This document shows positions 1-64,000 of a stretch of 64,000 nucleotides of DNA, piece after piece; the stretch's first letter is position 1, and each line of letters starts with the position of its first letter. The stretch spans positions 1-64,000 of the forward strand of contig CANKII010000007.1 of assembly GCA_947482115.1 (NCBI GenBank). The letters are read 5' to 3'. The notes below the pieces were generated by a model. It was not told the origin of the DNA and did no database searches. It saw only the letters and a program-made list of their open reading frames with translations. This DNA is from Fibrobacterota bacterium. GTDB lineage: Bacteria > Fibrobacterota > Fibrobacteria > UBA11236. The translations under genes were made by a program, and so were the position numbers.

Positions 1-1
1 C

Positions 2-691
2 GTGAGCCCTTCTCTTCCCTCGGGCTTGACGCTGGATACCCTGACGGGCATTATCTCGGGTACCTCGACGGTACAGTCGAATCCTGTGAACTACACGGTG
101 ACGGCGAGCGGCCCCGGTGGCAGCGGTGTGGGCGTGGTGAGCATCTCGACTTACAGCGTTCCTTCGAACCTGTCGTATGCGGATGACCCGACCATCTACG
201 TTCTTGGGATCAGCATCACTCCGAACTCGATGTCTGTGAGCGGCCTTATCACGCATGTGTCCGTGAGTCCGTCGTTGCCACCGGGTCTTTCTCTCGACAC
301 GCTGTCGGGAACGATCTCTGGAACGCCGACAGGTTCGCAGCGGTTTGCGGCGAACTACACGGTGACGGCGAGCAATCCTGTGGGTTCGACCTCGGGAGCG
401 GTGAACGTGGCAATCGTGGGCCCGCCGAGCAACCTGTCGTATCCGGATGATGTCCCGACGTATGCGATGAATCAGGCCATCAATCCTCCGAACATTCCGA
501 CGGTGACGGGCATCGTGACCATCTACAGCGTGAGTCCGGGTCTTCCTGCGGGGATAACCCTTGACCAGACGACGGGTTATATCCAGGGAGTGCCGACAGC
601 GGCGACGGCCGGTGCGGATTACACCATCACCGGTCAGAACCCCGGCGGTTCGGCCACCACAACCATCAATCTCACCGTCATTGCCCCGTAA
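2..691 (+). CDS. Putative-Ig repeat surface protein, 3' part
   Basis: This is the C-terminal part of a larger extracellular protein; the reading frame is open to the window edge, so the GTG at position 2 is probably internal. It holds at least two full repeats and one partial repeat of about 85-90 residues. Each has a proline/glycine-rich core such as SPSLPPGLSLDTLSGTISG followed by NYTVTASNP, which is the signature of putative-Ig (He_PIG) domains. Such domains stack into long rods on exported proteins of FCB bacteria. No sorting domain or membrane anchor follows the last repeat; the protein stops right after a beta-strand-like INLTVIAP end. No enzymatic role can be assigned. Confidence 0.8.
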   Translation: MSPSLPSGLTLDTLTGIISGTSTVQSNPVNYTVTASGPGGSGVGVVSISTYSVPSNLSYADDPTIYVLGISITPNSMSVSGLITHVSVSPSLPPGLSLDTLSGTISGTPTGSQRFAANYTVTASNPVGSTSGAVNVAIVGPPSNLSYPDDVPTYAMNQAINPPNIPTVTGIVTIYSVSPGLPAGITLDQTTGYIQGVPTAATAGADYTITGQNPGGSATTTINLTVIAP

Positions 692-707
692 AACGTCTTA
701 GTATGCT

Positions 708-744
708 GCCGGTAGGGGCGTGATTCAATCACGCCCCTACCGGC
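708..744. repeat. Palindromic element A1 (GTAGGGGC family)
   Basis: A perfect inverted repeat with 17-bp arms (708-724 and 728-744) around a 3-nt loop. The arms contain GGTAGGGGCGTGAT. It lies 16 bp after the stop of the Ig-repeat gene and shares the GTAGGGGC/GCCCCTAC core with four other copies in this window. Confidence 0.85.
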
Positions 745-757
745 GGGCCTTTTTTTG
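708..757 (+). terminator. Likely intrinsic terminator made from palindrome A1
   Basis: The 17-bp GC-rich hairpin at 708-744 is followed by a T-run at 750-756, so this repeat copy probably ends transcription of the Ig-repeat gene. The stem is also a dispersed repeat, so the terminator role may be secondary. Confidence 0.6.
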
Positions 758-778
758 TTTAAAAAGAGAAGAAACCGC

Positions 779-804
779 TTGCTTTGGGATTATTGTGGTA
801 AAAT
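779..804 (+). promoter_or_regulatory. Possible promoter for the small ribosomal protein gene
   Basis: An extended -10 box TGGTAAAAT (796-804) lies about 100 bp before the start of the small basic protein. A TTGCTT at 779-784 could be a -35, but the 14-bp spacing is short, so the call rests mainly on the extended -10. Confidence 0.3.
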
Positions 805-903
805 ATCGTGGCCCTTGGGTCTTTGAAGCTCAAAGGAATTGACAGAAACCCCTAAAGTGACGAAATTACAGCCTCCCATTTTGAGAATCTTTTAGAGGTA
901 CAC

Positions 904-999
904 ATGCCCTGTGGAAAAAAACGCAAGCGGAAAAAAATGGCGACTCACAAACGCAAAAAGCGTCGTCGCCTGAACCGCCACAAAAAGAAAATGGTCTAA
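904..999 (+). CDS. AURKAIP1/COX24-type small ribosomal protein (31 aa)
   Basis: A 31-residue, extremely basic peptide, about two thirds Lys/Arg/His, with the pattern KKRKRKKM followed by THKRKKRRRLNRHKK. This is the compact bacterial form of the AURKAIP1/COX24 family (mitochondrial mS38; small extra ribosomal proteins in actinobacteria and Bacteroidota), which binds rRNA. The start is set by an AGAGGT ribosome site ending 5 nt before the ATG. A strong intrinsic terminator follows at 1057-1090, so the gene is probably a single transcription unit. The family call is from motif and length; the exact ribosomal position cannot be read from the sequence. Confidence 0.85.
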   Translation: MPCGKKRKRKKMATHKRKKRRRLNRHKKKMV

Positions 1000-1056
1000 G
1001 CCGGATGGCTTTGGCCATCTGCGTTGCGCCTTTGTTCTTCAACTGTCATTCGGCAT

Positions 1057-1090
1057 AAGAAGGATCCCGCAAGGGTCCTTCTTATTTTTT
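1057..1090 (+). terminator. Intrinsic terminator after small ribosomal protein gene
   Basis: Arms AAGAAGGATCC (1057-1067) and GGGTCCTTCTT (1073-1083) pair over 11 bp with one G-T wobble around loop CGCAA, followed by six T residues. It ends only 8 bp before the recD2 start, so recD2 transcription from upstream would be attenuated here. Confidence 0.85.
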
Positions 1091-1097
1091 GGTCTGA

Positions 1098-3260
1098 ATG
1101 TCCCTGATTGAAATCCGCCGGGCGGTGGTTAAAACCGTCACCTTTCATAACCCCGACAATGGTTATTCCGTATTAAAGCTTGCGCACGGCTCCGGATTGC
1201 AGATGTTTACCGCTGTGGGGAATTTTCCGCGCCTGTCTCCGGGTGAAACTCTCGACATTACCGGCGAATGGATTCGCGATGAAAAATACGGGGAGCAATT
1301 CCGCACCGATGCTTACAAGCTGATTCTCCCCACCGGCCGGGAGGCCGTGGAACGTTATCTGGGCGGCGGAGCCATCAAGGGTATTGGACCCGCGCGGGCG
1401 AAAAAACTGGTCGATCATTTCGGCGAAGAAGTCTTCGAGATTCTCGATCATCAAACCGAACGGCTGGATGAGATCAAGGATTGGCGCGGCAAGCAGAAGC
1501 AAAAATTGCTGCAAGCCTGGGAGGAAGGCAAGGGCGCGCGTGAAGTGATGTTCTTTTTGCAATCCCACAGTCTGACGTTGGGGTTGAGCCACCGCCTTCT
1601 CAAACATTATGGACCGCGTGCCGTGGAAGTGCTCAAGGAAAACCCGTACCGTTTGGCGGAAGAAGTATGGGGAATCGGTTTTCTCAAGGCCGACGATGTG
1701 GCTCGCAAGCTGGGTTTTTCCGCAGAATGTTACGAGCGCATTCATGCCGGACTGGCTTATGCGTTAAGCCGTTCCTCGGACGAAGGACATGTCTTTCTGG
1801 GGCGCGAGGCCCTGCTCCAAAAAGCGCAGGAATTGCTGCAATGCGAACCGGAAAAACTCGTTTACACCCTCGACAATCTCGCGGTTACGGAGGAGATGAA
1901 GAAGGATGAACATGGCAATTACTACCTGCCATATCTTTATCATTCCGAACTCGGCATTGCGAAACGAGCCGGGCTCTTGCGACTGGGATTGAAACCCTTG
2001 CCCAAGACCCTGGTGGAAGATGCCATCGTAGAAGCCGAAACGCATGCTGGCAGCGGATTCCATTTCAGTGAAGAGCAGCGCGAGGGAATCCGGAAAGCCG
2101 TCAATCAAGGGTTGTTTCTCCTTACCGGCGGCCCGGGCACAGGGAAAACCACGACAGTATCCGCCATCCTGCATGTGTTCGCCAAGGCGGGGCTCGATGT
2201 GCGTCTCGCTGCCCCCACGGGCCGTGCTGCACGGCGCATGTCCGAGGTGACCGGAAAGCGCGCCTCGACCTTGCATCGTCTGTTGAAATACGATCCGGCC
2301 ACGCGCGGCTTTGTCCACGGGGAATCCAATCCGCTGCCCTGTGATGCGTTGGTGATGGACGAAGTGTCCATGATCGACACGTCGCTGATGTATTCCGTGC
2401 TGCGCGCCGTGAAACCGGGAATGCGCGTGGTGCTGGTCGGAGATCCCGATCAACTGCCTTCCGTGGGCGCGGGAAAAGTGCTGGGAGAGTTCATCCGTTC
2501 CGAAGCGGTTCCGCATCTGCATCTGGCAAAAATATTTCGTCAGGCGGAGGCTTCACTCATCGTCACCAATGCCCATCGCATCAACAGGGGTATTGTGCCT
2601 GAAACGGCGGAGGGTTCGGGCAATTTTCATCTGGTGGAACGTGGCGATCCTGAAAGCGTGGTCGACGCCATCGTGGAACTGGCCTGCGAACGGTTGCCGA
2701 AAAAATTCGGATACCATCCCTTGCTGGACGTTCAAGTCCTCACTCCCATGAATCAGGGGCCGCTTGGAACCCATGCCTTGAATGCAGCTTTGCAAAAGCA
2801 TTTGAATCCCGGTGGTCCCGCGCTGGAATCCCGCGATCGCCATTTCCGCAAAAACGACAAGGTGATGCAGCTGCGAAACAATTACGACAAAAACGTGTTT
2901 AACGGGGACATCGGACGCATCGTACGTGTGGATGTGGACGAAGAGGAGTTGCAGGTCGATTTCGACGGGGAGATCGTGACGTATTCTGCGGAGGAACTCG
3001 ATCAACTTGCGCTGGCTTATGCCATCTCCGTGCATAAAAGTCAGGGAAGCGAATTCAAGGCTGTAGTCCTGGCTCTGTCCAAAAGTCACTGGGTGATGTT
3101 GCAAAGGAACCTGCTTTACACCGCCATCACCCGGGCACGGGAACAACTCGTGATTGCCGGAAATCGCTCTGCCGTGAGGCGAAGCGTGGAGAATAATCCC
3201 TCGGTGGAGCGGAATACCTTGCTGGCAGATCGCCTCAAGGATGCCATCCGGGCCGCCTAA
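1098..3260 (+). CDS. recD2: RecD2-type superfamily 1B DNA helicase
   Basis: A 720-residue ATP-dependent 5'-3' DNA helicase of the RecD2/TraA family, which acts in DNA repair without RecBC. The N-terminal OB-like part and the helix-hairpin-helix GGGAIKGIGPARAKKL (about residue 89) are typical of RecD2 and absent from RecBCD-type RecD. The motor shows Walker A GGPGTGKTTT (about 344), Walker B VMDEVSMID (about 418) and the UvrD-like C-terminal motif AISVHKSQGSEF (about 641). Length matches the family. The ATG lies just after a terminator with no strong ribosome site. A separate RecD in the RecBCD complex is encoded at 46-48 kb, so both enzyme types coexist. Confidence 0.95.
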   Translation: MSLIEIRRAVVKTVTFHNPDNGYSVLKLAHGSGLQMFTAVGNFPRLSPGETLDITGEWIRDEKYGEQFRTDAYKLILPTGREAVERYLGGGAIKGIGPARAKKLVDHFGEEVFEILDHQTERLDEIKDWRGKQKQKLLQAWEEGKGAREVMFFLQSHSLTLGLSHRLLKHYGPRAVEVLKENPYRLAEEVWGIGFLKADDVARKLGFSAECYERIHAGLAYALSRSSDEGHVFLGREALLQKAQELLQCEPEKLVYTLDNLAVTEEMKKDEHGNYYLPYLYHSELGIAKRAGLLRLGLKPLPKTLVEDAIVEAETHAGSGFHFSEEQREGIRKAVNQGLFLLTGGPGTGKTTTVSAILHVFAKAGLDVRLAAPTGRAARRMSEVTGKRASTLHRLLKYDPATRGFVHGESNPLPCDALVMDEVSMIDTSLMYSVLRAVKPGMRVVLVGDPDQLPSVGAGKVLGEFIRSEAVPHLHLAKIFRQAEASLIVTNAHRINRGIVPETAEGSGNFHLVERGDPESVVDAIVELACERLPKKFGYHPLLDVQVLTPMNQGPLGTHALNAALQKHLNPGGPALESRDRHFRKNDKVMQLRNNYDKNVFNGDIGRIVRVDVDEEELQVDFDGEIVTYSAEELDQLALAYAISVHKSQGSEFKAVVLALSKSHWVMLQRNLLYTAITRAREQLVIAGNRSAVRRSVENNPSVERNTLLADRLKDAIRAA

Positions 3261-3274
3261 GACCTTTTGAGAAG

Positions 3275-3300
3275 GTTAAATACCCTCTTTTTCGTATAAT
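3275..3300 (+). promoter_or_regulatory. Likely -10 region upstream of sprA
   Basis: A consensus TATAAT is present at 3295-3300 in the gap between recD2 and sprA, about 78 bp before the sprA start. No good -35 lies at 16-18 bp spacing (GGTTAA at 3275 is at 14 bp), so only the -10 is convincing. Confidence 0.4.
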
Positions 3301-3377
3301 AGTACCCCTTTGAATCGAACAATTTCACCAACGATTGGAGCGTAACGGCCCGGACCATCACGGGAGCGGAACATATT

Positions 3378-6300
3378 TTGCGGCATAAGCGCCAATCAGG
3401 TATCCGTGGGCAGTCGAGCCGTACGGTGGGAAGGGTATTCCATGCCTTGTTTTGGATGTTGTCCTCCGTTGGAATGATTCAAGAAGCAGGTGCCCAGGCT
3501 CCTGAATATTTTCAGATTCCCAAAGCCTCACAACCTCTCAATGACCTGATGCCCGACGGAGGGGTGGAACCCCGTCGCGGCATGTTGCAAATCAACAGTT
3601 CGGTGCTGCATCGCTCCCATAATGTGAATCTCGACACCCGTCAGGTGGAAATCGTCGAGTATCTCGTCATCGGTGCCGATTCCGGAAAAGATTCCACTGC
3701 GCTTTGGCAGGCTTATTATCCGGAGTTGAACGTCTACTCCACCGACATGTACGATCTGCTTCTCCGCAGCCGCTGGATGCTGGAATTCATGGGCAAGGAA
3801 GAAGCGGCTCCTGGAGGCACACCCGGCACTTTCGTTTTCGATTTGCCTTTCCGCATTCCCGACTGGGCACGGCATTTGGGTATCGACAAACCCGCTCTGA
3901 CGATTAACGGCTCCTACAAACTCGTCATGGAGGGAAGCCGCAAAAGCGGCTCCGGGGTTCAATACACCAGCGGGTGGTTTCCGAATCTGCACATGGATCA
4001 ACAACCGGCATTTGTGGTCAAGGGAACGATCGGGCGTTTCATCAGCGTGGAAATCAACAGCGAAGAAGGGTTGAACGCCACCAATCTCAAGCAGCAGTTG
4101 AAAATCAGTTATAAGGGTGAAGGCGATGAACTTGAAGACGATGTTGTTCAGGAAATTGAGGCGGGGAATACTTCGCTGGCTCTGCCCGGCAGCGATCTCA
4201 CCGGTTACACTCAAAACCACACGGGGCTGTTCGGTCTGAAAATGCGCCTGAGATTCGGCAATCTGGAGATGACTGGAATTGCCTCACAAGAAGGCGGTAC
4301 GCAGGCCCGTCAAAAGCTGGGCGTGGGGAACGAAGCCAGCCAGTTCACTGTCGAAGACAAGGCCATCGATTTTTTCAAGCACTTCTGGCTGCAACTTTCC
4401 GATCGTACGGAATATGGCAAAACCTCGAACTGGAGCACCTCCCCGTACAAATATGTGCAGGACGGAAGAAACCGCCGTCCGGTGCAGGTGTTTCAGTTGC
4501 TGAACAGCGGGGAAGAGCCCACAATTGTAACCGCGGACACGGCCTGTGCCTATGATCTCGCCGGAGGTCGCACCGATCTTTGCGATGCGGGGCGCTGGAA
4601 GCCGCTCAAGGAAGGCACCGACTTCATCTACGATGAAAATCTTCGCATGGTCACCGTTCCCGCAGGAAACCGTTACGTCACTCTGGCGGCGCGCTGGCAG
4701 AATGATTTCATCACGACCAATCGCGGCCGCGGCAAGATTTTGATCTATTCGCAGAATCACCAGGACACGCCCCTGCTCGACAGCTTGATGTGGCGCAATG
4801 TCTACGCCATCTCGCGCGTCTCTGCGCAGGATCGTGCCGCTTTCACCTTGAGCATGATCGACAACAACGGGAACGATCGTGCGCCGAACGACACGCCCTA
4901 CGTCCGCAAGTTGGGCCTTACGAAATACAACGAGCCCACCAAGCTGGATGTCGACAACACTTTGATCTTCAACTTCGATCAGGGGTACATGGTGCTTCCT
5001 TGTCTTTCCAACGTCCTCAAGGGGGGGGATTCGGCGAACTGTCTCGAACCCATGAAACGCGTGCGCTCCGACGTGAAGTTTTACAGCGAGAGCATCGACG
5101 AGGTTCAAAATGGTTCCAGCGCCAGCAAGTTTGTGATCGTGGGGAAGCAACACCAAAGCACCTTCGATGTGCATCAGAACTCCCTTTCGGCCAGCGGCCA
5201 GCAATGCGTCGACATCGAACCTGGCACCGAACAACTCCTTTTGAACGGTTCCACCCTGCTTCAAAAGGGTCTCGATTATGATGTGATTTATGAAAGCGGT
5301 CAAATCACCCTGACCTCGGCACGCGCCCGCGATCCCAACGCGCAACTCGACATCAGTTACGAGTGCAACCCCCCGTTTCAAATCCAGGACAAGGTTCTTT
5401 TGGGAACACGCTTCGAATACAAGCTGGACGGCATCTCGGATCAAAGTCTTCTGGGGGCCACCATTCTTTACAAAAGCCAGACCACCACAGAAAAGCAGCC
5501 GGAGCTGGGCCATGAACCGTTCAACCAGCTGCTGGTGGGTTTGAACGCGCGTCTTGCGGGAGAACCCAAATGGATGACGCGTTTCGCGAATCTTTTTCCG
5601 CTGGTGCACACCGAGGCGGCGTCCAAGGTGAATTTTGAATTCGAAATGGCCCGCAGCTTTTATAATCCGAACACCAAGAACAACGCCTATGTCGACAACT
5701 TTGATTTCAGTCAGAGCGTCACTTCCATGCCCATGACCATTTACAGCTGGACCAAGGCTTCGCCCCCCAATCTGGATGACAACGGCATTCTGGATGGAAA
5801 TCTGGACTACCGCCACCAAGGGCAGTTGATCTGGCACAGCAGCATGACGCAGCAGTATTATCAAATCTACGGGAGCACCGGCAACAGCTACACCAACAGC
5901 CGCGAGCAGACACTTCTGAAACTGAGCCTGCAACCCAATGACAATCTCGAGGGACATTCGTGGGGGGGTGTCATGCGATCGCTGTCCCAAGGGCTAACCA
6001 ATCAAAGCCGCAAGCGTGTTCTGGAAGTGGTGGTTCAGGGGCGCGGCGGAACGCTCTATGCCGATCTGGGCCGTGTTTCCGAGGACATCAGCATTTCCGG
6101 TTTGAACAATGGCAAACCGGACGGACGTCTGGAATCCGAAGTCAATGTGAACAGCGGCGACTATGTGAACCGCCTCGATGCCGGTCTTGACGGATTCTCT
6201 GATGGTTTGGGAGAAGCCGGCGTGCGCTGGGAATGCAAACCCAACTGCTACGCCATTCCACTCAGCGCGGATTCACGCGATCCCGGACAGGACGACTGGA

Positions 6301-9300
6301 AGCAACCCAGCGCCGGAGCCACGGATGAACCGGCCACGGTGGATGGCACCGAGGGAAACAACAAGGGTTCGCAAGGAAATGCGTTTGACAGCGAAGATTT
6401 GGATCGCTCCGGCACCTTGGACACGCTGAACCGTTATTTGCGTTTTCCGATGCCCCTGGATTCTGAATGTACGTCGCGTTATTACTGCGAGGAACTTAAG
6501 AACGGCTGGCGCAAGTACCAGATCCCCCTTTATGGCGGCGGAAAGATCATCGATCCCAGCAATACGGAAACGGAGCGCAGCCTGTTGTCCAATGCGAAGC
6601 TGATGCGCATCTGGCTGGGTCATTTGCCGCCGCGGGTGGCGAAGACCGACGTTTTGGTGGCACGTGTGAATCTGGTGGGAAATGCGTGGGAGGAGGGGAG
6701 CCGCAACACGAATTATGAAATCGACGCCAACCGTTTCGGCAGCGGAGATTTGGGAGACACCAATTTCATTCGCGTGCCTCCATCGCCGCGTGACAGCAAT
6801 TTGCTGCATGTGGACGTGGTGAACAAACAGGAATCTCCCGCATACCAGCAGTCGCCGGGCACTCCGCGCGAAATCGACAGCCGGACGAATGAACCGCTTC
6901 CGGAGCGCGCGCTGGTGCTGCGTTATGAAAATCTTCATCCCGGCGAGGCCGTGCAGGCCACCCGCATTCTCTCCAATGAACCCAAGGATTTCACCCAGTA
7001 CGCCCGCATGAGTCTTGCGATCCATTCCGATTCCAACTGGGCCCTCAACAGCATCAATTATCATCCCGGGCAGAACCGCGTCAGCTTCGGCCTGCAGCTG
7101 GGCCGCGATCGCGGCGACGGAAATTCCAAGGACTACTATGAAATTCGTGTGCACATGGACACCGCGTCGCAAATCGATCCGGAACAGCGATCGCTTTGGA
7201 CCCGCAACTCCTTTGAAGTGAACCTGTCCGACCTTACCGATCTCAAAAACGATCCCATTTACCGCGCCTTCGGGGGAAGGTATATCACACGCCCCGCATA
7301 CCATACGGGCCGCAGGGATTCCTCCCTGTCCCTTGCCATCACGGGTGATCCCAATCTGGGACACATCGACTGGATGCGGCTGGTGGTTTACGTGGATTCT
7401 GCGGCGACTCAAACGCAAAAGGGTGAAATATGGGTGAACGATTTGAATCTGGAAGGTGTGGATCGCGCCTCCGGCACCGCCTTGCGCAGCCAGATTCAGC
7501 TCGACTTTGCCGACTTTATCAATGTGTCCGGTAACTTGACCTACACCAACGGAAACTTCACCACTTTGACGCAAACCAAAACCACGCCTTCCAACGCCAG
7601 TTCGCGGGTGGATTACAACACCAATCTTGCGTTGTACGCCAACAAATTCATGCCCGACGAATGGGCGGTCAGCATTCCTGTCACGCTGCAGTACAACGGC
7701 TCTTTGGAACGTCCATTCACCCGCGATCATTCCGATTTGAGGCTGAGCGGAACGGACATCATCGACATGGCGCATGACCTGTTTGACGGCCGCCTTTCCT
7801 CGATCCACAATGCCGCGGACAGCCTGAGCGACATCGATAATCGCTATGCCCGTGTGTATCAGAAAACCACCTTCACCCACGGATTCGGGTTGAGTTATCA
7901 CAAGGATATGCGTTCCCAGAATTTTCTCATCCGCACTTTTCTGGAAAGGCCGGATTGGGAGTATCATTTTTCGCGGACGGATCACTCCGAGTATTTTCAG
8001 GAGTCCAACTCGCGGAGTTTCCAGTTCAAGCTGCGCTACAATCTTTCCCCGTCCACGCCGTTGTCTTTCAAGCCCCTGGGTTTTTCAGAAAAGTGGAAAT
8101 ACATGCCCGGGGGAGTTTCCGGACTGGAAACATCCCTGTTGCCCGAAAAACTCAACCTGGTGCTGGCCGATTATTCCTTCGTGCGCAGTCATGTCGTGAA
8201 CAAGCCCCGCACCGAGTCTGAGATCATCACGCCCACTCCGCCCCAATACGATGTGAACCTGGGGCACGGTCTTGATTTGGAATGGAAGCCGATCACCTTT
8301 TTCAACTTCGGTTATCGCGTGGATGTGACTCGCGATTTCGATCGGGATCGGGAATGCATGGACGGAGATCATTTTTTCACCTCCGAAAACACCTGCGGCA
8401 TTTTCGCCAACAGGTTGATCTTTGCCTGGGACCGATCGGATCCTGTCAAAGGACGCTACGTGCAAACATCAGGCCTCAATTCCGTCATCGTGGACACCAC
8501 TCATTATGGGAATGAATACGGAATTCTTGCGCGGGAGCGGAACCGCAACCAGAGTTTCCATTCGGATGTGAACTTGAACCCGCTGTCGTGGCTGACTTTG
8601 GGCGCGGGTTTTAATTCGGGTTACCAGCATACGTGGAACGCGAGGCAGGATAACAGTACCGGCATTGGCACGGTAAATCCCTCGTATTTTCAGGCCAGCG
8701 CGGATCACGATGTGCGCCTCACTACGGGGGTCAACCTCCCGAACTTGTTTAGCTTTTTCAAACCGGTCAAGGAAATGCTGGACAAGTATCGTGTCCGTTC
8801 CGCGGATTTCACCTACAACGTTTCCAACAAGTATAATGACGAGGCTTTCACCTATTCCTACCTGAAAAACAAGGGTGTCAATTACGGAACGCTGCTCATG
8901 TACCAGTTGGGATTTGTGTACAACTTCTCCAATTTGGGAACGCTGTTCGACGGAGAGCCAAACACGAAATTTTTCGATTATCTCTCGCAGCCGGATCCGA
9001 CTTTGACGGTGAACGCCATGAATCACGTCGTCAACCGCTCGGTCGATGTGCAGTCGGGATTCAGTATTCCCGTCCTCAATCTGGATCTGACCGGGAGCCT
9101 GAAATACTCCAAGCAGTATTCGCTGTACAGGGGTTTCACGCGTCCTTCGGACACGGTCATCGTCTGGCCGGATTACACGATATCCGGAACGTTCAATGAT
9201 TTCGCCAGCAAGGTGCCCGGTCTCCGCCACAAGTTGCGATCGTTGACCGCCTACAGCAATTACAACTTCCGCAGGGAAACCACCTTCGATCTCTTTTCCC

Positions 9301-9872
9301 CCTCTCCAGATGTGGACAAGATTTCCCACATCTGGAAGCCGTTTCTTCGCCTCTCGGCGACGACCAACAGCGATGTGCGCGCCGAAATTTCCTTCAACGG
9401 TTCCTTTGAGCATATTCTGCAACACGGAAAGGATGCCGGTCTGACACTTGGACGACCGCTCTCCTATCTGGGGGATCGTCAGCCGCTGGTTCCCGAATAC
9501 CTGCGGGACACCTCCAAGGAGTCTCCCAGAAGGACCACCACCCTCGGTGTGGCCCCCACGGTTTCCTGGGATTTGCAAACCCAGAAAGGCATCCAGTTCT
9601 GGAAGTATTACATCAAGTTGCAGAACAGCCTGCGTCTGATCCTGAACAGTTCGCTGGATTATACCTTGGCCGTATCGGAGGAAAACGGCATCTCACACCG
9701 GGATCAGGATTGGCTGAGAGGAATGGTCAAACCTGAGGCGGACTATAATTTCACCAACAATGTGGACGCCAAATTCTGGGCCCAGTACAATTTCGACCAG
9801 TTCTTCAACACCCCAAAAAAGGAATACACCCATACCATCGAAATTCACGGTGAATTCACCATGCGGTTTTAA
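3378..9872 (+). CDS. sprA: SprA, outer-membrane translocon of the type IX secretion system
   Basis: A 2164-residue protein matching SprA/Sov, the very large beta-barrel through which type IX secretion cargo crosses the outer membrane. After a basic N-terminus and hydrophobic signal segment (about residues 18-40, ending AGAQA) comes the SprA-type stretch VQEIEAGNTSLALPGS and GLFGLKMRLRFGNLEMTG (about 260-300). Other family-like pieces are DRSGTLDTLNRYLRF and long arrays of alternating beta-strands to the C-terminus, which ends in an aromatic residue (MRF) like other barrels. A TTG start is chosen because GGAGCGG lies 7 nt upstream and the signal sequence follows in frame. Length is slightly below Flavobacterium SprA. 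It predicts a working T9SS in this organism. Confidence 0.93.
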   Translation: MRHKRQSGIRGQSSRTVGRVFHALFWMLSSVGMIQEAGAQAPEYFQIPKASQPLNDLMPDGGVEPRRGMLQINSSVLHRSHNVNLDTRQVEIVEYLVIGADSGKDSTALWQAYYPELNVYSTDMYDLLLRSRWMLEFMGKEEAAPGGTPGTFVFDLPFRIPDWARHLGIDKPALTINGSYKLVMEGSRKSGSGVQYTSGWFPNLHMDQQPAFVVKGTIGRFISVEINSEEGLNATNLKQQLKISYKGEGDELEDDVVQEIEAGNTSLALPGSDLTGYTQNHTGLFGLKMRLRFGNLEMTGIASQEGGTQARQKLGVGNEASQFTVEDKAIDFFKHFWLQLSDRTEYGKTSNWSTSPYKYVQDGRNRRPVQVFQLLNSGEEPTIVTADTACAYDLAGGRTDLCDAGRWKPLKEGTDFIYDENLRMVTVPAGNRYVTLAARWQNDFITTNRGRGKILIYSQNHQDTPLLDSLMWRNVYAISRVSAQDRAAFTLSMIDNNGNDRAPNDTPYVRKLGLTKYNEPTKLDVDNTLIFNFDQGYMVLPCLSNVLKGGDSANCLEPMKRVRSDVKFYSESIDEVQNGSSASKFVIVGKQHQSTFDVHQNSLSASGQQCVDIEPGTEQLLLNGSTLLQKGLDYDVIYESGQITLTSARARDPNAQLDISYECNPPFQIQDKVLLGTRFEYKLDGISDQSLLGATILYKSQTTTEKQPELGHEPFNQLLVGLNARLAGEPKWMTRFANLFPLVHTEAASKVNFEFEMARSFYNPNTKNNAYVDNFDFSQSVTSMPMTIYSWTKASPPNLDDNGILDGNLDYRHQGQLIWHSSMTQQYYQIYGSTGNSYTNSREQTLLKLSLQPNDNLEGHSWGGVMRSLSQGLTNQSRKRVLEVVVQGRGGTLYADLGRVSEDISISGLNNGKPDGRLESEVNVNSGDYVNRLDAGLDGFSDGLGEAGVRWECKPNCYAIPLSADSRDPGQDDWKQPSAGATDEPATVDGTEGNNKGSQGNAFDSEDLDRSGTLDTLNRYLRFPMPLDSECTSRYYCEELKNGWRKYQIPLYGGGKIIDPSNTETERSLLSNAKLMRIWLGHLPPRVAKTDVLVARVNLVGNAWEEGSRNTNYEIDANRFGSGDLGDTNFIRVPPSPRDSNLLHVDVVNKQESPAYQQSPGTPREIDSRTNEPLPERALVLRYENLHPGEAVQATRILSNEPKDFTQYARMSLAIHSDSNWALNSINYHPGQNRVSFGLQLGRDRGDGNSKDYYEIRVHMDTASQIDPEQRSLWTRNSFEVNLSDLTDLKNDPIYRAFGGRYITRPAYHTGRRDSSLSLAITGDPNLGHIDWMRLVVYVDSAATQTQKGEIWVNDLNLEGVDRASGTALRSQIQLDFADFINVSGNLTYTNGNFTTLTQTKTTPSNASSRVDYNTNLALYANKFMPDEWAVSIPVTLQYNGSLERPFTRDHSDLRLSGTDIIDMAHDLFDGRLSSIHNAADSLSDIDNRYARVYQKTTFTHGFGLSYHKDMRSQNFLIRTFLERPDWEYHFSRTDHSEYFQESNSRSFQFKLRYNLSPSTPLSFKPLGFSEKWKYMPGGVSGLETSLLPEKLNLVLADYSFVRSHVVNKPRTESEIITPTPPQYDVNLGHGLDLEWKPITFFNFGYRVDVTRDFDRDRECMDGDHFFTSENTCGIFANRLIFAWDRSDPVKGRYVQTSGLNSVIVDTTHYGNEYGILARERNRNQSFHSDVNLNPLSWLTLGAGFNSGYQHTWNARQDNSTGIGTVNPSYFQASADHDVRLTTGVNLPNLFSFFKPVKEMLDKYRVRSADFTYNVSNKYNDEAFTYSYLKNKGVNYGTLLMYQLGFVYNFSNLGTLFDGEPNTKFFDYLSQPDPTLTVNAMNHVVNRSVDVQSGFSIPVLNLDLTGSLKYSKQYSLYRGFTRPSDTVIVWPDYTISGTFNDFASKVPGLRHKLRSLTAYSNYNFRRETTFDLFSPSPDVDKISHIWKPFLRLSATTNSDVRAEISFNGSFEHILQHGKDAGLTLGRPLSYLGDRQPLVPEYLRDTSKESPRRTTTLGVAPTVSWDLQTQKGIQFWKYYIKLQNSLRLILNSSLDYTLAVSEENGISHRDQDWLRGMVKPEADYNFTNNVDAKFWAQYNFDQFFNTPKKEYTHTIEIHGEFTMRF

Positions 9873-10042
9873 GCCCAAATTTTTCTATTTTAGCTGAAAT
9901 AGCGGGTTTTTCCGCTCCCCTTGGAGAAAAAGGGAAAGATGTTTTTGGTTCTGACGACACTATTATGCCTCCTCTCAATCCGGTTTTGGAAGCCATTCCA
10001 GCAACCGGCAGGGAGGGGATTTACCCTTACGGAAAGGCGTTT

Positions 10043-11623
10043 ATGGGACACCCCCATCGCAGCAACAACATGCCCCGCTTCAAGCGGGAAATCCTCATTA
10101 ATGTTCGGCCCTATGAGAAGCGGATTGCCATCCTTGAAGATGGCCGCCTCAGCGAGGTTTTTTACGAACGGCCCGACACCACCCGTCTTGTAGGCAACGT
10201 TTACAAGGGCGTAGTCAACGCCGTATTGCCCGGTTTGCAGGCCGCATTCGTCGATTTGGGTCTGGAAAAAGCCGGATTTCTTCACGCCGAAGACGTGGAA
10301 AGCCACAACCTCCTCGACTCGTTGGGTGAGGAAGTGGGGGACGATGACGATGACGGGGAAGAACCCGAATCACGTGATGAGGCCGCCAAGCCCATTGATC
10401 AATTGCTGAAGGTCGGACAGGAAGTTCTTGTTCAGATCACCAAGGAGCCCATTGGCACCAAGGGGCCGCGTCTGACCACCCATCTTTCCTTTGCCGGACC
10501 CTTTCTCGTTTGCATGCCCGGTACCGGGTTCATCGGAGTCAGTAAAAAGGCTCGCGATCCTCAGAACCGCCGCGCCCTGAAGCGGATGATCCGCCAGTTG
10601 AAATCGCCGGATGTGGGCTATATCGTGCGGACCAACGGTTTGAATGAAAGCGAGGCGGAATTCGCCAAGCAGATGAAAATCCTGGAAAGCAAATGGGAGG
10701 AATGCAAACGGAATGCCGCCCAGGTTGCCTCTCCCGGTTTGGTGCATCAGGAAAGCGATTCCAGCGAAACAACCCTCCGGGATTATTTCTCCGAGGACGT
10801 GGACGCGGTGTGGATCGATGATCCGGAAGAATGCCGGACCGTGGTCACCTATCTGAAAATCCTGTCTTCGGACAAGGTGGACAAGGTCAAGCTTTACACC
10901 GGAGACATTTCCCTGTTTGATCATTTCGGAATCGATGAAGAACTGGAGAAAACCTTCCTGCGCCGTGTGCCTCTCAAGCGTGGCGGATATCTGCTGATTG
11001 ACCGCACCGAGGCATTGACCGCCATCGACGTGAACACGGGCGGCAAGGTCAAGGGTCGCGATCAGGGCAAGAATATTCTCGAAACGAATGTGGACGCAGC
11101 GTGGGAGGTGGCCAAGCAAATGCGCCTCCGCGATTTGGGCGGACAGGTCGTTGTCGATTTCATCGACATGGATACCGAAGAGGACAAAGAGAACGTTGTC
11201 AAGGAATTCAAGAAGGCCATCCGTCAGGACAAGGCTCCGATTTCCTTCGCGCCCCTGTCGCAATTCGGGTTGATGGAAATCACGCGCAAGCGCGTGCGTC
11301 CCGATGCGGTGCAGGCGCAAACGCAGGAATGCCCAACTTGCAAGGGTTCGGGTTACATCCCGTCGCGTGAACTGGTTCTGGCTGCGATTGATCGCTGGCT
11401 GCGCCGCTTCCGTGCCAAGAAAGGTCCGTCCGAAATCGCGATGGCGGTGAGTCCGCTGATGGTGGAATTGTTTGTCGAGAATCGCGCGAGCATGTTCAAG
11501 TATCTGGAGATGTCGCACAAGACGAAGATTCAGCTGATTGAAGACGAAGATTCGAACTTGGACGAGTTCCGGTTTTTCCATCCCAAGACGGGTGAGGAAA
11601 TCACGACAGGCGCGGCGAACTAA
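10043..11623 (+). CDS. rng: Ribonuclease E/G family endoribonuclease
   Basis: An RNase E/G catalytic core of about 526 residues, without the long RNase E scaffold, so closer to RNase G. It cleaves single-stranded RNA in rRNA maturation and mRNA decay. It begins with KREILINVRPYEKRIAILEDG, then an S1-like segment (GNVYKGVVNAVLPGLQAAFVDLG) with an acidic loop (GDDDDDGEEPE). The DNase I-like site has AIDVNTGG (Asp about 329) and VVDFIDMD (about 372), and the zinc-link is CPTCKGSG (about 430). Start 10043 is preferred because GGAAAGG lies 5 nt upstream. Alternatives are an ATG at 9965 without a ribosome site and one at 10070. A clear terminator follows. Confidence 0.93.
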   Translation: MGHPHRSNNMPRFKREILINVRPYEKRIAILEDGRLSEVFYERPDTTRLVGNVYKGVVNAVLPGLQAAFVDLGLEKAGFLHAEDVESHNLLDSLGEEVGDDDDDGEEPESRDEAAKPIDQLLKVGQEVLVQITKEPIGTKGPRLTTHLSFAGPFLVCMPGTGFIGVSKKARDPQNRRALKRMIRQLKSPDVGYIVRTNGLNESEAEFAKQMKILESKWEECKRNAAQVASPGLVHQESDSSETTLRDYFSEDVDAVWIDDPEECRTVVTYLKILSSDKVDKVKLYTGDISLFDHFGIDEELEKTFLRRVPLKRGGYLLIDRTEALTAIDVNTGGKVKGRDQGKNILETNVDAAWEVAKQMRLRDLGGQVVVDFIDMDTEEDKENVVKEFKKAIRQDKAPISFAPLSQFGLMEITRKRVRPDAVQAQTQECPTCKGSGYIPSRELVLAAIDRWLRRFRAKKGPSEIAMAVSPLMVELFVENRASMFKYLEMSHKTKIQLIEDEDSNLDEFRFFHPKTGEEITTGAAN

Positions 11624-11643
11624 ACTTCTGCGAAACATCCTTG

Positions 11644-11676
11644 AAAACGCCTCCGAACAGGAGGCGTTTTCGTTTT
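11644..11676 (+). terminator. Intrinsic terminator after the RNase E/G gene
   Basis: Perfect 11-bp arms AAAACGCCTCC (11644-11654) and GGAGGCGTTTT (11660-11670) around loop GAACA, continuing into a T-rich tail. Confidence 0.88.
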
Positions 11677-11773
11677 AGGAAGAATTTCGGGGAATATTGC
11701 AGCAGCATGGATTCATGTGATGCGATAAGTTATTGGGGTAGTCCTCGACTTCTTCAATGGAAAGGAAGCCGCT

Positions 11774-13867
11774 ATGTTATTCCTGAAATCGTCGATCATT
11801 TTTTCAACTCTGATTCTTTGTGCGGGTTTGCATAACATATCCGCACAATCAACTTGGACGGCAAGAGTTTCAGGTACAAACAAGAGTCTGCGAAGTGTCA
11901 CATGGACCGGGGATCAAGTGGTCGCGGTTGGGGATACTGGCGCCATATTGACATCTCCAAACGGTGTCGATTGGACAGCTCAGACGTCGGGAGTTACTGC
12001 CGGACTGAATTCAGTGATATGGACCGGGAGTCAATTATTGGCTGTAGGCAACAGTGGAACGATTCTGGCTTCACCGGACGGGGTGAGCTGGACAGCGCAG
12101 ACTTCCGGAACCACGGCCAGATTAACCTCGGTAGCATGGACGGGAAGCCAATTTGTTACTGTCGGCAGCACGAACCCTGGATCTCCCAGCATCTTGCTCT
12201 CGCCCGATGGCGTGAATTGGACGGCGCCCACACAGAATTTGGCCGGCCAAACAATATTTTCACTGGCCTCAATAACGTGGACGGGCAATCAACTGGTAGC
12301 AGTAAACAATTTGGGCCTTGCAAGCATTCTAACGTCGACAGATGGCATAACTTGGGTAAGGCACTCACTAGTTACAGGGTTCACTAATATTGCTTCAGTA
12401 ATATCCACAGACAATCTGTTGGTGGCAGTAGGGAGTAATTCCCTGAGTACCAGCACTCCCCTCCTGACTTCACCGGATGGAGTAACATGGACCGCGGCAA
12501 CATTACCCGCTTCGTCGCCAACCACTCTGCTTTCCGCGGTATGGACAGGAACCCAATACATGGCATTTGGTGTGAATGGCTCTGTGCTGACATCAACCGA
12601 TGGCGTCAAATGGTTTCTGATAAAAATTGGAGGGAACAATTATTTCTATTCCGTGGCGTGGACGGGTAACTTGTTGGTGGCTGTATCTACTGCGGGTGGT
12701 ATATTCACTTCGCCGCAAGATCCTCCTCTTACGATTCCGGATACACCTACTTTATCCACTCCAATTCAGAATGGTGCGGGTGTTGCGACTCCCACAAACT
12801 TGAGTTGGAGTCCCTCCGCCGGAGCGACATCCTACCGCGTGCAATTATCCACGGATTCCACTTTCGCCACTTCGTTGATCAATGATTCCACGTTAACCAC
12901 AAATTCCCGGTCCACAGGTACTTTGAGTTCCGGCACAACATTTTACTGGAAAGTGAACGCCAAGAATGCAGCAGGAACAAGCGGATTCTCGAGTACGTGG
13001 AATTTTACAACGCGGACTTTGTCCATACCTTCCACTCCCAATCTGAATTCACCAGCGCAAAACGCCACGGATGTGACGACGAATCCCATTATGAACTGGT
13101 CTGCATCGGCGGGTGCGACTTCCTACCATGTGCAAGTTTCCAACAATTCCGGTTTTACAACCCTCGTTGTGGATGACTCAACGCCCACGGGAACCAGTCT
13201 CAGCGTCGGACCGTTGGCAAACAGTACGGTGTATTATTGGCGGGTGAATGCGAAAAATGCTGCTGGCACCAGCGCGTATTCCGCCATACAGAATTTCTCC
13301 ACAACAATACTTGTCGCGCCAGCATTTCCTGTTCTTACCAGCCCGGCGCTCAACGCATCTTTAGTTCTGAATACAACCTTGACATGGAGCACCGTTCAGG
13401 GCGCCGCTACATACCGGTTGCAGATTTCCACTAACTCCGGTTTTACGACTTTGTCCGTCGATGATTCAACCATCACTACTGCGTCTATTTTTAAACCGTT
13501 GGCTGCTTGGACTTCGTATTATTGGCGGGTGAATGCGAAAAACGCCGTTGGAACGAGCGCGTATTCGGCTATATGGAGCTTTACCACTGGGGGAGGAGAT
13601 GCAATATCGCCAAGGCAATTCATATCAAACCATTTGAGGTTTGAGAACGGGGAAATCTTGAGATTCGATTTGCCGAATTCGATGATCGGCTCCCACTCGC
13701 GTGCGGTGATATATTCCCTCACCGGTAACAAAATGGTTGAAGTGCATTCGAAGGGTTCCGCTACGGAAATGACTTTGCCTCTCAACAACCTTTCACGCGG
13801 TGTTTACCTGTTGGAATTACGCGGCGCAGGCAAACGGATCACGGAATCTTTTGGCTTGACGCGTTAA
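11774..13867 (+). CDS. Secreted beta-propeller/FN3 protein with T9SS-type tail
   Basis: A 697-residue exported protein. A signal peptide (ILCAGLHNISAQS) is followed by about seven repeats of roughly 45 residues (for example SGTTARLTSVAWTGSQF and SPDGVSWTAQ), resembling BNR/YCF48-like propeller blades, to about residue 315. Three fibronectin-III-like domains follow, each with YRVQLSTDS...TFYWKVNAKNAAGTS patterns. The last 80 residues end in a GVYLLELRGAGKRITESFGLTR-like segment, split here as GVYLLELRG and KRITESFGL, typical of type A T9SS sorting domains. It is therefore probably exported through the SprA translocon encoded just upstream. The start has AAGGAA upstream. The ligand is unknown. 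Confidence 0.88.
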   Translation: MLFLKSSIIFSTLILCAGLHNISAQSTWTARVSGTNKSLRSVTWTGDQVVAVGDTGAILTSPNGVDWTAQTSGVTAGLNSVIWTGSQLLAVGNSGTILASPDGVSWTAQTSGTTARLTSVAWTGSQFVTVGSTNPGSPSILLSPDGVNWTAPTQNLAGQTIFSLASITWTGNQLVAVNNLGLASILTSTDGITWVRHSLVTGFTNIASVISTDNLLVAVGSNSLSTSTPLLTSPDGVTWTAATLPASSPTTLLSAVWTGTQYMAFGVNGSVLTSTDGVKWFLIKIGGNNYFYSVAWTGNLLVAVSTAGGIFTSPQDPPLTIPDTPTLSTPIQNGAGVATPTNLSWSPSAGATSYRVQLSTDSTFATSLINDSTLTTNSRSTGTLSSGTTFYWKVNAKNAAGTSGFSSTWNFTTRTLSIPSTPNLNSPAQNATDVTTNPIMNWSASAGATSYHVQVSNNSGFTTLVVDDSTPTGTSLSVGPLANSTVYYWRVNAKNAAGTSAYSAIQNFSTTILVAPAFPVLTSPALNASLVLNTTLTWSTVQGAATYRLQISTNSGFTTLSVDDSTITTASIFKPLAAWTSYYWRVNAKNAVGTSAYSAIWSFTTGGGDAISPRQFISNHLRFENGEILRFDLPNSMIGSHSRAVIYSLTGNKMVEVHSKGSATEMTLPLNNLSRGVYLLELRGAGKRITESFGLTR

Positions 13868-13971
13868 AATCCGGAAAGGCACTATTTCGCAGGCCAAGTC
13901 CGGTAAGAAAATCCCCATAAAGACCTTTTTGCATCTCTTACTTCCGGTATTCTTGAATTAATTTCAACCCC

Positions 13972-15915
13972 ATGCGTTTTCCCGGGGAACAGTTGCGTTT
14001 TTGGATCCACAGGCATACCCATGGTACATGGTTTGTATGTCTTGCAGTTTTGCTCCTTTCCGCTTGTTTTTTCTGGAGTTGCTCTCCTCTTCCTGCCGGT
14101 TCACCCGCTCCCACTCCCGTTCTACTGATTGACAGCATACCGGCTGCGTGGAATGATGAACCGGTGGTCGTGCTGGCCGACAGCATCACGACTGAATTCG
14201 GGCCCGGAAAATCAGAATCCAAAAACGAAGTCGTTACGACGCACGTCACCTGGTATTACGTGCAACACGACGATCCACCCTTGTTGCAACAACTGGCCGT
14301 TAATGATATCGAAGAGTATGAATCCGAGCCGGTGGTTTCCGCCACCTTGTGGCGCAAACAGGGTACGGGTTGGGAACGGGATAACTCCACGTATTTTCAA
14401 AAGCGATCTTTTGAGAAAGAGGCTTCCTACATCACCAACCATTATGTGTTCATGGCCGATGTTCGCGGATATCAGGCGGGCATGGTCATTCGCATGGAAG
14501 AGAAACACCGGATTTTCCGGCCGGAATTTCTGAAGGGTGACGTGCTTCGTGGGCAATATCCCATCATTCACAAGTACGTCGGTTTTGAGGCTCCCAAGGA
14601 GTATGACCTCAAGGTTGATTTTCACAATGCGGAAAGGGTGCATTGCTTTAACTCCTTTCGCAGGAATTCCATGGGATCCACCGCCTGGATTAAGGCGTGG
14701 CAGCTCCCCAAAATCCGGCTTGTGCGTCCCATTCCCCAACCTGAAACATGGTTTGCCGGTGTGAATTACAGCCTTCCTGCGGAAGGATTGCATTCACAAA
14801 CCTGGGCTGAATTGGGAGACCATTATCTCTCGATGGCGGATCCGTATCTTCAGCGGGAGGCCTCGCTGGCTCCCGTTGCCAAGGACATCGCGCCACCCGA
14901 TGCCGCTCCCGGTGAAATTGTCGAGAAGACATTTGAGTACCTGCAAAAACATTTTCGTTATCATGCGGACGAAGTGGGGATACACGCTTTTGTTCCCAGA
15001 CCGATTTCATATGTCCTGCAGCAGGGGTGGGGGGATTGCAAGGAACTCAGCTCTCTTTTCAGCGCCATTCTACGGGAACGAGGTATTGAAACGCGTCTGG
15101 CTTTGATCACCACCGCGCACCTGTTTCAACCCCTTCCTGAAACACCCTCGCTCGGGGGATTCAATCACGTGATTTGCTGCTGGAAGGACGGGACTGTGTG
15201 GCGTTGGGTGGACGCAACATTCAATTATGGAGACGCTGCATCCTCCAGTTTTCAACTGGTCGGTCAAAGGGCTTTGTTGCTGGAGAAAGGACAAAGCCGG
15301 CTGATGGAGATCGGCGCGGATCCCTCATGGAAGAATACCATTGAAACGCATTCAAGCATCACCAAAGAGAATGCGTCGTGGTGGTTGCATACGGAGATTG
15401 TTTTACAAGGGGAGTCGGCCCATGAATTATACCCCTATCTGCGCCAGGTCAATGGCGAGGAGCAGGGCCCGTTTCTGCGTAAATGGCTCGAAGACGCTTT
15501 CGGGTTCACTTCTCCCCAGGCTTCCTTACGCACACTGGACTGGAAGCGCATTGAATTCGATGTTCGTGAACCCTATGACCGCGGATATCTGGCGCTGGAC
15601 AAGGGCGGAGTGATTCTGGAAGAGCCCCTGCTTTGGTATAGTGCGGGGCAATACACGTCCCTGCGTCTGGAGGGGCCGCGGGAATTCAGGGCTTTTGAGC
15701 AGCGGGATACGTGGGAAATTCCTGACGAATTCTCCGACTTCGATGGCAAAGGATGGGGGCGCTCCTTTTGCTCCGGAGAATGGCACAAGACTGGAAACCA
15801 TATAGAGCGCACCTATACCCAAAAACGCCGCATGTTTAACGCGGCGGACTCCATGGAGTTTCGCGGTATTCATTCCGAACGCAAACAATTCATGAGGAAA
15901 ACTGTATGGCATTGA
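13972..15915 (+). CDS. DUF3857 lipoprotein with intact transglutaminase-like domain
   Basis: A 647-residue membrane-anchored protein. The N-terminal hydrophobic segment ends in cysteines (LLSACFFWSC), so a lipoprotein or a single anchor is likely. A DUF3857 beta-rich domain spans about 60-270 and a transglutaminase-like cysteine-protease fold about 310-430. The catalytic triad is present: Cys356 in GWGDCKE, His399 in FNHV and Asp414 in VDATF. Such proteins are common in Bacteroidota but their substrates are not known. The stop overlaps the start of a second DUF3857 gene by 10 bp, so the two are translationally coupled and may act as a pair. Confidence 0.85.
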   Translation: MRFPGEQLRFWIHRHTHGTWFVCLAVLLLSACFFWSCSPLPAGSPAPTPVLLIDSIPAAWNDEPVVVLADSITTEFGPGKSESKNEVVTTHVTWYYVQHDDPPLLQQLAVNDIEEYESEPVVSATLWRKQGTGWERDNSTYFQKRSFEKEASYITNHYVFMADVRGYQAGMVIRMEEKHRIFRPEFLKGDVLRGQYPIIHKYVGFEAPKEYDLKVDFHNAERVHCFNSFRRNSMGSTAWIKAWQLPKIRLVRPIPQPETWFAGVNYSLPAEGLHSQTWAELGDHYLSMADPYLQREASLAPVAKDIAPPDAAPGEIVEKTFEYLQKHFRYHADEVGIHAFVPRPISYVLQQGWGDCKELSSLFSAILRERGIETRLALITTAHLFQPLPETPSLGGFNHVICCWKDGTVWRWVDATFNYGDAASSSFQLVGQRALLLEKGQSRLMEIGADPSWKNTIETHSSITKENASWWLHTEIVLQGESAHELYPYLRQVNGEEQGPFLRKWLEDAFGFTSPQASLRTLDWKRIEFDVREPYDRGYLALDKGGVILEEPLLWYSAGQYTSLRLEGPREFRAFEQRDTWEIPDEFSDFDGKGWGRSFCSGEWHKTGNHIERTYTQKRRMFNAADSMEFRGIHSERKQFMRKTVWH

Positions 15916-17804
15916 TCCCTTTCCAGGCGTTTTTTCGTCGTACCCGATTGTGGCTTCTCGCTTCTCTTATGCTGGCGGGATGCGCCCCCTCAACGCAATA
16001 TATCGCCCCTGCACGTGAGTCGGTGGCCAATGAAAGCGCACTGGATCAGCGTTATGCCAAATATGGCGCTTACTACCTCGTTGCAGAAACACGGATGGAA
16101 TTTTCGGATCAGATGGTCACTTTGGCCGGTGGCAATTCATCCCGGGGAGAGGTGGTTGTTTTCAAGCGTTTGAAAGTGCTGAATTCTGAAAGCTCGGAAT
16201 ATGGAACGATCAAGATCGATTCTTATTCGGATTATATCAGTCTTTTCAAAGTCAGCCTGTCCACGCCGGAAGGGGGAACCTCGGAACTCGAGGTTGAAAA
16301 ACTCCAGGCGGAATATGTGAAAACCGGAAAAATAGCCGTACCGCATGTCAAGGCAGGTACGGTTGTCACCATTGAAATTCATTTTAGCACCGGAAGAGTT
16401 CTGCCATTCTTTGAGGTGTGGATGTCGGGGAACCTTCCTGTGGCCCATTCCATTTTCACCCTGTCCACACTGGGCTCTTATACGTTCGATGCGAAGGAAT
16501 ACAGCGGTTTGGGAAAACCCCGCATCGATACGGTTAAAAATGGGCTGTCCACGTTTCTGGTGCGGAACTGGAGCATGGACGGCGTGCTTCCCAGAAGTCG
16601 CGTGGGCATGAAGGCTTCCATGGATCGCTCCGAGCCAAGGGTTTCCGCCGTACTCCGCCATTATGGATGGCAGGATATTTTCACGGACTGGAAAAAACTT
16701 TCGGAGAGTTATCAAAAGGAACTTCTGAAAAAATCCGTCTTCGCAGGGGATGGCAGGGTGAAAAAACTTGCGGACAGCCTGGCGGGGGCTTTTGGAAATG
16801 CAAAGTATGACTCTGCATTTGCATGGGTACAGCGGAATCTGCGAATCAAGCGCCATCCCTTGGGACCCATTTTTCCGAACGATGTGATTGATTCCAGAGA
16901 GGGCAATGTTTGGGAAATCGCCGTGGTACTGCGTGACGTGCTGGAAGCCATGGGGGCCCGGTGCGACATCGTTGTGACACGTCCCAGATTCATGGGCGGG
17001 TTTGACTCCTCTTTTATCACGCCGTCGGTACTTGCGCTTCCCTTGGTGATTGTGATGGAGCCCGGCCCAAAGCGCGTTGCTTATCCATTTGGGAAAGGAG
17101 CGGCTCTCGGGGAGTATTCGACTGAATACTTCGGACTCGAGGCTCTTTCAATGAATACGCTGGACATCCAATCCCTTCCGCCGTCAACATCGCCGTCTTC
17201 AAACAGCTATTACCGTTTCACTTTGCATACGGCGGATCCGAACGGCCGCGCCGAATTGTCGCTGGATTGGCAGGGTTACTGGGCGTATTATTTTCGCAGC
17301 ACGCTTTCAACGCTCAAACACGACGAGGTAGGCGAAGTTTTTCAACGGTTTCTCGGCGGGATTTCCAAGGCCAATGTCCTGGACAGTTTTCAAGTGGAAG
17401 GAATTCAAATACCGGGAAGTCCTCTTTCAGCCCACGTGTATTTCCACAACAGTGAAGCCATGATTGAACATAAAGGTGAAAAGTTGCTGCGACTGGATCA
17501 CGTGTTCGATCGCTACTTCACAACATGGGACAGTTCCCGCATTTCGGAAGTTTCCCTCCATGTTCCGGAGACCATTCGCGAGGAGGTAATCGTGGATGGA
17601 GATGCTCCTGTCCGCATTGATTTCACCTGTCGCGATGTGAGCACGGAGGTTTTCATTCAGACCTGTTCGCAGGAAGGTGTTTCCAGCCTGCGCCGCAAAC
17701 TGCAGGTCAAGTCAGGCGATTTTTCACCGGATGTGGCAAGAAGGCTTTTACCCGAAATCGAAAAACTGAACGAAATAAGAAACAGTTCGATGGTGGTAAA
17801 ATAA
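15906..17804 (+). CDS. DUF3857 lipoprotein with degenerate transglutaminase-like domain
   Basis: A 632-residue lipoprotein with lipobox LMLAGC near residue 24. It has the same overall plan as the preceding gene: a DUF3857 domain (about 60-270) and a transglutaminase-like region near 290-380. Where the family has GDCK, this protein reads EGNVWEIAVVLRDVLEAMG, so the nucleophilic cysteine is gone, and no matching His and Asp motifs follow. It is therefore predicted to be non-catalytic. Its gene overlaps the catalytic-looking paralogue by 10 bp, suggesting a regulatory or structural partner. This pairing idea is inference. Confidence 0.83.
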   Translation: MALIPFQAFFRRTRLWLLASLMLAGCAPSTQYIAPARESVANESALDQRYAKYGAYYLVAETRMEFSDQMVTLAGGNSSRGEVVVFKRLKVLNSESSEYGTIKIDSYSDYISLFKVSLSTPEGGTSELEVEKLQAEYVKTGKIAVPHVKAGTVVTIEIHFSTGRVLPFFEVWMSGNLPVAHSIFTLSTLGSYTFDAKEYSGLGKPRIDTVKNGLSTFLVRNWSMDGVLPRSRVGMKASMDRSEPRVSAVLRHYGWQDIFTDWKKLSESYQKELLKKSVFAGDGRVKKLADSLAGAFGNAKYDSAFAWVQRNLRIKRHPLGPIFPNDVIDSREGNVWEIAVVLRDVLEAMGARCDIVVTRPRFMGGFDSSFITPSVLALPLVIVMEPGPKRVAYPFGKGAALGEYSTEYFGLEALSMNTLDIQSLPPSTSPSSNSYYRFTLHTADPNGRAELSLDWQGYWAYYFRSTLSTLKHDEVGEVFQRFLGGISKANVLDSFQVEGIQIPGSPLSAHVYFHNSEAMIEHKGEKLLRLDHVFDRYFTTWDSSRISEVSLHVPETIREEVIVDGDAPVRIDFTCRDVSTEVFIQTCSQEGVSSLRRKLQVKSGDFSPDVARRLLPEIEKLNEIRNSSMVVK

Positions 17805-17906
17805 AGCCCGGCAGCGAATTTCCCAGTCTTTTGAGTTTTTTGTGGGGTATTCGAGGTTAGGGGGGATTACTTCCAGCCCGGCGGTGGGTATATTTCCCCC
17901 TCCCAT

Positions 17907-17989
17907 GCGAAGGTGGCGGAACTGGTAGACGCGCCGGACTTAGAATCCGGTACTTCGGTGTGGGGGTTCAAATCCCCCCTTTCGCACCA
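17907..17989 (+). tRNA. tRNA-Leu (anticodon TAG)
   Basis: A complete class II tRNA. The acceptor GCGAAGG pairs with CTTTCGC (one G-U), the D-arm carries GGTAGAC, and the anticodon stem CCGGA/TCCGG encloses loop CTTAGAA with TAG at 17941-17943. A variable arm and the T-arm GGGGGTTCAAATCCCCC follow, and CCA is encoded at 17987-17989. It reads leucine CUN codons. It sits 51 bp before the trigger-factor start. Confidence 0.97.
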
Positions 17990-18040
17990 AGAACGATACC
18001 CGGTTTCGCCCGCGAATTTCATACAGAAAGAAGAGTTGCC

Positions 18041-19279
18041 ATGAAAGCCACGATGACCCAATCCAGCGCCACCGAGCGCGTCCTTGATATCGAAGTTCCC
18101 CGCGAACGTCTCGACAAGATTTTCGACGAGAAGGTGAAGAAATACAGCCGCGAGATTCGCATCAACGGATTCCGTCCGGGCCAGGTTCCCAAACAGGTGA
18201 TCGTTTCGCGTTTCAAGGAACCGATCTCTGCCGAAGCCATTGAAGCGCTGGTGGATGAAGTGGTGAAGGAAGCCTGCAAGCAGAACAACATTGATCCCGT
18301 CGGCCCGGGTCGCGTGGAAAAATTGGACAACGAGGAAGGCAAGCCCATCTTCGTCAAGGCCATCATGGAAATTGATGCGCCCGTGGAATTGAAGGATTAT
18401 CGCTATAACATTCCCCTGAATCCGAAACCCGTGGATGCTGCGGCGATTCAGGCCGGATTGGATGACATTCGCCGTCAACTGGGACAGCAAACTCCGGTGG
18501 AACGTGCGTCACAAACCGGCGACACCGTGGTGGCTCGCTATCAGAAAATTCAAATCGACGGACAGGATCAACCTCTGCCGCAATATCCCGTCTTCCGCGT
18601 GGAGCTCGGTAAAGGCAGCGTGCCGGAACTCGACAAGGCTTTGGTCGGCGTTAAAGTCGGTGAAGTAAAAGATGTGTCATTCAAATTCCCCGCCGACTAT
18701 GCGAATGCCTCTTTGGCCGGACATCCTTCTGCTTACACTTTGTTCATCGAGCAAGTGGTGGAAGTGAAATTGCCGGAAGTTGACGAAGAATTCGCCAAGA
18801 ATATCGGCTACGCCGATCTCGCGGACATGAATACCAAGATGAAAGCGCAGTTGGAAGAGAATGCCTCGCGTCAGGCGCGCGAAGCCGCATGGGACGAAGC
18901 CATTCGCAAGCTCTTGGATTCGCATCCGCTGCCGATTCCGAAAGCCCGCATTCAGAATTATGTCCATCATCGTCTTGACGAGATGGGTCATCATCACGCC
19001 GAGGGTGAAGATCACGGTCATGATCACAGCGATTTGGAACAGGAAGGCGAATTGCAAATCCGCCGCTGGAAGTTGCTGGAAGCGATTGCGGAGAAGGAAG
19101 CGATCAAGCCGACCCAGGAAGAAGTCGATGTGCGCATTCACGCCTTGGCCCAACGCTACAATACGGACTTCGAAGGACTGAAAGCCAGCCTGCGCAAGAA
19201 CGGAAAAATCATGGAACTGCGCGAGGAAGTCAAGGCGGAAAAGACGTTGGACTTCATCATCGGATACAAAGCGTCCTAA
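18041..19279 (+). CDS. tig: Trigger factor, ribosome-associated chaperone
   Basis: A 412-residue trigger factor. The ribosome-binding tail carries GFRPGQVP (residues 43-50), the family signature; a PPIase-like FKBP domain lies around 155-240; and a helical chaperone domain follows. It binds nascent chains at the ribosome exit. The start at 18041 follows AAGAAG at 8 nt; longer upstream extensions would run into the tRNA. An unusual feature is a His/Asp-rich loop ([17 protein letters not shown]) at about 315-331, which could bind metal. It heads the classic tig-clpP-clpX cluster, with clpP 64 bp downstream. Confidence 0.96.
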
Positions 19280-19343
19280 AACGCAACAGATGGTCTCGAT
19301 ATGGCCGAGAGGCTATATTGAGACATTCAACATCGAGGAAAAC

Positions 19344-19940
19344 ATGTACATCCCAAGCGTCATTGAAACCACCGGCCGTTCCGAACGGGTTTACGACATT
19401 TACTCGCGCCTTCTCAAGGAGCGCATCATTTTTCTCGGCTACGAGATCAATGATGTCGTGGCCAACACCATTGTCGCGCAAATGCTTTTTCTGCAATACG
19501 AGGATCCGGAAAAGGATATTCAGATTTACATCAACTCACCCGGCGGTTTGGTCACGGCGGGACTTGCGATTTACGATGTGATCAAATTTGTGAAGCCCGA
19601 TGTGCAAACCATTTGCGTGGGCTCGGCATACAGCATGGGTGCGTTGTTGCTCGCGGCGGGGACCAAGGGCAAGCGGTACATTCTGCCTCACGGCAAGGTC
19701 ATGTTGCACCAACCCAGCGGCGGCGCGGGCGGGCAATCCAGTGACATCCAGATTCACGCGAAAGAGATCGTCAAGACCAAGCTGGAGTTGAACAAGATCC
19801 TCGCCGAATGCACAGGCAAAACCATTGAGCAAATTGACAAGGATACGGACCGCGATCTTTACATGAATGCCGAGGACGCTTTGGCCTATGGCGTGGTGGA
19901 TCAAATTTTCCAGCCGGGCACCCGCGAGAAAAAGGCCTAG
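19344..19940 (+). CDS. clpP: ATP-dependent Clp protease proteolytic subunit
   Basis: A 198-residue serine protease subunit that forms the tetradecameric ClpP barrel. The catalytic residues are Ser97 (SAYSMGA), His122 (MLHQPSGG) and Asp171 (DTDRDLYM), with the same numbers as mature E. coli ClpP. The start at 19344 ([15 protein letters not shown]) has GAGG 7 nt upstream; an upstream ATG at 19290 lacks one. clpX begins 4 nt after the stop, so the two are co-translated. Confidence 0.97.
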
Positions 19941-19944
19941 TCCC

Positions 19945-21198
19945 ATGAACCGTCCCGCAGGTTCCGGTTCGCCGCGCTGTTCTTTTTGCGGCAAGAATGC
20001 GGAGCAGGTTAAGAAGTTGATCACCGGGCCTTCGGTTCACATTTGCAATGAGTGTGTTGCGATGTGTACCGAGATTCTGACGGATGTGGATCGCAAGGTT
20101 GCCGAGTCCGTTGCCCCCGTCGTGCTTCCGGTTCCCGTCGAAATCAAAAATCATCTCGACGATTATGTCATTGGACAGGATTCCGCCAAAACGGCTTTGG
20201 CCGTAGCGGTGTACAACCATTACAAGCGCATTGCCCAAGCCAAAACCTCCGATGGAGTGGAGATTGAAAAATCCAATGTGATGTTTCTTGGGCCCACCGG
20301 ATCGGGAAAAACGCTGCTGGCACAAACCATCGCCAAGTTTCTGAAAGTTCCCTTCACCATCGTGGATGCGACCATTCTTACCGAAGCGGGCTATGTGGGC
20401 GAGGATGTGGAAAACATCATCGTGCGTTTGTTGCAGGCTGCGGACTATGATGTGGAGCAGGCGGAAAAGGGAATCGTTTATGTGGACGAGGTGGACAAAA
20501 TTTCCCGCAAGAGCGCGAATCCTTCCATCACCCGCGACGTGTCCGGTGAAGGGGTGCAACAGGGATTGTTGAAACTGCTGGAGGGAACGCTCGCAGCCGT
20601 GCCGCCGAAGGGTGGACGCAAGCATCCCGAGCAAAACCTCATCCAGATCAACACCCGCAACATTCTTTTCATTTGCGGCGGCGCTTTCGAGGGGCTTGAT
20701 AAAATTGTGGAGCGCCGCACGCGCGAAAGCGGTATCGGATTCACGGCATCCATCCTGTCCAAAAAGGATCGCGACTCCGGAATTATTCTGCGTCAGAGCG
20801 AGCCCGATGATTTGATCCAGTTCGGCCTCATTCCCGAACTCGTGGGTCGTGTGCCTGTGTTGGCGGTATTGGATGAATTGTCCCGTGACGCCATGCTGCG
20901 CATTCTTACCGAGCCGCGCAATGCATTGACGAAACAATACGCCAAGCTGTTCGAGATGGACGGGATTGTTCTCAAGTTTCAACCGGAAGCATTGGATGCG
21001 GTTGTGGAGCTTGCCCTGAAGCGTAAAACGGGTGCGCGCGGTTTGCGCGCGGTGCTGGAAAACATCCTGCAGCCCTTCATGTACAGCATGCCTTCTCGCG
21101 GTGATGTTTCTGAATGCCTGATCACTCGTGACACGGTGGAACGCGGTACAGAGCCATTGTTGGTGCTGAAGAAAGTTGCGAAGAAGAAAACAGCATAA
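19945..21198 (+). CDS. clpX: ATP-dependent Clp protease ATP-binding subunit ClpX
   Basis: A 417-residue AAA+ unfoldase. The N-terminal zinc finger uses Cys12, Cys15, Cys34 and Cys37 (CSFC...CNEC). Walker A is GPTGSGKT at 116-123 and the Walker B region reads [11 protein letters not shown]. The arginine-finger/sensor 2 area includes [10 protein letters not shown]. It unfolds substrates and feeds them to ClpP, encoded 4 nt upstream. The start at 19945 uses the purine-rich end of clpP (GAGAAAAAGG) as its ribosome site. Confidence 0.97.
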
Positions 21199-21227
21199 AC
21201 GCCGATAAATCATCAAAAGGATTTTTC

Positions 21228-22322
21228 ATGAAATCTCGAAACCTTCTACAGGTTTGTTTTCTGTTTGTTTTTATTTCCACCCTTCATGCCCAGACTTGGA
21301 CAGCCTTGACGAGTGGAACTACTGCCAACCTGTACGGAGTTTATTTTACCGATGCCAATACGGGCTATGCGGTGGGGGGTGGTATTTACAAAACCACCAA
21401 CGGAGGCACATCGTGGGCGTCCTTGAATGTGACTGCGTTTACGGGTGCGACTTTTCAGGCGGTGCAGTTTTCCAGCGCAACGGTGGGGTACGTCGTGGGA
21501 AGAAACAATTCGGGTGGCCTCATCATTAAGACCACGGATGCGGGCGTCACTTGGACGGCGCATACGGCTGGAACCCTCCAATCGCTTCGTGCAGTTTATT
21601 ATCTGAATCCCAATCACCAATATGCTTCGGGAACGGGAGGGGCTATCGTTGAATCCAATGGTGGGTCCACTTGGACAGCTCAAACAACGGGGGTGTCCCT
21701 GGTATTGAGCGGGATTTATTTCTCGGACTTCAATCATGGTTGTGCGGTGGGAAGTTTGAATACTCTCATCAAAACATCGAATGCCGGAACGACTTGGACG
21801 GCAGCCACGACTCCCTCGGGGCCCGCTAGAAGTTGGAATGCCGTGGCCTTTGGAAGCGGTTCAACGGGTTATGCCGTGGGTTCGGCGGGAGCCATTATCA
21901 AAACTATCGACAGTGGTTCCACTTGGACGGCCCAAGCCCCGCCCACTACGACTGAATTGTTCAGCGTATCCTTCGTGGATGTGAACAATGGTTATGCAGT
22001 AGGTACGCCTGTCACCTCCAGTGTGAATGTGCTTCTCAAAACCACCAACGGAGGAGCGACTTGGGTGAACCAAACGGCTCCAACGACTTTGGTGACTTTA
22101 AACGGTGTCTATGCTGTGAATGCCAATCTTGCCTATGTGGTGGGAGATGGCGGTAAAATTTTTAAAACCGGGACGGGCACGCCGATTCTGGTCAAGAATC
22201 GTTTCTCCGGCAAACGGGCAACCGCCGAAAAGCTGTTCGATCTTCGTGGAAGAAATTTATCATTGCAGAACTTATGGCACGGCAAAAAGACAATCCTGGA
22301 ATGGTCACGGCCCTTGCGTTGA
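21228..22322 (+). CDS. Secreted YCF48-like beta-propeller protein
   Basis: A 364-residue exported protein with signal peptide (FVFISTLHAQ). About seven repeats follow, of the form GYAVGGGIYKTTNGGTSW and TTDAGVTWTA, the YCF48/BNR-like blade signature that builds a propeller. It is related in repeat style to the protein at 11774. The tail KLFDLRGRNLSLQNLWHGKK looks like the first half of a T9SS sorting domain that then loses the pattern, and its last 49 bp overlap the next gene in another frame. It sits in the protease cluster, but a link to proteolysis is not shown. Confidence 0.85.
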   Translation: MKSRNLLQVCFLFVFISTLHAQTWTALTSGTTANLYGVYFTDANTGYAVGGGIYKTTNGGTSWASLNVTAFTGATFQAVQFSSATVGYVVGRNNSGGLIIKTTDAGVTWTAHTAGTLQSLRAVYYLNPNHQYASGTGGAIVESNGGSTWTAQTTGVSLVLSGIYFSDFNHGCAVGSLNTLIKTSNAGTTWTAATTPSGPARSWNAVAFGSGSTGYAVGSAGAIIKTIDSGSTWTAQAPPTTTELFSVSFVDVNNGYAVGTPVTSSVNVLLKTTNGGATWVNQTAPTTLVTLNGVYAVNANLAYVVGDGGKIFKTGTGTPILVKNRFSGKRATAEKLFDLRGRNLSLQNLWHGKKTILEWSRPLR

Positions 22323-22855
22323 CTCCTTCGGGTGCGATTACCGCACGTGTTGAATGCCTCTTGCTCTCAGGTCGCGGGCGGCTTATCCTCACCGGAAATT
22401 TGAAGGGTGAGGCCAAGGATTCCGGGCAGGTGGCGTTAAGTCTCGCCATCAGCCGCGCAAAGCGGCTTGGGATCGATCCCGCTGAATTCCAGCGCACCGA
22501 TGTTCATTTTCACATTCCCGGCGCTCCAACTAAAGACGGACCTTCGGCAGGACTGGCCATGCTTGTGGCTTTGGTTTCCGCGATGACCCGCAAGCCTGTG
22601 GATCCCGGAATTGCGTTTACCGGTGAACTTTCATTGTCGGGAAAAATCCTCGGTGTGGGCGGTATTTCGGAAAAAGTCATCGCCGCGCTTCAAGGTGGTG
22701 TGACATCGGTTTATGCCCCGACGGAATCCATTTCCGAAATGAAAAAGCTCCCGAAGAAATCCCAAAAGGGTTTTAAAATGATTCCGGCTGATTCCATTGA
22801 TTCCGTGTTGGATTTGCTCTTTGGAAAACCAAAAAAGTCCCCATCTTCGCGATAA
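22274..22855 (+). CDS. Stand-alone Lon-type serine protease domain
   Basis: A 193-residue protein that is almost entirely a Lon proteolytic (S16) domain. The Ser/Lys dyad is intact: Ser91 in KDGPSAG and Lys134 in GGISEKVIAAL. The 43-residue spacing equals that of E. coli Lon (679/722). No AAA+ module, PDZ domain or membrane segment is present, unlike Lon, LonB or YlbL-type proteins. It may work with a separate ATPase or on unfolded peptides; ClpX is encoded about 1 kb upstream. It overlaps the propeller gene by 49 bp. A start at 22301 (MVTALALTP) is also possible. The function is inferred from the domain only. Confidence 0.85.
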   Translation: MARQKDNPGMVTALALTPSGAITARVECLLLSGRGRLILTGNLKGEAKDSGQVALSLAISRAKRLGIDPAEFQRTDVHFHIPGAPTKDGPSAGLAMLVALVSAMTRKPVDPGIAFTGELSLSGKILGVGGISEKVIAALQGGVTSVYAPTESISEMKKLPKKSQKGFKMIPADSIDSVLDLLFGKPKKSPSSR

Positions 22856-23552
22856 CGCATCCGCGATTCAGTCTCGCATCCACGCTGCTTGCGGACGCGT
22901 TGGGCGTGATGCTTCCGAAATAAAGCTCATTTGGGTGAGTAAGAATCATCCGCAGGAAAGGCTTGTGGAAGCCCATGCGGCGGGTGCGCGGCTGTTTGGA
23001 GAAAACCGCGTTCAGGAAGTACTGGAAAAATTTCCTCTGCAACCTGATCCTGTCACCGGCAAGCCGTTGGATTATGAATTGCATCTCATTGGCAGTCTTC
23101 AGCGCAACAAGGTTCGCAAAGTTTTACCGCTGTGTTCCACCATCCATTCCATCGACTCACCGGAGCTTTGGGAAACAGTGAATCGTGTGGCCGAAGAATT
23201 GAATTTGAAACCCGATGTTTTTCTGCAAGTCAATACTTCGCGGGAATTACAAAAATCCGGTTTTTCTGCGGACGGATTCCTGGACGCGGTTGCGGCTCTT
23301 GCACCGGCAAATCATTTGCGCCTAGTCGGACTTATGACCATGGGACCTGCGGACGGAAATTTGGAAGCGACGCGTTCCTGCTTCCGGGAGCTGCGGGAGT
23401 TGCTGCAAACCCTTCATGAACATCCCGTGCTGGGATTGCGTTTTCCCGACGCGAAATTTCTTTCCATGGGTATGTCAGGGGATTTTGAGATCGCTGTGGA
23501 AGAAGGCGCGCATTTCCTGCGTATTGGAACCGCACTGTTTGGCGAACGTTAG
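22797..23552 (+). CDS. YggS/PROSC-family pyridoxal-phosphate homeostasis protein
   Basis: A PLP-binding protein of about 250 residues with the YggS fold. The PLP lysine is in LIWVSKNHP and the phosphate-binding end has SMGMSGDFEIAVEEGAHFLRIGTALFG, both family hallmarks. It buffers and delivers PLP in the cytoplasm. The start is uncertain: TTG at 22797 or TTG at 22821, both inside the preceding Lon-domain gene, so it is translated from an overlap. The DivIVA-domain gene follows 61 bp downstream, the same neighbourhood as in Gram-positive division clusters. Confidence 0.9.
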   Translation: MIPCWICSLENQKSPHLRDNASAIQSRIHAACGRVGRDASEIKLIWVSKNHPQERLVEAHAAGARLFGENRVQEVLEKFPLQPDPVTGKPLDYELHLIGSLQRNKVRKVLPLCSTIHSIDSPELWETVNRVAEELNLKPDVFLQVNTSRELQKSGFSADGFLDAVAALAPANHLRLVGLMTMGPADGNLEATRSCFRELRELLQTLHEHPVLGLRFPDAKFLSMGMSGDFEIAVEEGAHFLRIGTALFGER

Positions 23553-23613
23553 TCGCGATTTTCCCCCGTAAATTGCATTTTATCGGATTCAGACACCCTG
23601 TGGGAGGAATACG

Positions 23614-24069
23614 ATGACACCACTCGATATCAAGAAGCAGACATTCACCCGCAAATGGCAGGGACTCGATCCGGTTCAAGTGGAGACTTTTCTGGAAAGA
23701 GTTGCCCGGGAATTTGAGGAGTTGAACCGGCAGAACATGCAGCTTCAGGAGAAGCTTAAGGCTTCTGAAGAGCGAGTCTATCATTTCTGTCTCATTGAAA
23801 AAACATTGCAGGATACGGCAATCACTTTGCAAAAAACGCTGGAAGAAAAGCGCAGGGCGGCTGAGCAGGAAGGGGAGTTGATCCTGCAGCAGGCTCGTCA
23901 GCGGGCTGAAGAGGAATCCCGGGCCGCCCGGGAACAGGCGGCGGTGTTGCGATCCGAAATCCAGTCCTTGGAAGGCCAGCGCCGCGAATTCTTTATGAAG
24001 ATGAAGGCCTTGATTCAGGGCCAGTCCCAGACGCTCGAGGCGTTACAGCAAGGCGAGCCTGTGGCTTAG
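23614..24069 (+). CDS. DivIVA-domain coiled-coil protein
   Basis: A 151-residue protein beginning with the DivIVA signature (MTPLDIKKQTFTRKWQGLD, then VETFLERVA), followed by coiled coil to near the C-terminus (LQEKLKASEERV...AEQEGELILQQARQRAEEE). DivIVA/GpsB proteins bind curved membranes and recruit division or wall-synthesis proteins. The start is preceded by GGGAGGAA. It follows yggS. Confidence 0.88.
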   Translation: MTPLDIKKQTFTRKWQGLDPVQVETFLERVAREFEELNRQNMQLQEKLKASEERVYHFCLIEKTLQDTAITLQKTLEEKRRAAEQEGELILQQARQRAEEESRAAREQAAVLRSEIQSLEGQRREFFMKMKALIQGQSQTLEALQQGEPVA

Positions 24070-24146
24070 CCTGAATTCCAGCCTCCTCTTTTATTTTATA
24101 TTAAAGTGTGGAGAGTATCGCAAAGTTCGGGCGGAGAGAAAAGATT

Positions 24147-24293
24147 ATGGAAGCTGGAACCAAAAAAAGTTCAAAATGGCTGAAGATCATCGGCACCATA
24201 GCCGTCATCGGTCTGGTGATTGCGGTGGGACGCATTGTGTTGCGCGGATTCATGGACAAATCCGGCCCTGATGGATCTCACGAGGGCGTTTGA
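24147..24293 (+). CDS. Small single-pass membrane protein (48 aa)
   Basis: A 48-residue protein with a Lys-rich N-terminus (TKKSSKWLK), one transmembrane helix (IIGTIAVIGLVIAVGRIVL) and a short polar tail. The start has GGAGAGAAAAG upstream. Its stop overlaps the TTG start of the next gene (TTGA), so the two are coupled. No family is recognised. Confidence 0.6.
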   Translation: MEAGTKKSSKWLKIIGTIAVIGLVIAVGRIVLRGFMDKSGPDGSHEGV

Positions 24294-25234
24294 GCCTGGA
24301 GATTTGTCCTGAATCCCTGTGGGAACGCCTCTGTCAGGAGGACGCGACCTGCACCTTTTATCAAACTCCAATCTGGCATCGCATCGCCGCCCGTCATTAT
24401 CATGCGGAAAGCGCTCCTCTTCTTTTTCGGCTTGGAAATGATGGAAATACGGAAGCCTGTCTTCCGCTGTTGAAGAAGCGACGGTGGGGCCGGGATGTTT
24501 ATTTCAGTCCTTTCGGAACCTATTCGGCGCTGATCTGTTCCCGGCAACTTGCCCCCGAAGAGCTTGAAGCCATCGCCCTGAAATTAAAACGACTGAATAT
24601 TCATCTCGTTTCCTCGCCGTTTGCAAAGAATGTTGTCACGGTTGGGACGCCACTGGAAACCAAAACGCAGGTGATTGACTTGACATCCATGGATGCGGAA
24701 AATCCCATGCGTGATTGGGAACCGGATCAGCGGCGACGCGCCCTGTTGGCGCAAAAGAACGGCGTCATCGTGAAGGAAGCGACTTCTCCGGAGGAATGGA
24801 AGCGCTATTACGCCCTGTATGAAATCTCCATCCGGAGATGGGGAGAGAAGGCAACAGGGGTTTATCCAGCGTCCTTGTTCGAGGACATTCGCTGTTCGCT
24901 TTCGGGAAGTTCTTCCATGCGGCTTTGGCTCGCGGAACATAACGGTGAAATTGGAGGGGGATGCCTTGTCTTTTATCACAATGGATGGGCCATGTACTGG
25001 CATGGTGCATCAGATCAGCGATTCTTTGCATTGGGAACGACACAGTTGCTTTACCTCACCATGATTCAGGACGCCCTCAGCCGGAATTTTTCAGTATTGG
25101 ATTTGATGGGGAGTGCCGGGCTTGAAAAGCTTGAAGCTTTCAAGGGGAAATTTGGGGCCCGTACCGTGGAGTTCACATCCTCCGTCAACAGGACGGGTTT
25201 CGCGCGTTTTGCAGCTGGTTTGCTCCATCGGTAG
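24290..25234 (+). CDS. FemAB/GNAT-like acyltransferase
   Basis: A 314-residue protein resembling the FemAB/BioF2-like GNAT acyltransferases that modify peptidoglycan or surface glycans. The second half shows the acyltransferase core (LWLAEHNGEIGGGCLVFYHNG, then WAMYWHGAS, then LLYLTMIQDALSRNFSVLDLMG and KFGA near the end). The TTG start overlaps the stop of the small membrane protein. A methyltransferase gene follows after 5 nt, so the pair may act on the same cell-envelope molecule; this is inference. Confidence 0.75.
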   Translation: MSLEICPESLWERLCQEDATCTFYQTPIWHRIAARHYHAESAPLLFRLGNDGNTEACLPLLKKRRWGRDVYFSPFGTYSALICSRQLAPEELEAIALKLKRLNIHLVSSPFAKNVVTVGTPLETKTQVIDLTSMDAENPMRDWEPDQRRRALLAQKNGVIVKEATSPEEWKRYYALYEISIRRWGEKATGVYPASLFEDIRCSLSGSSSMRLWLAEHNGEIGGGCLVFYHNGWAMYWHGASDQRFFALGTTQLLYLTMIQDALSRNFSVLDLMGSAGLEKLEAFKGKFGARTVEFTSSVNRTGFARFAAGLLHR

Positions 25235-25239
25235 TCTGA

Positions 25240-26109
25240 GTGAATCCATTGCTCTCGCAACAGGAAAAAGATTGCCTGGAATCTTTCCGCAGGTATGTCC
25301 GTTCCGTTTATCACGACGAATTCGGTGTCGAAAACGAAGCGATGGAAAATTTCGTGGCGGAAGACTGGTTCTTCTGTGATGAACGACATGAGCATCGCAT
25401 TGCGGAAGTAAGGCACAGGCTTCCTGCGGCCCGGCGCATTCTCGATCTGGCTTCGGGAATGGGAACTGCGGCATTGTATGCATTATCGCAGGGGTTTGAT
25501 GCTTTTGGAATCGAACCGGATTCCCGCAAACTTCAGTTCACGCGGGAAAGGATCGATGCGGGCGGAATGTCCGCCGAATGGAGATCCCGTTTTCAACGCG
25601 CCGTGGGGGAACACCTTCCTTTTCGCAATGATTCATTTGATGTGATCCTGTCCTACCAAACACTTGAACACGTTCAGGATGAGGCGCGGGTATTGCACGA
25701 AATGCTCCGGACGATTCGATCGGGAGGTGGGCTTTATATCCGCTGTCCGGATTATCGCGGAACGTATGAAGGCCATTATCTGCTCCCTTGGCTGCCGTGG
25801 ATGCCCCGAAAACTTGCCTGGATCTATTTGCGAATGTTGGGCCGGCCGCTGGTTGGATTTGAAGGCATCCGTTATGCGACCCGGAAAGGCATCGTCAAAA
25901 CGTTGCGCAGACTGGAAAAAGGAACCCTTGGAATGCGCCTGGAAATTCTGGATTTGGACCGGGAACGTTTTTTAAGAAGGCTGGCGGAGAAGAAACTGCC
26001 CGTGTGGGGTTGGGCTTATCCATTTTGGAAAGGGTTTCGCTATGGTCGCGATCTCTTTCGCCGGGAATTACATGTGGACTTGTGGGTATTCGTCCATAAA
26101 AGACGGTAA
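25240..26109 (+). CDS. Class I SAM-dependent methyltransferase
   Basis: A 289-residue methyltransferase. Motif I is ILDLASGMGTAALYAL (about 68-83), an acidic motif II follows (FGIEPDS), and motif IV reads FDVILSYQTLEHVQD, as in methyltransferase type 11/UbiE-like proteins. The C-terminal 90 residues are rich in aromatic and basic residues. The GTG start lies 5 nt after the FemAB-like gene. It converges on dnaE with only 3 nt between the stops. The substrate is unknown. Confidence 0.8.
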   Translation: MNPLLSQQEKDCLESFRRYVRSVYHDEFGVENEAMENFVAEDWFFCDERHEHRIAEVRHRLPAARRILDLASGMGTAALYALSQGFDAFGIEPDSRKLQFTRERIDAGGMSAEWRSRFQRAVGEHLPFRNDSFDVILSYQTLEHVQDEARVLHEMLRTIRSGGGLYIRCPDYRGTYEGHYLLPWLPWMPRKLAWIYLRMLGRPLVGFEGIRYATRKGIVKTLRRLEKGTLGMRLEILDLDRERFLRRLAEKKLPVWGWAYPFWKGFRYGRDLFRRELHVDLWVFVHKRR

Positions 26110-26112
26110 TTT

Positions 26113-29100
26113 TTACGCGTAGGCCTTCGCGCTCAAACGCACATTTTCCGGTCCCGCGAATTCCATCAAACGGTTGAAGCAATCCGCATCGGGGCGGATG
26201 AGAAATTTATCGCTGAGTACGGTCATCGGTTCCGGATGCGTGGTTTCCAGATGGAAAACCAGCTGGCAGGATCCGGGATAATCTTCGCACAGGGATTGAA
26301 TCTGATTTAACGGGTCGGATTGCAAGCCGTTGCTGCGCAGCCAGATGTGAACGCTCTTGGTGAGCTTTTCCCGTGCCTCTCCCAGCGGTAGCACCTTGGA
26401 AGCGACCAGCTTGTGAATGTTGCGTTCATCATCCCATTTCAATTCTCCGCGAATCAACACCATGGAATCGATTTCCACCAGATGACGCATGCTTTCAAAC
26501 ACTTCGGCCCAAAGCACGACTTCCACCTTGCCAGTGAAATCTTCCAAATCGGCGAAGGCAAAAGTGCGGTTATCCTTGGAACTGATGCGGGTCTTCAAGC
26601 GCGTGATCATTCCGCCCAGAATGACATTGGTTCCCGGCGGAATGGATCGCAAACGATCCGGATCGAGCGGTGCGTTCACGAAGCCTTCCAATTCCGCGCG
26701 ATAAGGTTCGAGCGGATGGCCCGAGAGGTAAAGGCCCAAAACCTCTTTTTCCTTTTCCAGCATTTCATGATACGGCCACGGATCGACATTGGGGAGTGAA
26801 GGTTCATGTGATTCAGTTGCCGAACTCCCGCCTTCAAACAGGCTGACTTGGCCAAGCTCCTTATCCGCCTGCATTCCCTGAGCCCAAGACATGGCGGTTT
26901 CCACGGCGGCGAATTGCTGTGCGCGGTTGCCAGGAATTTCATCCGGCAAGGCTCCGGCGAGAACGAGAGATTCCAATGCGCGACGATTGAGAACACGGCC
27001 ATCCACACGCTTGCACAAATCGAAAATGGATTTGAAGGGTCCGCCTTTGCCGCGTTCCTCCACAATTTTTTCCACCGCTGCCATACCCACGTTTTTGATA
27101 CCGCCAAGCCCGTAGATGATCTTGCCGTTTTCAGCTTTGAAAGAAGCATTGCTGCGGTTGATGTTCGGGAAGGTGACTTCCACACCCATTTGCCGGAAGT
27201 CGTTCAACAACACGACGAGGCGCGTGGTATCCTGCATTTCTGAGTTCATGTTAGCGGCCATGAATTCTGCGGGATAATTCGCCTTGAGATAGGCGGTTTG
27301 ATAGGCGATGAAAGCGTACGCCGCAGAGTGAGACTTGTTGAAGGCGTAGCTGGAAAACGGAATAAGAACTTCCCACAAACGTTCCGCCAGCGCGGGGGCA
27401 TAACCGCGCGATTTCGCACCGTCCACAAATTGCGGCTTGAGCTCCTTCATTTTCTTTTCGTCTTTTTTACCCATGGCGCGCCGCAGCAAATCCGCGCCAC
27501 CCAAAGTGAAACCGCCCAGCACCTGAGCGATTTGCATCACCTGTTCCTGATATACGATGACGCCGTAAGTTTCGCGGAGAATGGGTTCCAAATCCTTGTG
27601 ATAGCAGTCGACTTTTTCATGTCCGTTCTTGCGGGCGATGAACTGGCCGATGAATTCCATGGGGCCTGGACGATACAACGCATTCATGGCGATCATGTCC
27701 TCAAGACAACTCGGCTTGAGTTTGCGCAAATAATCCTGCATGCCTGCGGACTCAAACTGGAACACGCCCACTGTTTGGCCGCGTCCAAGTAAGCTGTATG
27801 TTTTCGGATCTCCTTCGGGAAGATTCAACGGATCCAAATCGATTCCGTGATTCCGCTTCACCTGATCCAAAGCGTCTTGAATGACGGAAAGGTTGCGCAA
27901 TCCAAGAAAGTCCATCTTGAGCAAACCAATTCCTTCGGAATAGCGCATGTCATACTGGATCATGACCTGATCCGATCCGGGCTGCCGAAACAGCGGCGCG
28001 AAATTCACGACGGCGGTGGGAGCGATGATCACGGCGGCGGCATGCATGCCGGCCTGACGTACGAGTCCTTCCAGATTTTGTGCGAACTCCCAAAGTCGTT
28101 GATACGGTTCACCACCTGCTGCCACAGCTTGCATGACATCGGAAATGTCGGAGGCATAGGTGTGTTCGCGATTCTTGTCATTGGCGGGACGCACCAAACC
28201 TTTCGCCAGCGGAGGAATCCCTTTGTTGATGCGCTCCACTTCGCGATGATCGATGCCGAGAACGCGTGCCACATCCTTGAGCACGGCCTTGGCCTTGAGG
28301 CGTCCGTACGTCACGATTTGTGCCACCGAATCCTGTCCGTATTTTTCCACGACGTATTGAATCACGGCCTGACGGCCGCTGTCGGAAAAATCCGTGTCGA
28401 TATCGGGCATGGTCACGCGCTCGGGATTCAGAAAGCGTTCAAACAGGAGGGTGTAACGCATCGGGTCGACGTCGGTAATGCCAAGGGCATAGCTCACCAA
28501 CGAACCCACGGCGGAGCCGCGACCCGCGCCCACGGGAATGCCCCGCATTTTGGCGGCGTTAATGAAGTCCTGCACGATGAGCATGTACCCGGCCACTTCC
28601 ATGTTTTTCATGGTGTCAAGCTCAAAGCGCAATCGCGCCTGAATTTCAGGCGTGGGATCGGCATACCGTTTTTTCAATCCTTCAGTCGCGAGATGTTCGA
28701 GATAAAGATCCGCGTTCTTGAATTTTTTGGGAATGGGAAATTGGGGCTGATGCAATTTGCCGGAAGCGATGGTGACGTGACAAGCATCGGCGATGCGAAC
28801 GGTGTTTTCCAATGCGCCCGGATAATCAGCGAACAGGGTTTGCATTTCCTCGCCGGATCGCAAATAAAATTGATCGGAAGGAAAACTCTGGCGACCCGGA
28901 TCATTTAAGCGCCAACCGCCTTCAATACACAGCAAGACTTCATGTGATTCCGCGTCTTTGCGGGCAATGTAATGCACATCGTTGGCTGCCACCAATTGCC
29001 AGTTTTCCTCGCGATGTAATTTGAGGAAAAAGGCGTTCACTGATTTTTCATCAGCGAGGCCGTGTTCCTGCACGATGAGATAAACGTTTTCGCGACCGCA

Positions 29101-29610
29101 GCAGACAGTGAGAAAATCCAGCGTCTCGCGCACTTTCTTTTCCTGCCCCCGTAAAAATTGATGCCCTACTTCGCTGTCGATATTGGGCAAAAGGAAAATC
29201 AATCCCTCATGATATTTTTCGAGGGCTTCGCGATCGATACGCGGCTTCTGGTAATGCCCTTCCAGATGTCCGATGGAACACAAGGCCAGTAGATTTCGGT
29301 ATCCAGTTTCATTTTGCGCCAGCACCACGATCTGATGCCAAGCCTGTTGTCCGGGGGCATAATTTTGCTGGGTACGCTTGTCCTTTTCGGGAGCCATGTA
29401 CAGATCGCAACCGATGATGGCTTTGATCCCGGCTTTTTCTGCGGCGTAGTAGAATTCCAGCATGCCGAACATGTTGCCGTGGTCGGTAAGCGCAATGGCT
29501 GTTTGACCCATCTCTTGCGCTTTTTTGATCAATTCCCCCGTGCGTGCGGTGGAACGGAGCATGGAATACTCCGAATGCACATGCAGGTGGACAAATGGGA
29601 CCTTGGACAT
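26113..29610 (-). CDS. dnaE: DNA polymerase III alpha subunit
   Basis: The 1165-residue replicative DNA polymerase. The N-terminal PHP domain (FVHLHVHSEYSMLRS, then TDHGNM) is followed by the Pol III palm with catalytic acidic motif PDIDTDFSD (about 400-408). Next come the fingers, the tandem helix-hairpin-helix region (FNKSHSAAYAFIAYQTAYLK) and an OB fold near residue 1010 (VILGGMITRLKTRISSKDN). Length equals DnaE1 enzymes. The gene is alone on the minus strand here. Confidence 0.98.
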   Translation of the reverse strand: MSKVPFVHLHVHSEYSMLRSTARTGELIKKAQEMGQTAIALTDHGNMFGMLEFYYAAEKAGIKAIIGCDLYMAPEKDKRTQQNYAPGQQAWHQIVVLAQNETGYRNLLALCSIGHLEGHYQKPRIDREALEKYHEGLIFLLPNIDSEVGHQFLRGQEKKVRETLDFLTVCCGRENVYLIVQEHGLADEKSVNAFFLKLHREENWQLVAANDVHYIARKDAESHEVLLCIEGGWRLNDPGRQSFPSDQFYLRSGEEMQTLFADYPGALENTVRIADACHVTIASGKLHQPQFPIPKKFKNADLYLEHLATEGLKKRYADPTPEIQARLRFELDTMKNMEVAGYMLIVQDFINAAKMRGIPVGAGRGSAVGSLVSYALGITDVDPMRYTLLFERFLNPERVTMPDIDTDFSDSGRQAVIQYVVEKYGQDSVAQIVTYGRLKAKAVLKDVARVLGIDHREVERINKGIPPLAKGLVRPANDKNREHTYASDISDVMQAVAAGGEPYQRLWEFAQNLEGLVRQAGMHAAAVIIAPTAVVNFAPLFRQPGSDQVMIQYDMRYSEGIGLLKMDFLGLRNLSVIQDALDQVKRNHGIDLDPLNLPEGDPKTYSLLGRGQTVGVFQFESAGMQDYLRKLKPSCLEDMIAMNALYRPGPMEFIGQFIARKNGHEKVDCYHKDLEPILRETYGVIVYQEQVMQIAQVLGGFTLGGADLLRRAMGKKDEKKMKELKPQFVDGAKSRGYAPALAERLWEVLIPFSSYAFNKSHSAAYAFIAYQTAYLKANYPAEFMAANMNSEMQDTTRLVVLLNDFRQMGVEVTFPNINRSNASFKAENGKIIYGLGGIKNVGMAAVEKIVEERGKGGPFKSIFDLCKRVDGRVLNRRALESLVLAGALPDEIPGNRAQQFAAVETAMSWAQGMQADKELGQVSLFEGGSSATESHEPSLPNVDPWPYHEMLEKEKEVLGLYLSGHPLEPYRAELEGFVNAPLDPDRLRSIPPGTNVILGGMITRLKTRISSKDNRTFAFADLEDFTGKVEVVLWAEVFESMRHLVEIDSMVLIRGELKWDDERNIHKLVASKVLPLGEAREKLTKSVHIWLRSNGLQSDPLNQIQSLCEDYPGSCQLVFHLETTHPEPMTVLSDKFLIRPDADCFNRLMEFAGPENVRLSAKAYA

Positions 29611-29764
29611 GAAACCTTTTAGGCTGAAAATGGCTGGAAAAGACTTTCGTAACCTAGCATTCCCGGCGGGATTTCAGCAAGCCGAACGGGCAGGAAATGG
29701 GATAGTGGACTTGCCCACCGATTTTTACAATTACCCAACCCAAAACCCGGAAAAGGAAAATCCC

Positions 29765-30196
29765 ATGTACGATCTGCTTCTCATCCTGCATTTCATTGGT
29801 ATCGCCCTCTCAGTTGGAACAGGCTTCGCCTTTATGGCCTTGGGAATTGGAACCAAGGACATGGCGCTTCCCGAACGGGGAGCTTTCATGCTCCGTGCAT
29901 TTGTGATTGCCCGCAATGGAAGCATCGGTCTTGTCTTGTTGCTCCTTTCCGGAATCGGAATGGTGATGATTCGTGGCGGGTTTGCGCTCCTCGATCAACA
30001 AATTGGCTGGGCCTTCAGGGTCAAAATGATTTTGGTGCTCGTCATTATCGGCTTGGTTGGTTACATGGAGTCCCTGATGAAAAAAGCCAAACGGAACAAA
30101 GGCGGTCCCGTGATGGCCAAAATTCCGAAAGTCGGTCCGGTCATCCTGTTTACGGCCCTGGCCACCATTGTATGTGCTGTGCTTTCCTTCCATTAA
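29765..30196 (+). CDS. Four-helix integral membrane protein (DUF2269/CopD-like)
   Basis: A 143-residue protein with four predicted transmembrane helices: LLILHFIGIALSVGTGFAFMAL, SIGLVLLLLSGIGMVMI, VKMILVLVIIGLVGYM and VILFTALATIVCAVL. The histidine in helix 1 followed by a small-residue-rich stretch resembles DUF2269/CopD/urate-oxidase-N-type proteins, some of which bind haem. The similarity is loose. The start at 29765 has AAAAGGAAAA upstream; longer readings would reach into the dnaE leader. A related-looking protein is encoded at 33440. Confidence 0.7.
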   Translation: MYDLLLILHFIGIALSVGTGFAFMALGIGTKDMALPERGAFMLRAFVIARNGSIGLVLLLLSGIGMVMIRGGFALLDQQIGWAFRVKMILVLVIIGLVGYMESLMKKAKRNKGGPVMAKIPKVGPVILFTALATIVCAVLSFH

Positions 30197-30237
30197 ATCC
30201 TCGTCCAAAGTTTTAACCACACCCGGAAAAATTTCAT

Positions 30238-31350
30238 ATGCCCGTTTCCAACGAACAAATTCTCGCCGCGTTGCGCCATGTGCGCGATCCCGACTTGCAC
30301 CGTGACATTGTCGATCTCGGCTTCGTTAAAAACATTGTCATTGAAGGCTCGACGGTTCGCTTCGACGTCGAATTGACAACACCGGCCTGCCCGGTGAAAG
30401 AAGATTTGAAACGTCAATGTGAGCACATGGTCAGGGCTCTTCCAGGAGTGGAAACAGTGGATGTGAATATGACCGCCCAAGCGGGAGGCGTCGGAGTGAA
30501 GGGTCAGCGCCCTGAATTATTGAAGAATGTGCGGCATATTCTGGCGGTGGCTTCCGGCAAGGGTGGCGTGGGTAAAAGCACGGCTACCGCTAATCTCGCC
30601 GTGGCCTTGGCCCGGACAGGCGCCAAAGTGGGTGTGATGGATGCCGACATTTACGGCCCCTCCATGAGCCTCATGTTCCGTGTGACCCAGTCTCCGGTGA
30701 TCAACGATGAAAAAAAACTTGTTCCGGTGACGGTATTGCGCGGTATCAAAGTCGTGTCCATGGCCATGTTCTCCGATGACGAGAAACCCGCGATTTGGCG
30801 TGGCCCCATGGTTTCCCAAATGATCCAGAACTTCGTGCACAATGTGGTTTGGGGTGAGCTGGATTATTTGCTGATAGACATGCCCCCGGGAACCGGTGAT
30901 GTCCAGCTGACCCTGACCCAAACGGCACCGCTTTCCGGCGGAATCATTCTCACCACGCCACAGGACGTAAGCGTGCTGGATGCCAAAAAGGGACTCAAAA
31001 TGTTCCAGGCGGTCTCGGTGCCCGTGCTGGGCATCGTTGAGAACATGAGTTATTTCATTTGTGACCAATGCACCAAGCGTCATTACATCTTCCGCCAGGG
31101 AGGGGGAAAGCGTATCGCCGAATCCCTCGGAGTGCCATTTTTAGGTGAAATCCCCATTGAACCCGCAGTAGCCGAAGATGGCGATATCGGAATGCCCGTT
31201 GTGGAACGCCATCCGGATTCACAAGCCTCTCTGGCTTATTGCCGAATTGCCGGGGAACTTGCAGCCTCTCTCTCAATCCTCACGGCTACCCAAGGGGATA
31301 TTTTGAGCGAATTTGATTTGAAATGGGAAGATTTGAAGGAGTTAGCATGA
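30238..31350 (+). CDS. mrp: Mrp/NBP35-family iron-sulfur cluster carrier ATPase
   Basis: A 370-residue protein. An N-terminal MIP18/DUF59 domain (about 1-85) is followed by a ParA-like P-loop ATPase with the deviant Walker A ASGKGGVGKST (about 105-115). The cluster-bridging CxxC is seen as CDQC in NMSYFICDQCTKRHYIF. It carries Fe-S clusters to apo-proteins. Its stop overlaps the DUF971 gene (ATGA), matching the plant protein HCF101, in which DUF59, P-loop and DUF971 are fused in this order. Confidence 0.94.
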   Translation: MPVSNEQILAALRHVRDPDLHRDIVDLGFVKNIVIEGSTVRFDVELTTPACPVKEDLKRQCEHMVRALPGVETVDVNMTAQAGGVGVKGQRPELLKNVRHILAVASGKGGVGKSTATANLAVALARTGAKVGVMDADIYGPSMSLMFRVTQSPVINDEKKLVPVTVLRGIKVVSMAMFSDDEKPAIWRGPMVSQMIQNFVHNVVWGELDYLLIDMPPGTGDVQLTLTQTAPLSGGIILTTPQDVSVLDAKKGLKMFQAVSVPVLGIVENMSYFICDQCTKRHYIFRQGGGKRIAESLGVPFLGEIPIEPAVAEDGDIGMPVVERHPDSQASLAYCRIAGELAASLSILTATQGDILSEFDLKWEDLKELA

Positions 31351-31646
31351 TCGCCCCTTCTGCCATAGGAAAAAAAGGCAATAACCTCATCATGGTTGAC
31401 TGGAATGATGGGTTGCGTTCGGAATATGAAACCCGCAAATTGCGGTTAAACTGTCCTTGCGCGGCATGTGTCAACGAGTGGACCGGCGAGAAAATGCTCA
31501 ATCCCAGTGCAATTTCAAAAGAGATTTGGCCCGTTCGATTATTTTCGGTGGGGCGTTATGCCATGGGTGTGCAATGGAGTGACGGGCATTCCACGGGAAT
31601 TTTCTCCTACGATTATTTGCGCCGTTTGACGGCATCCGGACGATAA
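31347..31646 (+). CDS. DUF971 protein, partner of Mrp
   Basis: A 99-residue DUF971 domain protein with signature KLRLNCPCAACVNEWTGE and PVRLFSVGRYAMGVQWSDGHSTGIFSYDYL. DUF971 also occurs fused to Mrp (HCF101) and at the N-terminus of gamma-butyrobetaine hydroxylases. The start at 31347 overlaps the mrp stop by 4 bp and has GAAGGAG upstream. The cysteine pair CPCAAC could hold metal or an Fe-S cluster. A role in Fe-S transfer is inferred from the gene fusion and coupling. Confidence 0.88.
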   Translation: MIAPSAIGKKGNNLIMVDWNDGLRSEYETRKLRLNCPCAACVNEWTGEKMLNPSAISKEIWPVRLFSVGRYAMGVQWSDGHSTGIFSYDYLRRLTASGR

Positions 31647-31704
31647 CGCCTTGAGAAGCCATGAATCGGGAGTGTAGATTTCTCTCTGGAGAGAGGGCGC
31701 CTTT

Positions 31705-32535
31705 GTGGTAAACCCGAGTGAGCAACTTTATTTTCGCGACCTGTATCGGTACCATGTCCTGACTCCGGATGAGGAGAAGGATTTGGTTGTCCGTGTCAAG
31801 GATGGCGATCCATCTGCCCTGAACCCTCTGGTTCTGGGGAATCTCCGCTTTGTAGTCTCCATTGCCCGCCGTTATCAGGGGAAAGGCCTCTCACTGCTGG
31901 AATTGATCAACGAAGGCAATCTCGGTCTTTACAAGGCTGCCAAACGCTATGATCCCTCGCGTGAAGTCAAGTTCATTTCCTACGCAGTCTGGTGGATACG
32001 CCAGTCCATCCAAAAGGCATTGTTCGAACAAGTGGGTGCCGTCCGCATCCCGCCCAACAAACTGGCGCTGGTAAACCGGTTCAAAAAGTCCCTGTTGCAA
32101 AACGGCGGCAATTACGAGCGTACCGTGTCCCAGCCGGAATTCCATGACAATGAACGCGAAATTGCCGAGGTCATGGAAAAAATCGCCGATGTGTCGCTTA
32201 ATGCGCCCATTGGCGGAGAATCCGACGGCCGTGATCCTGTCACCACCTTGCTGGATGTTTTGGGCAGCGAAGGCAGTCAGGAATCGGATGCCGAAAAAGC
32301 CGAGCTCTGCAATGTTCTCGACTCGGTGCTCGGGCAGATGTCCGAACGCGAGGAGAAAGTGTTGCGTATGTATTACGGCATCAACTACGCCCGCGAATTC
32401 ACCCTCGATGAAATCGGTAAAGAATTGAAGTTGACGCGTGAACGCGTCCGCCAAATCAAGAACAAGTCCCTTCGCAAATTGCTGCGTTCCAAGGAATCCA
32501 AGGAAAGGCTGATGCCTTTCGTCAGCGGCCGTTAA
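31705..32535 (+). CDS. RNA polymerase sigma-70 factor, short RpoD type
   Basis: A 276-residue sigma factor with regions 1.2, 2, 3 and 4 and no region 1.1, as in Bacteroidota-type RpoD. Region 2 reads LRFVVSIARRYQGKGLSLLELINEGNLGLYKAA, with the 2.4 helix ISYAVWWIRQSIQKAL. Region 4.2 is FTLDEIGKELKLTRERVRQIKNKSLRKL. The GTG start follows GGAGAGAGGG. It could be the housekeeping sigma or a close group 2 paralogue; the window cannot decide. Confidence 0.92.
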   Translation: MVNPSEQLYFRDLYRYHVLTPDEEKDLVVRVKDGDPSALNPLVLGNLRFVVSIARRYQGKGLSLLELINEGNLGLYKAAKRYDPSREVKFISYAVWWIRQSIQKALFEQVGAVRIPPNKLALVNRFKKSLLQNGGNYERTVSQPEFHDNEREIAEVMEKIADVSLNAPIGGESDGRDPVTTLLDVLGSEGSQESDAEKAELCNVLDSVLGQMSEREEKVLRMYYGINYAREFTLDEIGKELKLTRERVRQIKNKSLRKLLRSKESKERLMPFVSGR

Positions 32536-32556
32536 TCCTCCCTGTTTTCATATCCC

Positions 32557-33378
32557 TTGTCTAGTTCGTTGCGCAATGTTCTCATCACCGGAGCCAGCTC
32601 CGGCATCGGGCTGGCGATGGCCAGACTGCTGGCATCACGCGGATACAACGTGGTCGGCACCTGCCGACGTCCCGAATCGATTCCGCCCATTCCCGGCGTC
32701 CATCTTATCGCCATGGAGCAATCGGATCCGGCATCGATCGATCGTGGATTTGCGGAAGCGGTCAAACAATTGGGTCACATCGATGTCTTGATCAACAATG
32801 CGGGCACGGGGGAATTGGGCGCGGTGGAGGATACTTCGCTTGAAGAAGCGCGCCGCATGTTTGAGGTGAATTATTTCTCAATGGTGCAATTGACGAAGCT
32901 TTGCCTGCCGGGCATGCGGGAGCGAAAGTCCGGTGCGATTCTTCAAATGGGCTCCATTGTGTTTTCCCTGCAATTTCCCTTCAAGGCCCAGTATTGCGCC
33001 AGCAAGGCTGCACTTTCCGCTTTCTCCCTGTCCTTACGCCATGAAGTTTATCCATACGGAATCCGGGTGCATCTCTTTGAACCGGGATGGGTGCGCAGCG
33101 AGTTTCATAGCCGGTTGCAGCCGGTGCAGCGACCGGGTTCCCTGTACGCTTCCCGGCTGGAACCGTTTCTGGATTTCTCCAGAGATACCGATCCAAGCAT
33201 TCCGGGCGGGGAAGAGGTTGCCCAAATCATTCTCAAAACACTGGAAAATGCCAGGGCTCCGGTTCGCATTGCCGTCGGTGCCGAAGCGCGGAAATTTTTC
33301 CTTGTCAGCCGTTTTCTTTCACATCACATGCTGGACAGGATATTGCGTTGGAAACTTTCCCGAAAACAAACCCTGTAA
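32557..33378 (+). CDS. Short-chain dehydrogenase/reductase
   Basis: A 273-residue SDR enzyme. The cofactor motif is TGASSGIG (about 11-18), NNAG is near residue 80, and the catalytic YxxxK is YCASK (about 148). Arg after the second strand (TCRRPES) suggests NADP(H). The TTG start lies 21 bp after the sigma factor stop. The substrate is unknown. Confidence 0.88.
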   Translation: MSSSLRNVLITGASSGIGLAMARLLASRGYNVVGTCRRPESIPPIPGVHLIAMEQSDPASIDRGFAEAVKQLGHIDVLINNAGTGELGAVEDTSLEEARRMFEVNYFSMVQLTKLCLPGMRERKSGAILQMGSIVFSLQFPFKAQYCASKAALSAFSLSLRHEVYPYGIRVHLFEPGWVRSEFHSRLQPVQRPGSLYASRLEPFLDFSRDTDPSIPGGEEVAQIILKTLENARAPVRIAVGAEARKFFLVSRFLSHHMLDRILRWKLSRKQTL

Positions 33379-33439
33379 GGTTGCCGGTTCTTATATTCTT
33401 TGCCATTAAGTCAATCCATTCCGAACAAGGAGAAACAAC

Positions 33440-34132
33440 ATGCAATGGGCTCTTTTTAATTCCGAAGGACTCTTATTCCTGCTCCGTTGGGGCCACTTCA
33501 TTTTTGGCATTGCTTGGATTGGAATGCTCTGGTATTTCAATTTCGTCCAGGGTCCTTTCTTCGCTGAAACGGATGCGGCTTCCAAAACCGCCGCCACCCA
33601 GAAACTGGTGCCGAGAGCCCTGTGGTATTTTCGCTGGGGAGCCATGGGAACTTTCCTCACAGGCTGGTTGATCATTTTGATTCGCGTGAGCCAGAATGGA
33701 ATGGAACTGCTTTCCACCAAATGGGGCGTGACCATTCTTACCGGAGCCATCATGGGAACCGTCATGTGGTTCAATGTCTGGTTTGTCATCTGGCCCCGGC
33801 AGAAAAAAGTCATTGCTGCCGCCAATGGCGAACAGGTGGACGGCCTTCCAGCCCTTGCCCGCCGCGCCTTTTTGGCCTCCCGCACGAACACCTTGCTTTC
33901 CGTTCCCCTGTTGTTTTTCATGGGAGCGGCCACACATCTCAATGTGCGTGAACCCAGTCGTGCAGGGATATGGTTCGGAGCGATTCTGGCCATTGTTTTA
34001 TTGATCGAAATCAACGCCCTGACAGCCGACAAAGGTTCCACCACCAAGCCCATTGAAAAGGTCAAGGGTGTGATTCACAGCGGTTTGGCCCTGTCTGCCA
34101 TGTTGTATGTGCTAATGGAATTGATTTTTTAA
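33440..34132 (+). CDS. PuuD/urate-oxidase-N-like integral membrane protein
   Basis: A 230-residue membrane protein with about six helices. It begins LLFLLRWGHFIFGIAWIGMLWYFNF and contains WYFRWGAMGTFLTGW and MWFNVWFVIWPRQKK, the pattern of the membrane part of PuuD-type urate hydroxylases (Urate_ox_N). The cytochrome c domain of true PuuD is absent, so urate oxidation should not be assumed. AAGGAG lies 8 nt before the ATG. A palindromic repeat follows immediately downstream. Confidence 0.75.
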   Translation: MQWALFNSEGLLFLLRWGHFIFGIAWIGMLWYFNFVQGPFFAETDAASKTAATQKLVPRALWYFRWGAMGTFLTGWLIILIRVSQNGMELLSTKWGVTILTGAIMGTVMWFNVWFVIWPRQKKVIAAANGEQVDGLPALARRAFLASRTNTLLSVPLLFFMGAATHLNVREPSRAGIWFGAILAIVLLIEINALTADKGSTTKPIEKVKGVIHSGLALSAMLYVLMELIF

Positions 34133-34146
34133 ATGTTTTGATTTGT

Positions 34147-34182
34147 CCTTGTAGGGGCAACCGGCCAGTTGCCCCTACAAGG
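34147..34182. repeat. Palindromic element A2 (GTAGGGGC family)
   Basis: Perfect 15-bp arms CCTTGTAGGGGCAAC (34147-34161) and GTTGCCCCTACAAGG (34168-34182) around a 6-nt centre. It lies between two convergent genes. The TAG inside its right arm, read on the minus strand, is the stop codon of the VanZ-like gene. Confidence 0.88.
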
Positions 34183-34627
34183 ATTCGCGATTCATAAAAA
34201 CTGAAAACAGTACCCCAATCATTCCACCTGTTGTATTTCCAATCACATCACTGACGGTTGCAAACCGTGTTTCTGTGAATAGCTGCAGAAATTCGATAAG
34301 GATGCTGAAAAGGCATGCCAGCAAAACCAACAGTAGGGGTCGGGTTATCCGACCCCTACTGTTGGAAAATTTGTCGCCCATGGCCCTGTATCCAAAAAAA
34401 CCGAACGGAAAAAACAAGGCCAGATTAATGGGGTAGTCCGCCAGATTGCGCTTGGAAACGGTGTGATTGCTGAAGACAATCTTGGGAAAACGTTGAATGT
34501 GTTCCGTGCGAAACCGGAAATATTCCGCATTGAAGTGGTAGCGGAAGGGAAACTGGGTGGCCGCCAGCAGGAAGAGCGCATAAGCCACCCACAAAATCCG
34601 CCATTCTTTTAAAGACAGTTTCGGCAT
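34175..34627 (-). CDS. VanZ-like membrane protein with in-frame palindrome
   Basis: A protein of about 150 residues with VanZ-family features: hydrophobic helices (ILWVAYALFLLAATQFPF, then LALFFPFGFFGY and LLLVLLACLFSILIEFLQLF) and the signature ETRFATVSDVIGNTTGGMIG. VanZ was first known from teicoplanin resistance, but most homologues have no proven role. Palindrome A3 sits inside the gene and is translated as NSRGRITRPLLL, in the loop before the third helix. Palindrome A2 supplies the stop. The start at 34627 is chosen because a longer reading would overlap the divergent oxidase gene; it is not fixed by a ribosome site. Confidence 0.72.
   Translation of the reverse strand: MPKLSLKEWRILWVAYALFLLAATQFPFRYHFNAEYFRFRTEHIQRFPKIVFSNHTVSKRNLADYPINLALFFPFGFFGYRAMGDKFSNSRGRITRPLLLVLLACLFSILIEFLQLFTETRFATVSDVIGNTTGGMIGVLFSVFMNRESL
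34327..34365. repeat. Palindromic element A3, inside the VanZ-like gene
   Basis: Perfect 17-bp arms CCAACAGTAGGGGTCGG (34327-34343) and CCGACCCCTACTGTTGG (34349-34365) with loop GTTAT. It is 39 bp long, a multiple of three, and keeps the minus-strand gene open. Confidence 0.88.
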
Positions 34628-34651
34628 GCCGAGCAAAGGTAACTTTGGCGC

Positions 34652-35851
34652 ATGGCTTATGATCTCGTTGTGGCCGGTGGCGGCATTGTGGGACTCGCTT
34701 CCGCGTGGCGAATCCTGCAGCGATCTCCCCATCTGCGCCTGCTCCTGATTGAAAAGGAAGACGGACTGGCGCGGCATCAAACCGGTCGCAATAGCGGCGT
34801 TTTGCATTCCGGCATTTATTACAAACCCGGAAGTTCCAAAGCCGTTTTGTGCCGTGAAGGATATGCCGAAATGTTGGAGTTTGCGCGCACTTACGGCGTG
34901 GCACACGAAGTATGCGGCAAGGTGATTGTGGCGACCCGCGAGGAGGAACTTTCCCGTCTCGCGGATTTGGAAGATAAGTCTGTTCGGAATGGTTTACGGG
35001 GCGTGCAACGTCTCGATGCAAATCAACTTCGTGAGATAGAACCGCATGCAAACGGGTTGGCGGCATTACATGTGACGGAAACCGGCATCATTGATTTTTC
35101 CGAAGTGTGCGCCAGACTGGCGGATGAGATTCAGAAGATGGGGGGAGAGATTCGGTTGGGAGAATCTCTCGTTGCCATCAGTGGAGTTCGCGGAAATAAA
35201 TCGATTACAACGAATCGCAATCAATATGTGACTTCCTTTTTTCTGAATTGCACGGGGTTGCACAGCGACCGCATTGCCAGATTGGAAGGATTGACTCCGG
35301 ACATGGCCATCATACCCTTCCGCGGGGAATACTTTGCTTTCAAACCGGATGCACCGAAGTTGGTTCGGAATCTGATTTATCCGGTTCCCGATCCTGCCTT
35401 TCCATTTCTCGGAGTTCATTTCACCCGCATGGTTCACGGCGGAGTGGAATGCGGACCCAATGCGGTGCTGGCTTTGGGCCGTGAAGCCTATGGCAGGTTT
35501 CAAGTTCATCCGGGAGAGGCACTGGAAATCTTTCGCAACCCGGGTTTTCGGGTTCTGGCAGGAAGACATTGGCGCATGGGACTGGTAGAATTTCAAAGGT
35601 CCTGGTCGAAAACATCTTTCACCAAAGCGCTTCAACGGCTGGTTCCCGCAGTCACTTCGTCCATGCTGGTTCCCCGTGCGGCTGGAATCAGGGCTCAGGC
35701 CTTGCGAAAAGATGGGACTTTGGTGGACGACTTCGAATTCGCCGAAGGGGATGGCAGTTTGCATGTCCTCAATGCGCCCTCGCCTGCGGCCACAGCCGCC
35801 TTGGCCATTGGGTCCCGAATTGCGCTCCAATTCGAGTCCCTGCGGAAATAG
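34652..35851 (+). CDS. lhgO: L-2-hydroxyglutarate oxidase family FAD oxidoreductase
   Basis: A 399-residue DAO-family flavoprotein. The FAD-binding motif is VVAGGGIVGLASAW (about 6-19), and the LhgO-specific stretch GRNSGVLHSGIYYKPGS follows near residue 48. Length and motifs match L-2-hydroxyglutarate oxidase/dehydrogenase, which returns L-2-hydroxyglutarate to 2-oxoglutarate. It is divergent from the VanZ-like gene with only 24 bp between starts. Confidence 0.88.
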   Translation: MAYDLVVAGGGIVGLASAWRILQRSPHLRLLLIEKEDGLARHQTGRNSGVLHSGIYYKPGSSKAVLCREGYAEMLEFARTYGVAHEVCGKVIVATREEELSRLADLEDKSVRNGLRGVQRLDANQLREIEPHANGLAALHVTETGIIDFSEVCARLADEIQKMGGEIRLGESLVAISGVRGNKSITTNRNQYVTSFFLNCTGLHSDRIARLEGLTPDMAIIPFRGEYFAFKPDAPKLVRNLIYPVPDPAFPFLGVHFTRMVHGGVECGPNAVLALGREAYGRFQVHPGEALEIFRNPGFRVLAGRHWRMGLVEFQRSWSKTSFTKALQRLVPAVTSSMLVPRAAGIRAQALRKDGTLVDDFEFAEGDGSLHVLNAPSPAATAALAIGSRIALQFESLRK

Positions 35852-35899
35852 ATTTGGTATTTTTCCTCGCCTAAGTTTTACACCTCAAAGGAGCCTATC

Positions 35900-37141
35900 G
35901 TGGCAGCGAAGTTGTTTGAGCCCAAACACATGAAACTCAGTGTTCTCACCGCCGCGTTGCAGGAATTGACGCCGCGTGCCAAGCGCGACCCCGATCCGGA
36001 TCTCGCCATTGAGGAATGGCTGCAGTTCTCCAAGGACATCGGTTCGCCGAACATCCAGCTTTCTTCCGCCCTGCACCCTTCCGAAAGCGACGTCCCTGCC
36101 GAAGCCTTGCTCGATCCCGTGGCCAATACTTTGGATTTGCGTCAGCCCTTCACCAAGGAACGGGCAGCGCGCGTTCATGCGGCCATGAAGGCGACCGGCG
36201 TGGGACTTTCCGACGTGTCTTATTTCGACAACATGCTCCATCCGGACAAAGCCATCCGCCAGAAGAAATACGACTTCATGTACCGTGTATTTGACGCTGC
36301 GGCCTTGTTGGGAACCGATGCGGTATGTGGTTTCGTGGGCCGCAACTATGACATCGACATGGACCCGAACCTTGAAATGTTCGAAGAGTGTTTCGTTCCC
36401 ATGTTGAAGGAAGCCAAGGCTCGTGGTCTGATCTATCGTGTGGAGCAATGCCCCATGCCCGGTTGGAACGTGACCGACAAATGGCACAACAACATCGCTT
36501 ATGCGCCCGGCCCATGGATTGCATTACACAAGATTTGCGAAAAGCATGGAGTCGGTGATCAATTCCGAATCCATTACGATCCGTCGCACTCGATTCTGAT
36601 GGGAATGGACACGCGTTCCATTTTCCAATATCTCAAGGACACGGGTTACAACTTCCTCATCGCCGGATTTCATGTGAAGGGACAGGTTGTCGACTCCAAA
36701 GGTGTGTCAGCTTGGGGATATGGCGGACAAACCATGCAGCGCGGTGACTGGATCAACGGCAAGCCGTCCCCCAATGCCGCAGACCATGTCAATGCGTGGA
36801 AGAAGCAAGTCATCCTGGCTGAGCATGAATTACCGGGAACCGCGAAACACGACCCGCTGGCGTATTTGCAGAATCGCACCGTGGACTGGTTGGATCATCA
36901 ACTCGCTGCACGCGAATTGCTCAACATTGATGCGGCGAATACCTATCTCGTGGTCGAACACGAATATCCCAAGGCGCGCATTCAGGACAAGTCCAAGCTG
37001 GCTCCGATTCTCAAGGGTTCTCTCGCTTTCACCAAGGCCATTGACGAGGCGGCGGCGGCGATGTTCGCCTTGCAGAATGAAGTATTGGCCTCGCAGGGCA
37101 TTCCCGTGCAGGGCTTTGGCCGCGAAGCGTATCGATCCTAA
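35900..37141 (+). CDS. Xylose-isomerase-like TIM-barrel protein
   Basis: A 413-residue sugar isomerase/epimerase-like TIM barrel. Likely metal and substrate positions include [22 protein letters not shown] and [10 protein letters not shown], which place Glu, Asp/His and His at barrel strand ends as in AP-endonuclease-2-type sugar isomerases. The start has AAAGGAG upstream. Two Gfo/Idh/MocA dehydrogenases follow in the same direction, so the three probably handle one sugar, sugar acid or cyclitol. The substrate is not known. Confidence 0.82.
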
Positions 37142-37148
37142 CCCCATA

Positions 37149-37185
37149 GACCGGTAGGGGTGGGGTTATCCCGCCCCTACCGGTC
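37149..37185. repeat. Palindromic element A4 (GTAGGGGC family)
   Basis: 16-bp arms GACCGGTAGGGGTGGG (37149-37164) and CCCGCCCCTACCGGTC (37170-37185) with one T-G wobble and loop GTTAT, the same loop as A3. It is intergenic, 7 bp after the isomerase-like gene. Confidence 0.88.
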
Positions 37186-37207
37186 CCACAATCAAAGGAA
37201 CAATATC

Positions 37208-38362
37208 ATGGCACAGAGAAAACTCAGAGGCGGAATGGTGGGTGGCGGCACAGGAGCCTTTATCGGCCCAGTGCATCGCATGGCGGCGACATTGGATGCC
37301 GAAGCGGAATTTGTCGCTGGCGCGTTCTCGCGCGATCCCGTGAAATCGAAAAAGTCTGGTGAGGAACTGGGACTTGATTCGTCCCGCGTTTATGCCAGCT
37401 ATCAGGAAATGGCGGAAAAGGAAGCCAAGCTTCCGGCGGACAAACGCATCGATTTTGTTTCCATCGTCGTTCCCAACAACGGGCATTTCGCCGTGGCGAA
37501 AAATTTTCTGGAATCCGGTTTCAATGTGATTTGCGACAAGCCCATGACCACGACCCTTGCAGATGCAAAGACCTTGCAAAAGCTCGCGGCCAAGTCCGGA
37601 AAAGTTTTTGTGCTCACGCATAATTATACCGGCTATCCCATGGTCAAGCAGGCGCGTCACATGGTGAAAAGCGGCATGCTGGGCAAGATCAACAAGGTGG
37701 TTTGTGAATATCCGCAGGGATGGATGAGCGGTCTCATCACCAATCCTGGCAGCTCCCTGAGCATGTGGCGCATGGATCCAAAAATTTCCGGCGGCTCGGG
37801 TTGCATGGGTGATCTGGGCACTCATGGTGAAAACTTGATCCGTTACATCACCGGTTTGGAAATCGATGAAGTGTGCGCCGATCTCACCACCTTCGTCAAA
37901 GGCAACGGCCTTGAAGATGATGGCAATTTGCTGTTGCATTTCAAAGGCGGCGCGCGTGGTATCCTCTATGCTTCACAGATTTCGGCAGGCGAGGAAAATC
38001 CGTTGAGCATCCGTGTTTACGGGACCAAAATGGGTCTCGAATGGAAACAGGAAGACCCGAATTACCTGATTGTGAAAGATCCCGCCGGGACGCAAACCCG
38101 CTGGTCCAAAGGCAACACCAATCTTTGCAAGGAAGCGCTGGCTGCCGGTCGATTGATTTGGGGCCACCCGGACGGATACATTGAGGCGTTCGCGAACATT
38201 TATCGTGAAGCCTATCGTGCGATTCGTGCGGAACTGGCCGGAAAGAAAATTCCGGTTTGCGATTATCCGACGACAGAAGACGGTGTTATTGGCGTGGCGT
38301 TCATCAACGCTTTGCTTGCGAGCAGCAAGTCAAAGTCTAAATGGACGAAGATGAAAGTTTAA
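37208..38362 (+). CDS. Gfo/Idh/MocA-family oxidoreductase 1
   Basis: A 384-residue NAD(P)-dependent dehydrogenase. The N-terminal Rossmann fold is GGMVGGGTGAFIGPVHR, the nucleotide-domain end has the family EKP-like motif as CDKPMTTTLADA (about 112), and the GNH-like catalytic area reads GDLGTHGENLIRYITG. The start at 37208 has AAAGGAAC upstream; an earlier reading would begin inside palindrome A4. It follows the TIM-barrel isomerase. Confidence 0.88.
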   Translation: MAQRKLRGGMVGGGTGAFIGPVHRMAATLDAEAEFVAGAFSRDPVKSKKSGEELGLDSSRVYASYQEMAEKEAKLPADKRIDFVSIVVPNNGHFAVAKNFLESGFNVICDKPMTTTLADAKTLQKLAAKSGKVFVLTHNYTGYPMVKQARHMVKSGMLGKINKVVCEYPQGWMSGLITNPGSSLSMWRMDPKISGGSGCMGDLGTHGENLIRYITGLEIDEVCADLTTFVKGNGLEDDGNLLLHFKGGARGILYASQISAGEENPLSIRVYGTKMGLEWKQEDPNYLIVKDPAGTQTRWSKGNTNLCKEALAAGRLIWGHPDGYIEAFANIYREAYRAIRAELAGKKIPVCDYPTTEDGVIGVAFINALLASSKSKSKWTKMKV

Positions 38363-38429
38363 GCTCGCACTTCGACTACGCTCAATGTGCGAAAATTTCT
38401 GTCGAAATAAGATCAAGAAGGAGTGATAT

Positions 38430-39515
38430 ATGGCGTTGAAGGTTGGAGTCATTGGCGCGGGTGGCATGGCGGCGTATCACATTCCCGGATTCCGCAGCGG
38501 CGGTGCCGAAGTGGTGGCCATTGCTGACATGAACATTGAGTCGGCCAAGCGGGCAGCGCAGAAGTATGGTGTGGAGAAAACCTTTGGCAGCCCCAAAGAA
38601 ATGTATGCCGATCTTAAGGATCTCGACGCGGTGTCCATCATTACGCCCAATGCCTTTCACCATCCGCTGGTGATCGAAGCGCTTGCGAATGGCAAGCATG
38701 TGTTCTGTGAAAAACCTCCCGCGTTGAATGCTGCCGATGTTTCCGCCATGGCTGCGGCGGCGCAAAAGAGTCGCAAGACTTTGATGTTCAATTTCAACAA
38801 CCGCGCCCGTCCCGAATCCTACGCCATGATGGAATACATCAAAAAGGGCACGGTGGGTGGAATCAATTCCGCGCAGGCTTCGTGGATTCGTCGCACCGGA
38901 ATTCCGGGATTCGGCGGCTGGTTCACCAACAAGAAACTTTCTGGTGGTGGCCCGGTGATCGATCTGTTGCACATGATCGATTTGGCACTTCATTTCATGC
39001 AATACCCGCAGCCGCAATATGTGCTGGCGCAAACCTTCAGCGATTTGATCGACAACAAGGATTTCAAAGGCCCGTGGGGAATCCCGGATGTCAAGAAGGG
39101 TGTGATGGACGTTGAGGCGTCCGCGCATGGCTTCGTCACCTTCAAAACGGGTCAAGTGCTTTCGATCCGCAACTCATGGGCGGAGATGAACAAGCGTGAG
39201 GAAGTATCGGTGGTGTTTCAGGGCAAGAAGGCTGGCGGCATGGTCCAGCGTTTGTTCGGTCAGGATGGAATCGATTCCACCAGTATCGATAAATGCGAGT
39301 TGTACACGCAGGAGAACGGCCGTTCGGTGAATCGCAGCATCATTGTGGAACAAGACGAGAGCATGGGCCGCACCCGCGCGGCGAAGAATTTTGTTCTCGC
39401 AGTCGAAGGTAAAGAAGCTCCGTTGAACACGCCGGACGAAGCGGTGAAACTGATGAAGATCATCGACGGGATCTATGCCTCGGCGAAATCCGGAAAGCCG
39501 GTGGAGATTAAGTAG
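38430..39515 (+). CDS. Gfo/Idh/MocA-family oxidoreductase 2
   Basis: A 361-residue paralogue with Rossmann motif GVIGAGGMAAYHIPG, the conserved CEKPPALNA (about 94) and a GGPVIDLLHMIDLALH catalytic segment with His. AAGGAG lies 8 nt before the ATG. A strong terminator follows, so it closes the sugar module that starts at 35900. Confidence 0.9.
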   Translation: MALKVGVIGAGGMAAYHIPGFRSGGAEVVAIADMNIESAKRAAQKYGVEKTFGSPKEMYADLKDLDAVSIITPNAFHHPLVIEALANGKHVFCEKPPALNAADVSAMAAAAQKSRKTLMFNFNNRARPESYAMMEYIKKGTVGGINSAQASWIRRTGIPGFGGWFTNKKLSGGGPVIDLLHMIDLALHFMQYPQPQYVLAQTFSDLIDNKDFKGPWGIPDVKKGVMDVEASAHGFVTFKTGQVLSIRNSWAEMNKREEVSVVFQGKKAGGMVQRLFGQDGIDSTSIDKCELYTQENGRSVNRSIIVEQDESMGRTRAAKNFVLAVEGKEAPLNTPDEAVKLMKIIDGIYASAKSGKPVEIK

Positions 39516-39541
39516 GCGGAAAATTTTGTTTGAGAGATTTC

Positions 39542-39577
39542 AAAACCGGTGGCTTGAGAAAGCTACCGGTTTTTTAT
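39542..39577. terminator. Bidirectional terminator between convergent genes
   Basis: Arms AAAACCGGTGGCTT (39542-39555) and AAGCTACCGGTTTT (39560-39573) form a 14-bp stem with one wobble and a 4-nt loop. T residues follow on the plus strand and A residues precede it. It ends the dehydrogenase gene and, from the other side, the pterin dehydratase gene. Confidence 0.88.
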
Positions 39578-39579
39578 TT

Positions 39580-39921
39580 CTACGGAATACTTTCCACCTT
39601 TGCGGCCAGCACAAAGTCGCTCTCCGTCAATCCATTGATCTTGTGCGTCCAGATCACGACCCGAACCTTGCCCCATGCCAGATGAATGTCGGGATGATGG
39701 CCTTCCTGTTCCGCAATGGCTCCAACCTTGTTGGTAAAATCAAGGGCTGTTAGAAAATCAGGGAAGGTGAAAGTCTTTTCCACGTGATGTTCTTTCACAA
39801 CCTCCCAACCGTGACCCAATTGTTGGACTAGACCTTCCAGTTCCGCACCTTTAAGCGGCGGCACGCCACCTTTGCAGGGGATGCAATCCTTTTTCGCCAG
39901 TATCGAGCAGCTGTCTTCCAT
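39580..39921 (-). CDS. phhB: Pterin-4-alpha-carbinolamine dehydratase
   Basis: A 113-residue enzyme with the full family signature EGHHPDIHLAWGKVRVVIWT, then INGLTESDF. It dehydrates 4a-hydroxytetrahydropterin formed by aromatic amino acid hydroxylases, or serves in molybdopterin-related roles. The N-terminal residues SILAKKDCIPCKGG form the common CxPC extension of bacterial PCDs. No hydroxylase gene is nearby. Confidence 0.95.
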   Translation of the reverse strand: MEDSCSILAKKDCIPCKGGVPPLKGAELEGLVQQLGHGWEVVKEHHVEKTFTFPDFLTALDFTNKVGAIAEQEGHHPDIHLAWGKVRVVIWTHKINGLTESDFVLAAKVESIP

Positions 39922-39978
39922 GATGTTCTCCTTTAGCCCAAAAAACTAACTTTGCGCCCTTAGAACAACGGAGAATCC

Positions 39979-41172
39979 ATGAGCAAGGTGTTAATCATTG
40001 GCGCAGGTGGAGTGGGGCAGGTGGTGGCCCACAAGGTGAGCCAGGCCCCCGAGGTTTTTTCCAGCGCCGTGCTGGCCAGCCGCACCCTTTCGAAATGCGA
40101 TGCTATCAAGGTCCAAATTGCGAAACGCCGTGATTATCCCCTCGAGACCGCGCAGGTGGATGCCGACAACCCGCGTGAAATGGCCGAGCTAATCCGCAAG
40201 GTGAAACCCAAGCTGGTCATGAACATTGCTCTGCCGTATCAGGATTTATCCATCATGGATGCCTGCTTGGAAACCGGCGTCGATTATCTCGACACGGCGA
40301 ATTACGAGCCGCTGGACACTGCCAAGTTTGAATACAAATGGCAATGGGCCTATCAGGATCGCTTCAAGGAAAAAGGGTTGATGGCTTTGTTGGGTTCTGG
40401 TTTTGATCCCGGGGTTACCAATGTGTTCTGTGCTCATGCGCAAAAGCATCGCTTCGATGAAATCCATTCCGTGGATATCATGGACGCCAATGCAGGAGAT
40501 CATGGGTATCACTTCGCGACCAACTTTAATCCTGAAATCAACATCCGCGAGATCACAGCCAAGGGACGGTTTTGGGAACAGGGCGAGTGGAAGGAAACGG
40601 ATGCGCTTTCAGTGCATAAGACCTGGGACTTCCCGGAGATTGGACCGAAGGAGATGTACCTCATGTACCATGAGGAGATGGAGTCGCTGGTGAAGAATCT
40701 TCGCGGCCTCAAGCGCATTCGCTTCTGGATGACCTTCTCCGAAAAATATCTCACGCATTTGCGCGTGCTGGAAAACGTGGGCATCACCTCCATCAAACCA
40801 ATCATGTTCGAAGGCCGTGAAATCGTGCCGCTGCAATTTCTCAAGGCGCTGCTTCCCGATCCTGCGTCGCTTGGCCCGCGCACGAAAGGCAAGACCAACA
40901 TCGGTTGCCTCATCGAAGGCATCAAGGATGGCAAGCCGCTCAAGACTTACGTGTATAACGTATGCGACCACGAGGAATGCTATGCCGAAGTGGAATCGCA
41001 GGCGATTTCCTACACCACCGGCGTGCCCGCCATGATCGGTGGGATGATGATGGTGACCGGGAAATGGAAACAGCCGGGCGTGTGGAACATGGAGCAACTC
41101 GATCCGGATCCGTTCATGGCCGAATTGAACCTCCGTGGTTTGCCGTGGGTCGAGGAAATCTGGCAAGGATGA
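39979..41172 (+). CDS. Carboxynorspermidine/carboxyspermidine dehydrogenase
   Basis: A 397-residue saccharopine-dehydrogenase-like enzyme with Rossmann motif IIGAGGVGQVVAHK. With its partner below it belongs to the alternative spermidine pathway: L-aspartate semialdehyde condenses with putrescine or diaminopropane and is reduced to the carboxy-polyamine. The assignment rests on family appearance plus the direct coupling to the cognate decarboxylase, whose ATG overlaps this stop (ATGA). Without that partner a lysine-pathway role would also be possible. Confidence 0.9.
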   Translation: MSKVLIIGAGGVGQVVAHKVSQAPEVFSSAVLASRTLSKCDAIKVQIAKRRDYPLETAQVDADNPREMAELIRKVKPKLVMNIALPYQDLSIMDACLETGVDYLDTANYEPLDTAKFEYKWQWAYQDRFKEKGLMALLGSGFDPGVTNVFCAHAQKHRFDEIHSVDIMDANAGDHGYHFATNFNPEINIREITAKGRFWEQGEWKETDALSVHKTWDFPEIGPKEMYLMYHEEMESLVKNLRGLKRIRFWMTFSEKYLTHLRVLENVGITSIKPIMFEGREIVPLQFLKALLPDPASLGPRTKGKTNIGCLIEGIKDGKPLKTYVYNVCDHEECYAEVESQAISYTTGVPAMIGGMMMVTGKWKQPGVWNMEQLDPDPFMAELNLRGLPWVEEIWQG

Positions 41173-42305
41173 AACTGGACATCAACGCCGTTCCGACGCC
41201 CTCTTATGTGTTGGAAGAAGAAACTCTCCGCCGCAACCTCGCCATTTTCGACCGCGTACAACGCGAATCGGGGGCGAAGATTATTCTGGCGTTGAAAGGC
41301 TTCGCGTTCTGGAGTGCGTTCCCCTGGATTCGCGAGACCTTGCACGGTGCTACTGCGAGTTCATTGCATGAAGCACGGCTGGCCTACGAAGAGTTCAAGC
41401 GCGAAACGCATGTGTATTCCGTGGCCTTCTCCGACGCGGAGTTCCCCGAAATCCTGAAGATCGCGGATCACATCGTCTTCAATTCTTTTTCGCAATGGCG
41501 GCGGTTTCGCGATCAGGTCAAAGGTTCGCCGCGCAAACCGCAATGCGGCATCCGCATCAATCCGGGCTATTCGGAAATCAAGACGCCGCTGTACGATCCG
41601 TGCTATGCAAATTCACGGTTGGGAGTGACCCGCGCCGAATTCAAGCCGGAGGATCTGGACGGAATTTCCGGCCTGCACTTCCATGCGCATTGCGGCAATA
41701 ACTCCGACACGCTGGAACGCGTGGTGGAATCCTTCGAAAAACTGTACGGAGAATTCATTCCCAAGATGAAGTGGATCAACTTCGGTGGCGGGCATCATAT
41801 CACGAGGGCGGATTACGATGTGGATCGTCTGATTCGCGTGGTGAAATCCTTCCGCGAGCGGCACGGCGTTGAAGTGTATCTCGAACCCGGCGAAGCCGTG
41901 GGCTGGCGCACCGGCCCGCTCGTCTCCTCCGTGCTGGACATCGTCCGCAATGGCATGGACATCGCCATTCTCGATACCAGCGCGACGGCGCACATGCCCG
42001 ACACGCTGGAAATGCCGTACCGTCCCGAGATCCGCGGTGCCGCAGAACCCGGCGTGCTGCCACATACCTACCGGCTGGGTGGGCTGACCTGTCTGGCGGG
42101 GGATGTGATTGGGGATTACAGTTTCGAGAAGCCGCTGGAGATTGGCGATCGGTTGGTGTTTGAGGATATGATTCATTATACGATTGTGAAGAATACAACG
42201 TTTAATGGTGTTAATCTGCCTTCGTTGTGTATTTGGACGAAGGAAGGGGAATTGAAGGTTGTACGGAAATTTGGTTATGAGGATTATAGGGATAGGAATT
42301 CGTAG
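41169..42305 (+). CDS. nspC: Carboxynorspermidine/carboxyspermidine decarboxylase
   Basis: A 378-residue fold-III PLP decarboxylase. The PLP lysine is in ILALKGFAFW and other family motifs are LHFHAHCGNN, WINFGGGHHITR, EPGEAVGW and CLAGDVIGDY. It decarboxylates carboxyspermidine/carboxynorspermidine to the polyamine. The start at 41169 has CAAGG upstream and overlaps the dehydrogenase stop. The last roughly 200 bp (from about 42090) turn T/G-rich and AT-richer than the rest of the gene, although the protein still follows the family to its end. Confidence 0.94.
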   Translation: MKLDINAVPTPSYVLEEETLRRNLAIFDRVQRESGAKIILALKGFAFWSAFPWIRETLHGATASSLHEARLAYEEFKRETHVYSVAFSDAEFPEILKIADHIVFNSFSQWRRFRDQVKGSPRKPQCGIRINPGYSEIKTPLYDPCYANSRLGVTRAEFKPEDLDGISGLHFHAHCGNNSDTLERVVESFEKLYGEFIPKMKWINFGGGHHITRADYDVDRLIRVVKSFRERHGVEVYLEPGEAVGWRTGPLVSSVLDIVRNGMDIAILDTSATAHMPDTLEMPYRPEIRGAAEPGVLPHTYRLGGLTCLAGDVIGDYSFEKPLEIGDRLVFEDMIHYTIVKNTTFNGVNLPSLCIWTKEGELKVVRKFGYEDYRDRNS

Positions 42306-42465
42306 GTCTAAACGCCCTCACCCCATAATCGATTACGTATGAATTCGTCCCTCTCCCATCTTAAAGGATTAGGAAGTTAACGGGAGCATTGACGAAGTCG
42401 GAGGAACTTCACAGTTTTCGTGACATACTAAAGAGTCTATTGCTTTACACACCAGTCTTAAAATT

Positions 42466-42969
42466 ATGGAATGCATGAATTTCGACAGCTTTTTCTCGGA
42501 CGTCATAGCTACTGTTCTAGGTGGTATAATACTTGCCGTTCTCTTTTTCTGGTCTCGCGAAAAACTGTTTTCTCTTTCAAATATTACCGGACAATGGTAT
42601 TTCGAAGTGCAAACTACCAAGACCGTTAATAATCCCTATATGGGAATGAAACTCCGTTATGTGGCTATTCTTTGGCAAGAAGGGCCTCACATTAAAGGTA
42701 CGACCGAAAAAATTTATGAGATATCTTCCACAGGCGAGAGAGAATACATAGGTGAGGCTAGAACAAGAGGATACGTTGAAGGGTTTTTGGAGAAAAAATA
42801 TTTCTCTGAGGATCGATTGGCTCTTCATATAATTGAAGACGGAAAAAATAGAGAGTCCACAAATTTTCATGACGTTTTAATTCAATCCAATAAGAGAATG
42901 ACAGGTGTTTTCAGTTCTATGATTGCGGATCAAGAAGGTGATGTTATTTGGCAGCGTAATCGGTTTTGA
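42466..42969 (+). CDS. Unknown membrane-anchored beta-rich protein
   Basis: A 167-residue protein not recognised as a named family. One N-terminal transmembrane helix (VIATVLGGIILAVLFFW) is followed by a soluble, strand-rich domain: ITGQWYFEVQTT, KLRYVAILWQEG, HIKGTTEKIYEIS, DRLALHIIE and MTGVFSSMIADQEGDVIWQR. The spacing suggests a small calycin-like beta-barrel. Base composition is clearly AT-richer than the flanking core genes. Its stop overlaps the TTG start of the GT51 gene, so the two form one cassette. The start lacks a good ribosome site; ATG 42475 is an alternative. Confidence 0.7.
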   Translation: MECMNFDSFFSDVIATVLGGIILAVLFFWSREKLFSLSNITGQWYFEVQTTKTVNNPYMGMKLRYVAILWQEGPHIKGTTEKIYEISSTGEREYIGEARTRGYVEGFLEKKYFSEDRLALHIIEDGKNRESTNFHDVLIQSNKRMTGVFSSMIADQEGDVIWQRNRF

Positions 42970-43622
42970 AATTTTTATACGTAATTATAGCGTCTCCTTT
43001 TGTCTTATTTTCCCGAATGTCTGAAGTATTTGATTTGTGGGGCATTCGTTCCGATATTATGTGCTGCCTTGAGATTATTGATTCAATGGCCAACTCGGTT
43101 CCACATGCATTTATTGGAGTTCTAGTTGCAGCAGAAGATCACCGGAACTCATTTCATCCGGGTGTAGATCCTATTGCGATGATCAGAGCGGTGTTTGTTC
43201 GTGTTAAGTGTGGTCAGATCCAAGGCGCGAGTACAATAGAACAGCAATTCGTAAGAGTGGTATCAAAGCGCTACAAAAAATCTATCGGGCGTAAGATTAG
43301 GGAACAGGCTTTGGCAATTGCAGTTTCACGATATAAAAGTAAAACAGAGATAGCATCCGCATATCTTGCTATCGCGTATTATGGTGCCAATTCGATAGGT
43401 ATTCAGGGACTTAAAAAGTGTTGTGGTTCAAATCTCGAATTGGCTGATTACCCAAAAATTCGGAGAATAATTTCTCAACTGAAATACCCAGAACCATTAA
43501 CGCCTTCGTTGCATTGGCAGATTAAACGCAACAAGCGCATGGGATACATTGCAGATAACCAGAATTGTCAGCTTAAAAAGCAGCCAGCCATGTTCCGATT
43601 AATTTTGAAATCGATCCATTAA
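42966..43622 (+). CDS. Stand-alone GT51 peptidoglycan glycosyltransferase
   Basis: A 218-residue monofunctional transglycosylase-like protein with an N-terminal hydrophobic segment. The GT51 motifs are present: AAEDHRNSFHPG with the catalytic Glu57, QGASTIEQQFVR, and REQALAIAV with Glu113. The 56-residue spacing is close to that of PBP1b (233/290). It lacks a transpeptidase domain and is diverged from MtgA: Cys-rich spots (MCC, KKCC) and a missing aromatic after AED. The TTG start overlaps the upstream stop. Its AT-rich composition and orphan partner suggest horizontal gain. It would polymerise or modify lipid-II glycans in the periplasm; its purpose here is open. Confidence 0.8.
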   Translation: MKFLYVIIASPFVLFSRMSEVFDLWGIRSDIMCCLEIIDSMANSVPHAFIGVLVAAEDHRNSFHPGVDPIAMIRAVFVRVKCGQIQGASTIEQQFVRVVSKRYKKSIGRKIREQALAIAVSRYKSKTEIASAYLAIAYYGANSIGIQGLKKCCGSNLELADYPKIRRIISQLKYPEPLTPSLHWQIKRNKRMGYIADNQNCQLKKQPAMFRLILKSIH

Positions 43623-43786
43623 AGAATTTTTAGTCACGGATTTGGTTAAAATCATGAGGCTAAAAGCAGGAGTTGTTTAAATTGACCTCAAAAACCGCTA
43701 CCCTTTTTCCCACCCGACAGTAAATTATGGACAGGGAGAAGTCCCCCTAACGTTCAAGCCGAAAGGCCAAAACGAAGGAGTTCAAA

Positions 43787-43939
43787 ATGTCCAGAACACT
43801 CCGCATACATCACCCCAAACACCGTCTTGAATACAATGGATTTGGCCTGTCCGATCTGCTGATCGACGCAGCCTATGTCCTTGGCTTTCTGACTTTGCTT
43901 GGTCTGATGTTAATGCCGTATATCAACCGGTTTTTCTAA
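43787..43939 (+). CDS. Small membrane protein (50 aa)
   Basis: A 50-residue protein reading MSRTLRIHHPKHRLEYNG, then one hydrophobic helix (AYVLGFLTLLGLMLMPYI) and NRFF. A strong ribosome site, GAAGGAG, ends 5 nt before the ATG. No family is recognised. It lies between the GT51 gene and the toxin-antitoxin pair. Confidence 0.6.
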   Translation: MSRTLRIHHPKHRLEYNGFGLSDLLIDAAYVLGFLTLLGLMLMPYINRFF

Positions 43940-44013
43940 CTGAAAAGCCCGCTTTTTCCGTCGTGGCGGAATATGTTTTCCGTGTTACTTTTTCGTTAGC
44001 AGGAGACAAAACC

Positions 44014-44199
44014 ATGGCAGCCATAAGCAAGGAAGAAGCCCACAAGATTATTGACCGCATGCCCACAAATGCCACGTGGGATGATTTGATACACGAAATT
44101 TATGTCCGTGAAACCATTGAACGTGGACTTGCAGAAAGCAACGCGGGACAAACATTAAGTGTCAAGGAAATTCGCGCAGAGTACGGTCTGCCTGAATGA
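44014..44199 (+). CDS. ParD/RelB-like antitoxin of a type II TA pair
   Basis: A 61-residue helical protein (SKEEAHKIIDRMPTNATWDDLIHEIYVRETIERGLAESNAG, shown in part here as MPTNATWDDLIHEIYVR) of the short antitoxin type found before ParE/RelE toxins. AGGAGA lies 6 nt before the ATG. The stop overlaps the toxin start (ATGA). It is expected to bind and neutralise the toxin and repress the operon. Confidence 0.8.
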   Translation: MAAISKEEAHKIIDRMPTNATWDDLIHEIYVRETIERGLAESNAGQTLSVKEIRAEYGLPE

Positions 44200-44489
44200 A
44201 CGTCCTTTGGACAAAGAATGCCAAGGCTCATCTTGACGGCATTTACAAATACATTGCACAGGATTCCCAGGAATACGCCAAGCGTATTGTAGATCGACTC
44301 ACCCTGCGTTCGATTCAGATATCGGAATATCCATTCTCAGGTCGCAAGGTTCCGGAATACGATGCGGATAAAATCCGGGAAGTGATTGAAGGTCCTTATC
44401 GCATCATTTACCATATCAAGCAGGATCAGATAGATGTTCTTGCCGTTATCCACGGAGCTATGGATATTCTGGGTTCCTCAAAAAACTAG
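44196..44489 (+). CDS. RelE/ParE-superfamily toxin
   Basis: A 97-residue protein matching the ParE fold: VLWTKNAKAHLDGIYKYIA at the start, then PFSGRKVPEYD and REVIEGPYRIIYHIKQDQIDVLAVIHGAMD. The last pattern, with RIIY and VIHG, is typical of ParE-type gyrase toxins, although mRNA-cleaving RelE relatives look similar. It is translationally coupled to its antitoxin. Its stop overlaps the end of the convergent cyclase gene by 4 bp. Confidence 0.88.
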   Translation: MNVLWTKNAKAHLDGIYKYIAQDSQEYAKRIVDRLTLRSIQISEYPFSGRKVPEYDADKIREVIEGPYRIIYHIKQDQIDVLAVIHGAMDILGSSKN

Positions 44490-46102
44490 GCGGTTAGATT
44501 GTCCACAATCTCGTAAAGTGCAATCGGCTGGCTTTTCCCCTTGAGCTGAACCATTCCCAGCATCTTCGTCTGAAAATGGTCCTTCACTTTCTCGTAAACG
44601 CTTTCCGTCACCACGATTTGATCCGGTTTCGCGATCCCGCAGATGCGTGATGCCGTGTTGATCACGTCGCCGACAGCCGTGTATTCCATTCGCGTATCCG
44701 TTCCAATCGACCCAGCCACGGCTTCGCCCGTGTTGATGCCAATGCCCATGCGGATTTCGGGAAGTCCCTGCCTTTTCAACTCCGGAAGAATATTCAACAA
44801 TTCCCGGCGCATGTCCACCGCCGTTTTCACCGCCGCAACTTCATGATCCGGATGCGTGAAGGGTGCGTTGAACAAGATCATCATGCAATCGCCGATGAAC
44901 TTGTCCAGCGTGCCGCCGTTCTGGAACACGACCTCACTCATGCGCGAGAAATAAGTGTTGAGTACGCGGGCCACGGACAGGGGAGGCAAATCTTCCGAAA
45001 GCGGAGTGAAGCCTCGGATGTCCGCGAAGACCACGCTGATGGGCATTCTGCGGGAGGTGAGATGGAAATCTCCGTTGCCCCGCTCGGCGATGATTTTCTC
45101 CGCCACATTGGGGGACACGAAGCGTTTGAGATGTTCTCGGATGCGGACTTCGGCGCGAAGTCTCCGGTAAAGTTCCACGTTTTCAATCGCCATGCCGGCA
45201 ATGCCGGCCACGTGCATCACCAGTTCGAGATCTTCCGCCGAAAACTTGACGCCGCTTTTTTTCTCGTCCAGATAAATGACTCCGAAGACGCGGCCCTCGC
45301 TGTGAATGGGGCAGCACAATGCGGTCTTTATGTGCAGCTGGAAAATGCTGGCGGATTGTTCTGTCGCATAGGTTCCACTTTCATCGCTGTCGAAAATGAA
45401 ACCCGCCTTGTTCTCCAATGCTTTCGAAACCAAAGTTCGCGAATAAAGTTTGTCATCGAGATTTTCTTTGCGACGTCCGTTTTCATACGCCAGATGCGCA
45501 TGCACCGCATTCGCATTATCCGGCTCGGTCACCAGCATGTAACCCGTGTCGCAATGCACGGCGCTGAAAAGAAGTTGCATCATCCGATCGAGAAGTTCCG
45601 GAACGGAAGGTGCACCGGTCAGCGCGTATACGCTTTCTTGCAATACATGCAATCGGCGCGACAGGGATTCGATCTTTTTGGGTTCACCACTGTCCGTAGC
45701 TTTGGCGGCGGGAATGCCCTGTTCGGAAACAACGGCGAATTCGAAGCCGCTATCGTTCAGGGAAATGCTGGATCCGTTTTCTTCCTTGGGAAACGGCATC
45801 CACAGCAATCGCAATTGTGTGCTTCCCAGTCCCAAGGTTTGTCCGGGTTCCCAGGTTTTTCTTTGAACGCGCGCTCCGTCGAGAAAAGTTCCATTGGTGG
45901 AATGCAGATCGGCGATTTCCACGCGGTTGTCGGAAATGTCGATCAGGCAATGACGTGTCGAAATGCGCGGATCGGCAATGCGGAAGTCGCAGGTGGGATC
46001 GCGGCCGATCAAGGTCCTTCCGGGCCGCAACGGAATCATGTTGCTGGGGAAGGTTACGGGTGAATGCAGGACTTCGAGGAACCAAGTGGCCATTGATGTC
46101 AA
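44486..46102 (-). CDS. FHA-GAF class III adenylate cyclase
   Basis: A 538-residue signalling protein. An FHA domain (about 25-95; GRDPTCDFRIADPRISTRHC, then STNGTF) is followed by a GAF domain (about 150-300) and a class III cyclase domain (about 350-535). Metal-binding Asp residues are in VVFADIRGFT and DKFIGDCMM, the Lys of DKFIGD selects adenine, and VGDVINTASRI carries the transition-state Asn and Arg. It therefore looks catalytically complete. The TTG start lies 2 nt after the recD stop and uses an AGGGGGGA site inside recD, so it is coupled to recBCD. An ATG 9 nt downstream is an alternative start. Confidence 0.92.
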   Translation of the reverse strand: MTSMATWFLEVLHSPVTFPSNMIPLRPGRTLIGRDPTCDFRIADPRISTRHCLIDISDNRVEIADLHSTNGTFLDGARVQRKTWEPGQTLGLGSTQLRLLWMPFPKEENGSSISLNDSGFEFAVVSEQGIPAAKATDSGEPKKIESLSRRLHVLQESVYALTGAPSVPELLDRMMQLLFSAVHCDTGYMLVTEPDNANAVHAHLAYENGRRKENLDDKLYSRTLVSKALENKAGFIFDSDESGTYATEQSASIFQLHIKTALCCPIHSEGRVFGVIYLDEKKSGVKFSAEDLELVMHVAGIAGMAIENVELYRRLRAEVRIREHLKRFVSPNVAEKIIAERGNGDFHLTSRRMPISVVFADIRGFTPLSEDLPPLSVARVLNTYFSRMSEVVFQNGGTLDKFIGDCMMILFNAPFTHPDHEVAAVKTAVDMRRELLNILPELKRQGLPEIRMGIGINTGEAVAGSIGTDTRMEYTAVGDVINTASRICGIAKPDQIVVTESVYEKVKDHFQTKMLGMVQLKGKSQPIALYEIVDNLTA

Positions 46103-46104
46103 AG

Positions 46105-47967
46105 TTAATCCCCCCTGAAATAGCCGCGCAGGCCGCTGTGACGCGGCACACGTTCCCGGAGGGATTCAAGCAGGGCGGCTTCGGACCCGAAGATGTCTGC
46201 AGTCTTGCGGGCGCGGGTGACGGCGGTGTACAGGATTTCGCGGGTCAGGAGGCGGTTTCCGGCCTCCGGCAGCACCAGCAGGATGGCATCGCACTCCGAA
46301 CCCTGACTCTTGTGTACGGTGGTGGCAAAGGCCAGTTCCCAAGGCGGCAGGAAGGCCGCAGGGAAGCGCAGCCATTCTCCACCGCGCCGAAAGCAGGCGG
46401 TGAGTCCGGCCGAACCACGCAGCCAGATTCCGATCTCGCCGTTGGAAAGACCGGTACGCATGTCGTTCCGGGTAATGAGCAGCGGCGCTCCGTGGAACCC
46501 TCCGAAGTCCCGGATTCCGGTTCGCTCTTCAAACAGGGGTTCCAGTTTTCTGCGGGCCAAAGTATTCACACGTTCACATCCAAGTCCGCCATATCGCGTG
46601 CAAGCGAGAATGCGCGAGGCATCGAGAAATTTGAACAGGCAGGTGAGGATTTGATTTTCCTCTTCCGGTGTCAAAGGATTTCGTAAAGCACGAAGGCATT
46701 CCACATAGGTGCGGCCGTCGATGTGTTGTTCCAGAAAAAGGGATTGCGCATACCGCTGAATGAGATCGGGAAGTGCGGCGGGATAATCTTCATCCGGCGC
46801 CGACAAGCGCGGCTTTTGCAATACCGTATCCGCATCGCCCTTGTTGATGGCATCAGCAAGTTCCAGAATGCCGGAGACGGATCGATGGCTTCGATCCAGA
46901 ATCACCGTGGGAATGGTTTCCAATGGAAACCGTACTTCTTCGTGCGGATTATTTTCCGGGAAGCATTCCGAAATCCATTTCCAGCTTTCAGGGCTGAGAC
47001 CCGGTTGCCGGTTTGTCGGTAATAATTCGCTGAGGATCGAACCGGCTTCCACGGCGGGAAGTTGATCTGCATCACCAACCAGAATGAGCGTGGTTTCCAG
47101 AGGCAATGCCTGAATCAATGCCGACAAGGTGAAGGCGTCGGCCATGGAGGCTTCGTCGAGCAGCACCAAATCGGCCTGTAACGGATCGCCGGGATTGCGC
47201 GCGAAGCGTCCATTGGAAGGTTGATAACCCAACAAGCGATGCAAAGTTTCCACAGGGATTTGCAACAGCTTCCCATCGGGATTGTTCGCATCCGGCTCTG
47301 TTTGGGAAATCGATCTCAAATTGTTGTGCAACGATTCCTGCAGCCGTTGCGCGGCACGCCCTGTAGGCGCACACAGACGAATGCGATGTGGTGCCAGATT
47401 GCGAAGACGGATCAAAGCACGCAACAGGGAAGTGGTCAATGCGGTTTTTCCCGTTCCCGGTCCGCCGGTAAGCAGGAAAATTCGTTCACGGGTCGCAGCA
47501 GCCAATGCCCATTTCTGCCGTTCGGTCAATTGAATGGGAACCGAATCCGCACCCTGTGTTCGCAAGGGCTTTGTTTCCAGAATTTCCTGAAACACAGATC
47601 GAGCGGTTTGAAGATCTACGGAAATAGGATCGAGTCGTAATCGGGAAAGTAACCCTTCCGCCAGATTTTTTTCGGCGTGAAAATGACGGTGAAAATACAA
47701 TCGGTTTTCATGCAGAATTAATGGTTTGGATTCGGATGGAGACCCCTGTAGGGGCAACCCATGGGTTGCCCCTACAGGGGCCAACAAATTCACGGGCAAA
47801 CACAGGCTGCCTTCGGCACAGGCCAATGCCAGATCGGTCAATACGGTGCGCAGGGATGTATCGTCCGGTGTCCCTGACATTTTGCACAGCATATCCACAA
47901 TGCGAAGATCCGCCGTATCGAGGATTTCCTTTTCCTGTTTTTCTTGACCAACGGAAATCGGATTCAT
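46105..47967 (-). CDS. recD: RecBCD helicase-nuclease, RecD subunit
   Basis: A 620-residue SF1B helicase subunit of exonuclease V. Walker A is LLTGGPGTGKTAL (about 165), Walker B reads LVLLDEASMAD, and the C-terminal motif is ATTVHKSQGSECDAILLVLP. It is the fast 5'-3' motor of the complex. Palindrome A5 lies in frame and is translated as APVGATHGLPLQG at residues 63-75, within the N-terminal region that contacts RecC in known structures. The ATG overlaps the recB stop (ATGA). Confidence 0.95.
   Translation of the reverse strand: MNPISVGQEKQEKEILDTADLRIVDMLCKMSGTPDDTSLRTVLTDLALACAEGSLCLPVNLLAPVGATHGLPLQGSPSESKPLILHENRLYFHRHFHAEKNLAEGLLSRLRLDPISVDLQTARSVFQEILETKPLRTQGADSVPIQLTERQKWALAAATRERIFLLTGGPGTGKTALTTSLLRALIRLRNLAPHRIRLCAPTGRAAQRLQESLHNNLRSISQTEPDANNPDGKLLQIPVETLHRLLGYQPSNGRFARNPGDPLQADLVLLDEASMADAFTLSALIQALPLETTLILVGDADQLPAVEAGSILSELLPTNRQPGLSPESWKWISECFPENNPHEEVRFPLETIPTVILDRSHRSVSGILELADAINKGDADTVLQKPRLSAPDEDYPAALPDLIQRYAQSLFLEQHIDGRTYVECLRALRNPLTPEEENQILTCLFKFLDASRILACTRYGGLGCERVNTLARRKLEPLFEERTGIRDFGGFHGAPLLITRNDMRTGLSNGEIGIWLRGSAGLTACFRRGGEWLRFPAAFLPPWELAFATTVHKSQGSECDAILLVLPEAGNRLLTREILYTAVTRARKTADIFGSEAALLESLRERVPRHSGLRGYFRGD
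47743..47780. repeat. Palindromic element A5, inside recD
   Basis: A perfect 38-bp palindrome: 18-bp arm CCCCTGTAGGGGCAACCC (47743-47760), centre AT, and its exact complement to 47780. It is read through by recD as about 13 residues without a stop. Confidence 0.9.
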
Positions 47968-50900
47968 ACCAGCACCTCCGATTCCGTTTTCACTCCAAGA
48001 ATATTCCGCAACCGAGCTGGATAGATTTCGCGCAAATCCATTAGGCTCGGTTTGTAATTAAATCCGCTGAATCCATTGGGGGATGCACCGCGCAGGTAGA
48101 TGTAGAACACACCACCGAAATGAAGTTCGGGATCATAGCTGTCCTGCAAAGTTGCCCGTAACCATTTGTCCAAGGCCACCGAATAGAGCTGGTATTGAAG
48201 ATCATAATGATGCTTGCGCATGTCCGCTTCAATATCGCCCTTGCCGTATCGATCCAGTAAATTGGATTTCCAATCCAGCAGGTAATAGCGTCCTTGATGG
48301 CGAAACACCAGGTCCATGAATCCCCACAGAAATCCGTTTTGCAGGCGGGTTCCTTCCAATAAAGGAAGAGTGGAAAAATTGGATTGGGCTAACTCCTTAA
48401 ATGGAAAAAGAAATTCCATTTCGTGGACTCGTTCAGTGATGGGTACGGAACCGAGTTGAAAAGATTTCCGGCTATTTGAATTGTCACTAAGATTGGACAA
48501 CGGCATATGCAAAGTATTCCACACCAGTCGAATCGCTGCTGCCGCATAATTTTCCGCAAGCCCCTGGCGTCGCAAAATGTTTTTTGCTGTTTCAAAGATA
48601 CGAGTATCTTCGATTAAACTCTCTACATCTGGAGCTTGATTCACCAAGGCGAAGTCTAAAGTTTCAAATAATTCATGTAGAGCGTTACCGGTGTTTGCTC
48701 CCGGCGGCAAATCCTGTGCAGAAACTGTTTCCATTGCATTTACGGGTAAGTCTTCGGCTTCACCTTCTTCGCGGTTGACTCTGCGCCCATCTTCTTCCAA
48801 TGCCGTAGCAGCTTCACGTCGCAACAATTGCGAATAGGAGGAAAGCCGGCGACGACGATCCAGAAAAAAGGCTCCGGCCTCCTCCCACGGATCTTTTTCC
48901 GGAAATTCCGAAACCTCAACGCCTGTCGCATCCTTGCGAATGTGGATTGCGGATGGAGTGGAAGGCAAAAGGGATTCGTCGATCCGGAATAATTCGGGAT
49001 GGTCGTTGCTCGCCGCACGCAGAGCCTCTGCAGCGAAACCACCCATGGGTCCTGATCCGGATCGCGAGAATTTTTCCGGAAGCAAAGGCGCGTACAACAA
49101 TGTTTTGGCGCGTGTGAGTCCAACATAGAACAGGCGCTTGTCTTCATTCGTCATGCGTTGCTGATATTCGAGTTCTGTCTGTTCGTTTTCCTTGTCCAGC
49201 ACATGCCGAAATTGTTTTTCATCGCGCAGGGTATAGAAGGCGGGTTTGCGGCTGTCGCTCAAGGCGGCCAGAAAGACCACGGGAAATTCGAGTCCCTTGC
49301 TCATGTGCAAGGTCATGATGGTGACGCGATCTCCCACATTTTCATCCATCTCTCCACCGGTATTTTCGCCTTCACCATCGCGGAGGGCATCGAAACGTTC
49401 GAGTAAACCGTTCAGGGTGCGCGCGGTTTTCATTCCTTCTTCCGTCAACGTGCGTGCCAACGTGCGGAGGATTTGAACTTCGGATCCGCCGCGAGTTTCT
49501 GCTGCGACCCGGTAGAGATAACCCGTATCGTAAAACAGGGATTGAAAAAACTCCGGCCATTTCCCATCGTGTGTCAATGCGGCCCATCGGCGAATCGGTT
49601 CCGGGCATGTTTCGGGAAAACCCTTGGGCCAATTCGCTGCAGTATTTCGCAGAAAAGGAAGCAACAAGATTTGCGCCTGTACGCGCGGGTCTTCCACCGA
49701 CTCCAGCAATGTGAGCAGCAAATGAATTTGATCCGCCTGAACACTGTCGAACACACCTCCGCGTCGTTGAACGCGACAAGGAATTCCCTGTCGCCGCAAA
49801 TGCCTTTCCAAGGCCGCAGCCTCCGGATTGGTGCGCGTCAATACGGCAATGTCTTTAAGAGGAAAATCCTTGGCCATCAACAATCCGATTTCGGAAGCGA
49901 TCCAGATGTGAACCGCTTTTTGAGCATCGCCTTTGGATGTGCAACCACTGAAATCCCGCAGTGTTACTGGCGCATTGGAGTCCAATGCGCGCCCCCCTTC
50001 GGAGGGTTTGGGGGGCACTAGCGCAGATGTGAAGACAATTTCATCTGAATTGTCCGGCAGTTTCCAGGAGCCGGCTTTGTTTTCTTCTTCTGAAAATTTG
50101 AACCAAACGGGTTGTGAAAAGACTGTGTTCAAGGCATGAATCAGTTTATGTTGCGAGCGAAAATTTTCCTTGAGCCCTGTCCCCTGTGCTTTTCCCTTTG
50201 CAGCCATTTCATGAAGTAAGGCACGTGCATCCAGATAGGTACGCAAATCGCCACCGCGAAAACCGTAAATGGCCTGCTTGGGATCGCCCACCAGAAAGAG
50301 CGGCAGAAGTTTTTCCTGTTCTGAATCCCCGAGGCACAATCGGCGCAGCAAATCCCATTGCAACGGATCCGTGTCCTGAAATTCGTCCACAATGCAGGCG
50401 TTGTATTTCTCGCGCAATTGGGCGACCAGATTGGGTCGGGCTCGTATAGCCTGAACCAAGCGCAATACCATGTCATCATAACTCAAGACGCCGTGTCGCT
50501 TCTTTTCCCAAATCAATCGTTCCCGCAACTCTTCGACCGATTCTGCGATCAGAGTGAAGGATCGCAGCCGGTTTTCTTCCTTCCAGTTTTTGGAAGCGTT
50601 GAGAAATTTTTGACAGGTTTCAGCGAGATGAACCCATTGTGGATTCTTTGCGGCGGTTTTGGTCAGACAAGTGACGAATCCACTTTTTACCGCTTTATTG
50701 TTGGGGCGGAAACCGATAAATAAATCGGCCAAGCTCTTTGTTCGATCCGAAAAATCCTGTGATGTGACACGTTCCATCCGGTCCCGGATTTTTTGGAAAA
50801 CACCCCTGGGTAATTTCAAGTCGAACACATTGAAGACGTCAAACAGATTTTTCGCACAACCACTCAATTCTTGAACGGATTTTTGCAGACGTTCAGGTGA

Positions 50901-51491
50901 AACGCGAGGCTGAATGACATCGCCGCGATCGGGTTGATAAGCCAATGCAATGGACACGAGATGTTTACGCCAATCGGAAGGACCTTTTGCCAGCACCGTG
51001 AGAAGTTCTCTTAAACGCGCCTCGTCCTTTGCCCATGGGCCGCGCAGCAATCCGTCCAAAGCATCGTTGAGCAGGGCACGATCATCTGCGACTTCGCTGT
51101 CGAACAAGGTTCCATTGTCCAGTGCATGTGCCCGCAGCACGGAATGGCAGAATCCGTGCAACGTGTGAATCGAAGCTTCGTCGCAACGCAAATGCGCCTC
51201 GAAGAACCGTTCCCGTTCTAATGCAGTCCAGAATGTGTTTTTACTTTCCGTCTTCAACCGCTCACGAATACGCTTGCGCAAATCCGCGGCGGTTTTTTCC
51301 GTGAAGGAAAGCAGCAACAGGGACTCGAATTTCCAGTCCGGTTTTTCCGCCACAAAACGCAGCACCAGATGTTCGATGGCATAGGTTTTCCCCGTACCTG
51401 CGGAAGCTTCCAGCAAAGCTGGAACATCCAGATTCAGATCAGCCACCAATTGTGGGAAGGAATCTGGCCAAGTGCTTCTGAGACGTTTCAT
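47964..51491 (-). CDS. recB: RecBCD helicase-nuclease, RecB subunit
   Basis: A 1175-residue SF1A helicase and nuclease. Walker A is EASAGTGKTYAIEHLV (from residue 28), Walker B-like VDEFQDTDPLQW is mid-protein, and motif VI-like GLTRAKTLLYAP follows. The C-terminal nuclease has FMDLVFRHQGRYYLLDWKSNL, split here as FMDLVF and YLLDWKSN (about 1072), the conserved RecB nuclease core. It processes double-strand ends for RecA loading. Palindrome B4 is translated in frame as VPPKPSEGGRA near 490-502. The ATG overlaps the recC stop. Confidence 0.96.
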   Translation of the reverse strand: MKRLRSTWPDSFPQLVADLNLDVPALLEASAGTGKTYAIEHLVLRFVAEKPDWKFESLLLLSFTEKTAADLRKRIRERLKTESKNTFWTALERERFFEAHLRCDEASIHTLHGFCHSVLRAHALDNGTLFDSEVADDRALLNDALDGLLRGPWAKDEARLRELLTVLAKGPSDWRKHLVSIALAYQPDRGDVIQPRVSPERLQKSVQELSGCAKNLFDVFNVFDLKLPRGVFQKIRDRMERVTSQDFSDRTKSLADLFIGFRPNNKAVKSGFVTCLTKTAAKNPQWVHLAETCQKFLNASKNWKEENRLRSFTLIAESVEELRERLIWEKKRHGVLSYDDMVLRLVQAIRARPNLVAQLREKYNACIVDEFQDTDPLQWDLLRRLCLGDSEQEKLLPLFLVGDPKQAIYGFRGGDLRTYLDARALLHEMAAKGKAQGTGLKENFRSQHKLIHALNTVFSQPVWFKFSEEENKAGSWKLPDNSDEIVFTSALVPPKPSEGGRALDSNAPVTLRDFSGCTSKGDAQKAVHIWIASEIGLLMAKDFPLKDIAVLTRTNPEAAALERHLRRQGIPCRVQRRGGVFDSVQADQIHLLLTLLESVEDPRVQAQILLLPFLRNTAANWPKGFPETCPEPIRRWAALTHDGKWPEFFQSLFYDTGYLYRVAAETRGGSEVQILRTLARTLTEEGMKTARTLNGLLERFDALRDGEGENTGGEMDENVGDRVTIMTLHMSKGLEFPVVFLAALSDSRKPAFYTLRDEKQFRHVLDKENEQTELEYQQRMTNEDKRLFYVGLTRAKTLLYAPLLPEKFSRSGSGPMGGFAAEALRAASNDHPELFRIDESLLPSTPSAIHIRKDATGVEVSEFPEKDPWEEAGAFFLDRRRRLSSYSQLLRREAATALEEDGRRVNREEGEAEDLPVNAMETVSAQDLPPGANTGNALHELFETLDFALVNQAPDVESLIEDTRIFETAKNILRRQGLAENYAAAAIRLVWNTLHMPLSNLSDNSNSRKSFQLGSVPITERVHEMEFLFPFKELAQSNFSTLPLLEGTRLQNGFLWGFMDLVFRHQGRYYLLDWKSNLLDRYGKGDIEADMRKHHYDLQYQLYSVALDKWLRATLQDSYDPELHFGGVFYIYLRGASPNGFSGFNYKPSLMDLREIYPARLRNILGVKTESEVLV
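49987..50024. repeat. Palindromic element B4, inside recB
   Basis: C6 and G6 tracts (GCCCCCC 49991-49997; GGGGGGC 50010-50016) flank CTTCGGAGG, with outer GCGC boxes pairing at 49987-49990 and 50021-50024. It is a shorter member of the C-tract/G-tract family found three times in recC. The recB frame stays open. Confidence 0.78.
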
Positions 51492-54400
51492 GATTCGTCG
51501 TCTCCGACTTCATCCCATCCGTTTTTCCACTGGAGATAGGGAAGAATACGACGACGGATTTTTACACCTGCATCGGTGGGAACTTCCGGTTCAATGCTGC
51601 GCAGAATACGGGAACGTTTGCCCCCCCTTCCCCCCATCGGGGGGTTGAGGGGGGCAAACGCAGACTCCTCGTCCTCACGTTCTTTCTCTTCAATCAGTTC
51701 TTTCCAATCCTCATTATTTGGAAGGTTGTCAAAATCCTTCCCAACGATCTTTTCGATTGTTTGCAACGGAAGATGATCGAAATCCGGCACGTGGCCGGCA
51801 TCATCCAGAATGGATTTTAGATCCCGAGCCGCCGTTTTTGGATCCAGTTTCGGAAGCAGGAATATTTTTTCGGTATCCGGTGAAAGAATATAACCGGGGC
51901 CGGAGAAATTCTTTTCCGAGTCCAATGCTGCAACACATAAATGAAAGAGATAGGCGAACAGGATTTCCCGATCATGGGCTTTTTCGTCAATGCATAATCC
52001 CCATCCACCTTCGGAACCCTTGCCCTTGAAAAACAAAGGTACCGTACCTTGGATTAAAGCGGGTATCCCCATTGTAGAGGCATTGAATGCGGGATAATCG
52101 AGTATAGGCGGTTCCAGCAATTGCATGCCTTGCCCACCCAAGCGCAAGGTTCCTGCATAGTGAAGTCCGAGGCTTTGAATTGCATCGCGAAGGTCTGCGA
52201 TTTTATTTTCCAGAAAATTCTCCGCTTCAACGCGAAGTGTTTCCATTTCCAAATCCGCATAAAGTCCGGGTGGACCTTGTCCGTTCCAAATCTGACGCTG
52301 CAGCGCAAGCAGTACCGCATCCTTGCCTTGTCCGGGTTGAACGAATTCCACACGCAATCCGGTTTGTAAAAGCTTTCCGGTTTCCCATTTGTTCAGAAAC
52401 AAGGGCTGCGATTGTTCCCCGTCATCCCGCGAAGCGTTTAATCGAAAGTGTTGAAAACACGCATGCTCTGCGGGGTTTTGCAAAAACATGGTGAGATGGC
52501 GAAGATCCCAAACTGGCGTTTCCACCTCTGGAAGCTCGGCCCACTTCACAGGCGTTGAAGAAGGGTAATGCGATGCGACAAGCGTACGTGCATCGGCTTC
52601 GGAAAGATTCGAGTGATGTGTAATGGCCTTCATTCGCAACGTTTCCACACGAGGACGCGGAGAAGAGGAATCTGTGGAACGCCCATCCGAATCGAGTTCC
52701 ACGATTTGAAAACTTGTACCATGAGGAAAAATATCCGATTCCAAATAAGCGATCAATCCGGCCAAAGCCTGTGAAGGCTGACGAACGCTATCTCGTGCCG
52801 CATCCCGTCGTACATAGGAGAGCATCAGACATTCTGAAGTGGTACTGATGGATTCCAGAAAGGCATATAGATCGCGTGTTGCCGGATCTGCCTCGCCCAG
52901 AACACGACGATACCCGCGCAAATCCAAAGGCGATGCTTCGCGCGAAGCGGGGAAATCTCCGGCATTCAATCCCAGGATGTAAACATGTTTGAAGGGGAGG
53001 CTTCGCAAGGCGTTCAGGCTGCCGATGCGCACGCCGCCTTGCAGGAATGGCATGCGCACTGAGCGCGGATCGCGAAAGTGATCTTCCAGCAAAACTGAAA
53101 TGGCGTGATGGGAAATGCCCTGCACGCTTTCCCAATGTGCAAGGTCGGCGCAAAAGCGGCGGAGATCGGCCGCAGCCTGAATTTCGAGAGGTTGTTCCGA
53201 ATCCACCGCGAAATAGTTTTCGAGCAGACGCAACAACCATTCGCTCCATTCCTTAAAGGAAAGGATTTCACCGGAGCGAAAGGGGCGAAGATCGTTGCGC
53301 AGATTTTCCAGCAATTCCAGACATCGCGATAATTCTTCGCGGTCCCATCCGGCGACGGCATTTGCTGCCGGATGAAAACCCGCCGTTTCCAGATTCGCGT
53401 CGGTGGGATCGAGAATCAGTCCCAGCAAAGCCCGTTGTATCGCCGCTTCGGCGGTGGAAAGACTTCCGGGAATGGAATCCTGATCCGGATATTCATCATC
53501 CCATCCTTCTTGAAAGCCGGAACGTTCCAGGAAATTTCCGAAAGCTATAATCGTGCCTCGATTAAGCCGCAGACGTTTTGACACGGTGGAATTTTCAATC
53601 CACTTGACAAGTTCATGGCGTCGAAATGTTCCCGCTCCCAATGCCATGAGATCGCGGAAACCCCGCAACAATGCGCTTTCACTCAGCATGCCCGCTTCGG
53701 GAAGACAATAAGGAACGTAGCCCGCGCCCTTCCCCCCCGATCCCCCCATCGGGGGGTTAGGGGGGAGGGCGCTGAATACCGTTTCGATGACAGGCAAATA
53801 TTCTTCGAAGTTTGCGGGGATGATGGCAATGTCTTCCAACCGTAAATCTTTATCAGTGAGCAGCAATTCCGCAATGCGCGCTTTGGCGGACTCCACTTCG
53901 GCATAACGATCCGGGGCGGAGAAGATTTGCAACGAAGCATCTTGCGCTTTCCGCTCTTCAGCAATAAGCGGTCCTTGTCGATGCAGCACTGCGCCTTGCA
54001 CGGTGTTCAATAATGTGTTGCTTTCCGGCTCTTTGAAACAAGATTCAAAATCGTAGTCGGTGATCTGACTCCAAAGCTTGATCGTTTCTCGTCCCGGTTT
54101 TCCAAGGCGACTCAATAAAGCATTTTCCTCGGATTCAAAAGGCAGTTCTTCCTCTTGTAGCTCCGCATCGCTTAATCGTCGCTTCGATATTGTTGTGTCT
54201 TCCCAATATTCCGCGCAGGGGTTGAGTGCATAAATTTCGAAGTCGGCCGTTTTATTCCCCAATAATTTTTCATCACCAAGTCGATAGATCAAGGCGCGAT
54301 GGAAAGGGGAGATGTGGGATAAGCCAAACAAATGAAAAGTGGGAACACTCTCCCCCCCAACCCCCCGAAGGGGGGCTTGGGGGGTACGTGTTTGATTCAA

Positions 54401-55078
54401 CACCATTTCAGCGTACTGGGGCAAAGTGTAGCGATACACTCCAGACGCTTCGCCCCAACGATCTCTCAATCCGCCTTCACGGAATAAGGCCTGATAAATC
54501 TCGCGCTGCCATTCCTCCAGCTTACGGACTTGATTGCGCTGACTGGAGGAAAATTTGGGACCGCGATGGTATTGGTCAAAACAATTTTCACCGCGACTCC
54601 ACGTTTCCGCGAGACCTTTGAATCCACCTTCGGAAACACGGCTGTATTCGTATTCCCGGAATAGTGAGGCGAGACGCCCGGACAATTGACACAGACGACG
54701 GGCCTCGTCATAAGGTTCGCCGTCTTCCGGTTTCAAATAATGTTTCAAAGCCGCCGGTCCGCCTTGAGAGGACAACCACGTCAGAATCATTCCTTGAAAA
54801 TTCAGCGTATCCAAAAGTCTGGCAGGTTGACGATCTTCTGCATTTCGGAAATGATCCAGTTCCGCAAGCCGGTTCCAGAGCAGCTTTTCCAGATGTGGGA
54901 ATTTCAGGTTGGCGGCAATGCCCAACTTCTCCGCCATGCGGATTTGCAGCCAGCCGCGCAGGGCGGATGAGGGCGTGGCAATGTCCGGTGGATTAAACGG
55001 GTCGTTTCCGCCCAAGCCCTGAATCAACCTTTCGGCGAGGGCGTCCAGGGAATTGCTGAAATACAGGCGGGATGGCAT
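51488..55078 (-). CDS. recC: RecBCD helicase-nuclease, RecC subunit
   Basis: A RecC of about 1196 residues, the Chi-recognising subunit with inactive helicase folds. Family-typical pieces are the N-terminus LYFSNSLDALAERLIQGL, VFHLFGLSHISPFHRALI-like text (seen as FHLFGLSHISPFHRALI) and GGVRIGSLNALRSLPFKHVY. It carries three in-frame palindromes: B3 (TPQAPLRGVGGES, about 229-245), B2 (LPPNPPMGGSGGKG, about 436-452) and B1 (APLNPPMGGRGGK, about 1140-1155). The ATG at 55078 is chosen; a TTG at 55087 would add three residues. It is first in a recC-recB-recD-cyclase operon with 4-bp overlaps. Confidence 0.94.
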   Translation of the reverse strand: MPSRLYFSNSLDALAERLIQGLGGNDPFNPPDIATPSSALRGWLQIRMAEKLGIAANLKFPHLEKLLWNRLAELDHFRNAEDRQPARLLDTLNFQGMILTWLSSQGGPAALKHYLKPEDGEPYDEARRLCQLSGRLASLFREYEYSRVSEGGFKGLAETWSRGENCFDQYHRGPKFSSSQRNQVRKLEEWQREIYQALFREGGLRDRWGEASGVYRYTLPQYAEMVLNQTRTPQAPLRGVGGESVPTFHLFGLSHISPFHRALIYRLGDEKLLGNKTADFEIYALNPCAEYWEDTTISKRRLSDAELQEEELPFESEENALLSRLGKPGRETIKLWSQITDYDFESCFKEPESNTLLNTVQGAVLHRQGPLIAEERKAQDASLQIFSAPDRYAEVESAKARIAELLLTDKDLRLEDIAIIPANFEEYLPVIETVFSALPPNPPMGGSGGKGAGYVPYCLPEAGMLSESALLRGFRDLMALGAGTFRRHELVKWIENSTVSKRLRLNRGTIIAFGNFLERSGFQEGWDDEYPDQDSIPGSLSTAEAAIQRALLGLILDPTDANLETAGFHPAANAVAGWDREELSRCLELLENLRNDLRPFRSGEILSFKEWSEWLLRLLENYFAVDSEQPLEIQAAADLRRFCADLAHWESVQGISHHAISVLLEDHFRDPRSVRMPFLQGGVRIGSLNALRSLPFKHVYILGLNAGDFPASREASPLDLRGYRRVLGEADPATRDLYAFLESISTTSECLMLSYVRRDAARDSVRQPSQALAGLIAYLESDIFPHGTSFQIVELDSDGRSTDSSSPRPRVETLRMKAITHHSNLSEADARTLVASHYPSSTPVKWAELPEVETPVWDLRHLTMFLQNPAEHACFQHFRLNASRDDGEQSQPLFLNKWETGKLLQTGLRVEFVQPGQGKDAVLLALQRQIWNGQGPPGLYADLEMETLRVEAENFLENKIADLRDAIQSLGLHYAGTLRLGGQGMQLLEPPILDYPAFNASTMGIPALIQGTVPLFFKGKGSEGGWGLCIDEKAHDREILFAYLFHLCVAALDSEKNFSGPGYILSPDTEKIFLLPKLDPKTAARDLKSILDDAGHVPDFDHLPLQTIEKIVGKDFDNLPNNEDWKELIEEKEREDEESAFAPLNPPMGGRGGKRSRILRSIEPEVPTDAGVKIRRRILPYLQWKNGWDEVGDDES
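51615..51660. repeat. Palindromic element B1, inside recC
   Basis: Outer arms CGTTTGCCCCCC (51615-51626) and GGGGGGCAAACG (51649-51660) are exact complements. Inner tracts CCCCCC (51630-51635) and GGGGGG (51639-51644) enclose ATC. It is translated on the minus strand as APLNPPMGGRGGK. Confidence 0.88.
53724..53772. repeat. Palindromic element B2, inside recC
   Basis: Outer arms GCGCCCT-TCCCCCC and GGGGGGAGGGCGC pair with one bulged T. Inner CCCCCC-ATC-GGGGGG matches B1. It is translated as PPNPPMGGSGGKG. Confidence 0.86.
54344..54392. repeat. Palindromic element B3, inside recC
   Basis: Core CCCCCCC-AA-CCCCCC-GAA-GGGGGG-CTT-GGGGGG at 54352-54384, with flanking AACAC/GTGTT also complementary. 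It is translated as TPQAPLRGVGGES. It is a sister of B1, B2 and B4. Confidence 0.82.
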
Positions 55079-55090
55079 GGGTTTCAAAAG

Positions 55091-55139
55091 TAATCGCTCA
55101 TCTCGATACGGCCTTTCAGGCCTACTCGATGAGCGATTC
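55091..55139. repeat. REP-like element C1 upstream of recC
   Basis: Outer arms AATCGCTCATC (55092-55102) and GATGAGCGATT (55128-55138), a non-complementary middle (TCGATAC/TACTCGA) and an inner GGCCT-TTC-AGGCC hairpin. It lies 13 bp before the recC start. Confidence 0.7.
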
Positions 55140-55162
55140 TTTGTTTAAGGCGTAGAAGCGAT

Positions 55163-55193
55163 GACCGAGTAGCCCGTAGGGCGTATCGAGGTC
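55163..55193. repeat. REP-like element C2, inverted partner of C1
   Basis: Outer GACC/GGTC, a mismatched middle (GAGTA/GTATCGA) and an inner GCCC-GTA-GGGC hairpin. Its reverse complement reads CTCGATACGCCCTACGGGC and then TACTCGGTC, matching C1. The two copies face each other across 23 bp. Confidence 0.65.
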
Positions 55194-55206
55194 TATCTTT
55201 TCCCCC

Positions 55207-55674
55207 ATGCAAAACGAAGCCGCCGAGGAACTCCTCAATGCCGCCATGGATATGATGGCCGACTTCCGCGATGACGAAGCGGAAGAACTTCTCGAGAAAT
55301 TGATTGCCCGCCTGAAGGCTGGTATGAACGCCCAACCGGACGATGCGGATCGATATTATTACTGGGGCCGCGCCCTGACCTTGTTGGAAGAACAGGAACA
55401 GGCCCTGTTGCGCTTCGAGAAGGCATTGCAAATCCAGCCGGAGCATGAGGGTTCTTTGTGGGAAACCGCGACACTGTTATTGTATGAGCTGGATCGCCCC
55501 GAAGGCGCGAAGGCCATAATCGAACAGAAGCTGCTGGTAATTCAACCCGGCTACCCGCTTTACGAAGAGGCGCTGGCTGCGGCGGAAACTTTGATCCGAT
55601 TGAAGACCGCCAAGCCTGCCCCGCAGGAATCTGCGGATGATTCGACGGACGAAAACGCGGAACCTACGCCGTAG
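55207..55674 (+). CDS. TPR-like protein
   Basis: A 155-residue acidic protein of paired helices. One clear tetratricopeptide-type unit reads YYYWGRALTLLEEQEQALLRFEKALQIQPEH, seen in part as RYYYWGRALTLLEEQEQ and ALQIQPEH. No signal peptide is present, so it is probably a cytoplasmic scaffold. The Asp/Glu-rich tail (ESADDSTDENAEPTP) is disordered-looking. It is divergent from recC and its end overlaps the convergent scpB by 11 bp. Confidence 0.72.
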   Translation: MQNEAAEELLNAAMDMMADFRDDEAEELLEKLIARLKAGMNAQPDDADRYYYWGRALTLLEEQEQALLRFEKALQIQPEHEGSLWETATLLLYELDRPEGAKAIIEQKLLVIQPGYPLYEEALAAAETLIRLKTAKPAPQESADDSTDENAEPTP

Positions 55675-56371
55675 GTTCCATCCCCAATGTCATTTGTTCG
55701 GCTTCCGGTTCCGGCTGCTGAACCTCATGCACCTCACCACCGGGTCCCAACTGCGGGATCAACGATTGTGCGTTGAGGATTCCCTCGAACTCCGAAAGAC
55801 GCGGTAAATCTTCGGGAACGCGATTGATGCCGAAGTAGCGCAGGAATTCGCGCGTGGTGTGATAGGTGAAGGCATGCCCGATGGCGTCGGAGCGTTTTCC
55901 CATTTCGATCAGTTTTTTATCCAGCAACGTCTTCACGCTGCCGTCCACATTGACCCCACGAATGGACTCGACTTCCGCTTTCGTAATGGGCTGCTTGTAG
56001 GCCACGATGGCGAGCGTTTCGAGTGAAGCCTGTGAAAGACGGCGCGGTGCGGAATCCTTGAACAGCTTGCGGACCCACGGAAAATATTTCGGCAAGGTGC
56101 GAATGCGGAAACTGCCGTCCACTTCCAGAATTTCGAAAGGCAAATCCGAAGACTCGAAGGAGCGGTTGAGTCCTTTTACCAATTGGCGGATGCGCGGCAA
56201 ATCCCATTGCTCACCGAGCAGATCGCGCAGTGAACGGGCGTTTTGATATTCCTGCGAGGCGAACAGCAAGGCGCACAACAATTTGTCCGGCGGTGGAGTC
56301 CATGCCGGAAGTGCATCAACTTCCTCTTCGTCTTCCCGGTTCCCGCCCGGTGCGGTTGTTTCTTCACTCAC
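55664..56371 (-). CDS. scpB: Segregation and condensation protein B
   Basis: A 235-residue winged-helix protein. ScpB features are LETLAIVAYKQPITKAEVE (about 118), IRGVNVDGSVKTLLDKKLIE and YHTTREFLRYFG. With ScpA it bridges SMC dimers in chromosome compaction. The N-terminus and C-terminus are acidic extensions. The ATG overlaps the scpA stop by 4 bp. Confidence 0.93.
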   Translation of the reverse strand: MSEETTAPGGNREDEEEVDALPAWTPPPDKLLCALLFASQEYQNARSLRDLLGEQWDLPRIRQLVKGLNRSFESSDLPFEILEVDGSFRIRTLPKYFPWVRKLFKDSAPRRLSQASLETLAIVAYKQPITKAEVESIRGVNVDGSVKTLLDKKLIEMGKRSDAIGHAFTYHTTREFLRYFGINRVPEDLPRLSEFEGILNAQSLIPQLGPGGEVHEVQQPEPEAEQMTLGMEPTA

Positions 56372-57396
56372 GGAGAATCCTCAGTTTCCAAATCAACGAT
56401 AACCTCTTCGGGGCCATTCGGGTCGAGGGACGCGGCGGCCAATGATTCCAACGATGCCGCTGAAGCTGCAGTCGGAGCTTCCGAGCCTTCCGCTTTCAAT
56501 TCCTGTTCCAGTTGCAGGAGAACTTCTTCCAGAGCCGTGCGGGCGGCGCGTTTGCGAATTTGATCCTGCACCCATTCCACGAGTCCGGCTTTGAATTCCG
56601 GCAGAGGATCGGGTGTGGCCTGCATGTCCGAACCTTCGGGCGTTAATTCCTTGGCATAAACCCAAATTGAACCGAGGATGTGATTTTGGCGCAAGGTAAT
56701 GCGATCCAGTTTGCACAACTCCAACACGGCCATGAAGGTCACAACCTTCACCATACGGCGGGGATCGGTTACGAAAAGGTCCTCAAACAGGTAGCGGCCG
56801 CTTTCCAACAACTCGGTTTCCACATGCTGCATGCGATCTTCGATGGTGACATCGTCGATTTCGACTTCATGCACGGGAAGGATGGGCTTTTGCACCAGCA
56901 CGGATCGGAAGGCGGAGAGCAAATCGTAAACACCTGCTTCCTGATCTTCGTCCATCGGGGCCGAAGTTCCGGTCGATCCGGGTCTTTCCGAACGACCGCG
57001 CGGAAAGCCGCCGAAATGTTGCGCTTCAATGGTTCGCAGCGATCGCGCCGCTTCCTTGAATTTCTGATACTCCAGCATCTGGGCGATCAACGCCTGACGA
57101 TCGAGCTGGTATTCCATTTCTTCCAGCTCGTCCTTTTCATCGGCGGGCAGCAGTTCACGAGCCTTGAGCCGCATCAATCGGGAAGCCATGACCAGAAATT
57201 CTCCGGCATTGGCGAGATCAGTTTGATTCAAAGTGTCGAGATGAATGAGATATTGATCGGTAATCGACGAGATGGAAATCTCGCGCGGAGTCAGCTCGTT
57301 CTTTTCGACCAGATAGAGAAGCAGATCGAGCGGGCCTTCAAAGACGGGAAGCTTGACCTCATAGCCGGGATCGAGAAGCTGTTGCAGCGACGTCAT
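56368..57396 (-). CDS. scpA: Segregation and condensation protein A (kleisin)
   Basis: A 342-residue kleisin with the N-terminal SMC-binding part VFEGPLDLLLYLVEKNELTP, NQTDLANAGEFLVMASRLM and a C-terminal winged helix, followed by an Ala/Glu-rich tail. The start at 57396 overlaps the glmS stop in a TAATG junction; a longer reading would run backward into glmS. A central region (about 170-200) is low-complexity. The glmS-scpA-scpB order shows one operon. Confidence 0.93.
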   Translation of the reverse strand: MTSLQQLLDPGYEVKLPVFEGPLDLLLYLVEKNELTPREISISSITDQYLIHLDTLNQTDLANAGEFLVMASRLMRLKARELLPADEKDELEEMEYQLDRQALIAQMLEYQKFKEAARSLRTIEAQHFGGFPRGRSERPGSTGTSAPMDEDQEAGVYDLLSAFRSVLVQKPILPVHEVEIDDVTIEDRMQHVETELLESGRYLFEDLFVTDPRRMVKVVTFMAVLELCKLDRITLRQNHILGSIWVYAKELTPEGSDMQATPDPLPEFKAGLVEWVQDQIRKRAARTALEEVLLQLEQELKAEGSEAPTAASAASLESLAAASLDPNGPEEVIVDLETEDSP

Positions 57397-59222
57397 TATT
57401 CTACCGTTACGCTTTTTGCCAGATTGCGGGGCGTGTCCACGTCGCAGCCACGCATCACTGCGATGTGATACGCCAGCAATTGCAAGGGCACCACGGCCAG
57501 CAGAGGGCTGAGCATCGGTAACGTCTTGGGAATGTGAAGGACGTGATCGGCCAATCCGTCGAGTTGGCCGTTGTCCGCGTCCGTGACAGCAAGAATGCGC
57601 CCGCCGCGCGCTTTTACTTCCTGCATACTGGAGAGAACTTTGTCGAACAACGCATCGGTGGGGCAAATAACCACAGTGGGCATGTCCGCGTCGATAAGCG
57701 CGATGGGCCCGTGTTTCATCTCCGCAGCAGGGTAGCCTTCGGCGTGTATATACGAGATTTCCTTGAGCTTGAGCGCACCTTCGAGTGCGACAGGATAATT
57801 ATAGCCGCGACCGAGGTAGAGGAAGTTGCGATTGTCCTTGTAGGCTTCCGCGATGGTTTGAATGGCGGAATTCTGCCGGAGGATTTCCTCGATCTGACCG
57901 GGGATGGCCTGTAGCGCCTTACAAATGGTGATGCCGCGTTGCGGGCTGACATTGCGCATGCGTCCCAGCAACAGGGCGATTAAAGTCAGCACAGTGACTT
58001 GCGAAGTGAAGGCCTTGGTGGAAGCCACGCCTATTTCCGGACCGGCATGCAAGTAGACGCCACCGTCGGTTTCGCGGGCAATGCTGCTGCCCACAACATT
58101 GCAAATGCCAAGCACGGTGGCACCCTTGCGTTTCGCCTCGCGCAATGCGGCCAAGGTGTCGGCGGTTTCGCCCGATTGGGAAATGGCAAACACGATGGTC
58201 TTGTCTTCGATGATAGGGTTGCGATAGCGGAACTCGGAAGCGTATTCGACATCCACGGGAACGCCGGCCAATTCCTCGATGATGTATTCGCCGACTTTGC
58301 CGGCATAGAAGGACGTCCCGCAAGCCACGATGACAATACGCTTGATCTCACGCAGTTCAGGTTGCACAAGGTTAAGCCCCTGCAATTTGGAAATACCCTG
58401 TTCGATCAGGAGGCGGCCGCGAAGCGAATTGATCACGGTGGCCGGTTGTTCGAAAATTTCCTTGAGCATGAAATGCGGGAAATTTCCCTTGGCAACCTGA
58501 TCCGCACTGAAATCGATGTTCTGAACCTTGCGGCGAACTTCAGCACGGGCTTGATCCGTGATGCGATAGGTTGTCGCGTCCAGTTCCACCATGTCGTCGT
58601 CCTTGAGGTAGACGACTTTCTGCGTGTAGTCGACAATGGCGGAGGCATCGGAAGTAAGAAACAATTCCCCTTCGCCGATGGCCAGCACCAAGGGGCTGCC
58701 ACGCCGCGCACCGATGAGTACACCGGGATGATAGGCGGATACTACGGCAATTCCAAAAGCTCCTTCAAGATGGGCCAGCGCATCCGCAACCGCTTTGGCG
58801 AAATCGCCCTTGTAGAACTTCGCGACGAGATGGGCGATGACTTCGGTGTCTGTTTCCGATTTGAAAACGACGCCTTCCTGCTGCAATTTTTGCTTGATGA
58901 TGGAATAGTTCTCGATGATGCCGTTGTGCACCACGGCGAACTTTCCGTCCATGCTGAGATGAGGGTGGGCATTGGGTACGGAGGGTGCACCATGCGTGGC
59001 CCAGCGCGTATGGCCAATTCCCGCGTGCCCGCTTAGAGGATGTTCCTTTAATGCGGCTTCAAGCTCGGATAATTTTCCCTGGGTGCGCACGAGATCGAGA
59101 TGATCGCCGACTTGCACACAGGCACCCGCGCTGTCATATCCACGATATTCCAGCTTGCGCAGCCCCTCAATGAGGATGTCCGACGCCTGGCGTTTTCCGG
59201 TATAGGCTACGATGCCGCACAT
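57396..59222 (-). CDS. glmS: Glucosamine-6-phosphate synthase (glutamine-hydrolysing)
   Basis: A 608-residue amidotransferase that makes glucosamine-6-phosphate for peptidoglycan and LPS. The N-terminal nucleophile is Cys2 (MCGIVAYTGKRQ), and the glutaminase site continues with GHTRWATHG. Two SIS domains follow, with ACGTSFYAG and ISQSGETADT. The C-terminus SVTVE is the usual GlmS end. It lies 10 bp after the glmM stop, so both steps of amino-sugar synthesis are adjacent. No glmS ribozyme is seen in the short gap. Confidence 0.97.
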   Translation of the reverse strand: MCGIVAYTGKRQASDILIEGLRKLEYRGYDSAGACVQVGDHLDLVRTQGKLSELEAALKEHPLSGHAGIGHTRWATHGAPSVPNAHPHLSMDGKFAVVHNGIIENYSIIKQKLQQEGVVFKSETDTEVIAHLVAKFYKGDFAKAVADALAHLEGAFGIAVVSAYHPGVLIGARRGSPLVLAIGEGELFLTSDASAIVDYTQKVVYLKDDDMVELDATTYRITDQARAEVRRKVQNIDFSADQVAKGNFPHFMLKEIFEQPATVINSLRGRLLIEQGISKLQGLNLVQPELREIKRIVIVACGTSFYAGKVGEYIIEELAGVPVDVEYASEFRYRNPIIEDKTIVFAISQSGETADTLAALREAKRKGATVLGICNVVGSSIARETDGGVYLHAGPEIGVASTKAFTSQVTVLTLIALLLGRMRNVSPQRGITICKALQAIPGQIEEILRQNSAIQTIAEAYKDNRNFLYLGRGYNYPVALEGALKLKEISYIHAEGYPAAEMKHGPIALIDADMPTVVICPTDALFDKVLSSMQEVKARGGRILAVTDADNGQLDGLADHVLHIPKTLPMLSPLLAVVPLQLLAYHIAVMRGCDVDTPRNLAKSVTVE

Positions 59223-59232
59223 GGAGGCAAAG

Positions 59233-60597
59233 TTACCTCAACTGGGCTTCCACCGTCAGGCACAAATGATTGGCTTCCGCTGCGGTTGGGGCTTCGGCGA
59301 TGACCCGCACCACGGGTTCGGTATTGGAGGGGCGGGCATGAACCCAGCTTCGTTCCCAAGCGAAGCGCAATCCATCCCGCTTGTCCACGGTGGCATCCGG
59401 AAAAACCTTTTCCAGACGCGCATAAAGTTCGGGAAGGCTTTTCCCCCGGAGATCGAATTTCCGCTTATCGATGGTATAGGCCGGGATTTCCGCGACCAGA
59501 GCGGAGAGGCTCATTTCGCGTTCAGCGAGGTAGTGCAAGGTCAAAGCCACGGCTAAAATGCCGTCACGTCCATAATGCAAATCAGGAAGAATGACCCCGC
59601 CATTACCTTCTCCACCAATCACACTGCCGTTTTCCTTCATAGCCATGGTCACATTGATTTCACCCACTTTGGAGCGGAAGGCTGGAACACCATACCGGGC
59701 GGCGATGTCTTCCACCATGCGGCTGGTGGACAGATTCACCGTTACCGGGCCTTTATTGCGGCGCAGCATGAACTCCACAGCCAAAGCCAAGGTGTATTCC
59801 TCACCGATGGCCACACCCTGTTCATCCACCAAGGCGCAGCGATCGGCATCCGGATCGGTGGCAAAGCCCACGTCGCATTTTTTTTCAAGCACCGCGCGCC
59901 GTAGATCGGAAAGGTTCTCGGAAGTGGGTTCGGGATTGTGAGGAAAGATTCCATCCGGGGTGATGTTTATGGCTGCGATTTCACAGCCCAGTTCCCGCAA
60001 CAATTGCGGAATAATCAAGCTGCCAGCGCCATTGACGCCGTCATAAGCCACCTTGAAGTTCCTTTTGCGGATGAGTTCCACATCCACGCAGGGGAGATTG
60101 AGTATGGCCTGAATATGTCCTGCGTCCGCTCCACCTTTATAAGGGTCCGCGTCGCCTTCATGGGAAATCGATCCTACTCCGGCGTGATTTTGCCATTCAA
60201 AATGATGTCCATCGACTAGGGTGAACAGCTTTTGCACCTGCGCTTCGTCAAGGAAAATCCCCTCGTGATTCAGAAACTTGAGGGCGTTCCATTCAATGGG
60301 ATTGTGGGAGGCTGTGATGATGATGCCCGCGTCGGCCCGGCGTTGAATGACGGCCATTTCCACCGTGGGGGTGGAAACCATACCCAATAAGACCACATCG
60401 GCTCCTGCAGCCTGTAATGCGGCAGCCACGCAGCCTTCCACCATGGTTCCACTAGGCCGGGTATCGCGGCCCACAACCACCTTTTTCGCTCCCAAAAGCT
60501 GCACAAAGGCGTTGACATATTCGGAGACGACGATGGGATTGAAATCCGGGCCCACGATGCCGCGGATGCCGGAGACGGAACGCATGAGAACGGACAT
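59233..60597 (-). CDS. glmM: Phosphoglucosamine mutase family enzyme
   Basis: A 454-residue alpha-D-phosphohexomutase that converts glucosamine-6-phosphate to the 1-phosphate. The active serine is Ser97 (TASHNP), the metal site is DPDADR and the sugar loop is GGEGNGGVI, the form used by many FCB and archaeal phosphoglucosamine mutases. The start at 60597 (MSVLMRSVSGIRG) fits the family; longer readings overlap the divergent gene. The pairing with glmS supports glucosamine over other hexoses. Confidence 0.92.
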   Translation of the reverse strand: MSVLMRSVSGIRGIVGPDFNPIVVSEYVNAFVQLLGAKKVVVGRDTRPSGTMVEGCVAAALQAAGADVVLLGMVSTPTVEMAVIQRRADAGIIITASHNPIEWNALKFLNHEGIFLDEAQVQKLFTLVDGHHFEWQNHAGVGSISHEGDADPYKGGADAGHIQAILNLPCVDVELIRKRNFKVAYDGVNGAGSLIIPQLLRELGCEIAAINITPDGIFPHNPEPTSENLSDLRRAVLEKKCDVGFATDPDADRCALVDEQGVAIGEEYTLALAVEFMLRRNKGPVTVNLSTSRMVEDIAARYGVPAFRSKVGEINVTMAMKENGSVIGGEGNGGVILPDLHYGRDGILAVALTLHYLAEREMSLSALVAEIPAYTIDKRKFDLRGKSLPELYARLEKVFPDATVDKRDGLRFAWERSWVHARPSNTEPVVRVIAEAPTAAEANHLCLTVEAQLR

Positions 60598-60631
60598 GAT
60601 GGGAAGATACGATCGTTGTAAATTATCGTCC

Positions 60632-61099
60632 ATGAACACTACACCCAAAAGTCTCTCGCTGGCCTTTTCCCTCTTTCTCGCTGCCACCGCCATGGCCGGA
60701 ATCACACCCAAGGTGACCTATCATTTTGAACCCAACGGATTCAAGGGCGATTCCACCAAAATGGTTGTACATGTCAGTTTACCCGTCGGTTGGCATATTC
60801 AATCCAATGCTCCGCTGGATTCGTTTTTGATCGCCACTACCGTAACGGCGGAAGGCAAGGATCTGGCATTCGGCAAAGCCGTCTTTCCCAAAGCCATGGA
60901 AAAAGATTATCCGGCTTTGGGCGGCAAGGTCGCACTATTTGAAGGAGATCTGGATATTGGCGTTCCGGTCAAACGCAGCGGGCCGAAGATCAAATCCGAC
61001 GCGTTGAAAGCCGTCAAGGTGAAACTGGGTTATCAGGCCTGCAATGACACGCAATGCCTGCCGCCTAAAGAAATCGATGCGGTTTTAATCCGGAAGTAA
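60632..61099 (+). CDS. DsbD N-terminal-domain-like periplasmic thiol protein
   Basis: A 155-residue exported protein: signal peptide (LAFSLFLAATAMA) and a DsbD-alpha immunoglobulin-like domain with the redox cysteine pair in GYQACNDTQCLPPKE. In full DsbD this domain passes reductant to periplasmic partners, but the membrane and thioredoxin domains are absent here. It may work with a separate CcdA-type protein elsewhere. It is divergent from glmM (34 bp between starts), and its last 15 bp overlap the convergent rimO gene. Confidence 0.82.
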   Translation: MNTTPKSLSLAFSLFLAATAMAGITPKVTYHFEPNGFKGDSTKMVVHVSLPVGWHIQSNAPLDSFLIATTVTAEGKDLAFGKAVFPKAMEKDYPALGGKVALFEGDLDIGVPVKRSGPKIKSDALKAVKVKLGYQACNDTQCLPPKEIDAVLIRK

Positions 61100-62425
61100 T
61101 TGGCCTTCCAAATCATATTCCCGGGCATCCGTCACAAACACGCGGCGGAAACTGCCGATCTCCGCATCCAACGCACCGTGGATTAAAACCCGGCCATCGA
61201 CCTCGGGCGCATCGCCCTGTGTGCGTCCCACGAAATGATGGGATTCGCCTTCCGCCACCGAATCGATAATGACATCCACCGTGGAACCGATGATGGCCTG
61301 ATTGTCTTCCGTCGCAATCTCGCGCTGCAAATCCATCACCCGTCGCAAACGGTCTTCCATCACTTCTGTGGGAACTTTCTCGCCGAGGTCAAAGGCATGG
61401 GTGCCTTCCTCATCGGAATAAGTGAAACCACCGAGATGACGGAATCGCGTCTCTTGAACCAGTTCCAGCAGTTCTTGAACATCCTCTTCGGTTTCGCCGG
61501 GATAGCCGAGCAGTACCGTGGTACGCAGGGCGATGCCGGGAATGGTGCGACGCAATTGCCGCAGTTGATCGCGCAGGGATTCGCCGGTGTAGTTGCGGCG
61601 CATGGCCTTAAGCATGCGATTGCTGGCATGTTGAACGGGCATGTCGAGATATTTGCAAATACGCTTTTCCGTAGCCATCACATTGAGCAAGCCGTCCGTA
61701 AGAAAGGCGGGATAGGCGTACATCAGACGGAACCACGAAATTCCGGTTTCGCGCAATAAGATCTTCAACAAATCTTCGAGGTTTTCCGTGCCGTTTTTTT
61801 CGCGGCCAAAAAAAGTGAGATCCTGTGCAATCAACGAAATCTCTTTCACGCCCCATGCTTCGAGTTGCTGCGCTTCGGCCACAATATCGGCAATGGTCCG
61901 GCTGCGCTGTTTGCCGCGCATGCCGGGTATGGCGCAAAAGCCGCAAACCCGGTTGCAACCCTCGGCGATTTTCAAAAAAGCATGATGAGGCTCTTCACCC
62001 ATCAAGGTTCTCGGGGCCGCTCCCACGAGGCAATCCGATGGAAGGGTTGAAGACAGTCCCAGCTTTTCCAGAATTTCCCCGGACTTGTAGGTGCCGACAT
62101 ACAAATCCGCTTCGGGGATTTCCTTGTGGAGTTCGTCCATGTAGCGCTGCGACAGACAGCCTGCCACCACCACTTTTTCACCGCGCTTACGCCGTTGAAT
62201 CGCACCGAGAATTTCCTGAATCGATTCGTCCTTGGCGGCTTCGATGAACCCGCAAGTGTTGATCACGGTGACTTGTGACAGGTCTTCTTCACCTGCCAGC
62301 GTGAATCCTGCGCGACCAAACTCTCCGAGAATGTTTTCGCTGTCCACCTGATTCTTGGAGCAGCCCAGATTGATGACCCGAACTTTTTTAGGATCGGGTT
62401 TCACAACGATAGTTTGGGAGGGCAT
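61085..62425 (-). CDS. rimO: Ribosomal protein S12 methylthiotransferase RimO
   Basis: A 446-residue radical-SAM enzyme that adds methylthio to Asp of ribosomal protein uS12. The N-terminal UPF0004 domain has three cysteines (NLGCSKNQVDSE, INTCGFIEAAKDES, AGCLSQRY). The radical-SAM motif is CNRVCGFC (about 160), and a TRAM domain ends the protein. NLGCSKN and GFIEAAKDES favour RimO over MiaB. The ATG follows GGGAGGG. Confidence 0.95.
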   Translation of the reverse strand: MPSQTIVVKPDPKKVRVINLGCSKNQVDSENILGEFGRAGFTLAGEEDLSQVTVINTCGFIEAAKDESIQEILGAIQRRKRGEKVVVAGCLSQRYMDELHKEIPEADLYVGTYKSGEILEKLGLSSTLPSDCLVGAAPRTLMGEEPHHAFLKIAEGCNRVCGFCAIPGMRGKQRSRTIADIVAEAQQLEAWGVKEISLIAQDLTFFGREKNGTENLEDLLKILLRETGISWFRLMYAYPAFLTDGLLNVMATEKRICKYLDMPVQHASNRMLKAMRRNYTGESLRDQLRQLRRTIPGIALRTTVLLGYPGETEEDVQELLELVQETRFRHLGGFTYSDEEGTHAFDLGEKVPTEVMEDRLRRVMDLQREIATEDNQAIIGSTVDVIIDSVAEGESHHFVGRTQGDAPEVDGRVLIHGALDAEIGSFRRVFVTDAREYDLEGQLLPD

Positions 62426-62458
62426 TGGAAGAGCTGGAACGCGGGATCCGGTAACGGA

Positions 62459-63466
62459 TTACCAGGTCGGAAGCGTTCTGCGATTGGAGGAAGTATCCGC
62501 AGCCGGGGTTGTGGAAGTTTTCGTTGAAGATGTTTTTGCCGAAGAAGACATTGTGCTGTCCTTGGGCTGATAATACTCTTCCCGCTGGAAGGGACTTTGC
62601 ATCGGGTCGTTTTCATTCATGCCTCCAGCAGGCGCAGCAATGTCACGCGGGACCGGAGGGACTTCCGGACGGACCGGTGTTGAAACTGCTGCCGGGGCGG
62701 CTGGAGTCATCGAAGTGGATTTGGCTGGAGTTGTTGTTGCAGGCATGGTAGTTACAGTCTTGGGTGCTGTAGAAACCGGCGTGGTTTTGGTTGCAGGCAT
62801 TGTTGTCGCCGGAGCAGCCGCGGGATCTGCTGCTGCAGGAGCCGTCATTTTTTTGGGCGCAACGGCGGGGGTTACCGGCATCGCTTCCGGCGGGGTTCCC
62901 GGCGCGGGCAGGTTGGCCGGACGTGAAGGTACAGGGGCATTGCTGCTGGAAGTGGAACCTCCACCCATGTTGTCATTCGCTTTTGCATCGACCCAATAAT
63001 CGAATCCTTTGGATTTGCCGTAGGCATCGGCCTCTTCCCGCGATCCAAAATCTCCGATGCGGACGCGGTAATAGGTTCCGGATAAATCCGGTGTGGGGTT
63101 TTCAACTTCCGCCACATAAACCGTGTGATCCGAAGATTGCATGCCGGAGGCAAAATGTTCAGCCTGTGATTTACTCTTGAACACGGAAACTTGAATGACA
63201 TAGTTACCGGAACCGGAGGAGGAGCTGGGAACGGATTTGGAAGCCGTCCCGTGTTTCGCTTTTTCGCCCTTGGATTTCTTGTTCGGGTGGAACGTGGCGG
63301 GGGGAGTTGTTGAAGCGTTGTCGTCGGATTCAGTTGACGACATTGAAGCAGAGTCGGTTTTGGGAAGAGGTTGAGCCCCCTCGATCGCGGACTGGGCGCT
63401 CTTGTCCCTGCAGCCGGTCATCCAGACACAGGTGGCCATCATTGTCCAAGCCAATAGATTCTTCAT
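62459..63466 (-). CDS. SPOR-domain lipoprotein with Ala/Pro/Thr-rich tail
   Basis: A 335-residue lipoprotein with lipobox WMTGC (Cys19). A Ser-rich linker leads to a SPOR domain at about 88-160 (NYVIQVSVFKSKSQAEHFA, then YRVRIGDFGSREEADAYG), which binds denuded peptidoglycan glycans at division sites. After residue 170 a long low-complexity tail of Ala, Pro, Thr and Met repeats (TMPATKTTPVSTAPKTV-like) runs to the C-terminus. GGGAAGG precedes the ATG. The tail may span the periplasm. Confidence 0.86.
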   Translation of the reverse strand: MKNLLAWTMMATCVWMTGCRDKSAQSAIEGAQPLPKTDSASMSSTESDDNASTTPPATFHPNKKSKGEKAKHGTASKSVPSSSSGSGNYVIQVSVFKSKSQAEHFASGMQSSDHTVYVAEVENPTPDLSGTYYRVRIGDFGSREEADAYGKSKGFDYWVDAKANDNMGGGSTSSSNAPVPSRPANLPAPGTPPEAMPVTPAVAPKKMTAPAAADPAAAPATTMPATKTTPVSTAPKTVTTMPATTTPAKSTSMTPAAPAAVSTPVRPEVPPVPRDIAAPAGGMNENDPMQSPFQREEYYQPKDSTMSSSAKTSSTKTSTTPAADTSSNRRTLPTW

Positions 63467-63790
63467 GTACGGACCCTTCCCCTGGAGAGGCGTCTTTTCC
63501 CGGAATTTCCAGTTTTAGGGCATTGCCCCAAAAGGATCTCAGTGAGAGGCCCGGGATTAGATGAGGTAAAGGTCAAAAAATTATTGAGGGTTGGGTGGGT
63601 AAATATTCCTAAAAAACGCCCCCCGGTCTCAAATTCCCGAAATTCGGCCTATTTCATGTTGGGATTAAAATGCTGTAAATGCTTATTTTGTCTTGACATA
63701 GGGAATTTCTTCTTAATACCTTCCATCCCCCTGATAAGATGAAATCAGTTATTTTGAATATGGACTCGGAAAAGAGGTGAATACAAATAC
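63467..63790. other. 324-bp gap before rpsU with little visible content
   Basis: This intergenic stretch holds the leader of the SPOR gene and the upstream region of rpsU. A 66-codon frame at 63542-63742 has no ribosome site and no recognisable protein, so it was not called. The sequence becomes AT-rich after 63600. Apart from a possible promoter at 63693-63719, nothing else is seen. Confidence 0.5.
63693..63719 (+). promoter_or_regulatory. Possible promoter for rpsU
   Basis: A perfect TTGACA (63693-63698) is followed after 15 bp by TAATAC (63714-63719) in an AT-rich stretch about 70 bp before the rpsU start. The spacing is 2 bp short of ideal. Confidence 0.35.
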
Positions 63791-63991
63791 ATGACAGGCG
63801 TAATCGTACGACCCGGAGAATCTTTTGAAAAGGCTTTGCGCCGTTTCACCAAAACCTGCGAGAAAGCAGGTGTTCTTTCGGATGTCAAAAAGAATCAACG
63901 TTTCGAGAAGCCTTCCGAAGAGCGGAAGCGCAGATTGAACCAAGCCATCCGTAAAGGCATCAAGGAACGGGCGGAAGCTGGAGAAGCTTAA
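63791..63991 (+). CDS. rpsU: 30S ribosomal protein bS21
   Basis: A 66-residue basic protein with the bS21 pattern: VIVRPGESFEKALRRFTKTCEKAGVL, read here as RPGESFEKALRRFTK, and NQRFEKPSEERKRR. It binds the 3' end of 16S rRNA near the anti-Shine-Dalgarno region in the 30S platform. AAAGAGGTG lies upstream of the ATG. Confidence 0.94.
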   Translation: MTGVIVRPGESFEKALRRFTKTCEKAGVLSDVKKNQRFEKPSEERKRRLNQAIRKGIKERAEAGEA

Positions 63992-64000
63992 GCCGGTGGT

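What the first reader, a model, noticed from the sequence alone, without database searches (positions are those of the whole stretch)
22274..22855. Free-standing Lon protease domain in a ClpXP neighbourhood
A complete S16 domain with dyad spacing identical to E. coli Lon (43 residues) has no AAA+ partner domain. Placed about 1 kb after clpX and overlapping two neighbours, it might borrow an unfoldase or act as an ATP-independent peptidase.
Basis: partly seen in the sequence, partly recalled or inferred. Interest (0 to 1): 0.52.

Follow-up and report, generated by a model that had tools for sequence, protein, structure and literature searches.

The report
Lon protease stripped of its ATPase
In a small group of bacteria the ATP-driven protease Lon has been cut down to its bare cutting domain, still in the usual lon gene position and with its catalytic residues kept, which suggests a fuel-free version of a machine thought to need its motor.

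Summary
Window 22274-22855 (+) encodes 193 residues, nearly all a LonA-type protease (S16) domain with dyad S91/K134. Its place after clpX is not odd: relatives read clpP-clpX-lon-yggS-divIVA, so this gene sits in the ancestral lon slot. No Lon ATPase or N domain was found elsewhere in the genome; its other Lon_C matches are BrxL and a YifB/ComM protein. Two of three other genomes of the genus (Fibrobacterota) have the same bare domain in the same slot; the third, and 6 of 6 of the sister genus, have full-length Lon. A second family of the class has independently lost Lon's N domain and most of its ATPase. All five ATPase-less proteins keep the dyad and two residues reported to hold the protease ring together. 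All five change W603, L611, M634 and E636, invariant or aromatic in 36 full-length Lons; two of the three bare domains also lack D676, reported to sit at the dyad in the inactive state. Purifying selection is evident. Best reading: a self-assembling, ATP-independent Lon peptidase for peptides or unfolded chains. Borrowing ClpX is unlikely. Activity and assembly are untested. New variant of a known kind.

The parts
22274..22855 (+). lonP: free-standing LonA-type protease (S16) domain, 193 aa
   Evidence: PF05362 174.7 bits; AlphaFold2 pLDDT 86.8, pTM 0.86; Z 27.4 to Y. pestis Lon 6on2 and 27.2 to the E. coli Lon proteolytic domain 3wu6
22544..22546 (+). catalytic Ser91 (E. coli S679)
   Evidence: alignment
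22673..22675 (+). catalytic Lys134 (E. coli K722)
   Evidence: alignment
22403..22423 (+). KGEAKDS stretch, residues 44-50 (E. coli 631-637, LonA G-[DE]-V-M-[KR]-E-S): remodelled in the ATPase-less forms
19344..19940 (+). clpP (start set by comparison with G001)
19945..21198 (+). clpX, with zinc finger and IGF loop; ancestral upstream neighbour of lon
21228..22322 (+). BNR/YCF48-like gene between clpX and lonP; also present in G002, absent in G001
   Evidence: PF14870
22821..23552 (+). yggS (PLP-binding protein), ancestral downstream neighbour of lon; start codon uncertain (22797 or 22821, both TTG)
   Evidence: PF01168
23614..24069 (+). divIVA-like, next conserved neighbour
   Evidence: PF05103

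Best explanation
This is a LonA protease that has lost its N-terminal and AAA+ domains and kept only the proteolytic domain, in the ancestral lon slot of a clpP-clpX-lon-yggS-divIVA cluster (shown). It stands in for Lon in this genome: no other LonA was found (shown). Most likely it assembles through the protease-protease interface into a ring without a motor and cuts peptides, unfolded chains or a dedicated substrate by its Ser-Lys dyad without ATP (inferred). With no ATPase to switch the active site on, residues that full-length Lon holds constant near the active site and loop-docking site have been replaced, and in two of three orthologues the inhibitory aspartate as well; so activation would have to come from ring assembly or substrate binding alone (inferred).
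For: Origin: clpP-clpX-lon order in 14 of 14 fetched loci, yggS next in 12 of 14; full-length Lon in the slot in G003, 6 of 6 genomes of the sister genus, and f3/f5 representatives. Absence of other Lon: PF05362 has 3 matches in the genome, the other two being BrxL and YifB/ComM; G003's Lon N+AAA part (606 aa) has no match in G000 or G002 and one weak 38% match (query 363-440, E 4.6e-4) in G001. Not an assembly artefact: three separate genomes, on contigs of 114, 146 and 204 kb. Selection: dN 0.36, dS 1.82 for G000/G002, other pairs among the three saturated at synonymous sites. All five ATPase-less proteins keep S679, K722, H665, H667, D663, K675, T704, E706, E614 and L709. E614/L709 correspond to MtaLon E613/L708, conserved residues at the protease-domain interface that were charged to make monomers (PMC10643698, passages). 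Isolated P domains form hexamers in crystals (PMC9569914, passages; PDB 5e7s title). [quoted passage not shown] it is Gly in G001 and G002.
Against: No activity or assembly data. D676 is kept in the window's own protein (D88). V633, whose human equivalent V809 is needed for LONP1 proteolysis, is Glu here, and W603, L611, M634, E636 are also changed, so the domain may be inactive or active in another way. It keeps 36 of 45 near-invariant LonA positions and G001 only 32; branches are long. The BsLonBA P domain was a dimer in solution, and YlbL without its membrane segment showed no activity in vitro, so a bare P domain may be weak on its own. The AlphaFold model is a monomer and says nothing on the ring.
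Confidence: 0.62

Rival explanations
1. A dedicated processing peptidase: the bare domain cuts one or a few specific peptides or proteins, as YlbL and SepM do, rather than doing bulk clean-up.
For: AAA-free Lon peptidase YlbL acts on YneA in B. subtilis (PMC6051672, passages); weak NCBIfam match to the SepM family, 23.7 bits against cut-off 200. W603 is changed in all five ATPase-less forms.
Against: No membrane segment is apparent by eye and no PDZ domain was found in P0001; no candidate substrate is known. Neighbours are general proteolysis and housekeeping genes inherited with the slot.
Confidence: 0.17
2. A catalytically dead or scaffold protein: the domain is kept for binding (nucleic acid, partner), as with RadA's Lon-like domain.
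For: W603, V633, M634, E636 changed; accelerated evolution; RadA's Lon-like domain shares the fold (Z 21.9).
Against: Ser and Lys are unchanged in 5 of 5 ATPase-less proteins, with both His (H665, H667), T704 and E706, although other near-invariant sites changed.
Confidence: 0.12
3. It borrows an unfoldase, ClpX or another AAA+ protein, as its motor.
For: It lies in the clpP-clpX cluster.
Against: The cluster is the ancestral lon position and is shared with full-length Lon. ClpX keeps its (I/M)GF loop in G000-G003 and has its own ClpP next door. No intact Lon AAA+ was found for it to dock on in G000, G001 or G002.
Confidence: 0.05
4. A decaying remnant of lon on its way out.
For: Strong reduction and fast evolution.
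Against: Open frame and dyad in three species at saturated or near-saturated synonymous divergence; a simulation of neutral substitution alone leaves the frame open in 1.35% of runs at 0.3 and 0.2% at 0.5 substitutions per site, in one lineage.
Confidence: 0.04

Closest known systems
LonA protease (TIGR00763; PF02190-AAA-PF05362)
   Same: Same proteolytic domain and fold, same gene slot after clpX; clear descent within this family of bacteria
   Different: No N domain, no AAA+ module; 160.4 bits against the model's cut-off of 608.05; W603, L611, V633, M634, E636 changed
MtaLonC / TTC1975 (LonC)
   Same: ATP-independent Lon-type peptidase acting on unfolded substrates (PMC3391209, passages seen)
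   Different: LonC keeps a large N-terminal part with a possible degenerate AAA-like domain and is a separate clade with its own insertions; here the N-terminal part is gone
YlbL and SepM (PDZ-Lon peptidases)
   Same: Lon peptidase domain without AAA+; YlbL needs its catalytic Ser in vivo (PMC6051672, passages seen)
   Different: YlbL is membrane-anchored with a PDZ domain; P0001 has no PDZ match and is far below the SepM model's cut-off
BsLonBA
   Same: No ATPase activity found, slow nucleotide-independent peptidase activity; isolated P domain hexameric in crystals (PMC9569914, passages and section 6 seen)
   Different: Still carries an AAA+ module and a beta-barrel-forming insert in the P domain
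f4 ATPase-degenerate Lon of the same class (G012, G014; this study)
   Same: Same slot, dyad kept, same positions 603, 611, 633, 634, 636 changed
   Different: Keeps a remnant of the AAA module (Walker A-like GPAGSGK and lid); P domain 34-35% identical to P0001

Membership tests
Lon_C / MEROPS S16 peptidase domain | Match to the domain over its curated cut-off | tested here: met
   174.7 bits against 21.1
Lon_C / MEROPS S16 peptidase domain | Ser-Lys dyad with 43-residue spacing | tested here: met
   S91/K134
Lon_C / MEROPS S16 peptidase domain | Lon P-domain fold | tested here: met
   AlphaFold2 model, Z 27.4 to 6on2, 27.2 to 3wu6
LonA protease | LonA-type serine motif KDGPSAG | tested here: met
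   KDGPSAG in the window; KGGPSAG in G002, KGGPSIG in G001
LonA protease | N-terminal LON domain and AAA+ ATPase in the same chain | tested here: not met
LonA protease | Full-length equivalog model TIGR00763 over cut-off | tested here: not met
   160.4 bits against 608.05
LonA protease | ATP-dependent proteolysis | not testable with these tools
   biochemistry needed
LonC | Large N-terminal part with degenerate AAA-like domain | tested here: not met
   193 aa in all, P domain from residue 2
YlbL/SepM (PDZ-Lon) | NF041438 model over cut-off; PDZ domain | tested here: not met
   23.7 bits against 200; no PDZ match in the Pfam scan
BrxL | TIGR02653 over cut-off | tested here: not met
   51.4 bits against 628.25

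The most novel reading that the evidence does not exclude
Lon can work as a motor-free, one-domain proteolytic ring, and evolution has reached ATPase-less Lon at least twice in one bacterial class. In both lineages the same few positions (603, 611, 634, 636, mostly also 633) give way while the dyad and the ring interface stay, which would mark them as the network through which the ATPase switches the protease on; the loss of D676 in two bare forms would then be release of a brake.
Probability: 0.38. Interest if true: 0.66.

Novelty: new variant of a known kind. Interest (0 to 1): 0.52.

Why it matters
Lon is the textbook case of motor and protease in one chain. Natural loss of the motor with the blade kept, in the same gene slot, is a natural domain-deletion experiment. 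The positions that change when the motor goes, and those that do not, give a direct and testable list for how the ATPase activates the protease, and a small protein to test it on.

Tried and rejected
Frameshifted or split Lon: rejected. A full-length Lon elsewhere: rejected; the second and third PF05362 matches are BrxL and YifB/ComM. Chance or assembly artefact: rejected (three genomes). Other short Lon frames in the phylum survey: in G138, G139, G106 and G104 the match runs to or near a contig end; in G150 and G060 the frame is broken but the rest of Lon lies next door; G115, G145, G045 and G162 begin at contig bases 1-40 (not fetched).

Single or repeated origin within the genus: unresolved. 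Two marker sets, clpP+clpX+yggS+divIVA and DnaE, pair G000 with G002 and G001 with full-length G003, and reject a clade of the three bare-domain species (AU p 0.0002 and 0.001). The P-domain tree instead joins the three bare domains at 100/100 and rejects G001+G003 (p 0.0004), also after leaving out G002 or G000 (p 0.009 and 0.004) and after dropping 28 conserved columns (p 0.0009). I first leaned to two independent truncations; the P-domain data speak rather for one truncation followed by exchange at the locus or by paralogue sorting, with shared long branches and convergence as a caveat. I claim two independent losses only for the genus versus family f4. DnaE lies within about 10 kb of lonP in G000-G003, so it is not an unlinked marker there.

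First DnaE tree used wrong reading frames for two genomes and was discarded; one search replaces it. My tig reference was out of frame; the tig rows there are meaningless and tig was not used in any tree. rpoB search: 6 of 10 genomes matched, G003 missing, so not used. A secG search was not used. Viral contigs: 26 pattern matches, no relative. Phage records: 10 matches; the one opened (Moraxella phage Mcat3) is a CDS of 2463 nt, not a bare domain; the other 9 not opened. Plasmids: 80 records matched, lengths not checked. Promoter scan no better than shuffles, 3 against a mean of 3.8. Literature: searches showed no report of a bare cytosolic LonA P domain in Fibrobacterota; this covers open-licence papers only. 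The 2008 survey PMC2605481 lists 39 'Lon_C'-only proteins (passages and section 33) by Pfam of that time; I could not check how many truly lack an ATPase.

Full report
What is there. Window 22274-22855 (+) is a 193-aa ORF whose residues 2-183 match the Lon proteolytic domain (PF05362, 174.7 bits). The match starts at profile position 21, so the cut lies near the boundary between the AAA+ module and the P domain. The dyad is S91/K134, 43 residues apart as in E. coli Lon. An AlphaFold2 model on a 23-sequence alignment has pLDDT 86.8 and pTM 0.86; its best structural matches are Lon from Yersinia pestis (6on2, Z 27.4, rmsd 1.7, 182 aligned) and the E. coli Lon proteolytic domain (3wu6, Z 27.2, rmsd 1.8, 179 aligned).

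No motor found. The genome (2.72 Mb, 15 contigs, 99.4% complete) has three PF05362 matches: this one, a 621-aa BrxL and a 511-aa YifB/ComM-type protein. The N+AAA part of G003's Lon (606 aa) has no match in G000 or G002 and one weak 38% match (query 363-440, E 4.6e-4) in G001; a tblastn over the window and the G001 and G002 loci found only scraps of E >= 0.066.

Why it sits after clpX. In 14 fetched loci of the class clpP-clpX-lon recurs in 14 of 14, counting bare and degenerate forms as lon; yggS follows in 12 of 14 and divIVA is found nearby in 9 of 14, with extra genes between in some. In G003 (same genus) and in all 6 genomes held of the sister genus the lon slot has a full-length Lon; Pfam domains were checked for G003 and G004, the others by open frames of 852 aa or more. 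In G000, G001 and G002 the slot has only the P domain. In G001 only 44 bases separate clpX and lonP, and lonP and yggS overlap by 4 bases, so there is no room for a remnant. In G000 and G002 a BNR/YCF48-like gene lies between clpX and lonP.

How widespread. Of 167 genomes of the phylum searched, 126 are in the same class; 117 of these 126 have a LonA-type P-domain match (8 have none, 1 only a weak match). Bare domains occur in 3 of 117, all in this genus (3 of its 4 genomes). Other short frames in the class are contig ends or broken frames. Two genomes of family f4 (G012, G014) have in the same slot a 456- and a 423-aa ORF in which no Pfam AAA or LON family reaches its cut-off: the N domain is gone, and of the AAA module a Walker A-like GPAGSGK and the lid remain. 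That this part is from Lon is supported by a profile comparison with Lon's AAA (probability 92.5, E 4.7e-7) and by the TIGR00763 match covering profile 482-772 in G014. So ATPase loss occurred at least twice in the class. Of 24 named loci found in genome contigs, two are the bare domains of G001 and G002 and 22 have frames of 768 aa or more.

Is it under selection. G000/G002: dN 0.36, dS 1.82; G000/G001 and G001/G002 are saturated at synonymous sites. A substitution-only neutral simulation keeps the frame open in 1.35% of runs at 0.3 and 0.2% at 0.5 substitutions per site. Against full constraint, the bare domains evolve fast: P-domain end branches are 0.36, 1.87 and 1.15 for G000, G001, G002, plus a shared stem of 1.27, against 0.25 for G003; in the neighbour-gene tree the same four have 0.20, 0.24, 0.10 and 0.10.

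What is kept and what is lost. I aligned the three bare and two f4 domains with 36 P domains of full-length Lon. Of 45 positions conserved in at least 95% of the 36, the bare domains keep 36 (G000), 34 (G002) and 32 (G001), f4 keep 29 and 29, and G003 44 (its P domain is one of the 36). Kept in all five: S679, K722, D663, H665, H667, K675, G677, G681, T704, G705, E706, L709, G711, E614, among others. E614 and L709 correspond to MtaLon E613 and L708, described as conserved residues at the interface between protease domains and changed there to make monomers (PMC10643698, passages; offset of one from the S678/S679 numbering). Changed in all five: W603 (W or Y in 36 of 36) to L or V; L611 (36 of 36) to A; M634 (36 of 36) to A; E636 (36 of 36) to D, I or L. 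V633 (V 27, S 9 of 36) is E in G000 and G002 and Q in f4, while G001's S lies within LonA's own variation. V633 corresponds, by counting back from the catalytic Ser (no alignment to LONP1 was printed), to human V809, which with P854 and E882 of the neighbour holds the active-site loop in the active form; alanine changes there strongly impair LONP1 proteolysis (PMC8163871, passages). P678 and E706 are kept in the three bare domains. [quoted passage not shown]

Reading. The ring interface and dyad are held, while positions that full-length Lon keeps constant have moved at the same sites in two lineages. This fits a peptidase that no longer waits for an ATPase. ATP-independent Lon-type activity has precedents: MtaLonC degrades unfolded substrates without ATP (PMC3391209, passages); BsLonBA has nucleotide-independent peptidase activity (PMC9569914, section 6); YlbL needs its catalytic Ser in vivo without any AAA+ domain (PMC6051672, passages). 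Results against: V633E and W603L could equally mean an inactive or differently activated enzyme; purified YlbL without its membrane segment was inactive in vitro; D676 is kept in the window protein. No experiment here shows activity or assembly.

Origin within the genus is not settled. Neighbour genes and DnaE put G001 with G003, the P domain puts the three bare forms together; each rejects the other by AU test. One truncation followed by exchange at the locus, sorting of an ancestral duplicate, or repeated truncation with convergence are all open; G003 is only 87% complete.

Verdict. A real, conserved, motor-less LonA derivative. It is not a LonA by the family's own test (no AAA+, TIGR00763 cut-off not reached), but its peptidase domain is LonA's by descent. 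I rate it a new variant of a known kind.

Noticed in passing
L075:4205-5575 (G012) and L076:7042-8313 (G014): Family f4 of the class has, in the lon slot, a Lon whose N domain is gone and whose AAA module is reduced to a Walker A-like motif and the lid, with the Ser-Lys dyad kept.
   Followed up: partly
phylum survey: The 41 searched Fibrobacterota genomes outside this class show no strong LonA P-domain match (best E 2.9e-18, the next 4.8e-10), so LonA may be missing from the rest of the phylum.
   Followed up: no
window 21228-22322: A BNR/YCF48-like gene, with a signal-peptide-like start by eye, lies between clpX and lonP in G000 and G002 but not in G001 or G003; its last 49 bases overlap lonP.
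   Followed up: partly
G000:C2:486075-489482 (L002): The genome carries a BrxL (BREX system Lon-like protein), read as 621 aa from the fetched piece.
   Followed up: partly
L065:5275-8217 and L066:6887-8884: G002 and G003, which are not sisters in the marker trees, share a gene of similar N-terminal sequence between lonP/lon and yggS; G000 and G001 lack it.
   Followed up: no
window 13972-17804: Two overlapping large ORFs (647 and 632 aa) with lipoprotein-like starts by eye stand upstream of tig; not searched.
   Followed up: no
L075 and L076, clpX: In family f4 the ClpX (I/M)GF loop reads LGL, while G000-G003 have IGF or MGF.
   Followed up: no
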